From: Cryobacterium sp.
GTDB lineage: Bacteria > Actinomycetota > Actinomycetes > Actinomycetales > Microbacteriaceae
Assembly (NCBI RefSeq): GCF_026786305.1
Contig: NZ_JAJAYI010000098.1
Span: 1-42,238 of the forward strand
Length of the DNA: 42,238 nt
Reading direction: 5' to 3'
Positions 1-42,238 of this stretch are shown here, in pieces (position 1 is the first letter of the stretch; every line of letters starts with the position of its first letter). Below the pieces are notes generated by a model. It was not told the origin of the DNA. It saw nothing but the letters and a program-made list of their open reading frames with translations, and did not search any database. Made by a program: the position numbers and the translations under genes.

Positions 1-60
1 CCACCGGCCGCCGCGGGGCCCCCCCCGGGCCCGGCCCACCCCCCGCCGCCCCGGCCCGGG
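1..60. other. Extreme GC-only stretch at the window edge
   Basis: These 60 bases contain no T and only two A; the rest is runs of C and G. It lies just downstream of the pckG stop codon. It could be a GC-rich terminator-like region, but the homopolymer runs look more like an unreliable contig end. No gene is called here. Confidence 0.5.
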
Positions 61-90
61 GTGGTGCGGGGGCCGTCTGCGCTGCAAGAA

Positions 91-1941
91 CTAGTCCTTG
101 AGGTGGTAGCGAACGCTAGCGAGCTCGGCACGGAGCGCCGGCGGTACCTTGTCGCCGAATTTGTCGAAGTATTCCTCGGTGAGGTCGCACTCGGCGAGCC
201 AGCTAGTCTGGTCGATCGCGAACAGCTGGTCCACGGCTTCCTTCGACAGGTCGAGACCGTCGAGGTTCAAGCCGTCTTCGGCCGGGAGCAGGCCGATCGG
301 GGTGTCGACGGCAACGGCTGTTCCCTCGATGCGGCGAATCATCCACTCGAGAACCCGCGAGTTCTCACCGAATCCGGGCCAGATGAAGCCGCCATCGGGG
401 CCCTTGCGGAACCAGTTCACCTGGAAGATGGCCGGGGCGTTCGTGCCGAGTTCCTTGCCAACCTTGAGCCAGTGACCCCAGTAGTCGGCCATGTTGTAGC
501 CGCAGAACGGGAGCATCGCGAACGGGTCGCGGCGCAACTCACCGACGATGCCGTCAGCTGCCGCCGTCTTCTCGGACGAGACGGTGGCTCCCATGAACAC
601 GCCGTGCTTCCAGCTGCGTGCCTGGGCGACCAGTGGAACGTTGGTTGCGCGACGGCCGCCGAACACGATTGCGTCGATCGGCACGCCGCCGGCGGCTTCC
701 CAGTCGTCAGCGATGGACGGGCACTGGGCGGCCGCAACGGTGAAGCGCGAGTTGGGGTGGGCGGCGGTACGGCCGGAGTCGGGCGTCCAGTCCTTGCCCT
801 GCCAGTCGATGAGGTGGGCGGGGGCCTTGTCGGTGAGCCCTTCCCACCAAACATCTCCGTCGTCGCGCAGCGCGACGTTGGTGAAAATTGTGTTGCCCCA
901 CATGGTGGAGACGGCGGTCGGGTTGGTGGTTTCACCTGTTCCGGGGGCAACTCCGAAGAAGCCGGCCTCGGGGTTGATCGCCCAGAGGCGGCCGTCTTCG
1001 CCCTGGCGCAGCCAGGCGATGTCGTCGCCGATGGTCTCGACCTTCCAACCGGGAATGGTCGGGCGCAGCATCGACAGGTTCGTCTTGCCACACGCCGACG
1101 GGAAAGCGGCAGCGACGTGGAACACGCCGCCTTCCGGTGAGATCAGTTTGATGAGCAACATGTGCTCGGCCAGCCAGCCCTCATCACGTCCCATGACGGA
1201 CGCGATGCGCAGCGCGAAGGACTTCTTGGAGAGCAGGGCGTTTCCACCGTAACCGGAGCCGAACGACCAGACCTCGCGCGTGTCGGGAAACTGCACGATG
1301 TACTTCTCGTCGTTGCAGGGCCATTCAACGTCGGGGCGGGTGATGCCGCTGGCGTCGACCAGCGGGTAGCCGACGCTGTGCACGGTGTGCACCCACGGGT
1401 CCCCGGCTTCGATCATGGTCAGCACGGTTTCGCCCATGCGGGTCATAATGCCCATGTTGAGCACCACGTACGGGGAATCGGTGATCTCGACGCCGAGCTG
1501 AGAGATGGGGCCGCCGAGCGGGCCCATCGAGAACGGCACGATGTACATGGTGCGGCCGCGCATGCTGCCGGCAAAGACTCCGCGCAGTTCGGCGCGCATG
1601 GCGGACGGTTCGGCCCAGTTATTGGTGGGGCCGGCATCCGCTTCATCGTTGGAGCAGATGAAGGTGCGGCCCTCGACGCGGGCGACGTCTTTCGGGTTGG
1701 TGCGAGCGAGGAAGCTGTTGGGTCGCCATTCCGGGTTGAGTCGGATCAGCTGGCCGGAGGCGACGAGCAGTTTGGAGAGATTGTTGGCCTCGCGCTTGGA
1801 CCCATCGCACCAGACGATCGCGTCGGGTTCGGTCAGGCGGGCAATCTCATCGACCCAGGCCTGAAGGTTGGGGTCGGTGCTGCCCGTGCGTGACGGGTAG
1901 GCGTCCCCGTTGGTCTTGAGGGAAGAGTTCGTGAGGGTCAT
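91..1941 (-). CDS. pckG: Phosphoenolpyruvate carboxykinase (GTP)
   Basis: The enzyme makes phosphoenolpyruvate from oxaloacetate with GTP, the entry step of gluconeogenesis, in the cytosol. The 616-residue length fits the GTP-dependent family (about 600-620). Visible hallmarks are the P-loop with the reactive cysteine ([13 protein letters not shown]), the GDDIAW metal/nucleotide segment, the FGGRR motif and the C-terminal NWFRKG segment. I chose the ATG at 1941 because GGAAAGG lies just upstream and homologues begin near here; a longer reading frame adds 29 residues with no family similarity. It is transcribed away from the RamB-like regulator at 2123, so the 181 bases between them must carry both promoters. 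Regulation by that neighbour is plausible but inferred. Confidence 0.97.
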
Positions 1942-2122
1942 ATTCTGGCCTTTCCGTAGTGCTCGGGTAGGTGCAAATTCATGGAACGTCGAGCTGCGTT
2001 GCTGTGTGACGACGTTGCGTGCGGCCAAGTTTTTGGTTACAAACCCAGGATGGCCCCGTCTGGCGCGTAGAACTCCCGATATTGCATGTTAAGAAGTGCT
2101 GTTCTTTAGATATTGTTAAGGA
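1942..2122. promoter_or_regulatory. Divergent promoter region pckG / ramB-like
   Basis: This is the 181-base gap between two divergent genes. It is visibly more A/T rich near 2080-2120 than its surroundings. It contains the imperfect inverted repeat TTAAGAA-6-TTCTTTA at 2089-2108 and a TGCAAATT element near 1972, which resembles half of the TTTGCAAA-type sites described for RamB/ScfR proteins. No clear -35/-10 pair was assigned. Confidence 0.4.
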
Positions 2123-3565
2123 ATGTCGCCTCAAGCTTCCGATCTGATCACCCTCGGCCATCGCATCCGTCATTTTCGAAGCGAACGCGGCCTCACCCTC
2201 GACCAGCTCGGCGACCGCGTGAGTCTCGCCGGCAGCCAGCTGTCACTGATCGAGAACGGTCGCCGCGAGCCGAAGCTCTCGACCCTGCAGGACCTCGCGA
2301 CCGCACTGACGGTTGACCTGACCGAGCTGCTGCGCCGGGAGGCGCCGAACAATCGGGCGGCGCTCGAGATCGAATTGGATCGGGCCCAGAAGAACCCGCT
2401 CTACGGGGCGCTCGGCCTGCCGGTGGTCAAGGTGACCAAGGGCATGCCACTGCCGGCCATCGAATCGCTGCTGGGGCTGCACCGCGAGCTTTCCCGCCGA
2501 GCCAGCGAAGCCATCGCAACCCCGGAAGAGGCACGGCGAGCCAACACCGAACTGCGCGAGCGGATGCGCGAGAAAGGCAACTACATCCCAGAGATTGAGG
2601 AGCTCGTCGAGGAACGTGTGCGCGCGAGCGGACATATCTCGGGCGCCCTCACGCACCGTGAGGTGAGCGTTATGGCCGATCAGCTCGGTTTCAGCCTGAT
2701 CTACGTGAACGACCTGCCGCACTCCACCCGATCGGTCATCGACCTCGCCAATGGGCGCATCTACCTGCCTCCGGCCTCGATTCCCGGAGGACACGGCCTG
2801 CGCTCGATGGCCTTGCAGGCGATGGGGCACCGGCTGCTCGGGCACGAACGGCCGGGCAGCTACGCCGAGTTTCTGTGGCAGCGGCTCGAGATCAACTATT
2901 TCGCGGCGGCCTGCTTAATGCCGCGCGAGGCATCCATCGCTTTTCTCGCCAACGCCAAGCAGGAACGCGAGCTGTCGGTGGAGGATTTTCGCGACACGTT
3001 CGGCGTGACCCACGAGGCAGCCGCGCTGCGGCTGACCAACCTCGCCACCTCGCACCTTGATATGACGCTGCATTTTCTGCGGGTCAATGGCGATGGCGCC
3101 CTGCAGAAGGGGTATGAGAACGACGACCTGCCGTTTCCGGTGGACGTCACGGGGTCGATCGAGGGCCAGTACGTCTGCAAGCAGTGGAGCGCGCGCAGCG
3201 CGTTCACCCACAACAACCGCACCACCGAGTTCTATCAATACACCGACACTCCCGCCGGCACGTTCTGGTCGGCGACCCAGACGGGCTCAACGGATGCCGG
3301 TGAGTTTTCGATCAGCGTGGGCGTGCCGTTTGCGCAGGCGAAGTGGTTTCGCGGGCGGGAGACCACCCAGCGCACGGTATCGCGCTGCCCGGACGAGTCG
3401 TGCTGCCGTCGCCCTGACGCGGATGCCGCGGCGCGCTGGGCCGGACGGGCCTGGCCGAGCGCCCGGCTGCACGCGCACGTGCTGTCGCCGCTGCCGTCGG
3501 GCACCTTTCCCGGCGTGGACGACTCCGAGGTGTACGCGTTTCTGGAGGCACACGCGGCGGAGTAG
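2123..3565 (+). CDS. ramB: RamB/ScfR-like XRE-family regulator
   Basis: This is a cytosolic DNA-binding regulator of 480 residues, the usual size for the RamB/ScfR (short-chain fatty acyl responsive) group. An N-terminal Cro/C1 helix-turn-helix spans about residues 10-65 (SLAGSQLSLIENGRREP). A central IrrE/ImmA-like domain lies around residues 190-310, with a degenerate metal motif (GHRLLGHE in place of HExxH). A C-terminal DUF2083-type domain carries a CPDESCC cluster. In Corynebacterium, RamB controls acetate and glyoxylate-cycle genes through TTTGCAAA-like sites. The gene is divergent from pckG, which suggests control of gluconeogenic or acetate carbon flow (inference). AAGGA sits directly against the ATG with no spacer, so leaderless translation is possible. 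Confidence 0.9.
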   Translation: MSPQASDLITLGHRIRHFRSERGLTLDQLGDRVSLAGSQLSLIENGRREPKLSTLQDLATALTVDLTELLRREAPNNRAALEIELDRAQKNPLYGALGLPVVKVTKGMPLPAIESLLGLHRELSRRASEAIATPEEARRANTELRERMREKGNYIPEIEELVEERVRASGHISGALTHREVSVMADQLGFSLIYVNDLPHSTRSVIDLANGRIYLPPASIPGGHGLRSMALQAMGHRLLGHERPGSYAEFLWQRLEINYFAAACLMPREASIAFLANAKQERELSVEDFRDTFGVTHEAAALRLTNLATSHLDMTLHFLRVNGDGALQKGYENDDLPFPVDVTGSIEGQYVCKQWSARSAFTHNNRTTEFYQYTDTPAGTFWSATQTGSTDAGEFSISVGVPFAQAKWFRGRETTQRTVSRCPDESCCRRPDADAAARWAGRAWPSARLHAHVLSPLPSGTFPGVDDSEVYAFLEAHAAE

Positions 3566-3574
3566 CATTCAGCG

Positions 3575-3817
3575 CACGTGCAGCGACGCGGCAATGAGCG
3601 TGTCCGCTGCAGCCACGATAGGTATCGTCGGTAAACCACTCGCACAGAAAACACACACGGACAGCAGCCTGCCCCGGGGCGTAGCAACCATCTCGGCAGC
3701 GCGCTGGATTCCCTGCATCCAGAAGAGCTGATGGTGCTCAAGCACCGCCAGGAGCAGGGACTCCTGAGACGGGACCAGCGTGGACAACTTCGTCAGCGAG
3801 AGGCCCGCTTCGACCCG
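3575..3817 (-). pseudogene. TetR-family regulator remnant
   Basis: On the minus strand the translation reads AGLSLTKLSTLVPSQESLL followed by AVLEHHQLFWMQGIQRA. This matches the recognition helix and helices 4-5 of TetR proteins (typically ...TKLYxxFPSKExLLxAVLE...). A frameshift near 3640 is needed to continue into EWFTDDTYRGC, which resembles the usual EWF...F.GC segment after helix 5. The first helices and the C-terminal half are missing. It diverges from the hydrolase remnant at 3818, so the pair appears to be a dead regulator/target-gene cassette. The surviving open frame of 108 codons (3569-3895) is an accident that runs into the antisense of the hydrolase. Confidence 0.7.
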
Positions 3818-4015
3818 CAACTGGTCCATGGAACCGGGCCGGCGGTCATGCTCGTGCACGGCTTTCCGCTCGACGGCCACTCCTGAAAGAAGCAATCAGC
3901 CGCGCTCTTCGACCAAGGTACCGCGTCATCGCCTCCGACCGTCTTGATCATGCACGGCATGCTTTGGACCCACCCTGCCGGAGTCAACGGCCTGATCTCA
4001 TTCCTCTCGCGGTAA
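3818..4015 (+). pseudogene. Alpha/beta hydrolase (haloperoxidase-like) remnant
   Basis: The plus strand encodes HGTGPAVMLVHGFPLDGHS, the oxyanion-hole strand of a chloroperoxidase-type alpha/beta hydrolase. The expected Trp codon after HS is TGA at 3884. The frame resumes as KKQSAALFDQG and then, after a one-base frameshift near 3920, as YRVIASDR. Directly after this comes the C-terminal end in a shifted frame: HGMLWTHPAGVNGLISFLSR and a TAA at 4013-4015, matching the family's PHG...TH...VN..L..FL ending. The middle of the gene, including the nucleophile elbow, is deleted. Three kinds of lesion (nonsense, frameshift, deletion) make this a real pseudogene. Confidence 0.75.
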
Positions 4016-4147
4016 CTCCTCCCCCGCCTCGGCATCCGTTGAGCCCCACTCATCGGATGCCGAGGCATCCGTGATGTCGCGCCCGATAACGGGTACCACC
4101 GCGGCCCGTTGCGCCGCCGACGATGCCGCTTCATGCACCGACTGTCG

Positions 4148-4777
4148 CTACCGCTCGGAGGGTGCCAGGGCGCCCTCGGACAGGGCGAGTTCGTGCTCGA
4201 CGATGGTGCGCACGAGGGGGCGCTGGGTGCGCGCGTCGCCGTACCGCACGGTGGCGTGGGCGGTGAGGCCGTCGATGATTCCGAGCAGCTGCCAGGCCAC
4301 AGCGGGCGCGTCGTTGACCACGAATTCGCCGCGAGCCCTCCCCTCGTGCAGCCGGGCGACCAGAAAGCTCTGCCAGGCATCCATTTGGCGGCCCACTTCC
4401 GCGGCGAGGGCCGGGTTGCGTCGGCCGAGGCTCCAGGCGTCGAGCCAGATCGCGGTGACCGCGTTGCGTTCCGGGCCGAGCAGGGTGTCAATCAGGGCAC
4501 CGAGGGCCTGCACCGACGTGGGACATTCCGCGAGTTCGGCGGCCACCTCGTCGATCTCAGCCGCCACGATCGCGCCGAACGTGCCCGCGACCAGCACGTT
4601 CATGCTGGGCTGGTAGTGCGCGATCAGGGCAGGGGTCACCCCGACCCGGGCGGCGACGGCACGCACCGTGACGGCAGCAAGCCCCTCGGTCAGGGCGATT
4701 TGGCTGGCGGCCAACGCGATTTCCGCGGCCCGCTCGGCGGGGGACTTGCGCCGGTTGCGCAGGGAAAGTGTTGACAT
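4148..4777 (-). CDS. TetR-family regulator, divergent from aguBA
   Basis: This is a 209-residue TetR regulator. The helix-turn-helix lies at about residues 15-60 (VTVRAVAARVGVTPALIAHYQPS), and a BetI-like ligand-binding C-terminal domain follows. The ATG at 4777 follows GGGG and gives a normal-length protein; longer frames enter the intergenic operator. The gene is divergent from aguB-aguA with 72 bases between the start codons. The gap holds a perfect palindrome that is the best candidate operator. In Pseudomonas a TetR protein, AguR, represses aguBA and responds to agmatine or N-carbamoylputrescine. An equivalent role here follows from position and is not shown by sequence identity. Confidence 0.9.
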   Translation of the reverse strand: MSTLSLRNRRKSPAERAAEIALAASQIALTEGLAAVTVRAVAARVGVTPALIAHYQPSMNVLVAGTFGAIVAAEIDEVAAELAECPTSVQALGALIDTLLGPERNAVTAIWLDAWSLGRRNPALAAEVGRQMDAWQSFLVARLHEGRARGEFVVNDAPAVAWQLLGIIDGLTAHATVRYGDARTQRPLVRTIVEHELALSEGALAPSER

Positions 4778-4797
4778 GGGACCCCAGTGTATATACT
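4771..4797 (+). promoter_or_regulatory. Possible promoter for aguBA
   Basis: TTGACA (4771-4776) and TATACT (4792-4797) are separated by 15 bases, shorter than the usual 17. The -35 overlaps the start codon of the divergent TetR gene. The palindrome at 4812-4827 would fall near the transcription start, a normal place for repressor binding. Confidence 0.35.
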
Positions 4798-4811
4798 TTG
4801 ATTTCAGGTTG

Positions 4812-4827
4812 TTGATCATCTGATCAA
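4812..4827. promoter_or_regulatory. Palindromic operator TTGATCA-TC-TGATCAA
   Basis: This is a perfect 7-base inverted repeat with a 2-base centre in the gap between the TetR gene and aguB. It fits the size expected for a TetR dimer and lies between the aguB -10 candidate and its ribosome binding site. Confidence 0.65.
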
Positions 4828-4849
4828 TAAGAGTCCTGAGGAGAACACC

Positions 4850-5830
4850 GTGCGCCTGATCGAGGCCCCGTCCAGTCCCCCCTCGCCCACCCGGGTGCGC
4901 GAGCCCACCCGCCTCCCCCTGCGCGTCGGCCTCGTGCAGCATCGCTGGCACGCCGATGCGGCGACGCTTGAGGCCGAGTTGGCCGACGGCATCCGTGTGG
5001 CGGCTGAGGCCGGTGCTCGCATCGTTTTTCTGGCCGAATTGACCCTGAGCAAGTACCCGGGCAACGTGCGGGCCACCGGAACGCCCAAATCGGATGCCGA
5101 GCCCCTCACGACCGGCCCCACCTTCGCCTTCGCGGCCGCACAGGCCCGGCTGCACAACGTGATCGTGCACGCCTCGCTGTTCGAGAAGCCGACCGACGAC
5201 GATGAGCCACTCGATGGGCGCGGCTACAACACGGCCATTCTGGTATCGCCGACCAGCGATCTGCTCGGCCGCACCCGCAAGACCCACATTCCGATCAGTG
5301 CCGGCTACCACGAAGACACCTACTTTCGGCCGGGGCCCGCCAAGAACGCCTACCCGGTCTATACCGTCGCCGGCGCACGCCTCGGACTGCCAACGTGCTG
5401 GGACGAGTGGTTTCCCGAAGTCTCCCGCCTGTACGGGCTCGGCGGCGCCGAAATTCTGGCCTACCCGACCGCGATCGGTTCGGAACCCCTGTTTCCCGAC
5501 TTTGACACCCAGCCGATCTGGCAGCAGGTCGTCGTGGCCAACGGCATCACGAGCGGGCTGTTCATGGTCGTGCCGAACCGGCACGGCGACGAGGGTGACC
5601 TCACCTTCTACGGTTCGTCGTTCATCTCCGATCCGTTTGGACGCATACTCGTGCAGGCGCCACGCGACGAATCCGTGGCGCTCGTGGCCGATCTCGATCT
5701 GGTCCAGCGTGAAGAGTGGCTCAGCCTGTTTCCTTTCCTGGTGACTCGCCGGCCCGACAGCTACACGCCTCTGACGATGGCGGTCGACCCGGAGCATCCG
5801 TTCGGTGCAGCGGCGACGGAGCAGGCATGA
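4850..5830 (+). CDS. aguB: N-carbamoylputrescine amidase (nitrilase family)
   Basis: This cytosolic enzyme hydrolyses N-carbamoylputrescine to putrescine, CO2 and ammonia, the second step of agmatine use. The catalytic Glu-Lys-Cys triad of carbon-nitrogen hydrolases is visible: Glu63 (FLAEL), Lys144 (RKTHIP) and Cys183 (PTCWDEWFPE). The WDxWFPE form is typical of AguB rather than of other nitrilases. At 326 residues it is somewhat longer than the usual 290-300, because about 25 proline-rich residues precede the domain. The GTG start at 4850 is supported by CTGAGGAGAA just upstream. The stop overlaps the aguA start by 4 bases (ATGA), so the two are translationally coupled. Confidence 0.95.
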   Translation: MRLIEAPSSPPSPTRVREPTRLPLRVGLVQHRWHADAATLEAELADGIRVAAEAGARIVFLAELTLSKYPGNVRATGTPKSDAEPLTTGPTFAFAAAQARLHNVIVHASLFEKPTDDDEPLDGRGYNTAILVSPTSDLLGRTRKTHIPISAGYHEDTYFRPGPAKNAYPVYTVAGARLGLPTCWDEWFPEVSRLYGLGGAEILAYPTAIGSEPLFPDFDTQPIWQQVVVANGITSGLFMVVPNRHGDEGDLTFYGSSFISDPFGRILVQAPRDESVALVADLDLVQREEWLSLFPFLVTRRPDSYTPLTMAVDPEHPFGAAATEQA

Positions 5831-6855
5831 CCTGGCTCATGCCGGCGGAAACCGCGCAGCAGGATCGGGCCTGGATGGCGTTTCCGACCGGCGGTTACAC
5901 CCTCGGCGATACCGCCGAGTCGGCCCACGAGGCCCGTCACACCTGGGCCACCGTCGCGCACGCCATCTCCGACTTTGAGCCCGTGACCATGGTCGTCGAC
6001 CCGACTGCCCGCGCCGTCGCCGCCCGCTATCTGGGCAGCGAGATAGAAATCGTTGAAGCACCATTGAACGACAGCTGGATGCGGGACATCGGCCCGAGCT
6101 TTGTGCACGACGAGGCGGGCCGCCTTGGCGCAGTGGATTGGACCTTCAACGGCTGGGGGGACCAGGACTGGGCCACCTGGGATCACGATGCGAAGGTCGG
6201 ACTTCTCGTAGCGGAGGCAGCCGGTGCGGCCGTCGTCTCGTCGCCGCTCGTGAACGAGGGCGGCGGCATTCACGTCGACGGCGAGGGAACCGTGCTGGCG
6301 ACACGCAGCGTGCAACTCGATCCCAAACGCAACCCCCGGGCCACGCCCGCTTCAGTCGAGGCGGAATTGCGGCGTACGATCGGTGCGGAGCACGTCGTCT
6401 GGTTGCCGCGCGGCCTCACCCGTGACCAAGGACGCTTTGGCACCGGCGGGCATGTCGACATGGTTGCCGCGTTGCCGTCGCCGGGCACGATTCTGTTGCA
6501 CGCGCAGAATGATCCGGGGCATCCCGACTACCCGCTCACCCGACAATTTCGCGCGCTACTGGCCGACGCGCACGATGCGGCCGGGCGATCGTTCACGATC
6601 ATCGATCTGCCGGCGCCGGCAACGCTGCGCGACGACGAGGGGTTTGTGGATTACAACTACATCAACCATCTCGTCGTCAACGGCGGCGTCATCGCCGGCA
6701 GCTTCGGCGAGGATCGGGCGGATGCCCTGGCCCGCGACGTGCTCGCCACGGCGTACCCGGGGCGGCGCGTGGTCTCGGTCGACGCACGGCCGCTGTTCGC
6801 GCGCGGGGGTGGCATCCACTGCATCACGCAGCAGCAGCTGTCAGCGCCGCCCTGA
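5827..6855 (+). CDS. aguA: Agmatine deiminase
   Basis: This enzyme deiminates agmatine to N-carbamoylputrescine and ammonia, feeding AguB. It belongs to the guanidino-group modifying (pentein) superfamily and has a normal length of 342 residues. Family motifs are DSWMRDIGP near residue 79, NEGGGIHVDGEG in the middle, the catalytic-His segment GTGGHVDM, and the nucleophile Cys332 in GGGIHCITQQ. The ATG at 5827 overlaps the aguB stop. The next gene is on the other strand and its stop lies only 4 bases away, so transcription converges here. Confidence 0.96.
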   Translation: MTWLMPAETAQQDRAWMAFPTGGYTLGDTAESAHEARHTWATVAHAISDFEPVTMVVDPTARAVAARYLGSEIEIVEAPLNDSWMRDIGPSFVHDEAGRLGAVDWTFNGWGDQDWATWDHDAKVGLLVAEAAGAAVVSSPLVNEGGGIHVDGEGTVLATRSVQLDPKRNPRATPASVEAELRRTIGAEHVVWLPRGLTRDQGRFGTGGHVDMVAALPSPGTILLHAQNDPGHPDYPLTRQFRALLADAHDAAGRSFTIIDLPAPATLRDDEGFVDYNYINHLVVNGGVIAGSFGEDRADALARDVLATAYPGRRVVSVDARPLFARGGGIHCITQQQLSAPP

Positions 6856-6859
6856 TCGG

Positions 6860-7159
6860 TCAGCCGGCTGCGGCAACCCGACGATTATGCCAGGCACGAA
6901 TAACAAGGAACGGCACGAGCACGGCCGCGATCAACAGCGCAAAGGCCCATGCGCCGATGTCTGGCGTCATGATGTTCGCACCCCAGATGACGAACGCGAT
7001 GGCAGCGACGTTCAGGAGAACGGATGCGCGCGGCCGGCTCGGCGGATTGGCGAACAGGGGCAGCGGCGCCGTGGGATTGGCCCAGGCGAGGCGGAGAACG
7101 TAGAAGACGCCGCAGACGAAGCCGGCCAGAACGAGAATCGCGCCGAATATCACTGCCAT
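6860..7159 (-). CDS. Small membrane protein of unknown function
   Basis: A 99-residue protein with three likely membrane helices: MAVIFGAILVLAGFVCGVFY at the N-terminus, VLLNVAAIAFVIWGA in the middle and WAFALLIAAVLVPFLVI near the end, followed by an Arg/His-rich tail. I do not recognise the family. The ATG at 7159 is preferred over one 7 codons upstream because it begins the first hydrophobic helix; AGGGAG lies about 12 bases upstream. It follows the SDR gene on the same strand with a 43-base gap and could be the last gene of that unit. Confidence 0.7.
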   Translation of the reverse strand: MAVIFGAILVLAGFVCGVFYVLRLAWANPTAPLPLFANPPSRPRASVLLNVAAIAFVIWGANIMTPDIGAWAFALLIAAVLVPFLVIRAWHNRRVAAAG

Positions 7160-7202
7160 GCGGTGGTGCTCCCTGATCAATCGTTACGTCGACCCTACAG
7201 TC

Positions 7203-7985
7203 CTACTTCGGCTGCATCCGGATCGCACCGTCAAGACGGATAGTTTCGCCATTGAGCATGGGATTCTCGATAATATGCCGCACCAGGAATGCGAACTCTT
7301 TCGGGTCGCCAAGCCGGGACGGATGCGGCACTTGGGCGCCCAGGGAGTCCCGCACCGGCTGCGGCAGCCCCTGCAGCATGGGTGTGTCGAAGATGCCGGG
7401 TGCAATCGACATGACCCGAATCAGACTCTGCGCGAACTCGCGAGCGAGCGGCAGGGTCATCGCGGCGACGCCACCCTTGGAGGCGGCGTAGGCCGCCTGC
7501 CCGATCTGCCCGTCGAATGCAGCGACCGAGGCGGTGTTGACGATGACCCCGCGTTCGGCGCCGCCCTGGCGGTCAGCGTCGCCCACGGGGTCGGTGCGCT
7601 GCATCGCGGCGGCGGCCAGCCGCACGACGTTGAAGGTGCCCACGAGGTTGATGCGAATCGCGCGTTCGAACTCCTTGAGCGGCAGCGGCCCATCGCGGCC
7701 GACCGTGCGAGCACCCGGCGCGATGCCGGCACAGTTGATCACGATGCGGAGCGGCGCTCGAGTCACCGCGGCGTCGACGGCGGTCTGCACGTCGCCGGCG
7801 CTCGTCACATCGCCGGCCACGAACCGGGCCCGGCCGCCGAGCGCGGCGGCGATCTCCTCGCCGGGAGCGCCCGGCAGATCCAGCAACACAACGGATGCCC
7901 CGGCTTCGTGCAGCGAGCGAACGCACGCCAGGCCGAGGCCGGAAGCGCCTCCGGTGATGAGGGCGGAGCTTCCGTCAATTCGCAT
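7203..7985 (-). CDS. SDR-family 3-hydroxyacyl-CoA dehydrogenase-like
   Basis: A 260-residue short-chain dehydrogenase. It shows the nucleotide-binding TGGASGLG (residues 11-18), the NCAG motif (84-87) and the catalytic Ser153, Tyr166 and Lys170 (YAASK). The overall pattern, including the C-terminal APGIFDTPML...ENPMLNGETIRLDG, matches type II 3-hydroxyacyl-CoA dehydrogenases (HSD17B10-like), which oxidise 3-hydroxyacyl-CoA with NAD+. The thiolase gene lies 64 bases upstream on the same strand. Together they would carry out the last two steps of a beta-oxidation cycle; the substrate chain cannot be read from the sequence. Confidence 0.88.
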   Translation of the reverse strand: MRIDGSSALITGGASGLGLACVRSLHEAGASVVLLDLPGAPGEEIAAALGGRARFVAGDVTSAGDVQTAVDAAVTRAPLRIVINCAGIAPGARTVGRDGPLPLKEFERAIRINLVGTFNVVRLAAAAMQRTDPVGDADRQGGAERGVIVNTASVAAFDGQIGQAAYAASKGGVAAMTLPLAREFAQSLIRVMSIAPGIFDTPMLQGLPQPVRDSLGAQVPHPSRLGDPKEFAFLVRHIIENPMLNGETIRLDGAIRMQPK

Positions 7986-8049
7986 CAGAACCTCCCAAAT
8001 ACAGTCGAGAAACGCACGCGCCCGCGCAGCATCAGTGCCAAATCACGCA

Positions 8050-9234
8050 TCAGAGCCTCTCGACCAGGGTTGCGTTGGCCATGCCGCCGCCCTCACACAT
8101 GGCTTGCAGGCCCCAGCGTCCGCCGGTCATTTCGAGGTGGTTGAGCAGGGTACCGAGCAGTCGGGTGCCCGAGGAACCCAGTGCGTGGCCAAGAGCGATG
8201 GCGCCGCCGCGCGGGTTGAGGCGGTCGGGGTCGGCGCCCGTCTCGCGCAGCCAGGCCAGCGGCACGCTCGCGAAGGCCTCGTTGATCTCGTAGGCGTCGA
8301 TGTCGTCGATGTTGAGGCCAGCCCGCGAGAGGATGCGCTGGGTCGCCGGAATCACACCGGTCAGCATGAGCAGCGGGTCACTTCCCACGACAGTGAAGCT
8401 GTGAAATCGAGCGCGCGGGTTGAGGCCGAGTTGATCGGCCCGCTTGGCGCTCATGATCAGCGTCGCCGACGCTCCATCAGTCAAGGGTGACGAGTTGCCG
8501 GCCGTTACGTGCCAGCCGAGCTTCGGAAACCTGGCGGCCAGTTCATCGGTGCGAAAAGCGGGGCGCAGGCCGGCGAGCGAGGCGTGCGAGGTGCCGGGGC
8601 GGATGGTTTCGTCGTCACGCACGACAGTGCCGTCCGGCAGGGTGACGGCAACGATCTCGCCGGAGAAATCGTCCCGTTCGGCAGCCGCGGCGGCGAGCCG
8701 ATGTGAGCGGGCCGCGTAGTTGTCGAGCGCATCGCGGCCGAGGTTCCACTTCTGGTTGATGAGTTCGGCGGAGACTCCCTGATTGACGAGGCCGTCGGGG
8801 TAACGCTCGTGCATGAGGGTGCCAAAGGCGTCCTGTGCGCCGGCGGAGGAACCGAGCGCAACCCGGCTCATCGACTCAACGCCGCAGGCGATGACGATGT
8901 CGGCGCTGCCGCTCAGCACGGCCTGGGCGGCGAAGGCGGTGGCCTGCTGGCTGGATCCGCATTGGCGGTCGATCGTGGTGCCGGGCACGCTGTGAGGAAA
9001 TCCGGCGCTGAGCAGGGCGGTACGCGTGAGGTTGCTTCTTTGCTCGCCGACCTGGCTGACGCAGCCGCCGATCACATCGTCGATCAGCGCTGGGTCGAGG
9101 TTGTTGCGGCTGACAAGTTCGCGCAGCACTGTAGCCAAAAGGTCGGCCGGATGAATGCCGTCGAGGGCTCCCCCGGGTTTGCCTCGGCCTGACGGGGTGC
9201 GCAGAACGTCGACGATGACAGCTTCATTGCTCAT
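8050..9234 (-). CDS. Acetyl-CoA C-acyltransferase (thiolase)
   Basis: A 394-residue thiolase, the normal length. The acyl-accepting Cys92 lies in DRQCGSSQQA, the catalytic His350 in GGAIALGHALGSSG, and the second Cys380 in CEGGGMANA. It cleaves 3-ketoacyl-CoA with CoA or runs the reverse condensation. It is the first gene of a likely two- or three-gene unit with the SDR dehydrogenase downstream, pointing to fatty-acyl or other acyl-CoA breakdown. The exact type (FadA or AtoB) is not resolved. The start at 9234 gives the canonical MSNEAVIVDVLRTP opening. Confidence 0.93.
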   Translation of the reverse strand: MSNEAVIVDVLRTPSGRGKPGGALDGIHPADLLATVLRELVSRNNLDPALIDDVIGGCVSQVGEQRSNLTRTALLSAGFPHSVPGTTIDRQCGSSQQATAFAAQAVLSGSADIVIACGVESMSRVALGSSAGAQDAFGTLMHERYPDGLVNQGVSAELINQKWNLGRDALDNYAARSHRLAAAAAERDDFSGEIVAVTLPDGTVVRDDETIRPGTSHASLAGLRPAFRTDELAARFPKLGWHVTAGNSSPLTDGASATLIMSAKRADQLGLNPRARFHSFTVVGSDPLLMLTGVIPATQRILSRAGLNIDDIDAYEINEAFASVPLAWLRETGADPDRLNPRGGAIALGHALGSSGTRLLGTLLNHLEMTGGRWGLQAMCEGGGMANATLVERL

Positions 9235-9270
9235 GACCCCAGCCTAGGCCCGCCGGGCTGGGGGTATCCG

Positions 9271-9450
9271 TCATCGGGAGCGATCGACCCGTTCCCAGAC
9301 CACGATGAGGTAGGTGGCGATCGGCCCGAGCAGCAGGGAGAGCAGAAACCAGTTCCACCGGCCACGCCCCTTGTTTTCGGCGAGGCCGGCGTTGACGAGC
9401 GCCAGGGCGAACCAGCCGGGGCCGTATTGAACGGGTTGTGAAAGGTCCAT
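9271..9450 (-). CDS. Small hydrophobic protein of unknown function
   Basis: A 59-residue protein beginning MDLSQPVQYGPGWFALALVN. It has a short N-terminal hydrophobic stretch and a stronger one, WFLLSLLLGPIATYLIVVW, near the C-terminus. The ATG at 9450 is preferred to an upstream start 11 codons earlier because those codons lie in low-quality coding sequence. It sits between the thiolase and methyltransferase genes, all on the minus strand. The function is unknown and a small membrane protein is the safest description. Confidence 0.55.
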   Translation of the reverse strand: MDLSQPVQYGPGWFALALVNAGLAENKGRGRWNWFLLSLLLGPIATYLIVVWERVDRSR

Positions 9451-9504
9451 GCAGGCAGTGTGGCAGACCAATGACCCGCGCAACAGCGGATGTTGCGGCC
9501 CGGG

Positions 9505-10311
9505 CTATCCGGACAGGGCCCACATCGCAACGGCACTGGCCGCGGCGACGTTGAGCGAGTCGATGCCGTGCTTCATCGGAATCTGAACGACGCTGTCCGA
9601 CGCGGCGAGCGCCTCCGGGGTGAGACCCTCACCCTCGGCGCCGAGCAGCAGGGCCAGATGCTCGTGACCGGTTCCGTCGAAGTCGCGCAGGCTGACCGCA
9701 CTGTTGCTCAGCGCGAGGGCTGCTACGTGAAAGCCGTGCCGGGTGAGCAGGGCGCGGGTCTGGGTCCAGTCGCCGACGCGGGTCCACGGCACCTGCAGCA
9801 CCGTGCCCATCGAGACGCGGATGGCCCGTCGGTAGAACGGGTCGGAGCAGCGGGGCGTGACCAGAATGGCATCCGCTCCGATGGCGCCGGCCGAGCGAAA
9901 GATGGCTCCGACGTTGGTCGGGTCCGACACGTTTTCGAGGATCACGATGCGGCGCGCACCCGCCAGCAGCGTGTCGCCGGATGGCAATTCGGGTCGGCGC
10001 ATCGAGGCGATCACGCCGCGGTGCAGAATGTAGCCGGTGAGTTCGGCGAGCATCTCCCCGGGGCCGACGAACACCGGAACCTCGGCCGCGTAGTCGCCGA
10101 GCACCGCCAGCGCCTCGTCGGCCGTGGTGCCGAGCGCGAGCACCGACCGTGGCAGGTGCCCGGCGCGCAACGCACGCTCCAGGACCAGGGCGGATTCGGC
10201 GATATACAGCCCGTGCTCGGTGCCGCGAGCCTTCTTGAGTGCGACGTCGGTGCGGTGGGCATAGTCGACCAGTCGCGGGTCGCTCAGGTCGTCGATCACG
10301 ATCAGGGGCAT
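9505..10311 (-). CDS. SpoU/TrmH-family RNA 2'-O-methyltransferase
   Basis: This protein would transfer a methyl group from SAM to a ribose 2'-OH in rRNA or tRNA. Its 268 residues contain an N-terminal substrate-binding domain (about 1-110) and a SPOUT domain with the three family motifs: ENVSDPTNVGAIFRSAG, LLLGAEGEGLTPE and IPMKHGIDSLNVAAASAV. The conserved Asn and Arg of motif 1 and the Ser/Asn of motif 3 are present. The ATG at 10311 is chosen over a TTG two codons upstream. The RNA target cannot be told from sequence. Confidence 0.92.
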   Translation of the reverse strand: MPLIVIDDLSDPRLVDYAHRTDVALKKARGTEHGLYIAESALVLERALRAGHLPRSVLALGTTADEALAVLGDYAAEVPVFVGPGEMLAELTGYILHRGVIASMRRPELPSGDTLLAGARRIVILENVSDPTNVGAIFRSAGAIGADAILVTPRCSDPFYRRAIRVSMGTVLQVPWTRVGDWTQTRALLTRHGFHVAALALSNSAVSLRDFDGTGHEHLALLLGAEGEGLTPEALAASDSVVQIPMKHGIDSLNVAAASAVAMWALSG

Positions 10312-10365
10312 CCGCAAAGTCTATCCAGCGGCCCGCTCGCCGTCTTGCCCCGGCCTCGGGGCCAA

Positions 10366-10446
10366 TTCAGGAAAACCGCTGGCTTTGCAACCCGCCGCGC
10401 CCGCACATACGCGGCACGGCCGGACGATAAAGCTGGATTTCCTGAA
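10366..10446. repeat. Intergenic element with 9-base inverted ends
   Basis: TTCAGGAAA (10366-10374) and TTTCCTGAA (10438-10446) are perfect inverted copies enclosing an 81-base intergenic segment. The partly complementary interior (GGCTTT near 10381 and AAAGCTGG near 10430) extends the pairing. It lies just downstream of the DUF4397 gene stop on the minus strand, so it could be a terminator hairpin or a small REP/MITE-like repeat. Confidence 0.45.
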
Positions 10447-10466
10447 CTAGCCCCCGCGACGCCCGA

Positions 10467-11777
10467 CTACTTCGTGGGCACGGTCTGAACGGCCAGGGCG
10501 AGGTTTCCGTCGGCGAGGCTACCCCAGGCGTACACGATGGTATTGGTGCTCCGGGCGATGGTAACGTCGGCCGGACCGATGAGCGCGGCAGTGGTGCCAG
10601 CTGCGGCAACCGCGGCCGAGATGGTGCCCACCGGAAGCACAAGCACGGACTCGTTCGGGTTCGTCAGACCGGTGAAAGCCGGGGCGCCATTGGCGAGCAC
10701 GTCCACCGCCGGAGCGGCAGCGACGTGGCGCACCGTGAGGCGCCCCTGGCCGTCGCCGGGTGCGGAGGTGTCGTTCGTGAACAGCGCCGCGGTGGAAACT
10801 CCCGTCTCGCTCAGGTGAGCCACCGCCGTGTAGTTCATACCGGACGCGACAGTGAGGACGACCGGACCAATCACGGCAGCGCTCGCGTCGGCGGCATCCG
10901 CTGCGGTGATGGCGAGGCTGTAGCTACCAGCCGCGATACGGAATGTCCTGGTGAGGGTGCCGGGTTCGAAATTGTCGATGACCCGCTTGTTGTCCACATA
11001 GACGTCAACCACGACGCCGGGAATAGCGTGCAGCACCGAAACGGATGCCCGTGCTTGGGCCCGCGTGCGAACCGTCTGCACGAACAGGGCCAGGTTGTTG
11101 TCGGCGAGACTGCCCCAGGCGTAGACGATGGTGTTGGTGCGCGGAGCAATCACGACATCGGCCGGGCCGAGCAGCGGTGCGGTGGTTCCGGCGGCGGCGA
11201 CTACGGCGCTGATCGTGCCTACCGGCAGGTCGAGCGCGGCCTGCGCTGGGTTGGTCAGACCGGCGACGGCGACGGCTCCGTTCGCGAGCACGTCAACAGC
11301 GGGGGCGGCCGCGACGTGGCGCACGGTCAATCGACCCTGCCCGGCGGCCAGTGGTGTGGTGTCATTGTTGAACAGGGTCGCGGTGGGGATACCGGTGGCG
11401 CTCAGGTGGGCAACGGCCGTGAAGCTGCGGCCGGCCGTGACCGTCACGGTGGTCGAGCCACTCAGGGCAATACCAGCCATCGGCGAGCCATTGGCGCTGC
11501 CGCCGAGCACGACGGGGTTCGAGGCGGAGATGTCCAGGGTGTGGGTGCCGGCCGAGATCGTGAACGGGCCGAGCAGGGTCCCCGGCTTGAAGTCGTCGAC
11601 GACGACGCGGCCGTCCACCGAAATATCGAGGTTCAGTCCGGGAATGGCATGCAGCACCGAAACCGAGGCGGTGCCCGGTGCCGCGGATGCCGCGGGAACC
11701 GCCGCCTGTGCCGGCGCGAGCCCGGCGAGAGCGACGAGAAGGCCGGCGGAGATTCCGACGGCTATGGATTTGCGCAT
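10467..11777 (-). CDS. Secreted protein with two DUF4397 units
   Basis: A 436-residue exported protein. It has a signal peptide (MRKSIAVGISAGLLVALAGL, then AxA near residue 25) and an internal duplication. Each half contains SVLHAIPG, a DxFxPGTL segment, LTVRHVAAAPAVDVLANG and TNTIVYAWGSLAD. The halves span about residues 38-240 and 245-436. DUF4397 domains are beta-rich extracellular modules with no assigned function. There is no C-terminal membrane helix or sorting signal, so this copy is probably released, unlike the paralogue at 26337. The start has GGAGG 5 bases upstream. It follows the sigma/anti-sigma pair on the same strand with a 107-base gap and may be their regulon member. Confidence 0.9.
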   Translation of the reverse strand: MRKSIAVGISAGLLVALAGLAPAQAAVPAASAAPGTASVSVLHAIPGLNLDISVDGRVVVDDFKPGTLLGPFTISAGTHTLDISASNPVVLGGSANGSPMAGIALSGSTTVTVTAGRSFTAVAHLSATGIPTATLFNNDTTPLAAGQGRLTVRHVAAAPAVDVLANGAVAVAGLTNPAQAALDLPVGTISAVVAAAGTTAPLLGPADVVIAPRTNTIVYAWGSLADNNLALFVQTVRTRAQARASVSVLHAIPGVVVDVYVDNKRVIDNFEPGTLTRTFRIAAGSYSLAITAADAADASAAVIGPVVLTVASGMNYTAVAHLSETGVSTAALFTNDTSAPGDGQGRLTVRHVAAAPAVDVLANGAPAFTGLTNPNESVLVLPVGTISAAVAAAGTTAALIGPADVTIARSTNTIVYAWGSLADGNLALAVQTVPTK

Positions 11778-11884
11778 TGCTACCTCCAGTGGGTCGTTAC
11801 GGAAGGCAACATTGCCTCCCTGCTAAGCTCTTCTCCCGCTTGGCGGGTTTCGGATGCACCGCTTGAACTATTTCGCGGACAGGT

Positions 11885-12763
11885 TCACAGCGCGTGTAAC
11901 TGGCCGCGCACGATCGAGTCACCGGAGTGTGCCGGGTCGCCGTCGGTGGGCTCGGCCGACACGTCGATGATCGGGTACTGGGCCAGGTCAACGCTCGCGG
12001 GGATGGTGAAACGACCGGTGGACCCGTCGAGGAATCCGATGCTGACCAGACCGGACGCATCCGCTTTGAGCAGCCAGACCTCGCGCAGGCTGGTGCTCGA
12101 GGAGGCCGGCGCGTCAAGGTCGACGACGACCGCGCGACGACCGTCGGAGGCTTGCTCGACCCGGGCCGACCCGCCCGCGGTCCAGCCGGGCAGGGCGTCG
12201 AGGGTGGCCTCGGCAACGACCTGCTCACGGGGCGAGCCTCCGGTCGTGCTCGCGACACCAATGGCGATGCCGCCCACCAGTCCGATCACGCCGGCGGCAG
12301 CCGCGACGGGCACCCAACGGCGCCGGGGCAGCAGACGAACAGGTGCAATCTCCCGCACCGAGCCCGAATCCGGCAGTACCTCGGGCGGCGTGGCTGATTC
12401 CGGCCCGTCGATCAGCGAACCGGATGCATCGGGCCGGGCCGCCGTGTCCGTCAGGTGAGGGGGCGTCGAGAGGCGAGGCACCGTACGCACGGCATCGCTC
12501 AGCCCGAGTTCGGCACGAATGCTCGCCCAGACTGCCGCGGGCGGCGTGAGTAGGCGGTCGAACCCGGCCGCGCGACCGAGTTGCACGACCTGGCGCAGGG
12601 CGAGGTACTCGCCGGCGCACGCGGCGCAGGCGGCGAGGTGGGCGCGCTCCCGGGCACTTGCGTCACGTTCAGCCACCAGGGCCAGCAGGTGCAGGTCGGC
12701 CGCGTCGATATGGGCCGCGTCAATGTGGGCCGCGTCAATGTGGGTGGCATTAATCGGAGTCAT
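11885..12763 (-). CDS. RskA-type anti-sigma factor (module 1)
   Basis: This protein would hold the adjacent ECF sigma factor at the membrane. Its 292 residues include a zinc-finger anti-sigma motif His42-x3-Cys46-x2-Cys49 (HLAACAAC), one membrane helix at about 150-172, and an extracytoplasmic RskA-like domain (REVWLLKADASGLVSIGFL ... VDVSAEPTDG). The N-terminus carries three near-identical HIDAA repeats encoded by a 15-base tandem repeat. The start codon lies inside the sigma gene, with a 14-base overlap, as in the paralogous pair at 24.9 kb. RskA-type factors are usually released by regulated proteolysis; the inducing signal is unknown. Confidence 0.92.
   Translation of the reverse strand: MTPINATHIDAAHIDAAHIDAADLHLLALVAERDASARERAHLAACAACAGEYLALRQVVQLGRAAGFDRLLTPPAAVWASIRAELGLSDAVRTVPRLSTPPHLTDTAARPDASGSLIDGPESATPPEVLPDSGSVREIAPVRLLPRRRWVPVAAAAGVIGLVGGIAIGVASTTGGSPREQVVAEATLDALPGWTAGGSARVEQASDGRRAVVVDLDAPASSSTSLREVWLLKADASGLVSIGFLDGSTGRFTIPASVDLAQYPIIDVSAEPTDGDPAHSGDSIVRGQLHAL
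12702..12746. repeat. 15-base tandem repeat, three copies, in the anti-sigma gene
   Basis: Three tandem 15-base units (consensus GCGTCAATGTGGGCC on the plus strand) encode HIDAA repeats near the N-terminus of the anti-sigma factor. The two inner units are nearly identical. Copy changes would keep the reading frame and only lengthen or shorten the N-terminal tail. Confidence 0.85.
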
Positions 12764-13394
12764 CGGACACCTCCAGCCGGGTGCGCAGGCGGGTCAGACT
12801 GCGCCGCATGTGGCTTTTGACCGTGCCGAGCGGCAGTCCGAGGCTGTCGGCGATCTGCACCTGGGTGAGATCGTCGAAGAAGGCGAGGCGCATCACCTGC
12901 CGCGGTATGGGCTCGAGTCGGTCGATTTCGTCGCCGACGAGCACCCGGTTGACCACGCTGACGCTGTCGTCCGCGCGATGCGACGGTAGGGTCGCGGCGA
13001 GCGATACCTCGAGTCGTCGCTGTCGGCTGCGAGCCTCATGGGTGTCGGCGATCACGTGCCGGGTGATGCCGATCAGCCAGGCCGGTAGTCGGGACCGGGC
13101 GGGGTCGAATCCGGCGCGCCCGCGCCAGGCTGCGATGAACACTTTTTGGGTGACGTCCTCGGCGTCGGTGGCATTGGCGAGCGATCGCACGGCGATTGTG
13201 AAGACCAGCGGCGACCAGCGTGTGTAGGCCTTGGCCAGGGCGCGCTCGTCGCCGTCCTGAAAGTTGCGGGACAAAGCCGCGTCATCGTCGATGGGTGCGC
13301 TCACGTCGGGGTGGGTCCTTCGGGCCGAAACACGAACCGGGCAGGGGCGCGGCAGCCGAACACCTCGGGTGTCGACCTCCGCGCGCACCAGCAT
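12750..13394 (-). CDS. ECF RNA polymerase sigma factor (module 1)
   Basis: An extracytoplasmic-function sigma factor of 214 residues. Region 2 reads [20 protein letters not shown] and continues into LPAWLIGITRHVIAD. Region 4 ends in [20 protein letters not shown], a classic helix-turn-helix. The ATG at 13394 has GAAGGA 8 bases upstream; a GTG at 13304 with AAGGAC is a possible shorter start. The gene overlaps the anti-sigma gene by 14 bases. Region 4 is nearly identical in sense to the paralogue at 24941, so the two factors may recognise overlapping promoters (inference). Confidence 0.92.
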   Translation of the reverse strand: MLVRAEVDTRGVRLPRPCPVRVSARRTHPDVSAPIDDDAALSRNFQDGDERALAKAYTRWSPLVFTIAVRSLANATDAEDVTQKVFIAAWRGRAGFDPARSRLPAWLIGITRHVIADTHEARSRQRRLEVSLAATLPSHRADDSVSVVNRVLVGDEIDRLEPIPRQVMRLAFFDDLTQVQIADSLGLPLGTVKSHMRRSLTRLRTRLEVSDDSD

Positions 13395-13445
13395 AGTGAG
13401 TTTCCTTCGACTCGGGGAGGCTCCCTTGCCCGTCAAGGACGGCGA

Positions 13446-13489
13446 AAGGGGCCACAGCAGCAAACCCGACGTCGCTCGCTGTGGCCCTT
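13446..13489 (-). terminator. Hairpin downstream of the succinate-semialdehyde dehydrogenase gene
   Basis: AAGGGGCCACAGC near 13447 pairs with GCTGTGGCCCTT at 13478-13489, with one bulge. On the minus strand it is followed by a short T run. It separates the dehydrogenase gene from the sigma-factor gene. Confidence 0.6.
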
Positions 13490-13570
13490 CCCGGGGCGGG
13501 AACCACTTACTCTCTTATTTCTCTCATCGAAGGCGAAACGGATGCACCCGGTCTTGATTCGGCGCGCCCG

Positions 13571-15049
13571 TTACGGCGTTGGTGTGAGCGTGTACTTTGT
13601 CGAGAGGTATTCCTGAATGCCCTCGAGCCCGCCCTCGCGGCCGAGGCCGGACTGCTTGACGCCGCCGAACGGTGCCGCCGCGTTGGAGACGACGCCGGTG
13701 TTCAGACCCATCATGCCGGTCTGTAGTTTGTCGATCATGCGTTGTCCGCGGGCGAGATCGGTCGTGAACACGTAGCTGATCAGTCCGAATTCGGTGTCGT
13801 TTGCGAGGCGCACGGCATCCGCTTCGTCGGTGAAGGTGCTGATCGCGAGCACCGGGCCGAAGATTTCGTCGCGAAGAATATCGCTGCCGGGTTTGACATC
13901 GGTGAGCACGGTGGGCGCGTAGAACGTGCCCTCACGCTCGATCGCAACGCCGCCGGTGAGCAGGGTGGCGCCGCGGCCGAGGGCATCCTGCACCAGGGAG
14001 TCGGCCTTGGCAACGGCTTTATCATCGATCAGCGGGCCGATGGTGATACCGGCCTCGGTGCCGCGCCCGATCTGGAACGCCTCGACGCGTTCGGTGATGC
14101 GGCGGGCGAATTCGGCCGCGACGGACTCGTGCACGATGAAGCGGTTCGCCGCGGTGCAGGCCTGGCCGATGTTGCGAAACTTGGCGATGAGGGCGCCATC
14201 GACGGCCTTGTCGAGGTCGGCGTCGGCGAAGACGACGAACGGGGCGTTGCCACCGAGCTCCATCGAGGTGCGCAGCACGTTCTCGGCCGAGAGCTTGATG
14301 AGCGACTTTCCGACCGCGGTCGAGCCGGTGAAGCTGAGCTTGCGGAGGCGCCGGTCCGCGATGATCGGCTCGGAGACCGCGCCGGACTGCGAGGTCGTGA
14401 TGACGTTGACGACACCGGCTGGCAGGCCGGCCTCTTCGAGCAGGGCCACGAAGTGCAGGGTGGTGAGCGGCGTGAGCGCGGCCGGCTTGACGACGACGGT
14501 GCAGCCGGCGGCGAGCGCCGGGGCGATCTTGCGGGTCGCCATGGCGAGCGGAAAGTTCCACGGGGTGATCAAAAAACAGGGGCCGACCGGGTGCTGGGTG
14601 ACGATCATACGGCCGGTGCCCTCGGGGTTGGCACCATAGCGTCCGCTGATGCGCACGGCTTCTTCGCTGAACCAGCGCAAAAACTCGCCACCGTAGGCGA
14701 CCTCGCCGAGCGCCTCGGGCAGTGGCTTACCCATTTCGATCGTCATGAGCAGCGCAAATTCCTGCTTGCGTTCCTGCAGTAGATCGAAGGCGCGACGCAG
14801 AATTTCGCCGCGCACGCGGGCGGGAGTCGCGGCCCAGTCGGCCTGCGCGGCGTCGGCGGCGTCGAGGGCGGCGGCGCCGTCGGCCACGCTCGCGTCGGCG
14901 ATGGTCTTGATGACACGGCCGGTGGCCGGGTCAGTCACATCGAGGGTCCGCCCTCCGGTCGCGGCGATCCACGCCCCGTTGATATAGAGCTGGTTGGGCA
15001 CGCGAGCGAGCAGCTCGGATTCGTTCGTGCGCGCGTCGGTAACAATCAT
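13571..15049 (-). CDS. gabD: NAD(P)-dependent succinate-semialdehyde dehydrogenase
   Basis: This enzyme oxidises succinate semialdehyde to succinate for the TCA cycle. Its 492 residues show the aldehyde dehydrogenase landmarks PWNFP (Asn165), FTGSTAVGK, catalytic Glu264 (MELGGNAP) and Cys298 (NIGQACTA). The GxNTGVVSNAAAPFGGVKQSGLGREG ending, quoted here only by its key residues Gly-Leu-Asn-Thr-Gly and the Ser-Asn pair, is typical of GabD. Two ATG codons are adjacent (15052 and 15049); GGGAG is better spaced for the second. The gene diverges from an IclR regulator. Succinate semialdehyde is the end product of the homoprotocatechuate pathway encoded at 18-24 kb, so it likely completes that route. 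Confidence 0.92.
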   Translation of the reverse strand: MIVTDARTNESELLARVPNQLYINGAWIAATGGRTLDVTDPATGRVIKTIADASVADGAAALDAADAAQADWAATPARVRGEILRRAFDLLQERKQEFALLMTIEMGKPLPEALGEVAYGGEFLRWFSEEAVRISGRYGANPEGTGRMIVTQHPVGPCFLITPWNFPLAMATRKIAPALAAGCTVVVKPAALTPLTTLHFVALLEEAGLPAGVVNVITTSQSGAVSEPIIADRRLRKLSFTGSTAVGKSLIKLSAENVLRTSMELGGNAPFVVFADADLDKAVDGALIAKFRNIGQACTAANRFIVHESVAAEFARRITERVEAFQIGRGTEAGITIGPLIDDKAVAKADSLVQDALGRGATLLTGGVAIEREGTFYAPTVLTDVKPGSDILRDEIFGPVLAISTFTDEADAVRLANDTEFGLISYVFTTDLARGQRMIDKLQTGMMGLNTGVVSNAAAPFGGVKQSGLGREGGLEGIQEYLSTKYTLTPTP

Positions 15050-15493
15050 CATTGCATCTCCCAAACTTGTGTCGGCCCGTCGATCTGCCGGTAATATCCT
15101 AACCGCGCCGACCGACACGGCTGCTGGATGCCCGCGCCGATCGGATCAACTGAACATCAACGAAGAGACCAAACCGACCGTCATCGCCGACATTGCGTGG
15201 CCCCTACTGGCATGTTGCGCGACCGCCCAATGTTTTCTCGTGCCCGGCCGGCCGACGAAAGCGCGGGCTGCGGCATCCGTTGTGGTCACGGGCACTGCCG
15301 GCAGCATGGCGAGCCAGATGACCGTCATGAAGAGGAGCCCCGCCGCGTGCTGCGCGGTGGTCCCACGGCCGCCGTCGAGCACGCTACGCGCAAAACCCGT
15401 CTGCCAGCTTGTCGACGGGCGCACGCTCGGAGTGCACCAGCGCACCACGCGCATTCGGCACACTCAAGAACGACCGGATGCGAGAATACCAAG
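15050..15493. other. Divergent intergenic region gabD / IclR with an unassigned open frame
   Basis: This 444-base gap must hold both promoters. A minus-strand frame at 15146-15463 (105 codons) contains one convincing hydrophobic stretch, GLLFMTVIWLAMLPAVP, and ends in a second weaker one, SAMTVGLVSSLMFS. I cannot match it to a family, and it lacks a ribosome binding site. It may be the remnant of a membrane protein gene. No other frame looks coding. Confidence 0.35.
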
Positions 15494-16258
15494 GTGTTGA
15501 TTCCAAAATTTGCCGTCGCGACCGACAGCCAGAAACCGGATGCTGCGGTCCCGGCGCCTCGCGCGCCCGCTGCCCACTCGCAAACCCTGTCGCGCGGAAT
15601 CCGCGTGCTGGAGATTCTCGCCGAAACCGACGAACCGATGACGATCGTCGCTCTCGCCGCGGCCCTCAGCGTGCACCGCTCGATCGCCTATCGAATCCTG
15701 CGCACCCTCGAAGATCACGGCCTCGTCGTTCGCGACCCGGCCGGACGTGTGCGGCTCGGCCCACGCCTGGCTGCCCTGGCCCGCGGCGTATCTCGCGACC
15801 TACAGGCTGCGGCCCTGCCCGTGCTCACCCGCATCGCCAACGAGCTCGGTATGACCGCGTTCGTCGCCGTGCTCGACCAGAGCGAGGTGGTCACGCTCGT
15901 GAGCATCGAGTCGCGGCAGGCACACGCGACGGTCGCCCAGCGGCCCGGCACGCGGCATGCGCTGCACATGGGCGCCCCCGGAATCGCCATCCAATCCGGT
16001 CTGAGCGCCTCGCAGTGGGCCGCGCTCGGCCACGCCGAAAGCCGCCGCAGCGAGGCCGGCGAGGTCGCTGCCCTTGGCTACGCCTCCAGTCACGATGAGG
16101 TCATTGCCGGGCTGTCGTCGATCGCCGTGCCGCTGCTCGTGCCCGGAGAATCACCGGCCTCCCTCGCCGTCGTGTACATCTCGAGTCTGCACTCCCCCAC
16201 CGACATCGGCGCCGCGCTCACCGAGGCCGCTCGCACGATCGTCGCCGAGCTCAGCTGA
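15494..16258 (+). CDS. IclR-family transcriptional regulator
   Basis: A 254-residue regulator. The N-terminal winged helix (about 30-90) includes SRGIRVLEILAE and LSVHRSIAYRILRTLEDHG. The effector-binding IclR domain follows, ending in GLSSIAVPLLVP. The start is uncertain: GTG at 15494 (or TTG at 15497) gives the usual length but has no clear ribosome binding site, so leaderless translation is possible. A longer open frame back to 15128 has no similarity to the family. It is divergent from gabD and upstream of an MFS transporter and the hpa operon. IclR proteins commonly control aromatic catabolism, and its target here is inferred. Confidence 0.88.
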   Translation: MLIPKFAVATDSQKPDAAVPAPRAPAAHSQTLSRGIRVLEILAETDEPMTIVALAAALSVHRSIAYRILRTLEDHGLVVRDPAGRVRLGPRLAALARGVSRDLQAAALPVLTRIANELGMTAFVAVLDQSEVVTLVSIESRQAHATVAQRPGTRHALHMGAPGIAIQSGLSASQWAALGHAESRRSEAGEVAALGYASSHDEVIAGLSSIAVPLLVPGESPASLAVVYISSLHSPTDIGAALTEAARTIVAELS

Positions 16259-16315
16259 CTAACCGGCCACGCAGAGGCTTTGCCGACCGAGGCGACGCAT
16301 CGCGAGCGGGGCACG

Positions 16316-16506
16316 CTACCGGCCACGTCGGCAGAGTTCACACCGAGGCGCCGGCGCCGAGGTGGGAGGCATCCGGGCACCGGCCAGCACACCGACGACC
16401 ATGGCCGCAACGCATAGCGCGAGTACGACGGAGAAGGCCATGGTCTCGCCGAGATCAGGCCGGTGAGAAGCACCCCGAATGCGGTGAGGGCCTGCGTCGA
16501 GGGCAT
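16316..16506 (-). pseudogene. C-terminal fragment of a membrane transporter
   Basis: The minus strand first reads MPSTQALTAFGVLLTGLIS. After a one-base frameshift near 16450 it reads LGETMAFSVVLALCVAAMVVG, then VLAGARMPP and a stop at 16316-16318. Joined, these form the last two membrane helices and the short tail expected for an MFS-like permease. The rest of the gene is absent. It lies between the IclR gene and an intact MHS transporter on the opposite strand, so it is not a piece of that transporter. The remaining 246 bases to 16752 hold no gene and probably the transporter's promoter. Confidence 0.5.
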
Positions 16507-16752
16507 CTGCGGGGAGGGCCTTCCCTCCAAACCAGCCTCACTCGCCCTCTCTCGTGGCGGCCCGCACGCCCGTCCACGTGCGATTAACCGCGCGGAACCG
16601 CCGAAAGTAACGATCCCGTACAATACTGACCAATAGGTAGGTAATCTCCAATTTAGGTGCAATACTGCCCCAGTGCCGGTTTCTCCGCACGATCCACACA
16701 CTTTGCAGCAGTACCCGACCCAGCACCGCAGTGAGATACGAGGGAGTATTCC

Positions 16753-18099
16753 ATGGCTATATCGACCGAGCGCACTCGGGCAACCAGCGCTAAACGGAGC
16801 GAAGAACGGCGGGTCCTCGCCGGCACGATGGTGGGTACCACCATCGAGTGGTATGACTTCTTCATCTACGCCCAGGCCGCCGGCCTCGTACTGGCCGGCC
16901 TCTTCTTTGCCCCGCTCGCCGGCGAGAACGCACCCCTGGCCCAGTTGATCGCCTGGGCCTCACTCGGCATCAGCTTTCTGTTCCGCCCGCTCGGCGCCAT
17001 CGTCGCTGGTCACCTCGGCGACCGCATTGGCCGCAAGGCAATGCTCGTCTTCACGCTCGTCATGATGGGCGCGGCGACCGCCCTTATCGGCCTGCTGCCG
17101 ACCTTCGACCAGATCGGCGCCTGGGCACCGATCCTGCTGATCGTGCTGCGCATCCTGCAGGGCTTCTCGGCCGGCGGCGAATGGGGCGGCGCCGCGCTCA
17201 TGTCGGTTGAACACGCGCCGGTCAACAAGCGCGGCTTCTTCGGCGCCTACCCGCAGATCGGCGTTCCGGTCGGCCTCATCCTCGCCACCGGCGTCATGAT
17301 CGCCGTGACCACCTCGATGAGCGAAGAGGCCTTCCTCTCGTGGGGCTGGCGCATCCCGTTCCTGGTCTCCGTGCTGCTCATCGTCGTCGGCTGGGTCATC
17401 CGCCGTGCGGTCGCCGAGAGCCCCGTCTTCAAGGAGATGCAGACCCGCAAGAAGGAATCCGCCGCCCCGCTCAAGCAGCTGTTCAAGAACCACTCGCGTC
17501 AGGTCATCCTCACCGCGCTCATCTTCATCGCCAACAACGCGGCCGGCTACATGCTGATCGCGTTCTTCAATTCCTACGCCACGAAGCCGGTCGAAGCCGG
17601 CGGACTCGCCATGGAGCGCACCCCGGTGCTCATTGCGAGCACCGTCGCGGCCGTCTTCTGGCTCGCGTCGACCATGCTCGGCGGCATTCTCTCCGACAAG
17701 ATCGGCCGCGTGCGCACCTTCCAGCTCGGCTACGCCTTTCTGTTCATCTGGGCGATTCCGATGTTTCTGCTCATCGACACCGGCGACATCGTCTGGTTCG
17801 CGCTCTCCCTCATCATTCTGGCGAGCGGACTCGGCTTCTCATACGGCCCGCAGGCCGCGCTCTACGCCGAAATGTTTCCCGCCCAGGTGCGCTACTCGGG
17901 CGTCTCGATCGGCTACGCCCTCGGCGCGATTCTTGGTGGCGCCTTCGCCCCGCTGATTGCGCAGCTGCTGCTCGATGAGACCGGCCAGTCCTTCTCGATC
18001 GGCATCTACCTCATGGTGCTCGCCGCGATCTCCTTCACCGCGGTGACCCTCGTGAAAGAGACCCGAGGGGTTCCGCTGGGCATCAGCACGCACGAATAA
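16753..18099 (+). CDS. MHS-family MFS transporter (ProP/shikimate-type)
   Basis: A 448-residue inner-membrane symporter with twelve predicted helices. The metabolite:H+ symporter signature is clear at the start (GTMVGTTIEWYDFFIYAQA). The loop 2-3 motif GHLGDRIGRK and the repeat GGILSDKIGRV in the second half follow. The ATG at 16753 has GAGGGAG 8-10 bases upstream. Family members carry proline/betaine, shikimate, citrate or aromatic acids. Its place directly before the hpa operon suggests uptake of 4-hydroxyphenylacetate or a related acid (inference). A strong terminator follows, so it is probably its own transcription unit. Confidence 0.92.
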   Translation: MAISTERTRATSAKRSEERRVLAGTMVGTTIEWYDFFIYAQAAGLVLAGLFFAPLAGENAPLAQLIAWASLGISFLFRPLGAIVAGHLGDRIGRKAMLVFTLVMMGAATALIGLLPTFDQIGAWAPILLIVLRILQGFSAGGEWGGAALMSVEHAPVNKRGFFGAYPQIGVPVGLILATGVMIAVTTSMSEEAFLSWGWRIPFLVSVLLIVVGWVIRRAVAESPVFKEMQTRKKESAAPLKQLFKNHSRQVILTALIFIANNAAGYMLIAFFNSYATKPVEAGGLAMERTPVLIASTVAAVFWLASTMLGGILSDKIGRVRTFQLGYAFLFIWAIPMFLLIDTGDIVWFALSLIILASGLGFSYGPQAALYAEMFPAQVRYSGVSIGYALGAILGGAFAPLIAQLLLDETGQSFSIGIYLMVLAAISFTAVTLVKETRGVPLGISTHE

Positions 18100-18116
18100 T
18101 TACCTGCAGGACCCGA

Positions 18117-18158
18117 CCGTGTCGCCCGGATTGAAACCCGGGCGGCACGGTTTTTTTT
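18117..18158 (+). terminator. Rho-independent terminator after the MHS transporter gene
   Basis: A 13-base stem (CCGTGTCGCCCGG with CCGGGCGGCACGG, one G-T wobble) encloses the loop ATTGAAA and is followed by eight T. It is the best terminator in the window. Confidence 0.92.
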
Positions 18159-18218
18159 CGTGCCGGCCTGCCGGCGCGATCTGCGGCCACGACGACTCTC
18201 GACATCCACCCATGAATC

Positions 18219-18236
18219 GTATATGGTTTCATATAC
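18219..18236. promoter_or_regulatory. Palindromic operator GTATATG-GTTT-CATATAC
   Basis: A perfect 7-base inverted repeat with a 4-base spacer, 42 bases before the start of the FAH-RraA gene. Its GTATA/TATAC ends resemble operators of GntR/FCD regulators, and such a regulator is the second gene of this operon. Autoregulation of the hpa operon by that protein is the likely role. Confidence 0.7.
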
Positions 18237-18278
18237 AACGACACGTGAGCACGTTGTGCAACGACGCGATTGGATACC

Positions 18279-19745
18279 ATGACCCCCGAACCCCTGCCCT
18301 ATCTGGGTCGGCCCGGCAAAGTGATCGCCGTGCACATCAACTACCCCTCCCGGGCCGCCCAGCGTGGGCGCACCCCCGAGCAGCCATCCTATTTTCTGAA
18401 GCCGTCGACGAGCGTCGCGGCCAGTGGTGCCACCATTGTCCGACCCCGAGGATGCGAACTGCTCGCCTTCGAAGGCGAAATCGCGTTGGTCATCGGTCGC
18501 CGCCTGCGTGGCGTGAGCGTTGAGGACGGTTGGAGCGGCGTTGCCGGGGTCACGGCGGCCAACGACTTCGGCGTGTACGACCTGCGCTACGCCGACAAGG
18601 GCTCGAACCTGCGGTCCAAGGGCGGAGACGGCTTCACTCCCCTGGGACCGCGCGTAATCGCGGCCGAGACGATCGACCCCACACAACTGCGCATCCGAAC
18701 CTGGGTCAACGGCGAGCTCGTGCAGAGCGACACCACTGCCGACCTGCTCTTTGGCTTCGGCCGCCTCGTCGCCGACCTGTCCCAGCTGATCACGCTCGAG
18801 CGCGGCGATGTCATTCTCACCGGAACCCCCGCCGGCGCCTCGGTCGTCGTGCCGGGCGACGTGGTCGAGGTCGAGGTCGACGCGCCGACCATGCCCGGCG
18901 CGCCCAGCACCGGCTGCCTGATCACGCCGGTGGTCGAGGGTAAGTTCGAGTTCGGCGCGTTCGGTGCCGGCCCGAAGATCGACGACCTGCAGCGGGCCGA
19001 AGCCTGGGGATCAGTCGAAGCCAACGGCCCGGTGACAGCCCCGCCCTTCGTGCTCACCGAGGAACTCAAAGTCCGCATCAACAGCGTCGGCACCGCCACG
19101 CTCAGCTCGCAGCTGCGCAAGCGCGGCCTGAACAACGTCTCGATCGACGGCCTGCACTCCACCCGCCCCACCGTGCGCCTGGTCGGTCGCGCCCGCACCC
19201 TGCGCTTCATTCCTAACCGGGAAGACCTCTTCACGGCGCACGGCGGCGGCTACAACGCCCAGAAGCGCGCGTTCGACGGCCTCGGCGTTGACGACGTGCT
19301 CGTGATCGAAGCGCGCGGCGAAACCGGCACCGGCACGGTCGGCGATATCCTCGCCCTCCGCGCCCAGGTGCAGGGCGCCGCCGGCATCGTCACCGACGGC
19401 GGCGTGCGCGACCTCGCCGCGGTCACGGCGCTCGATATGCCCACCTACCACCACGGCGGCCACCCGGCCGTGCTCGGCCGCCGCCACGTTCCGTGGGACA
19501 CCGACCTCACGATCGCCTGTGGCGGGGCCTCCGTTCAACCCGGCGACATCATCGTCGGCGACGCCGACGGGCTGCTCGTCATTCCGCCGCACCTCATTGA
19601 CGAGCTCGTCACCGACGGCATCGAGCAGGAACGCGAAGAGACCTTCATCGCCGAGATGGTCGGCGCTGGCGAGGGCGTCGACGGCCTCTACCCGATGAAC
19701 GCGGCGTGGAGAGCGAGGTACCGCGCATGGCTCCTTCAGCAGTAA
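18279..19745 (+). CDS. FAH-domain / RraA-domain fusion, homoprotocatechuate pathway
   Basis: A 488-residue two-domain protein. Residues 1-225 form a fumarylacetoacetate hydrolase (FAH) domain of the HpaG type, with metal ligands Glu65, Glu67 (FEGE) and Asp96 (ANDF), then RYADKGSNLRSKGGDGF and TGTPAG. Residues 260-475 form an RraA-like domain with GD355-356, the TDGGVRD motif (Arg377, Asp378) used by class II pyruvate aldolases/oxaloacetate decarboxylases, and PGDIIVGDADG. In E. coli, HpaG joins two FAH domains as isomerase and decarboxylase; here RraA replaces one. Likely steps are decarboxylation, isomerisation or hydration of the ring-cleavage product, with the exact split unknown. There is no clear ribosome binding site at the ATG (18279). 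The stop lies 19 bases inside the next gene. Confidence 0.85.
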   Translation: MTPEPLPYLGRPGKVIAVHINYPSRAAQRGRTPEQPSYFLKPSTSVAASGATIVRPRGCELLAFEGEIALVIGRRLRGVSVEDGWSGVAGVTAANDFGVYDLRYADKGSNLRSKGGDGFTPLGPRVIAAETIDPTQLRIRTWVNGELVQSDTTADLLFGFGRLVADLSQLITLERGDVILTGTPAGASVVVPGDVVEVEVDAPTMPGAPSTGCLITPVVEGKFEFGAFGAGPKIDDLQRAEAWGSVEANGPVTAPPFVLTEELKVRINSVGTATLSSQLRKRGLNNVSIDGLHSTRPTVRLVGRARTLRFIPNREDLFTAHGGGYNAQKRAFDGLGVDDVLVIEARGETGTGTVGDILALRAQVQGAAGIVTDGGVRDLAAVTALDMPTYHHGGHPAVLGRRHVPWDTDLTIACGGASVQPGDIIVGDADGLLVIPPHLIDELVTDGIEQEREETFIAEMVGAGEGVDGLYPMNAAWRARYRAWLLQQ

Positions 19746-20422
19746 CGGATGCCACCCGTCCGACAATCGGCAAGGCCCAGTTCGCCTACGACTGGCTGAA
19801 AACCCGCATCAACGACGGCACCTTCGGCCCGGGTTTTCGACTGGTCCTCGACCAGATCGCCCGGGATACGTCGATGAGCCCGGTTCCGGTGCGGGAAGCA
19901 ATCCGTCGCCTCGAAGCGGAGGGACTCGTGACCTTCGCCCGCAACGTCGGGGCGCAGGTGGCCATGCTCGATCCCACCGAATACCAGCACACCATGCAAA
20001 CCCTCGGCCTGGTCGAGGGCGCGGCGACCGCACTGTCGGCGCCGACCTTGAGTCCGGCCGCCATTGCGCGGGCACGCCAGATCAACGCCCAGATGCGCGA
20101 CACGCTGCTGCACTTCGACCCGACGAGTTTCACGACGCTCAACCGTGACTTTCACTCCGAGCTGTACAGCACCTGCCCCAACCCGCACATTCTCGACCTC
20201 GTGCACCGCGGCTGGAACCGGTTGTCGGTGCTGCGCGAATCCACCTTCGGCTTCGTGCCGGGGCGCGCGGCCGAATCGGTTGCCGAACACGACCACATTC
20301 TCGATCTGATAGAGCAGCGGGCATCCGCTCATGACATCGAACACGCGGCGCGCGACCATCGGCTGACCACCCTGAACGCATTTCTCCTCTCTCGAACCGG
20401 TACCAAGGAAGGCACCTCATGA
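19727..20422 (+). CDS. GntR-family regulator with FCD domain
   Basis: A 231-residue regulator. A winged helix-turn-helix lies at about residues 15-80 (DQIARDTSMSPVPVREAIRR, then LEAEGLV). An all-helical FCD ligand domain follows, with the metal-binding pattern Asp...His (NRDFHSELY), His in EHDHILD and a later His in RDHRLTT. The ATG at 19727 follows GAGCGAGG. The gene overlaps its upstream neighbour by 19 bases and the downstream aldolase by 4, so it is cotranscribed with the catabolic genes. It probably represses the operon through the palindrome at 18219-18236 and is relieved by an aromatic acid or pathway intermediate (inference). Confidence 0.92.
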   Translation: MAPSAVTDATRPTIGKAQFAYDWLKTRINDGTFGPGFRLVLDQIARDTSMSPVPVREAIRRLEAEGLVTFARNVGAQVAMLDPTEYQHTMQTLGLVEGAATALSAPTLSPAAIARARQINAQMRDTLLHFDPTSFTTLNRDFHSELYSTCPNPHILDLVHRGWNRLSVLRESTFGFVPGRAAESVAEHDHILDLIEQRASAHDIEHAARDHRLTTLNAFLLSRTGTKEGTS

Positions 20423-21369
20423 AGTTCCGCAGTACTCCGAGCCAGATTCGCGGGTCCATCGCCGCGCTGATGACCCCGTTTACCGCCGACGGCGCGCTCG
20501 ACCATGCCGGTCTGACCAACCTGGTCAACTGGCAGATCGCCTCCGGCTCGCACGGCATCTCGATCGGCGGGTCGACCGGCGAGCCCAGCTCGCAGACCAT
20601 CGCCGAGCGCGCCGCCGCCATTCGCACCGTCGCGACCGCGATCGACGAGCGCGTGCACTTCATGGCCGGAACCGGCTCCACCAAGCTCGACGAGACCCTC
20701 GAACTGACCGCGGCCGGCCGTGACGCCGGCATCGACGCGGCGCTCATCATCACGCCGTACTACGCCCGCCCCACCCAGGAGGCGCTCTACGTCTGGTACA
20801 AAACCGTCTGCGAGGAGTTTCCCGACCTGCCAATCGTGGCCTACAACGTGCCGAGCCGCACCGCCGTCGACATCGCCCCCGAAACGGTCTACCGACTCTT
20901 TCGCGATTTCGACAACTTCGTCGGCGTGAAGGAGACCACCAAAGACTTCGAGCATTTCTCCCGCGTGCTGCACCTGTGCGGCCCCGAATTGTTGGTCTGG
21001 AGCGGCCTCGAGTTGCTCTGCCTGCCGCTCATGGCCCTCGGCGGCGCCGGCTTTGTCAGCGCCACGAGCAACATCGCGCCGGCTGCCGTCGCGCAGATGT
21101 TCGAGGCCTGGGAATCCGGCGATTTCGCCGCCGCCCGCAAAATTCACTACGGACTGCACCCGCTCGTCGACCTGCTCTTCGTCGAGACCAACCCGGCACC
21201 GGGCAAGTGGGTCATGGCCCAGCGTGGCCTGATCGAGAGCGGCTTCGTGCGTCCCCCGCTGATCACTCCGACCCCCGGCGGGCTCGCCAAGATCCGCGTA
21301 CTGATGAACGCCGGTTCAAACTACCTCACGTCCACTGCCGGATTCGCCCTGGAAGGAGCTTCCCAATGA
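20419..21369 (+). CDS. DapA-family aldolase, likely HpaI-equivalent
   Basis: A class I aldolase of the dihydrodipicolinate synthase superfamily, 316 residues. The Schiff-base Lys171 lies in GVKETTKD, Tyr142 in AYNVPSRT, and the GGSTGE carboxylate-binding motif at 50-55. The context is a homoprotocatechuate operon, not lysine synthesis. It therefore most likely cleaves 2,4-dihydroxyhept-2-enedioate (its 4-hydroxy-2-oxo form) to pyruvate and succinate semialdehyde, the job done in E. coli by the unrelated class II enzyme HpaI. Start and stop overlap both neighbours by 4 bases (ATGA). Lysine-type DapA activity is less likely but not excluded. Confidence 0.87.
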   Translation: MKFRSTPSQIRGSIAALMTPFTADGALDHAGLTNLVNWQIASGSHGISIGGSTGEPSSQTIAERAAAIRTVATAIDERVHFMAGTGSTKLDETLELTAAGRDAGIDAALIITPYYARPTQEALYVWYKTVCEEFPDLPIVAYNVPSRTAVDIAPETVYRLFRDFDNFVGVKETTKDFEHFSRVLHLCGPELLVWSGLELLCLPLMALGGAGFVSATSNIAPAAVAQMFEAWESGDFAAARKIHYGLHPLVDLLFVETNPAPGKWVMAQRGLIESGFVRPPLITPTPGGLAKIRVLMNAGSNYLTSTAGFALEGASQ

Positions 21370-22889
21370 TCGAAACCAACACCCAGGTGCACTACGTGCC
21401 GGCTGACCTGCCCACCAGCATCCGTCATTTCATCGGTGGAGAATTCGTTGACAGCGTCGGCGGCGAAACCTTCGATGTGCTCGACCCGGTGTCGAACCAG
21501 ACCTACGCCACCGCGGCCGCCGGCCAGAGGACCGACGTCGCACGAGCCGTCGCCGCGGCGAAGGAGGCGTTCGACAACGGACCCTGGCCGCGCATGCTGC
21601 CCCGCGCTCGCGCCCGGGTGCTTCACCGGATCGCCGACGCCGTCGAAGCGCAGGACGCCCGGCTCGCCGAGCTCGAAACCTTCGACACCGGACTGCCGAT
21701 CACGCAGGCGCTCGGCCAGGCGCAGCGCGCCGCCGAGAACTTTCGTTTTTTCGCCGACCTGATCGTGGCGCAGGCCGACGACACCTTCAAGGTGCCCGGA
21801 AAGCAGATCAACTATGTCAACCGCAAGCCGGTCGGCGTCGCCGGGCTGATCACCCCCTGGAATACCCCGTTCATGCTCGAAAGCTGGAAGCTCGCGCCGG
21901 CGCTCGCCTCCGGCTGCACCGTCGTGCTGAAACCGGCCGAATTCACGCCCCTCTCGGCGAGCCTCTGGGCCGAAATCTTTCGCACCGCCGGGGTGCCCGA
22001 CGGCGTCTTCAACCTGGTCAACGGGCTCGGCGAGGAGGCCGGGGACGCGCTGGTCAAGCATCCAGATGTGCCGCTCATCTCGTTCACGGGCGAAACGACC
22101 ACCGGCCAGACCATTTACCGCAACTGCGCCGCGAACCTCAAGGGTATGTCGATGGAGCTCGGCGGCAAGTCGCCGGCCGTGGTCTTCGCCGACGCCGACC
22201 TCGACGCCGCAATCGACTCGACCCTGTTCGGCGTATTTTCGCTGAACGGCGAGCGCTGCACCGCGTCGAGCCGCATCCTGGTGGAGCGCTCGATCTACGA
22301 CGACTTCTGCTCCCGTTACGCAGCCCGCGCCCAGAGCATCGTGGTCGGCGACCCGCACGACCCGAAAACCGAGGTCGGCGCCCTCGTGCATCCGGAGCAC
22401 TACGCCAAGGTAATGAACTACGTTGAGATCGGCAAGACCGAGGGGCGTCTGCTCGCTGGCGGCGGCCGCCCCGCAGGGCTTGCCGAAGGCAACTACGTCT
22501 CCCCCACGGTCTTCGCGGATGTCGCCCCGACCGCCCGCATCTTTCAGGAGGAGATTTTCGGCCCGGTTGTCGCCATCACCCCCTTCGACACGGATGCCGA
22601 AGCGCTCGGCTTGGCCAACGGAGTGAAGTACGGGTTGGCTGCCTACATCTGGACCACCGACCTCACCCGCGCGCACAACTTCGCGCAAGCGGTCGATGCA
22701 GGAATGGTGTGGCTCAACTCGCACAACGTGCGTGACCTGCGCACCCCGTTCGGCGGGGTCAAGGCCTCGGGCCTCGGCCACGAGGGCGGCTACCGGTCAA
22801 TCGACTTCTACACCGACTCGCAGGCGGTGCACATCACGCTCGCCCCCGTGCACACGCCCCGCTTCGGCGGCCGCGCTGCATCCGCTTAA
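21366..22889 (+). CDS. hpaE: 5-carboxymethyl-2-hydroxymuconate semialdehyde dehydrogenase
   Basis: This enzyme oxidises the semialdehyde formed by HpaD to 5-carboxymethyl-2-hydroxymuconate with NAD+. Its 507 residues contain PWNTPF (Asn166), FTGETTTGQ, Glu264 (MELGGKSP) and the nucleophile Cys298 (NGERCTASS). The ending HNVRDLRTPFGGVKASGLG is characteristic of HpaE rather than of GabD-like enzymes. The start ATG at 21366 overlaps the aldolase stop by 4 bases. A 92-base gap with a hairpin separates it from hpaD, which receives its own strong ribosome binding site. Confidence 0.94.
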   Translation: MIETNTQVHYVPADLPTSIRHFIGGEFVDSVGGETFDVLDPVSNQTYATAAAGQRTDVARAVAAAKEAFDNGPWPRMLPRARARVLHRIADAVEAQDARLAELETFDTGLPITQALGQAQRAAENFRFFADLIVAQADDTFKVPGKQINYVNRKPVGVAGLITPWNTPFMLESWKLAPALASGCTVVLKPAEFTPLSASLWAEIFRTAGVPDGVFNLVNGLGEEAGDALVKHPDVPLISFTGETTTGQTIYRNCAANLKGMSMELGGKSPAVVFADADLDAAIDSTLFGVFSLNGERCTASSRILVERSIYDDFCSRYAARAQSIVVGDPHDPKTEVGALVHPEHYAKVMNYVEIGKTEGRLLAGGGRPAGLAEGNYVSPTVFADVAPTARIFQEEIFGPVVAITPFDTDAEALGLANGVKYGLAAYIWTTDLTRAHNFAQAVDAGMVWLNSHNVRDLRTPFGGVKASGLGHEGGYRSIDFYTDSQAVHITLAPVHTPRFGGRAASA

Positions 22890-22898
22890 GGCACCGTC

Positions 22899-22940
22899 GG
22901 TCGAGCCCGTCGAGACCACCTGGTCTCGACGAGCTCGATC
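22899..22940. repeat. Inverted repeat (REP-like hairpin) between hpaE and hpaD
   Basis: Two 18-20-base arms (TCGAGCCCGTCGAGACCA and TGGTCTCGACGAGCTCGA) pair with one mismatch around a CC centre. GTCGAGAC-type palindromes are common intergenic repeats in Microbacteriaceae and relatives. No T run follows, so full termination within the operon is unlikely; mRNA stabilisation or partial attenuation is possible. Confidence 0.8.
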
Positions 22941-22981
22941 AATGACTTTCCCATTATTGAATCTCACCGAGGAGAATTCCT

Positions 22982-24064
22982 ATGACCACCATTTCTAACC
23001 CGGTTCCCACCCCCACCGCGACCCCACCCGACATCCTCCGCTGCGCCTACATGGACATCGTTGTGACCGACCTGGCCGCGTCCCGCGAGTTCTACGTCGA
23101 CATTCTCGGACTCGTCGTCACCGAGGAGAGCGACACCGAGATCTACCTGCGCAGCTTCGAGGAGTTCATCCATCACAACCTCGTGCTGCGCCAGGGTCCG
23201 ATTGCCGCCGTCGCCGCGATGGCTTTCCGGGTGCGCAGTCCCGAAGACGTCGACCTGGCCGAGGCCTACTACCGTGAACTCGGCTGCCGCACCGAACGCC
23301 GCACCGAGGGCTTTGTGAAAGGCATCGGCGACAGCGTGCGTGTCGAAGACCCGCTCGGCTTTCCCTACGAGTTCTTCTACGCGACCACCCACGTTGAACG
23401 CCTCGCCTGGCGCTACGACCTGCAGGGCCCGGGCGCACTCGTGCGGCTCGACCACTTCAACCAGGTCACCCCCGACGTCGGCCGCGGTCGCACATACCTC
23501 GAAGACCTGGGTTTTCGCGTCACCGAAGACATCCAGGACTCCGACGGCGTGACCTACGCGGCCTGGATGCGTCGCAAGGACACCGTGCACGACACCGCTC
23601 TCACCGGCGGCAACGGGCCGCGCATGCACCACATCGCATTCTCCACGCACGAGAAGCACAACATCATCTACATCTGCGACAAGCTCGGCGCTTTGCGCAA
23701 AAGCGACCTGATCGAGCGTGGCCCTGGCCGGCACGGTGTCTCGAACGCGTTCTACCTCTACCTGCGCGACCCCGACGGCCACCGCGTCGAGATCTACACC
23801 CAGGACTACTACACCGGCGACCCCGACAACCCGGTCGTCACCTGGGACGTGCACGACAACCAGCGCCGCGACTGGTGGGGCAACCCCGTCGTGCCCAGCT
23901 GGTACACCGAAGCCTCGCTCGTGCTCGACCTCGACGGCACGCCCCAGCCGGTCATCGAGCGCACCGAGTCGAGCGAAATGGCCGTGACCGTCGGGGCCGA
24001 CGGCTTCTCCTACACCCGTAAAGACGACGAGGTCGCCGGCTTCAAACTAGGCACCACCCTCTAG
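22982..24064 (+). CDS. hpaD: 3,4-dihydroxyphenylacetate 2,3-dioxygenase
   Basis: This is the extradiol ring-cleaving enzyme for homoprotocatechuate, type I (vicinal oxygen chelate) family, like the Brevibacterium and Arthrobacter (MndD) enzymes. The metal ligands are His158 (RLDHFN), His217 (MHHIAF) and Glu270 (HRVEIYTQDYY), each offset by +3 from His155/His214/Glu267 of the Brevibacterium enzyme. Four VOC modules fit the 360-residue length. The metal may be Fe(II) or Mn(II); sequence alone does not decide. The start at 22982 follows CGAGGAG with 7-8 bases spacing. It is the last gene of the operon. Confidence 0.96.
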   Translation: MTTISNPVPTPTATPPDILRCAYMDIVVTDLAASREFYVDILGLVVTEESDTEIYLRSFEEFIHHNLVLRQGPIAAVAAMAFRVRSPEDVDLAEAYYRELGCRTERRTEGFVKGIGDSVRVEDPLGFPYEFFYATTHVERLAWRYDLQGPGALVRLDHFNQVTPDVGRGRTYLEDLGFRVTEDIQDSDGVTYAAWMRRKDTVHDTALTGGNGPRMHHIAFSTHEKHNIIYICDKLGALRKSDLIERGPGRHGVSNAFYLYLRDPDGHRVEIYTQDYYTGDPDNPVVTWDVHDNQRRDWWGNPVVPSWYTEASLVLDLDGTPQPVIERTESSEMAVTVGADGFSYTRKDDEVAGFKLGTTL

Positions 24065-24076
24065 CTCATGCACGGG

Positions 24077-24104
24077 GCGCGGGCCCGGAACGTGGGCCCG
24101 GCGC
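24077..24104. terminator. Hairpin between convergent hpaD and anti-sigma genes
   Basis: GCGCGGGCCC (24077-24086) pairs with GGGCCCGGCGC (24094-24104) with one bulge and a 7-base loop. It sits in the 50-base gap between converging genes and can act in both directions. There is no T run. Confidence 0.6.
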
Positions 24105-24114
24105 ATTCGGCTCG

Positions 24115-24954
24115 TCAGGTCGAGTGGAGTTCACCGCGCACGACCGAGTCCGCCGAGTGCGCTGGCATGCCGTCGTTGGGCTCTGCGGAGACATCCACGA
24201 GCGGGTATTCCGCGAGATCAATTTCGGCGGGAATCACGAAGCGGCCGGTTGTGCCGGTGAGAAAACCAAGACTCACCAGCCTCGTTGCATCCGTGCTGAG
24301 CAGCCATACCTCGCGCAGGGGGGCGTCCACGGATGGGGCAACCGAGGGGTTCAACGTGACCAGCACATCACGCTGGCCAGACGAAGTCTCCTCAACGGAT
24401 GCCTGCCCGGTCGCGCTCCAGCCCGGGAGCGGTTCGAGCTTTGCGCGAGCGACAACGGATGGCCCGCCACCGAAATCGGGCCACCAACTACTCGCTCCAT
24501 AGCCGGCCACGAGGCCGATCACCGTTGCGGCCGCGAGCGGGATCCACCGGCGACGGGCGCGGGATATCGCCACGACCGGGGCCGGTTGCCGGGCAGATGG
24601 CCGGGTTGATGCCGGGGCAGGCGCAGGCGACACACCGGTAACGACGGCGGTTGTCGGCACGGCGGTTGTCGGCACGGCGGTTGTCGGCACGGCGTCTGAA
24701 GAATCCGTCAGCGCGGGAAGGGAAGCCATCGCGGCAGACAAGCCCAGTTCGGAGTGAATGCGGCTCCATGCACCGGCATCAGGGGTGATGAGCCGGGCGC
24801 CGGGGGCTGAGCGGCCCACCGCAACGGTGTGCTGCAGGGCGAGGAGGTCGTTGGCGCACTCGGTACAGACCGCGAGGTGTTCGCGTTCCATGGGCGTGGG
24901 CTCAAGCTCGGCCAGGGCGATCAGGGCGAGATCGTCGGGATTAAAATGCGTCAT
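24115..24954 (-). CDS. RskA-type anti-sigma factor (module 2)
   Basis: A 279-residue membrane anti-sigma factor paralogous to the one at 11885. It has the zinc motif His26-x3-Cys30-x2-Cys33 (HLAVCTEC), one membrane helix at about 138-157 after RARRRW, and an extracytoplasmic RskA-like domain ([19 protein letters not shown] ... [10 protein letters not shown]). The linker before the helix is Pro/Thr/Ala rich and holds three AVPTT repeats at about 88-103 encoded by a 15-base tandem repeat. The start lies 14 bases inside the sigma gene, exactly as in module 1. It is the last gene of the module and is followed by the convergent hairpin. Confidence 0.92.
24646..24690. repeat. 15-base tandem repeat, three identical copies, in the anti-sigma gene
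   Basis: GGCGGTTGTCGGCAC occurs three times in a row (24646, 24661, 24676) and encodes the VPTTA repeats of the cytoplasmic linker. The copies are perfect, so the array is young or homogenised. Length changes would stay in frame. Confidence 0.9.
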
Positions 24955-25654
24955 AGCTCACCTCCAGTCTAGTTTTGAGACGGCTCAGACTCCTGCGGAT
25001 ATGGCTCTTCACGGTGCCGAGCGGCAGTCCGAGGCTGTCGGCAATCTGTACGTGCGTGAGATCCTCGTAGAAGGCCAGTTTCATCACCTGCCGGGGAACG
25101 GCCTCGAGCCGCTCGAGTTCCTCGCGCATGAGCACTTGGTCGGCCACCGCAATCGAATCATCGGGCTGCACGAGGGGAACGTACCCTGCAGCCACGCCTT
25201 CTACTTGGCGGCGTCGGGTGCGCGCTCTGTGGGCATCCGCAACCGCGTTCCGGGTGATTCCCACCAGCCAGGCGGGCAATCGGGACCGGTCAGGATCGAA
25301 GGTATGCCGACCACGCCAGGCGGCGATGAAAACTTTCTGCAGCACATCCTCGGCTTCGGTATGGTCACCGAGCGACCGGACGGCGACCGTGAAGACGAGC
25401 GCCGACCAGCGGGCGTACATCTCCGCGAGAGCACGCTCGTCACCATCGCGGAACCTCTCGACAAGCCGCCGGTCCGCCTCGAGGACGGCAAAATTGTTTT
25501 CAGCCGCGCTGAGGGAATCCACATTCTTGTGGCTCGTGCTGTCGTCGGGCTGCGTCACGGGGTGAGAATGGCTCCTGGGGGCAGGACGTGTCGTCGGATG
25601 CGCGTCTCTTTGGCCGGTGACCGGTGAACCCGCGGGGTTTGTGTTCATCAGCAT
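24941..25654 (-). CDS. ECF RNA polymerase sigma factor (module 2)
   Basis: A 237-residue ECF sigma factor. It has an N-terminal extension of about 45 residues rich in Pro, Ser and His. Region 2 is [20 protein letters not shown] followed by [15 protein letters not shown]. Region 4 is [20 protein letters not shown]. The ATG at 25654 has AGGGG upstream; Met3 is an alternative. The regions 2 and 4 closely follow those of the sigma factor at 12750. It lies 11 bases after the sortase gene and overlaps the anti-sigma gene by 14 bases, so DUF4397, sortase, sigma and anti-sigma genes form one probable operon. Confidence 0.92.
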
Positions 25655-25665
25655 AGCGACCCCTG

Positions 25666-26331
25666 CTACGCCACCGGGATCGCGGTGACAACGATATTCG
25701 ACTGGTACTGCCGTGTCGTGTAGTTAAATTCTCCTCCGCAGGTCACGAGGGTGAGGCGCGGCGACCCGGTACGGTCGAAAACTGCGGCCCATGGCACCTC
25801 GGGTTTGCCGGTGGACTGCACCGATTCCAGCGCATACCGGTGTTCGACGCCGTCATCGGACGACACCATGATTTCGGTACCGGCCGGCGCATCGGCCAGT
25901 CTCGCGAAGGGGCCGAGCCCGTATCGCAGTGAGTCCACATGGGCCGCGATCACCGTCGCTCCCTCGGCGCCGGGTGCTGGACCAAAGCGGTACCACGATG
26001 CGATGTCGGGGTTGGCCGCGAGCGCCATCGATCCGACGGCGTCGAGTCCTGCGGGTTCAACGGTCATGTCGATGTTGAGCGACGGGATGCGGATGCGCGT
26101 GGGTGCCGCGGCCGCTGGTCGCTGGTTGGCCAGGCTGGCATCGACCGTGGGTACATCGATGACCGGCGCGGGTGGCGGCGCGGGTGGCGGCGCGAGCGGT
26201 GAAACGGATACCGATGGCGACGACGACGGGGCCGGTGTGGATGGTGCGGCGGAGCATCCGCTGATCACGAGCGCCAGGAGAGCCGGCGCGAGAATGGCGG
26301 CGCGCCTCGATCCGGCTCTCCCCGTGCCCAT
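25666..26331 (-). CDS. Class F-like sortase with lipobox
   Basis: A 221-residue extracytoplasmic transpeptidase. The catalytic triad is His131 (AAHVDS), Cys198 (TLVTCGG) and Arg207 (TTRQYQ). The compact size and the single N-terminal hydrophobic segment fit actinobacterial class F sortases. The segment ends in ISGC (Cys26), a plausible lipobox, followed by a Pro/Ser linker to about residue 75, so the enzyme may be a lipoprotein rather than a transmembrane protein. The gene starts 5 bases after the stop of the DUF4397 gene, whose protein has a sorting-signal-like tail. That makes the DUF4397 protein the obvious candidate substrate (inference). Confidence 0.9.
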
Positions 26332-26336
26332 GGTGG

Positions 26337-27173
26337 TCAGTTGCCCTTCGACGTCGCGGTGCGACGCGCCCGCAGTGTGGCGGCGATGACCACGCCGAGA
26401 AGCAGCACGAGCGACGAACCGCCGAGCCAGAGCGCGGCGGGAGCCACCGGCTGGTTGGTGGCGGCGAGGCCTGCCTCACCGGCCGGGATGCTGCCGGGAG
26501 TGGAGTGCAGGCCGGTGATGGTCTGCAGGCCGAGCGCGAGGTTGTTGTCCGCAAGGCTGCCCCAGGCGTAGACGATGGTGTTGACACCTTCAGCCACGTT
26601 CACGTCGGCCGGCCCGATCACCGGCGTCGTGGTTCCGGTCGCCGCGACGGACGCGGAGATCGTTGCGGTCGGCAGAGTCAGCAACGACTCGGCGGGGTTC
26701 ACCAGGTTCGTAATGACGGGTGTACCACCGGCGAGCACGTCGACGGCGGGTGCCGCTGCCACGTGGCGCACAGTGAGTCGTCCTTCACCGGCGGCGAGGG
26801 TGGAAGTGTCGTTGGTGAACAGTGTGGCGGTTGGCGCACCGGCGGCAGCCAGGTGGGCCACGGCGGTGTAGTTCATGCCGCTTGCCAGGGCGAGGTCGAC
26901 CGGGCCGATGGCCGGTGAGCTGGCATCTGCAGCGTCCGCGGCCGTGATGGCGACCGAGTAGGTGCCGGGTGCGAGTTCGAGCGGACCAGCGAGGGCGCCG
27001 GGCTCAAAGTTGTCGAGGGTGAGAGCACCGTTGACGTACACGTCCACGGTGAGACCGGGAACGCCGTGGAACACGGACAGTTTGGCGTCTCCTTCAGCGG
27101 CGGTAACCGGGGTCACGCCGACGAGAGCGATGAGCGCGCCCGCCGCGATGCCGGTGCTGAGTAACTTGCGCAT
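26337..27173 (-). CDS. Surface DUF4397 protein with sorting-signal-like tail
   Basis: A 278-residue exported protein with a signal peptide (LLSTGIAAGALIALVGV, then TAA) and one set of the units seen twice in the paralogue at 10467: SVFHGVPGLTVDVYVNG, LTVRHVAAAPAVDVLAGG and VNTIVYAWGSLAD. The C-terminus has LAATN (236-240), then a hydrophobic stretch (about 246-267) and a basic tail RARR. This order is that of a cell-wall sorting signal, and LAATN differs from class E LAxTG only in the last residue. The neighbouring sortase could anchor it; otherwise it is simply membrane bound. The start has GGAGG 8 bases upstream. It is the first gene of the module 2 operon. Confidence 0.9.
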   Translation of the reverse strand: MRKLLSTGIAAGALIALVGVTPVTAAEGDAKLSVFHGVPGLTVDVYVNGALTLDNFEPGALAGPLELAPGTYSVAITAADAADASSPAIGPVDLALASGMNYTAVAHLAAAGAPTATLFTNDTSTLAAGEGRLTVRHVAAAPAVDVLAGGTPVITNLVNPAESLLTLPTATISASVAATGTTTPVIGPADVNVAEGVNTIVYAWGSLADNNLALGLQTITGLHSTPGSIPAGEAGLAATNQPVAPAALWLGGSSLVLLLGVVIAATLRARRTATSKGN

Positions 27174-27346
27174 GAGAACCTCCTATTTGTTGCCCGGCGC
27201 GAGTCACCGTGGCAGGGGATGCTTACACACACTCCTACCGGTCCCATCGTGCGCTTGGATGCACTCCGCACGACATTTTTTGAGTTTTCGCTTTCGGTCA
27301 GGCCAGGCCTTCGTGCTCCCTATTGCTAATGCGCGGCGCGGGGCAC

Positions 27347-27385
27347 CCACAAGGAGCCCTCGTCATTGACGAGGGCTCCTTGTGG
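27347..27385. terminator. Strong hairpin between the DUF4397 promoter region and an aldehyde dehydrogenase gene
   Basis: Perfect 19-base arms (CCACAAGGAGCCCTCGTCA and its complement) meet around a single T, so the real loop opens by a few bases. It lies 16 bases past the stop of the minus-strand aldehyde dehydrogenase gene. There is no T run, as is common for actinobacterial terminators. Confidence 0.8.
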
Positions 27386-27400
27386 TGGCTGAGCAAATGT

Positions 27401-28843
27401 TTATCCGTTAATGACCTGCGGCACGCCCAGAGCCTTGAGGCCTTCGACACCGAACTCGAGGCCGTAGCCGGACTGCTTCGCCCCGCCGAATGGAATCATC
27501 GGGTGCACGACGCCGTGCGCGTTGATCCAGACCGTGCCGGTCTCCAGGCGCGCGGCGACCGCACGGGCCGCCACGAGGTCGCTCGACCACACCGAGCCGC
27601 CGAGCCCTACATCAACGCTATTCGCGCGCGCGATGACATCGTCGAGGTCGGTATAGCGAATGATCGGAAGCGCCGGCCCGAATTGCTCCTGACTCACGAG
27701 CGGGTTGTCGTCGTCGATGTCCGCGATCAGCGTGGTCGGGTAGAAGAAGCCGGGCGCCTCCAGGTCGGGGTCACCGCCGATGAGTACGCGGGCTCCTGAG
27801 TCTTTCGCGGCCTGCACGAGTCCCGCAACGATGTCGAACTGCGCCTTGTTCTGCAGCGGGCCGAGCACATTGTTCTCGTCGATTCCGACACCCATCGGCA
27901 TTTTCGCGGCGACCGCTGTCAGTGCGTCGCAGACCGCGTCGTAGATGTCGTCGTGCACGTAGAGGCGTTTGAGCGCGGCGCAGGTCTGGCCGGTGTTGAT
28001 GAAAGCACCCCAGAACAGTCCTTCAGCAATGGCCTCCGGGTCGGCGTCGGGCAATACAATGCCAGCGTCGTTGCCGCCGAGTTCCAGGGTGAGGCGCTTG
28101 ACCGTGTCGGCCGAGCTCTTGATGATGGCCTTGCCTGTTGCCGTCGATCCGGTGAACATGACCTTGCCGATTCCGGGATGCACGGCGAGGCCGGCTCCGA
28201 TATCGCGGCCGCCGGAAACGACGGTGACGAGCCCCTCGGGCAGCACCTGATTGAGTACAGCAACGAGCCCAAGCACGCTCAGCGGCGTGTACTCGGACGG
28301 CTTGACCACGACGGCGTTGCCCATGCGCAGCGCCGGGGCGATCTGCCACGTCGTGATCAACATCGGCCAGTTCCACGGGCCGATCGCGCCGACGACACCG
28401 ATCGGGCGGTAGGTGATCGCGGCGTGGGTGGTGCCGTCATCGATGAGCACTTCGGAGTCCAGTGGGGTCGCGGCCGCGGTGCGGAGCCAGGCGGAGACGG
28501 CGCCCACTTCGAAGCGCGCGTTGGGTCCGTTGAGCGGTTTGCCCTGTTCGCGCGAGAGCAACTGGGCCAGAGCCTCGGCTGCGGCGTCGACTGCGTCAGC
28601 GGCACGCAGCATAACGGCGCTGCGCGCGTCGTGGCCGAGGGCGGCCCAGGCCGGTTGAGCCCGCGTCGCTGCGGCAATGGCAGCTTCAAGGTCGTCGACG
28701 GTGTGCACCGGGGCGAGGCCCACGACAGCACCCGTTGCGGGGTCGAAAATCTCGCGGGTCTCGCCCGTCGAGGGAGTGATGGCGGCGAGCAGCCCGTCGA
28801 GGGTGTCGAGCGTCGGGGTTGCCAGGGTGTCGTTCGTTGTCAT
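27401..28843 (-). CDS. Aldehyde dehydrogenase (succinate-semialdehyde dehydrogenase-like)
   Basis: A 480-residue NAD(P)-dependent aldehyde dehydrogenase. Landmarks are GPWNWP, FTGSTATGK, the catalytic Glu in LELGGNDAG and the catalytic Cys in NTGQTCAALKR. The segment HGVVHPMIPFGGAKQSGYG precedes the C-terminus. The protein is distinct from the GabD at 13571 (different Asn and Cys contexts). Substrate is unknown; succinate semialdehyde, betaine aldehyde or a similar short aldehyde are possible. The ATG at 28843 has GGAGGA 5 bases upstream, and a longer frame adds unrelated residues. It appears to be a single-gene unit ended by the hairpin at 27347. Confidence 0.88.
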   Translation of the reverse strand: MTTNDTLATPTLDTLDGLLAAITPSTGETREIFDPATGAVVGLAPVHTVDDLEAAIAAATRAQPAWAALGHDARSAVMLRAADAVDAAAEALAQLLSREQGKPLNGPNARFEVGAVSAWLRTAAATPLDSEVLIDDGTTHAAITYRPIGVVGAIGPWNWPMLITTWQIAPALRMGNAVVVKPSEYTPLSVLGLVAVLNQVLPEGLVTVVSGGRDIGAGLAVHPGIGKVMFTGSTATGKAIIKSSADTVKRLTLELGGNDAGIVLPDADPEAIAEGLFWGAFINTGQTCAALKRLYVHDDIYDAVCDALTAVAAKMPMGVGIDENNVLGPLQNKAQFDIVAGLVQAAKDSGARVLIGGDPDLEAPGFFYPTTLIADIDDDNPLVSQEQFGPALPIIRYTDLDDVIARANSVDVGLGGSVWSSDLVAARAVAARLETGTVWINAHGVVHPMIPFGGAKQSGYGLEFGVEGLKALGVPQVING

Positions 28844-28986
28844 GAGTCCTCCACGTTGAGTGCGGCGCCGTGAGTCCCGCCGTGGCTCCACCGTATGCGG
28901 GAGAATCCCGGACCGCTTGCACGAGAGCGCTGCCCACCCGCCATCGCGCGCACAGCGTGCAGTTGCAGGCCGGCGCAAGCCGAGTG

Positions 28987-29718
28987 TCAGGCCAGAAATT
29001 GCAGCGCGGCCTGCTTGAACTCGCGTGACGTCAGCGCGTTCAGATGGGTGCGACCGGGCAGCTCGAGGTACTCGGCACCGTGCCGGGCCGCGAGCGCGGC
29101 AATACCGGCCACAATCGGATCGGCCCCGCCGCCCACAAACAGCTGCGGGATGCCCGCCGGCACGTCGAGCGTGCACCCCGCGACCCCCTGCACGCACGCC
29201 ACCAGCGCGTCACGGTCGGCGCCGGCGGCGATCGCCGGGCCGAGCACCGCGACGATGGTCGGATCGGTGGGCAGATCGCCACAAAGCACGAACCGGTTGA
29301 CGGCATCGAGATTCCAGGTGGCGAACAGTTCGAGCGGGCCGGCTCCGCCGAGCACGAGGCGTCGCACGCGTTCGGGAGCAAGCTGGGCCAGCGCGGCCAC
29401 CACTCGCGACCCCATGGAGTAGCCGATCACGTCGACCTGATCGAGTTCGAGAGAGTCCAGCACGGCCACCAGGTCGGCGGCCAGCTGCCGCGGTGCGTAG
29501 TCGGCGACGCGGTGCGGCTTGTCGCTGCGGCCGTGGCCGCGCAGGTCGGGTGTGATCGCGGCGCGCCCGACCTCCCCCAGCGCACGCACCCAGCCGGAAC
29601 CGGCCCAGGTGACCGCTGCGGTGGAGGCAAACCCGTGCACGAGCAGAACGGGTCGCTCTCCCGGCGTGGCGTCAAAGGCGATGCGCACTCCGTCGAGCCG
29701 CCGAGCGAAATCGGTCAC
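28987..29718 (-). CDS. Alpha/beta-fold hydrolase
   Basis: A 243-residue hydrolase with the oxyanion motif VLLVHGFAST, the nucleophile elbow GYSMGS and a terminal catalytic His in GRTHLNA. It lacks a signal peptide and is cytosolic. The start overlaps the stop of the nicotinamidase gene by 4 bases, so the two are cotranscribed and probably coupled. The substrate is not clear from sequence. Hydrolases of this type act on esters, lactones or C-C bonds. Confidence 0.88.
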   Translation of the reverse strand: MTDFARRLDGVRIAFDATPGERPVLLVHGFASTAAVTWAGSGWVRALGEVGRAAITPDLRGHGRSDKPHRVADYAPRQLAADLVAVLDSLELDQVDVIGYSMGSRVVAALAQLAPERVRRLVLGGAGPLELFATWNLDAVNRFVLCGDLPTDPTIVAVLGPAIAAGADRDALVACVQGVAGCTLDVPAGIPQLFVGGGADPIVAGIAALAARHGAEYLELPGRTHLNALTSREFKQAALQFLA

Positions 29719-30305
29719 TCGACGGCGTCGCTCGCGGCGAACACCGCGCCGGCGTGCGCCATCTCGGCGAGGGCGGTCGCGGTGGATTCTGCGGCCACGC
29801 CGGCGACGAGATCGGTCAGCACGCGCACGTGCTGGCCGTGTTCGAGGGCGTCAAGGGTGGAGGCGCGCACACAGTAATCGGTGGCGAGACCGACAATGTC
29901 GACGTCCGTCACCCCGTGCTCGCTCAGAAGCGCCCCGACCGTCTGCCCGGCCTCGGTGGTGCCCTCAAAGATTGAGTAGGCGGGCTTACCCTGGCCCTTG
30001 CGAATGTGAAAGGTCACGGCATCCGTTGTGAGGTTTCGGTGATATTCGGCGCCTGCAGTGCCGGCGACGCAGTGCACCGGCCAGGTCGTGACGTAGTCGG
30101 GCGTCGCGTCGCGGGCGAAGTGGCCACCGTTGTCGTTGCCGATATCGTGCCAGTCGCGCGAGGCGAACACATATTTGTAGGCGAGCGGATGCTGCGCCAA
30201 CAGCGCGCTCACGCCCGTCGCGACGGCGCCGCCCCCGTCAACTCCGAGAGCGCCGCCCTCGGTGAAGTCATTCTGAACGTCGATGATGAACAGTGCGCGG
30301 GTCAC
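29715..30305 (-). CDS. pncA: Nicotinamidase / pyrazinamidase
   Basis: This enzyme hydrolyses nicotinamide to nicotinate in NAD salvage. The 196-residue isochorismatase-fold protein has the triad Asp9 (FIIDVQND), Lys103 (IRKGQ) and Cys145 (ATDYCVRAS). The metal-binding Asp51, His53 and His62 lie in SRDWHDIGNDNGGHF. The spacing is as in mycobacterial PncA. The gene is upstream of the alpha/beta hydrolase with a 4-base overlap. Confidence 0.94.
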   Translation of the reverse strand: MTRALFIIDVQNDFTEGGALGVDGGGAVATGVSALLAQHPLAYKYVFASRDWHDIGNDNGGHFARDATPDYVTTWPVHCVAGTAGAEYHRNLTTDAVTFHIRKGQGKPAYSIFEGTTEAGQTVGALLSEHGVTDVDIVGLATDYCVRASTLDALEHGQHVRVLTDLVAGVAAESTATALAEMAHAGAVFAASDAVE

Positions 30306-30337
30306 GATGTCTCCTTCGAAAGTCAGTTATTGCACGG

Positions 30338-31804
30338 TCAATTATTAGACAAGTTATCGCCGCAATGGAAAAATCCGGTAGCCAACGTGTCAATGGCGAT
30401 TTTTGCGCTCGAGCTCACGTTGCCGATGGCGTAGACGGCAAAGGTGAGCGGGGTGCCGTCGGCAGCGCGAATAACGCCGGCGAGCGTGTAGCCGGTATCG
30501 ATCCAACCGGTCTTGGCGAAGACCGCGCCGTCGGCGGCGGAGTTCGCACCGGCGAAACGGTCGCTGTAGGAGAGGGATCCACTCGGTCCGCCGGCGACCG
30601 GCAGGCCGTCGAACAACACGCCGAGGTTGCCTTCGCGGGCATTGACCTTGATGAACAGGGCGGTCAGATAGGCGGGCGACACGGCATTGTTGGGGCTGAG
30701 ACCCGAGCCGTCTGTGATGATCATGCCGGTCGTGTCGATGCCGTAGGCGGCGAGGCCACCGACGATGCCCTGCTGCAGTGCAGAGAAGGAGTTCCCGGCG
30801 CCGTTTTCGATAGCGACCAGACGGGCGAGCATCTCGGCGATCGTGTTGTCACTCACGATGAGCGTCTGCTGGATGAGCGTCGACACCGGCTCGGACTGCA
30901 CGGCGCCGAGCTCAGCGGCGCCAGCGGGAGCGGTGGCCTGGCTGATGGTGAGCCCGCCGCCGAGTGCGTCGGCGAAGGCCTGCCCGGCCCGCATGATCGG
31001 GTCTTCGCTGCGAGCGGAGGAGCTGCGGGTGGGGTCGTTGCGGTCGCCGTCAACCATGAGGGCGGTAATTTCGGGCATGTGGCCGAAGCCGAGTTCGGTG
31101 CGGGCCCAACCGTCGTCCCAGTCGGGGCCGGAGAAATAGGAGGAGTCCAGCACGAGGGAGGTGATCGGCGGGTTGGCCGGGTCGGCAGCCCAGGCGACCA
31201 TGGTCTGGGTGGCGAGGTCGTCGAGGTGGGCGGCGCCGGTGTAGAACGGTTCCTGACCGGTGGGCAGCCGCGACAGGGTGAGGTCTCCGCCGCCGATGAG
31301 CACAACCTGGCCGGGTTCGGCGCCCTTGACCACACGGGTAGTGGCCCGATAGTCGTCGCCGAGCACGTTGAGCGCGGCGGCCGAGGTGAGCACCTTCATG
31401 ACACTCGCCGTGCGCGAGGAGGTCGTGCCGCCGCGATCGAACAGCACCTCACCGGTGGTGGCGTTCCTGACCTGCGCCTGAAAATCGGCGAGGCGGGTGT
31501 CGGCGGCAAGCCCGGCGACCGAGCAGGTGCGCAGTCGGCTGGCCGTCGTCGCCTCCGCGGGCACCGGCCGGGCGGGGTCGATGGTCGGCGCCGGGCTTGG
31601 CGTCGCCGTAGGCATGGCCACCGCGGATGCCGCCGCCCGTTCATTCGCGCCGGTCTGGCTGCCGGCAAACACAGCTCCACTACCCAGCAGCACGAACACG
31701 AGGGCGCCGGCGGCAATCAGCCAGGGGCGCCGATACCGGGCGAAGACGCGTGCGATCCCACCGCGCGGGACAGCGCCAGCCGTAGCCGGTTTGGGTTTCT
31801 GCAC
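30338..31804 (-). CDS. dacB: D-alanyl-D-alanine carboxypeptidase/endopeptidase (PBP4, S13)
   Basis: A peptidoglycan peptidase acting outside the membrane. An N-terminal cytosolic stretch with RYRRP is followed by one membrane anchor (WLIAAGALVFVLLGSGAVFA). The penicillin-binding motifs are SVMK (Ser at about residue 134 from the start used here), SDN in IVSDNTIAEML, and KTG in FAKTGWIDTGY. The long insert between SxxK and SxN is typical of class C PBP4. A GTG at 31816 gives 4 more residues but touches the GGAGG directly, so I used the GTG at 31804, 11 bases after it. The substrate is the cross-linked or uncross-linked stem peptide. Confidence 0.92.
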   Translation of the reverse strand: MQKPKPATAGAVPRGGIARVFARYRRPWLIAAGALVFVLLGSGAVFAGSQTGANERAAASAVAMPTATPSPAPTIDPARPVPAEATTASRLRTCSVAGLAADTRLADFQAQVRNATTGEVLFDRGGTTSSRTASVMKVLTSAAALNVLGDDYRATTRVVKGAEPGQVVLIGGGDLTLSRLPTGQEPFYTGAAHLDDLATQTMVAWAADPANPPITSLVLDSSYFSGPDWDDGWARTELGFGHMPEITALMVDGDRNDPTRSSSARSEDPIMRAGQAFADALGGGLTISQATAPAGAAELGAVQSEPVSTLIQQTLIVSDNTIAEMLARLVAIENGAGNSFSALQQGIVGGLAAYGIDTTGMIITDGSGLSPNNAVSPAYLTALFIKVNAREGNLGVLFDGLPVAGGPSGSLSYSDRFAGANSAADGAVFAKTGWIDTGYTLAGVIRAADGTPLTFAVYAIGNVSSSAKIAIDTLATGFFHCGDNLSNN

Positions 31805-31849
31805 TGGTTCGTCCACCTCCGTATGCTAACCGACACGCCGCCGGGCGGG

Positions 31850-32836
31850 CTATTCGCCCGGATAACGCAGTCCGATCAGGGCCCGCACCGCGTCGAGGGT
31901 GGTCATGATGGCGACCGATTCCTCGGCCGGCATGATGGCGCTCGAAACTTTTGCGGCGCGAATGAGGGCTTCAGCCTCGACCGCTTCGAAGTGCATCCCT
32001 CGGCCGGTGAACTCGGCCGCCGTGAAGGTCTCGAGTATGGTCCCCACGTTGTCGAGCACCCGAAAACCGGTCGGCGCATACCAAACGGCGTCGATGTCGA
32101 TGCGCCCGTGCGTGCCGATGATCGACGCCGTCGTCGGGCCGAGGGTGTCGCTCGCCGCGAATGTCATGGCGATCTGGCCGCCGGGATAGCGAAAGATCGT
32201 CGCGACCTGTGCATCCGCTCCGGTGGACTTGAACGAGGCGCTGGCCAGAATCGAGTCGGGCGCACCGAAGACGGCATTCGCAAAGTTCACCGGGTAGACG
32301 CCGAGATCGAGCAGCGCGCCCCCGCCGAGGGAGAGGGAATTGAGCCGGTGCTCGGGGTCATCGGGTAGGTCCTGTGTGTGGTCGGCGAGCAGGCTGCGCA
32401 CGTCGCCGAGCGTGCCGGCGGCGAGAATCTCCCGAATACGCACCATGTGCGGCAGAAATCGGGTCCACATGGCTTCGAGCACGAGTAGGTTCTTACTCGC
32501 GGCGAGGTCGACGATCTGCCGGGCTTCGCGGGCGTTGAGTGCGAATGGCTTCTCGATCAGCACGTGTTTGCCGGCGTTCAATGCGAGTGTGGCGTGCTCG
32601 GCGTGAAAAGGATGCGGCGTTGACACGTAGATAACGTCGACCTCGGGGTCGTTCACGAGGGCTTCGTAGCTGCCATGCGCGGTGGGGATGCCTAATTCGA
32701 CGGCAAACGCATCCGCTGATGTCTGCCGGCGCGACCCGACCGCTTGTACCGTGTGGCCGTTCTGCACGAGATCGTTGGTGAACGAGTGGGCGATGCCGCC
32801 GGTGGCCAGGATTCCCCAGCGGATGAGAGCCGTCAT
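31850..32836 (-). CDS. Gfo/Idh/MocA-family oxidoreductase
   Basis: A 328-residue NAD(P)-dependent dehydrogenase. The N-terminal Rossmann fold (WGILATGGIAHSF) is followed by the EKPFALN motif, which carries the catalytic Lys. The C-terminal domain has GGGALLDLGVYPV. Members oxidise sugars, inositols or dihydrodiols; the substrate is unknown here. The start overlaps the stop of the upstream exporter gene by 4 bases, so the two are cotranscribed. Confidence 0.9.
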   Translation of the reverse strand: MTALIRWGILATGGIAHSFTNDLVQNGHTVQAVGSRRQTSADAFAVELGIPTAHGSYEALVNDPEVDVIYVSTPHPFHAEHATLALNAGKHVLIEKPFALNAREARQIVDLAASKNLLVLEAMWTRFLPHMVRIREILAAGTLGDVRSLLADHTQDLPDDPEHRLNSLSLGGGALLDLGVYPVNFANAVFGAPDSILASASFKSTGADAQVATIFRYPGGQIAMTFAASDTLGPTTASIIGTHGRIDIDAVWYAPTGFRVLDNVGTILETFTAAEFTGRGMHFEAVEAEALIRAAKVSSAIMPAEESVAIMTTLDAVRALIGLRYPGE

Positions 32837-34215
32837 GCCTGCAGTTTATCCACGGGCACCGACACTGGGTTCTGGATGCCGAGACCCGAAACGATTCCGC
32901 CGCCGACCAGCAGGATTCCGGTCACAATGGCCGCCCGATGAAACCCGTCGACGTCAAGAACCGGGCCGACGATAATGCTTGCCGCTGCAATCGCCACGAG
33001 TCCAGCCACCCGCGACACCGCATTGTTGACGGCCGAGGCGATGCCGGCCCGGCTCGGATCGATGGCGCCGAGGATGGCGGAGGTCAGTGGGGCGACGGTG
33101 ATGGTCAGTCCCAGGCCGAAGATGACAATGCCGGGCAAGACCTGGCTGACATAGGCGACGCTCGGTTCAACACGCAGCATGGTGAAGAAGCCGGTTCCGG
33201 CCGTGATCGGGCCAACGCACATGAAGAGCCGCGGGCCGAACCGTCCGGCGAGCCGTCCGACGGCGCCCGACAGGGCAATGCTCAGAATACTCACCGGCAG
33301 CAGCGCGAGGCCGGCCAGCGTCGCGGAGTACCCGCCGACCTGCTGCAGGAAGACGGCGAGAATGAACGAACCGAGCGACAACGCCGCATAGATCAGGGTC
33401 GTAGCCACGTTTCCCACCCAAAAGTTGCGCACCCGAAACAAACTGAGCGGCATCATGGGCTTTCGGGTGCGTCTCTCGTGCCAGATGAACGCGGCAAAAC
33501 ATAACAGACCAACCGAGAGCGGCACCAGAATGACCGGGCTTCCCCACCCGAAGTTTGCCTGTTCGATGAGCGCGAAGACGGGCAGCGCGAGACCGAGCAC
33601 CCCGAGAACGGCGCCGATGATATCAACGCGGGTGCCGGCATCCGCTGCCCGATCGCCCGGAAGACGCGCCAGCAGAACCAGAGTCGCCGCGATCGGCACG
33701 ATATTGATGGCGAACACCAGTCGCCAGGATGAGAGGTCGACCAGCAGACCGCCGATGAGCGGGCCCGCGATGAATGCAGTGCTGGTCCAGGCGGTCCAGG
33801 TACCGATCGCGCGAGCCTGGCCGGAGCCCGAGAACGTGCTGAAAACGAGGGCGAGCGAGCTCGGTACCAGCAGGGCGCCAGCCACGCCCTGCAACCCACG
33901 CGCGCCAATGAGAAAGGAAGCGCTCGGTGCCACAGCGCAGAGAACGGATGCCGCGGCGAACCCCACCAGACCCCAAAACAGCACCCGTTTACGCCCGAAC
34001 GCGTCGGAGAGTGAACCGGCCAGCAGGATGACGCCGCCAAGGGTGATGAGGTACGCATCGACGACCCACTGCTGGGTCGCAATGCCGCCGCCGAGCTCGC
34101 GGGTGATCGCCGGGAGGGCCACATTGATGACGGTGCCGTCGAGAAAGGCTATGAAAGAGGCGAGCACTGCGACGACAAGAACGAGCCGTTGTGCGGTGGC
34201 CGGTGAACGAGTCAT
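32833..34215 (-). CDS. DHA2-family MFS exporter (EmrB/QacA type)
   Basis: A 460-residue multidrug-type exporter with about fourteen membrane helices. Helix 1 carries the FLDGTVINVALPAI signature of the DHA2 family. Motif A appears as GSLSDAFGRKR, and motif C-like glycine-rich residues as TSTAFIAGPLIGGLL. I used the ATG at 34215 because it starts directly before the first helix; a start 10 codons upstream would add a basic, unsupported stretch. It is cotranscribed with the oxidoreductase downstream. No regulator gene lies nearby. Confidence 0.92.
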   Translation of the reverse strand: MTRSPATAQRLVLVVAVLASFIAFLDGTVINVALPAITRELGGGIATQQWVVDAYLITLGGVILLAGSLSDAFGRKRVLFWGLVGFAAASVLCAVAPSASFLIGARGLQGVAGALLVPSSLALVFSTFSGSGQARAIGTWTAWTSTAFIAGPLIGGLLVDLSSWRLVFAINIVPIAATLVLLARLPGDRAADAGTRVDIIGAVLGVLGLALPVFALIEQANFGWGSPVILVPLSVGLLCFAAFIWHERRTRKPMMPLSLFRVRNFWVGNVATTLIYAALSLGSFILAVFLQQVGGYSATLAGLALLPVSILSIALSGAVGRLAGRFGPRLFMCVGPITAGTGFFTMLRVEPSVAYVSQVLPGIVIFGLGLTITVAPLTSAILGAIDPSRAGIASAVNNAVSRVAGLVAIAAASIIVGPVLDVDGFHRAAIVTGILLVGGGIVSGLGIQNPVSVPVDKLQA

Positions 34216-34289
34216 GACTTGATTTAACCGCACGAACCACCGCACTGGACAATTTACTCGGTGTGTAATTTATAGGTCACACTAGAGCA

Positions 34290-34559
34290 ATGATCACCCT
34301 GCAGCAGGATGCCGATGGCTTCATCCGCATGAACCGGCACTTTCCCGATAACTCGCTCATCAGCATCACTTTCACCGAGGGCGCCCAGGAGGAGTTCACC
34401 GGAGCCCAGCTGAACTCCATCTACGATGGCGCCTTGGCCGAGTTTCGCGGGCAGAACCGCCTCGAGGGAGCAAAGGGCTTCTCTCGGGCGCCCACGCAGA
34501 CCGTTCACCCCACCAAGAAGATCACCGTTGTTCGGGTGCACCCCGGAATGGCCCGCTGA
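34290..34559 (+). CDS. Small protein of unknown function
   Basis: An 89-residue cytosolic protein (MITLQQDADGFIRMNRHFPD...). Codon use matches its neighbours, with a strong preference for C/G in third positions, and no other frame is open. The clear hairpin immediately at the stop codon supports a real gene. It has no signal peptide or membrane helix, and I recognise no domain. It diverges from the exporter gene; the 74 bases between carry the promoters. Confidence 0.65.
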   Translation: MITLQQDADGFIRMNRHFPDNSLISITFTEGAQEEFTGAQLNSIYDGALAEFRGQNRLEGAKGFSRAPTQTVHPTKKITVVRVHPGMAR

Positions 34560-34590
34560 CTGGCGGCGATCAGGTCTGGTCGCCGCCAGT
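34559..34590. terminator. Convergent terminator hairpin
   Basis: ACTGGCGGCGA (34559-34569) and TCGCCGCCAGT (34580-34590) are perfect inverted copies around a 10-base loop, between the small gene and the decayed arsA. There is no T run. Confidence 0.8.
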
Positions 34591-34603
34591 CTGCCCACGT
34601 GAC

Positions 34604-36359
34604 CTAGGCGGGTTGCGGGGCCAGCGCTGTGAGGGCGGCGAGCCTATGGACGCCGATCGGTCCCTCAGCCAACAGCGGAACGATGGCAACGCGGTCGGCG
34701 CGGGCGAATACGGCCCTGATCTGGGTGGCTTCGTTGGCGGCGCGCGCTTGCAGGAACGGCGTTTCGGGGTGTGCGGCGACGATGGAATCATTGACCACCC
34801 AGCCCCACGGCTGAATTCCGGCGCGGTTGAGATCCTGTTGCCGGCTCTCGGCCTCGAGCACCGGGGTCGTCTCGGCGAGGGTCACCAACAATACCTTCGT
34901 CAGGGCCGCATCCTGCAGACGCATCAACGGGGTCACGATCGACAGGCCCTCCCCCATCTGGCGTGAAATTTCCCGATGGTACGACCGGTGGCGTCCAACA
35001 ACAGCAGGGTAGGGCCGGTCAGGGCAGTATCGACGACGACAAATTCGTGACGTGATTCGTGAACGGCCTTCGAGAACTGCCGAAAAACCGCGACCTCGTC
35101 GGTACACGGCGAGAGCAGATCTTCGGCCAGGGCGGCCCGACCATCATCGTCGAGGTTTTTACTCTTGGTCGCCATCAGGCGCTCCCGATGCTCACGAACC
35201 GCCTCGACCGGGTCAACACGCGAGACGCGCAGCCCGGGCAGGCTTCCGTGCAGGGTGTCGACCAGATGGGCTGCCGGGTCCGTCGTCGTCAGGTGCACGG
35301 CGTGGCCGCGCTGGGCGAGGGCGACGGCGATCGCCGCCGCGAACATGGTCTTGCCGACTCCGCCTCGTCCCATGCAGAGGATCAGGCCGTGACCGGCCTG
35401 CTCCAGTTCGTCGACGACGTGGCCGAGCGGGGCATCCGGCACGTCGACAGTGATTTTCGGTGGCACGGCGCCATCGATATCGGTCTGAAACAGGGTACGG
35501 AGCGCCCCGACGCCCATCATGTTGCCGGCTTTGAGCTCGAGAATGTCCCGCGGCAGGGCCACCAAACGTGTGGGAATACCGTTCAGCGCGACCGACTCCC
35601 GGTTTCGCACCGCTATCGCTATCGCTTCAGTTTCCGCGCTGGTGGAAGCACTCCGTTGATCACGACGTAGCCACCGAGAATGACGATTTGCTGCAATTCG
35701 TCACAGGTTCGATCGATCTCCGCCAGGGCGGATGCCTGGGCGCACGCGACGAGCACCAGGCGGGTGCGTTCGGGGTCGGAGAGGGCGGCGACCGCTGCGG
35801 CGTACACCCTCTTCTGCTTCTCCAGCCCGGACAGCGGGCCGAGGCAGCTCGGATCACCCTAACCGGCGTCGAGAAACTCGGTCCACGAGCCGGGCAGTTG
35901 CAGCAGGCGGATGGTGTGCCCGGTCGGCGCGGTATCGAACACGATGTGATCGTACGTCTCCAGCCGGCTGTCATCGGTGAGCAGGTTGGTGAACCCGTCG
36001 AACGAGGCGACCTCGGTCGTGCACGAGCCGGATACGCCCTCGAGAATGCTCGCAAGCTCGCGCTCCGGCAGCAGTTCGCGAACCGGGGCGAGAATGCGTT
36101 CCCGATAGGCATCGGCTGCCTGTTCGGGGTCGATCTCGAACGCGCGCAAGCCGGCAATAGCGCCAATCGGAGTGACCGTGTTACCGATCGTGTCACCGAA
36201 GACCTGCCCACTGTTGGAGGCCGGGTCGGTGCTCACCAGCAGCACGCGGCAACCGCGTTCGGCCGGTTCGATGGCTGTGGCGCAGGCAACGGATGTTTTT
36301 TCCACGCCCCCCTTGCCGGTGAAGAAAAGAAATCGCGGCGGGTTGCGGAGAAATTTCAT
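34604..36359 (-). pseudogene. arsA: Arsenite-transport ATPase ArsA, decayed
   Basis: The full-length arsenite efflux ATPase (two nucleotide-binding halves) is recognisable but broken. From 36359 the reading starts MKFLRNPPRFLFFTGKGGV, where Walker A reads GKGGVEKTS with Glu in place of the required Gly. A TAG at 35859-35861 interrupts the frame after SWTEFLDAG; the same frame continues as SCLGPLSGLEKQ. A frameshift near 35640 is needed to join INGVLP to AVRNRESVALNGIP. The second half keeps GRGGVGKT but has DTALTGPT for DTAPTGHT, and another frameshift near 35000 joins LLLLDATG to YHREISRQMGEG. The C-terminal part ends at 34604. At least one nonsense codon, two frameshifts and motif losses are present. 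Confidence 0.9.
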
Positions 36360-36377
36360 GCTCTGCAAGTCACGGTG

Positions 36378-36779
36378 TCAACAGCAGGCGGTAGCGCCGC
36401 CGTAGCATCCGCTATCAGATTTCGCGGCCAACCCGAGCTGGGGGCGGTCGGTCGGCGCTTCACCGACAACGGCAGCGGCGAGGCCGGCGAAGGCGAGCAG
36501 CTGAGCCTTGGAGGGGTAGGCGCCGGTCGCGACGGTAACGCCGTCGACGACGGTCAGCGGTAGCCCGGCGGAACCGACGACGTTCAGGAACGCCCGCACG
36601 GTCTCATCCGTGGCGAAAGCGAGTGGATTGGTGGCCAGATTATGACGCTGAATGTCTGCACCGAGATCGTGCCTGCTGCGCACGGTTGCCGTGACCTCGA
36701 CGAGGGACTGGTCAACGTCGACACCACACACCCCGGTGTCGCAGCACAATGTCGGCTCATAGATTCGGATGGCCGCCAT
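36378..36779 (-). CDS. arsD: Arsenic metallochaperone ArsD
   Basis: ArsD hands As(III) from glutathione-like thiols to ArsA and also acts as a weak repressor of its operon. The 133-residue protein has the metal-binding Cys12-Cys13-Cys18 (TLCCDTGVCG), and more Cys near the C-terminus, ending in ACC. The ATG at 36779 follows GAGGGAGA by 5-8 bases; a longer frame adds 24 unrelated residues. It sits 18 bases upstream of the decayed arsA, so its partner is lost here. No arsR or arsB/acr3 lies in the window. Confidence 0.9.
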   Translation of the reverse strand: MAAIRIYEPTLCCDTGVCGVDVDQSLVEVTATVRSRHDLGADIQRHNLATNPLAFATDETVRAFLNVVGSAGLPLTVVDGVTVATGAYPSKAQLLAFAGLAAAVVGEAPTDRPQLGLAAKSDSGCYGGATACC

Positions 36780-36820
36780 GTCGATCTCCCTCGTGTCGCT
36801 GACCTCAGCCTGACCTTTTG

Positions 36821-36840
36821 TATCGATGAATATCAATATG
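36821..36840. promoter_or_regulatory. ArsR/SmtB-type operator candidate
   Basis: TATCGATGAATATCAATATG contains ATCGATGAATAT-like imperfect dyads typical of ArsR/SmtB operators, about 42 bases before arsD. It suggests that arsD is still under an ArsR-type repressor encoded elsewhere. Confidence 0.5.
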
Positions 36841-37003
36841 GCATTAGGCACGCATGAGGTCGCTCCCCGACGAGCACGGAGCCATCATCACAGCGGTCAG
36901 ACCAGCACGCTTCATTGCGGAACGCCACCACCTCATCGACGGGCTGCGCAATGCACTGAAACCGCACCTTTCGCCGAACGCGCGCGCGGGCCAGACTGTG
37001 CCC

Positions 37004-37852
37004 ATGGAACACGCACGAGCGGCAGAGATGAGCGCCCGGGTGGCGGGCCTGTTCAACCGGGTGGCCGACACCTACGATGCGGTCGGAGTGCCGTGGTTCG
37101 CGCCGATCGCCGAGCGGCTCGTGGCCGAATCAGTGCCCCGAACGGGCGAACGCGCCCTCGATCTCGGCACCGGTCGCGGCGCCGCCCTATGGCCGCTCGC
37201 CGAGGCCGTCGGGCCGACCGGCCGCGTGACCGCGCTCGACCTCGCCGAGCAGATGGTCTCGGCAACCCATCGTGACGCCACGGCTCGCGGCCTGCGCACC
37301 GTGACCCTCCTCGTGGCTGATGCTTCGAACCCGGGCCTGCCGCCAGCGTCGTACGACCTCGCCATCGCTTCGCTCGTGCTCTTCTTCCTGCCCGAGCCGG
37401 GCGTCGCTCTCCGCGCCTGGTGGGACCTACTCGTGCCGGGCGGCCGCCTCGGGGTCTCCACCTTCGGCCCCCGAGACCCGGCGTGGGAAGACCTTGACGA
37501 CGTCTTTACGAGGTACCTTCCACCGCAGCTGCTCGACGCCCGCACGAGCGGCATCCGTGGCCCATTCGCAACGGATGCCGGGGTCGAGGCTCTGTTCGCA
37601 GCTGCGGGTTTCGACAGTGCTCGCACCACTCATATCGATCTGCCGGTGCATTTCAACGATGTCGACCAGTGGCGTCGCTGGTCAATGTCGCACGGACAGT
37701 TGTCGCACTGGTTGGCGGTGCCGGAACCGGACCGGGACGCCGTTCTGGCGCTGGCCGCCGAGCGGCTCGAAGCGGCGCGCGATCCCCGCGGCGGCTTCAC
37801 GCTGGAGCAGCGCGTGCGCTTCACGACGGGGCGCCGGCCCCTGACCGGCTGA
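37004..37852 (+). CDS. Class I SAM-dependent methyltransferase
   Basis: A 282-residue methyltransferase of the UbiE/type 11 kind. Motif I is ALDLGTGRGAALWPLA, followed by an acidic residue after beta 2 (TALDLAEQM), and DLAIASLVLFFLPEP as the post-II region. It lacks the conserved Cys of arsenite methyltransferases (ArsM), so an arsenic role is not supported despite the neighbouring ars genes. The start is uncertain: the open frame reaches back to 36854, but residues before the ATG at 37004 look unlike the family, and neither site has a strong ribosome binding site. Confidence 0.85.
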   Translation: MEHARAAEMSARVAGLFNRVADTYDAVGVPWFAPIAERLVAESVPRTGERALDLGTGRGAALWPLAEAVGPTGRVTALDLAEQMVSATHRDATARGLRTVTLLVADASNPGLPPASYDLAIASLVLFFLPEPGVALRAWWDLLVPGGRLGVSTFGPRDPAWEDLDDVFTRYLPPQLLDARTSGIRGPFATDAGVEALFAAAGFDSARTTHIDLPVHFNDVDQWRRWSMSHGQLSHWLAVPEPDRDAVLALAAERLEAARDPRGGFTLEQRVRFTTGRRPLTG

Positions 37853-38159
37853 ACCAACGTCTGACACTCAGACTGAACGCTCAACCCTGTCCTATCAAGT
37901 GGGGGCGCAGGTGCTCAATCGGGCGACCTGCTTCCCGTCCGCCGGTGCCCCGCCGAAACCCACAGCTTCTTTCCCGAGGCGGCCCTCGATGAGCGTTGCG
38001 TCAGACCATGCTCATCAGGGTAAATTCCTCGTGCCGAACCTGACAGGCCACTGCCTATCAGAATTCCACCAGAAGGGGTATTGACAACGCGTCGGGTAAA
38101 ATCGTCGAGATTGGTTCACGACTTCGTTCCGGAAAACCCGGTAGGACCAAGCTGTTTCG
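37853..38159. other. Non-coding stretch between the methyltransferase and tRNA-Thr
   Basis: No convincing gene is visible in these 307 bases. An open frame at 37899-38084 has no family similarity and odd composition. A TTGACA near 38081 is followed by TAAAAT only 10 bases later, too close for a promoter. This region is noticeably more A/T rich than its surroundings. Confidence 0.5.
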
Positions 38160-38235
38160 TGGAGCCGCCTGTCAGAATCGAACTGACGACCTTCTCATTA
38201 CGAGTGAGATGCTCTACCAACTGAGCTAAGGCGGC
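38160..38235 (-). tRNA. tRNA-Thr (CGT)
   Basis: The minus strand folds as a complete 76-base tRNA: acceptor GCCGCCT with AGGCGGC, D arm GCTCAGTTGGTAGAGC, anticodon stem TCTCA/TGAGA with loop CTCGTAA and anticodon CGT (38200-38202), and T arm with GTTCGATTC. The discriminator base T is followed by an encoded CCA (38160-38162). It reads ACG threonine codons. Confidence 0.96.
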
Positions 38236-38485
38236 GTTACCAGAACGCCCCCTCAGGCACTCGGTGACACAGCAATCAAGCCTAGTCGTTTCTGCGAGTG
38301 ATTCTGTACACCTCGGCGAATGAGGCATCCACGCTCCGACAGCGGGCTCGCACCGCCGCCCTCAGCCCACGCGTGCCAGGCATGACCAATCGCGGCCACG
38401 GCCACGAGCGTGAACAAAAGGGCGCGCTGGGGCAGCTCGGCTGGGTCGTCATCACGTCAGTGTTGGGGCCGCGAGCGACGAAGAA

Positions 38486-38617
38486 TTAACTGTCTTCGAC
38501 GGTGACGCGGTCGAAGCCACGCTGGCGAGACGGGGTCAGCACGGCGTGCTGCACGGCCCGCCGCGTGGCGAGGCGCTTGCGCTCCCGCAGTCCGGGCAAT
38601 TCAGTTTCGATCGACAG
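38486..38617 (-). pseudogene. TetR-family regulator, N-terminal fragment
   Basis: The minus strand reads LSIETELPGLRERKRLATRR then AVQHAVLTPSRQRGFDRVTVED, followed by TAA at 38486-38488. This matches the start of actinobacterial TetR regulators (LRERKRxATRRAIxxAAlxLxxERGFDxVTVeeI) up to the first residues of helix 2. Everything after the turn is missing and no start codon is visible. The Pro in LTPSRQRG is also abnormal. It lies between tRNA-Thr and the peptidase gene. The bases 38236-38485 before it hold nothing else. Confidence 0.7.
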
Positions 38618-38656
38618 GCTCCAACTGTCTCACAGCGCGCATATCGGCCACGGCGG

Positions 38657-40192
38657 CTAACACTGCGGATCGGAGGCCGGCACGATTCCGTCAACGAGAT
38701 ACGAGTCGACGGCGTTGTTGACGCAGGAGTTCGACTTGTTGTAGGCGGTGTGCCCCTCGCCGGTATAGGTCACGAGGCTGCCACTGTCGAGCTGTGCGGC
38801 CAGCTGCTGCGCCCAGACGTACGGGGTTGCCGGGTCGTTGGTGGTACCGACGACCAAGATGGGTGCCGCTCCGGGCGCGTGAATCTCGGAGCGTTCGCCG
38901 GTGAACTTGTATGGCCAATCGGCGCAGCCGATGTCGCCGAAGCTCATGAACTGGCCGATCACGGGTGCCGCAGCCTCAAGCTCGGCAGCCTGGGCCCGCA
39001 TCACGGTCGGGTCTGCGTTGTAGGCGTAGTCGATGCAGTTGATGGCCGTGAACGATTCGGTCGAGTTGTCGCTGTAGTTGCCGTCGGCGTCGCGGCCGTT
39101 GTAGGCGTCGGCGAACTGAAAAGCGCCGTCGGCGCTGCCGTGCAACACGGTGTCGAACATGCCGCTCAGTTGTGGCCACGCGGTCGCTTGGTAGAGCGGG
39201 TAGATGATAGCGGTGAGCAGCGCGTTTCCGCCGAGTTGACGGCCATCCGTGGCCATGATGGGGCTCGTGTCAACGGATTTCAGTAGCGCGCCGATCGTCG
39301 TCATCGCACTGTCGACGCTGCCACGGAAGGGGCAGTTCTTGCCCGCCAGACAGTCCGTGAGATAGGCGCGTAGGGCGTTCTCGAAGCCCACCGCCTGGGT
39401 CTTGGTCACCTCGAAGTTGCTGGTCGAGGGGTCGACGGCGCCATCGAGCACGAGGCGGCCGACCTTCTCGGGAAAGAGTTCGGCGTAGGTAGCGCCGAGG
39501 TAGGTGCCGTAGGAGAAGCCGAGATAGTTCAGGTGTGTGTCGCCGAGCACGGCGCGCAGCAGGTCGAGGTCGCGGGCGGCGCTCTTCGTGTCGACCGTGC
39601 CGAGCAATGGGCCGGTCTGCTCGGCGCACGCCGCCGCGAATGCGTCGGCGGAAGCCGAAAGCTCAGCGATCCAGGCGTCCGTGCCGCGTTCCGCCACAGT
39701 CAGTCCGTAGATGTATTCGTCCATCTGGGCCGAGTCGTAACAGGACACCGCCGAGGAGCGCCCCACGCCGCGGGGGTCGAACCCGACGATGTCGAAGCTC
39801 GCCTGCAGGGTGGCGTCCGTCGCGTAGTCGAGGGAATCCTTGATGAAGTCGTAACCGGAAGCACCCGGCCCGCCGGGGTTCACGAGCAGCGAGCCGATAC
39901 GGTCGCCGCCGGTGGCGACGTGGCGAATCAGAGCCAGCGACACGTCGCCGGCGGCCGGGTCGGAGTAGTCGAGTGGCGCCTTGGCGTCGGCGCACTGCAG
40001 TCCGTCACCGCAGTCGTCCCACTGCAACACCTGGCTGTAGAACGGATCGAGGTCGTTCGCCACCTGCTCGCCGGTGGGGGTGGACTTGTTCGGGCCGGCA
40101 TCCGTTGTCGATTGGGCGGAGCATCCGATTAGGGCGAGCGTGAGCGCCAGGGCGGCGGCCGTGATGCTAGTGGCGCGGATGCGTCGGTTCAA
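38657..40192 (-). CDS. Secreted TAP-like alpha/beta hydrolase (tripeptidyl aminopeptidase family)
   Basis: A 511-residue exported hydrolase of the Streptomyces tripeptidyl aminopeptidase type. The signal segment ends in the lipobox LIGC (Cys24), so it is probably a lipoprotein. The catalytic residues are Ser228 (GFSYGT), an Asp in GTTNDPATP and a His in GEGHTAY. The NPGGPG motif near residue 105 and the FDPRGVGRS motif near 138 are hallmarks. The TAP C-terminal domain ends in Cys. It probably removes peptides from the N-terminus of substrates in the cell envelope, or hydrolyses related esters. The start has the basic MNRRIRATS signal n-region. Confidence 0.92.
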   Translation of the reverse strand: MNRRIRATSITAAALALTLALIGCSAQSTTDAGPNKSTPTGEQVANDLDPFYSQVLQWDDCGDGLQCADAKAPLDYSDPAAGDVSLALIRHVATGGDRIGSLLVNPGGPGASGYDFIKDSLDYATDATLQASFDIVGFDPRGVGRSSAVSCYDSAQMDEYIYGLTVAERGTDAWIAELSASADAFAAACAEQTGPLLGTVDTKSAARDLDLLRAVLGDTHLNYLGFSYGTYLGATYAELFPEKVGRLVLDGAVDPSTSNFEVTKTQAVGFENALRAYLTDCLAGKNCPFRGSVDSAMTTIGALLKSVDTSPIMATDGRQLGGNALLTAIIYPLYQATAWPQLSGMFDTVLHGSADGAFQFADAYNGRDADGNYSDNSTESFTAINCIDYAYNADPTVMRAQAAELEAAAPVIGQFMSFGDIGCADWPYKFTGERSEIHAPGAAPILVVGTTNDPATPYVWAQQLAAQLDSGSLVTYTGEGHTAYNKSNSCVNNAVDSYLVDGIVPASDPQC

Positions 40193-40255
40193 CGGATTCC
40201 TCTTTCATGGCGTGAAGCGGATGCTGTGGTTCAGGCTACCGACAGTGGCTGAGAG

Positions 40256-41449
40256 TCAGTGTGGGCGGCGGATCGCCGACACGAGCATCGCCTCAAGGGC
40301 GAGAGCCGGGGCGACGTTGGATTGGATACGCTGGCGGGCCAGGGCAATCGCGTCCATGGTGGCGACCGTGGCCGCGGGGGCGCTGGCGGCACTTGCGGTG
40401 CGCAGCTCAGCGAGCAGTTCGAGGTTGATCACTGACCGGTCGCGGCCGAGTTGCACCATGCAGACGTCCCGGTAGAGCGAAGCGAGGTCGACCAGGATAC
40501 GGTCGATGCCGTCGCGCAGGCTGCGCACGGCCCGGCGTTTCTGGTCGTCTTCGAGGGCCTTGATCTGGCTGCGCAGCCCCGGCGGCACGGACTGTCCGGC
40601 CTCGACACCGAGCGAGCGCAGCATGCCGTCGCGCTCCGCGGCATCCAGTTCGAGGGTGATCGCCTTGGCGTCGTCACCGGCGATCGCGAGCAGCCGCGCC
40701 GCCGCGTTGACGGCCGATGATACCGAGCGGATGCCCAGGGCGGTGCGCAGGGTCTCCTCGCGCCGTGCCCGCGCGTCGGCATTGGTCGCGAGCCGCCGGG
40801 CCATGCCGATGTGGCTTTGAGCGAGGCGGGCGCTCAGCTCGGCGATGACCGGGTCGACGCCGTTGCGCCGCACGAGCAGGTCGGCGACATCGGCGACGCT
40901 CGGTACGCGCAGGCGCACGGTGCGCACCCGCGAGCGAATGGTGGGGAGCAGGTCTGCTTCGCTCGGCGCACAGAGAATCCACACGGTGCGCTCCGGCGGC
41001 TCCTCGAGGGCTTTCAGGAGCACGTTGGAGGTGCGTTCAACCATGCGGTCGGCGTCTTCGACGACGACGACCCGGTACCGACCGACCGACGGGGAATATT
41101 GCGAGCGAGCGACGGCCTCCTTGACGGATTCCATCTTGATGATGACGCCCTCGGTGGTGAGCACGCTGAGGTCGGGGTGGGTGCGCGCGTCGACCTGACG
41201 AGCGGCCGCGAGGTCGCCGTCGGGTGTGCCCGGGCTGAGCAGGGCCGCCGCGAAGGCGAAGGCGAGGTTGGAGCGGCCTGAACCGGGCGGCCCGGTAATG
41301 AGCCAGGCGTGCGTCATCGAGGTCGACTCGGCGGTGGTGGCGGTGGCGGTGGCGGCGCCGGCATCGACGGCACTCGGCACCCTCTGCGCCGCCGCCCGGA
41401 AGATGGCGATTGCGTCGGCCTGTCCCGTTAGGTTGTCCCACACTGCCAT
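40256..41449 (-). CDS. holB: DNA polymerase III subunit delta-prime
   Basis: Part of the clamp loader that places the beta clamp on DNA. The 397-residue AAA+ protein starts MAVWDNLTGQADAI and has the modified P-loop GPPGSGRSN, typical of the inactive delta-prime site, a DADRMVERTSNVLLKALEEPP segment described here by its key Asp-Ala-Asp and Leu-Lys-Ala-Leu-Glu-Glu-Pro-Pro residues, and the SRVR sensor-like motif. The zinc-binding cysteines of the E. coli protein are absent. It lies downstream of tmk on the same strand, the order usual in actinobacteria. Confidence 0.95.
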   Translation of the reverse strand: MAVWDNLTGQADAIAIFRAAAQRVPSAVDAGAATATATTAESTSMTHAWLITGPPGSGRSNLAFAFAAALLSPGTPDGDLAAARQVDARTHPDLSVLTTEGVIIKMESVKEAVARSQYSPSVGRYRVVVVEDADRMVERTSNVLLKALEEPPERTVWILCAPSEADLLPTIRSRVRTVRLRVPSVADVADLLVRRNGVDPVIAELSARLAQSHIGMARRLATNADARARREETLRTALGIRSVSSAVNAAARLLAIAGDDAKAITLELDAAERDGMLRSLGVEAGQSVPPGLRSQIKALEDDQKRRAVRSLRDGIDRILVDLASLYRDVCMVQLGRDRSVINLELLAELRTASAASAPAATVATMDAIALARQRIQSNVAPALALEAMLVSAIRRPH

Positions 41450-41544
41450 GAGTCAAGGGTAACCCGCCCCGCCGACACCGCCGCGTTGCGTTTCCCACGT
41501 TCCGGGACCGGGCAGTAAGACGAGGAGGCGTCGAAGCGCTGGGG

Positions 41545-42162
41545 TTAGAGGAGGGGAGCTACGCGGGCCCGGATGGTGGCGGCGATCTCGGCGGCCGGGG
41601 CGGCAGCATCCACCACCACGAACCGGTCGGGTTCGACGGCCGCGAGCCGCAGGAATTCGGCACGCACACGGGCATGAAAGTCGTTCTCCTCGGCCTCCAG
41701 CCGGTCAAAGACCTTGTCATCGGCGGCCAGCCGAGCCCGCGCGGTGACCTCGTCGAGGTCGAGCAGCACGGTCAGGTCGGGCAGCAATCCTTCGGCGGCC
41801 CAGAGCGACAGGTCCCGCACCTCGGTGGCGCCGAGCACGCGCCCGGCCCCCTGGTAGGCGACCGAGGAGTCCAGGTAGCGGTCCTGCACGATCACATCGC
41901 CGCGGGCGAGCGCCGGCCGTAGCTTGGTGCCCACGTGCTGGGCTCGGTCTGCAGCGTAGAGCAGCGCCTCAGCGCGTGGGTCGACCTCGCCACGATGGTG
42001 CAGCACGATCTGCCGAATCTCGACGCCGACATCCGTTCCTCCCGGCTCACGGGTGCGTACCACGGTGCGCCCCCGCTCTTCCAGCCAGTCGGTGAGCAAC
42101 TGCGCCTGCGTCGTCTTGCCGGATCCGTCGCCGCCCTCGAGGGTGATGAACAGGCCGGTCAC
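41545..42162 (-). CDS. tmk: Thymidylate kinase
   Basis: This enzyme phosphorylates dTMP to dTDP with ATP. The 205-residue protein has the P-loop LEGGDGSGKTTQ, the TREPGGTDVG substrate motif and the DRYLDSSVAYQGAGR motif of the family. The GTG at 42162 overlaps the stop of the upstream topA-like gene by 4 bases (GTGA), so the genes are coupled. The next gene, holB, follows after 95 bases. Confidence 0.97.
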   Translation of the reverse strand: MTGLFITLEGGDGSGKTTQAQLLTDWLEERGRTVVRTREPGGTDVGVEIRQIVLHHRGEVDPRAEALLYAADRAQHVGTKLRPALARGDVIVQDRYLDSSVAYQGAGRVLGATEVRDLSLWAAEGLLPDLTVLLDLDEVTARARLAADDKVFDRLEAEENDFHARVRAEFLRLAAVEPDRFVVVDAAAPAAEIAATIRARVAPLL

Positions 42163-42238
42163 GACGTGGGCGCAGCCTTCGGCGCGATCGTCGTCGACGC
42201 AGCGGATTCAGCGGCCGAACTGGCCGCCTTCTTCACGG
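42159..42238 (-). CDS. topA: 3' end of a topoisomerase I-like gene (partial)
   Basis: Only the last 26 codons are in the window (VKKAASSAAESAASTTIAPK, then AAPTS and stop). Lys/Ala/Ser-rich C-terminal tails are typical of actinobacterial DNA topoisomerase I, and topA-tmk-holB is a conserved order. The assignment rests on this context, since no catalytic residue is visible. Confidence 0.7.
   Translation of the reverse strand, partial: VKKAASSAAESAASTTIAPKAAPTS

Follow-up and report, generated by a model that had tools for sequence, protein, structure and literature searches.

Four adjacent genes on the reverse strand of a Cryobacterium sp. contig (NZ_JAJAYI010000098.1, assembly GCF_026786305.1) encode, in the order of transcription, a DUF4397 protein, a sortase, an ECF sigma factor and an RskA-type anti-sigma factor. 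They lie in a stretch of 42,238 nucleotides, here called the window, which also carries a second, paralogous cassette. The features of both are given below.

24115..24954, minus strand: RskA-type membrane anti-sigma factor, 279 aa; 14-base overlap with the sigma factor gene
24941..25654, minus strand: ECF sigma factor, 237 aa (Sigma70_r2 and r4); 11-base gap to the sortase gene
25666..26331, minus strand: class F-like sortase, 221 aa (PF04203, 64 bits); 5-base gap to the DUF4397 gene
26337..27173, minus strand: DUF4397 protein, putatively surface-located, 278 aa (PF14344, 105 bits)
26343..26441, minus strand: predicted C-terminal helix and basic end of the DUF4397 protein, residues 245-277 (low pLDDT)
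26454..26468, minus strand: LAATN, the signal proposed earlier (Thr in 13 of 34 tails)
26478..26498, minus strand: sorting motif proposed here, P226-G232 (PGSIPAG); all 34 aligned tails keep its P, [VI] and G
27235..27263, minus strand: promoter-like element TGCATCC-N16-CGGTAG, ending 61 nt before the DUF4397 start
10467..11777, minus strand: paralogous DUF4397 protein with four DUF4397 stretches and no sorting tail
11830..11858, minus strand: second promoter-like element, before the paralogous DUF4397 gene
11885..12763, minus strand: paralogous RskA-type anti-sigma factor
12750..13463, minus strand: paralogous ECF sigma factor, 65 percent identity over residues 56-236

The sequence-only reading of this DNA had described four genes with 5-base, 11-base and overlapping spacing that likely form a single operon. 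The open reading frames are confirmed at these coordinates, and the single operon is backed by cross-genome comparison, in which the gene order is conserved with the promoter-like element in front. The genome (3.06 Mb in 109 contigs) encodes two sortases above the Pfam cut-off, that of the quartet and a class E enzyme on contig 43. An aromatic degradation cluster adjoins the quartet: an HpaD-type dioxygenase gene (22982-24064), which has aldehyde dehydrogenase genes in its surroundings, is convergent with the cassette.

The DUF4397 protein has a signal peptide-like N-terminus, two predicted beta domains, a linker, a C-terminal helix and a basic end. In its AlphaFold model the beta domains cover residues 30-120 and 130-219, a low-confidence linker holds the proposed motif and the helix begins at residue 245. 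The LAATN (within AGLAATN), hydrophobic helix and basic end noticed earlier at the C-terminus are all present, and the protein has the sequence features of a sortase substrate, namely a candidate motif followed by a hydrophobic helix and a basic end. Searches for solved relatives with the DUF4397 profile returned just weak matches (E >= 0.15). With the model, the best Foldseek matches are the extracellular domains of PepT1/PepT2 (E 4.5e-6), AlgF domains being weaker, and no function of DUF4397 follows from these matches.

The best NCBIfam match of the sortase is the class F model NF033748, at 116.4 bits; because this score lies under the curated cut-off of 166, the enzyme is called class F-like. 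Comparison of its AlphaFold model gives sortases A, C, D and E as matches, and the sequence search for solved relatives gave none at E 0.01. His131, Cys198 and Asn212 are invariant in 20 of 20 aligned sequences, and Asn212 appears, on our reading of the alignment, to occupy the position of the catalytic arginine. The N-terminus carries a lipobox-like ISGC after a hydrophobic stretch, and by a simple pattern 29 of 38 type A sortases have such an N-terminus; the quartet sortase may thus be a lipoprotein.

By sequence, the PDB entries closest to the sigma factor are RpoE (75 bits), SigL (67 bits) and SigK (65 bits), and in NCBIfam it scores 119 bits with PRK12519 and 105 bits with the SigK model. 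Seven sigma matches occur in the genome, the closest (65 percent identity) being the sigma factor of the second cassette. RskA_C (PF10099) matches 15 of the 16 anti-sigma factors of alignment A5 (best 1.2e-16), but not the one in the window, which has no Pfam match at E 0.1 and no solved relative by sequence at E 1. Near the N-terminus of the latter is an H-x3-C-x2-C motif (H26, C30, C33), of zinc type as judged from sequence only; its Cys residues are nearly invariant among the anti-sigma factors and are missing in L151.

The quartet recurs in other genomes. Sortase searches of 150 genomes of the family gave matches in 46, and the surroundings of the listed matches were taken; in these surroundings the order DUF4397-sortase-sigma-anti-sigma is found in 29 of the 150 genomes (28 and the genome studied here). 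DUF4397 is present in 45 of the 150 genomes. The same order occurs in Cryobacterium sp. MLB-32 (L003) and in two Agreia strains (L004 and L009, the latter on the same contig as L049 of the family sample). At three loci (L041, L044, L070) the DUF4397-sortase pair has no sigma/anti-sigma genes nearby. In a phylum sample of 296 genomes searched with the DUF4397 profile (37 matched), the set of four is found in seven. All four genes lie on one strand at six of these loci (L148, L149, L151, L152, L153 and L160), the anti-sigma gene of L153 being truncated by the contig end, and L150 has all four, but with divergent sigma and anti-sigma genes. Because the order is kept in other genomes, the arrangement is more than chance, and a chance clustering of the four genes is ruled out.

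The promoter-like element is conserved and rare. Sequences upstream of the DUF4397 genes yield the consensus TGCATCC-N16/17-[CG][AG]G[AT]AG (TGCATCC-N16/17-SRGWAG), and since the pattern was derived from these same sequences, its counts are descriptive. The window has two copies, where shuffling predicts 0.03, and the 3.06 Mb genome has three, at both DUF4397 loci and at one position within a coding frame; the reversed control has no site in the genome. In its strict form it is found ahead of 26 of the 39 type A DUF4397 ORFs that have a linked sortase, none of the 40 other linked ORFs and 3 of 21 unlinked ones. A recount adds L181 and the second DUF4397 gene of L043, one of the 13 type A linked ORFs counted as lacking the element, and each of the 31 matches in the 118 loci (1.24 Mb) is then upstream of a DUF4397 gene. 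Such a distribution is consistent with a small regulon of about two operons under autoregulation. The TGCATCC element presumably resembles a SigK promoter. Of the earlier proposal that the sigma/anti-sigma pair drives display, the pair and the conserved element in front of the operon stand, while the pairing of this sigma factor with this promoter is putative.

The second cassette of the window (10467-13463) has sigma, anti-sigma and DUF4397 genes and the promoter-like element in common with the quartet, and is without a sortase gene. Both sample genomes of the same genus (L182, L183) likewise have the sortase-less form and no sortase match. The window paralogue is the natural comparison for the link between tail and sortase.

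LAATN had been put forward as the sorting signal. In an alignment of 34 type A tails, however, its Thr position is occupied by Thr in only 13, by Asp in 8, Glu in 4, Arg in 3, Gln in 2 and by others in the rest, and LAATN was rejected as the signal. Located 7 to 14 residues upstream of it is a motif, P-x-x-[VI]-x-[AST]-G-x-x-G, whose P, [VI], G and G are invariant in all 34 tails and whose version in the window is PGSIPAGEAG. The residue before its first G is Ala in 28 tails, including that of the window, Thr in 3 and Ser in 3. Homologous tails without a LAxT-like motif had been named in advance as evidence against display. Such tails exist where LAATN is concerned, but as another motif is invariant just upstream, the idea of display survives. 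It seems, from these alignments, that LAATN was misplaced as a signal and that the sorting element is the upstream G-[VI]-x-[AST]-G stretch.

The tail goes with the sortase. The set examined comprises 100 DUF4397 ORFs in 118 loci, gathered via sortase or DUF4397 searches. The motif regex matches 78 of the 79 ORFs with a downstream sortase gene and 4 of the 21 without; as some of these data had served to write the regex and the promoter pattern, these linkage counts are descriptive and no test is attached to them. The sole linked ORF without a match comes from L043, where an additional DUF4397 gene with no tail adjoins the quartet. Three of the unlinked matches (L170, L174, L177) fall outside the real signal, their own tails being [LMI]PDTG, and at the fourth (L110) a sortase profile hit is present that had been dropped by the active-site regex. 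Seven unlinked DUF4397 genes with sigma/anti-sigma genes close by on the same strand (the window paralogue, L155, L181, L182, L183, L185 and L186) have no such tail. Cross-genome comparison thus backs the tie between the sortase and a DUF4397 substrate.

Some DUF4397 proteins end differently. That of L155 (4713-5768), which adjoins sigma/anti-sigma genes, ends in a CW_binding_2 domain instead of a sorting tail, and those of L170, L171, L174 and L177 have [LMI]PDTG tails, with no class F-like sortase found nearby. Type B loci, such as L103 (2713-5657) and L091 (4977-7671), consist of a divergent DUF4397 gene, one more gene, which in L103 is of the GH8 family, and the gene of a class F-like sortase, and by eye are surrounded by glycosyltransferase-like genes in both cases. 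The motif is kept at type B loci, yet in 10 DUF4397 proteins there (and in those of L091 and L092) a C-terminal helix is not evident, at odds with a standard sorting signal.

Related tails are found next to class F-like sortases in loci without DUF4397. At 11 of 15 such loci in the family, a neighbouring gene upstream encodes a protein with a [VIL]-x-[AST]-G tail, a helix and a basic end; these tails mostly read PxGG[VIL]xTG, and one tested neighbour is a CHRD protein. An independent set, unused in writing the motif, was formed by the best 30 loci of a class sample (146 of 197 genomes matched), with scores close to or above the class F cut-off; many of these loci are mutually related. An upstream neighbour has a helix and basic end at 24 of the 30; the original motif is matched at 11, and the original or a relaxed form, the latter written after viewing these 30 loci, at 21. 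The corresponding numbers among 144 control ORFs with a helix and basic end are 3 and 5. At the named Chloroflexota and Acidimicrobiia class F-like sortases the tail is absent from 4 of 5 loci, L005 having only a doubtful one. The NCBIfam model GVDTG_CTERM (NF058571, cut-off 29) gives L071 50 bits and L193 29.3 bits, and all 14 of its over-cut-off matches in the 150 family genomes sit just upstream of a sortase match. At E up to 1 it matches 5 of the 19 DUF4397 proteins of alignment A2 (best 4e-4); the DUF4397 tails that align, among them L067 (19.7 bits), L063 (18.1 bits), L074 and L076, all score below 29 bits. The DUF4397 tail of the window has no match in NCBIfam, GVDTG_CTERM included, and this model has no match in the genome at E 0.001.

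Taken together with these observations, the quartet is probably a self-contained, autoregulated display cassette for one substrate with a dedicated sortase. The RskA-type membrane anti-sigma factor would hold the SigK-like ECF sigma factor, and an envelope signal would free it. Freed sigma would transcribe the operon from the TGCATCC-N16-SRGWAG promoter, so that more sigma and anti-sigma would be made along with a single substrate and the sortase dedicated to it. After export, the C-terminal helix would hold the DUF4397 protein, the class F-like sortase encoded next to it would cut at G-[VI]-x-[AST]-G, most likely between Ala/Ser/Thr and Gly, and the cut protein would be joined to the cell wall.

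The weak point of display by such a route is the putative cleavage residue, which is Ala in the window as in most of the tails, whereas the sortases described in the available text of PMC13257024 and PMC5148588 use Thr before the cut. Also counting against this route are the type B proteins with no evident helix, the scores of the sortase and of the DUF4397 tails under the class F and GVDTG_CTERM cut-offs, the linked ORFs that lack the strict promoter pattern, and the DUF4397-sortase pairs of L041, L044 and L070 with no sigma/anti-sigma genes nearby. We regard a broader hypothesis as plausible, if at slightly less than even chance. Actinobacterial class F sortases would form a family of dedicated one-substrate enzymes reading P-x-G-x-[VA]-x-[TAS]-G-x-G-G, not LPXTG/LAXTG. 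The signal of the cassette would have drifted to G-[VI]-P-A-G, and the enzyme would in consequence accept Ala before the cut; display would be switched by the cassette's own sigma/anti-sigma pair, in a regulon of about two operons. In the portion of PMC13251363 available, two srtF-neighbour proteins with a helix and basic end are set aside because they showed none of the known pentapeptides.

Three other explanations deserve consideration. The tail could be a plain membrane anchor, with the sortase inactive or acting on something else. In line with this, the catalytic Arg is not conserved in our alignment, Asn being in its place, and deletion of four class F sortase genes in Actinoplanes is reported, in the accessible text of PMC13251363, to give no phenotype. 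The same Arg-to-Asn change is, however, reported for actinobacterial class F sortases (PMC6998099, in part), the Cutibacterium acnes class F sortase is described as recognising LPXTG (PMC13257024, likewise in part), and the tail accompanies the sortase gene, being absent from sortase-less paralogues. An anchor of this kind is unlikely.

Less probable still is that LAATN is after all the sorting signal, used by the quartet sortase or by the class E sortase of the genome. The 13 tails with Thr read [LM][AV]ATN, and the class E enzyme encoded on contig 43 belongs to a class whose motif is given as LAXTG (PMC5148588, available text). Against it, Thr is replaced in 21 of 34 tails from the same cassette, and even the loose pattern [LMI][AVP]xT[GN] fits just 16 of the 79 DUF4397 proteins with a linked sortase, and of these matches at least LADTN in L003 falls inside the DUF domain. 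About equally improbable is a fibre or lattice in which the sortase links DUF4397 proteins to each other and the tail-less paralogues are further subunits. The promoter is indeed common to tail-less DUF4397 genes (the window paralogue, the second gene beside the L043 quartet, and L181-L183), and DUF4397 is predicted to be a tandem beta-domain protein, but the tail-less proteins do not have the sorting motif. Wall display of a single substrate by its own sortase remains the reading we prefer.

The system is real and conserved, and it is its sorting signal that the sequence-only reading misplaced. With regard to LAXTG substrates of class E sortases, LAATN in the window is similar to LAXTG, and a class E sortase is encoded in the genome, but the poor conservation of its Thr sets these tails apart. 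Part of the signal is already catalogued as GVDTG_CTERM: some DUF4397 tails align to this model, and its over-cut-off matches adjoin class F-like sortases. The window tail differs in having no match, and those of other DUF4397 proteins stay under the model's cut-off; what is new is the extension of the signal to DUF4397 tails, together with the regulated quartet. The sortase is like class F enzymes (NF033748) in its best NCBIfam match and its invariant His, Cys and Asn, and unlike them in its score (116 bits, cut-off 166) and in the lipobox-like N-terminus of most type A sortases. The physiological role of class F sortases is stated as not known in the available part of PMC13251363. Here a substrate and a sortase form a conserved pair, the candidate motif is invariant and the promoter is a putative switch; with one substrate, one enzyme and one sigma factor, this role becomes directly testable.

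The closest described arrangement is the mpt83-sigK-rskA cassette of mycobacteria and relatives, in which a surface protein gene is preceded by a conserved SigK site (PMC7509140, available text). The sequence-only reading knew of no described system of this exact composition; none was found in the literature searched, although this related cassette qualifies the novelty. In both, a gene for a (here putative) surface protein adjoins sigma and anti-sigma genes, with a promoter site (here promoter-like) in front; SigK is among the top three PDB matches of the window sigma factor, and RskA_C is found on relatives of its anti-sigma factor. The window cassette differs in that its substrate is a DUF4397 protein rather than MPT83, and in the addition of a sortase gene between substrate and sigma factor.
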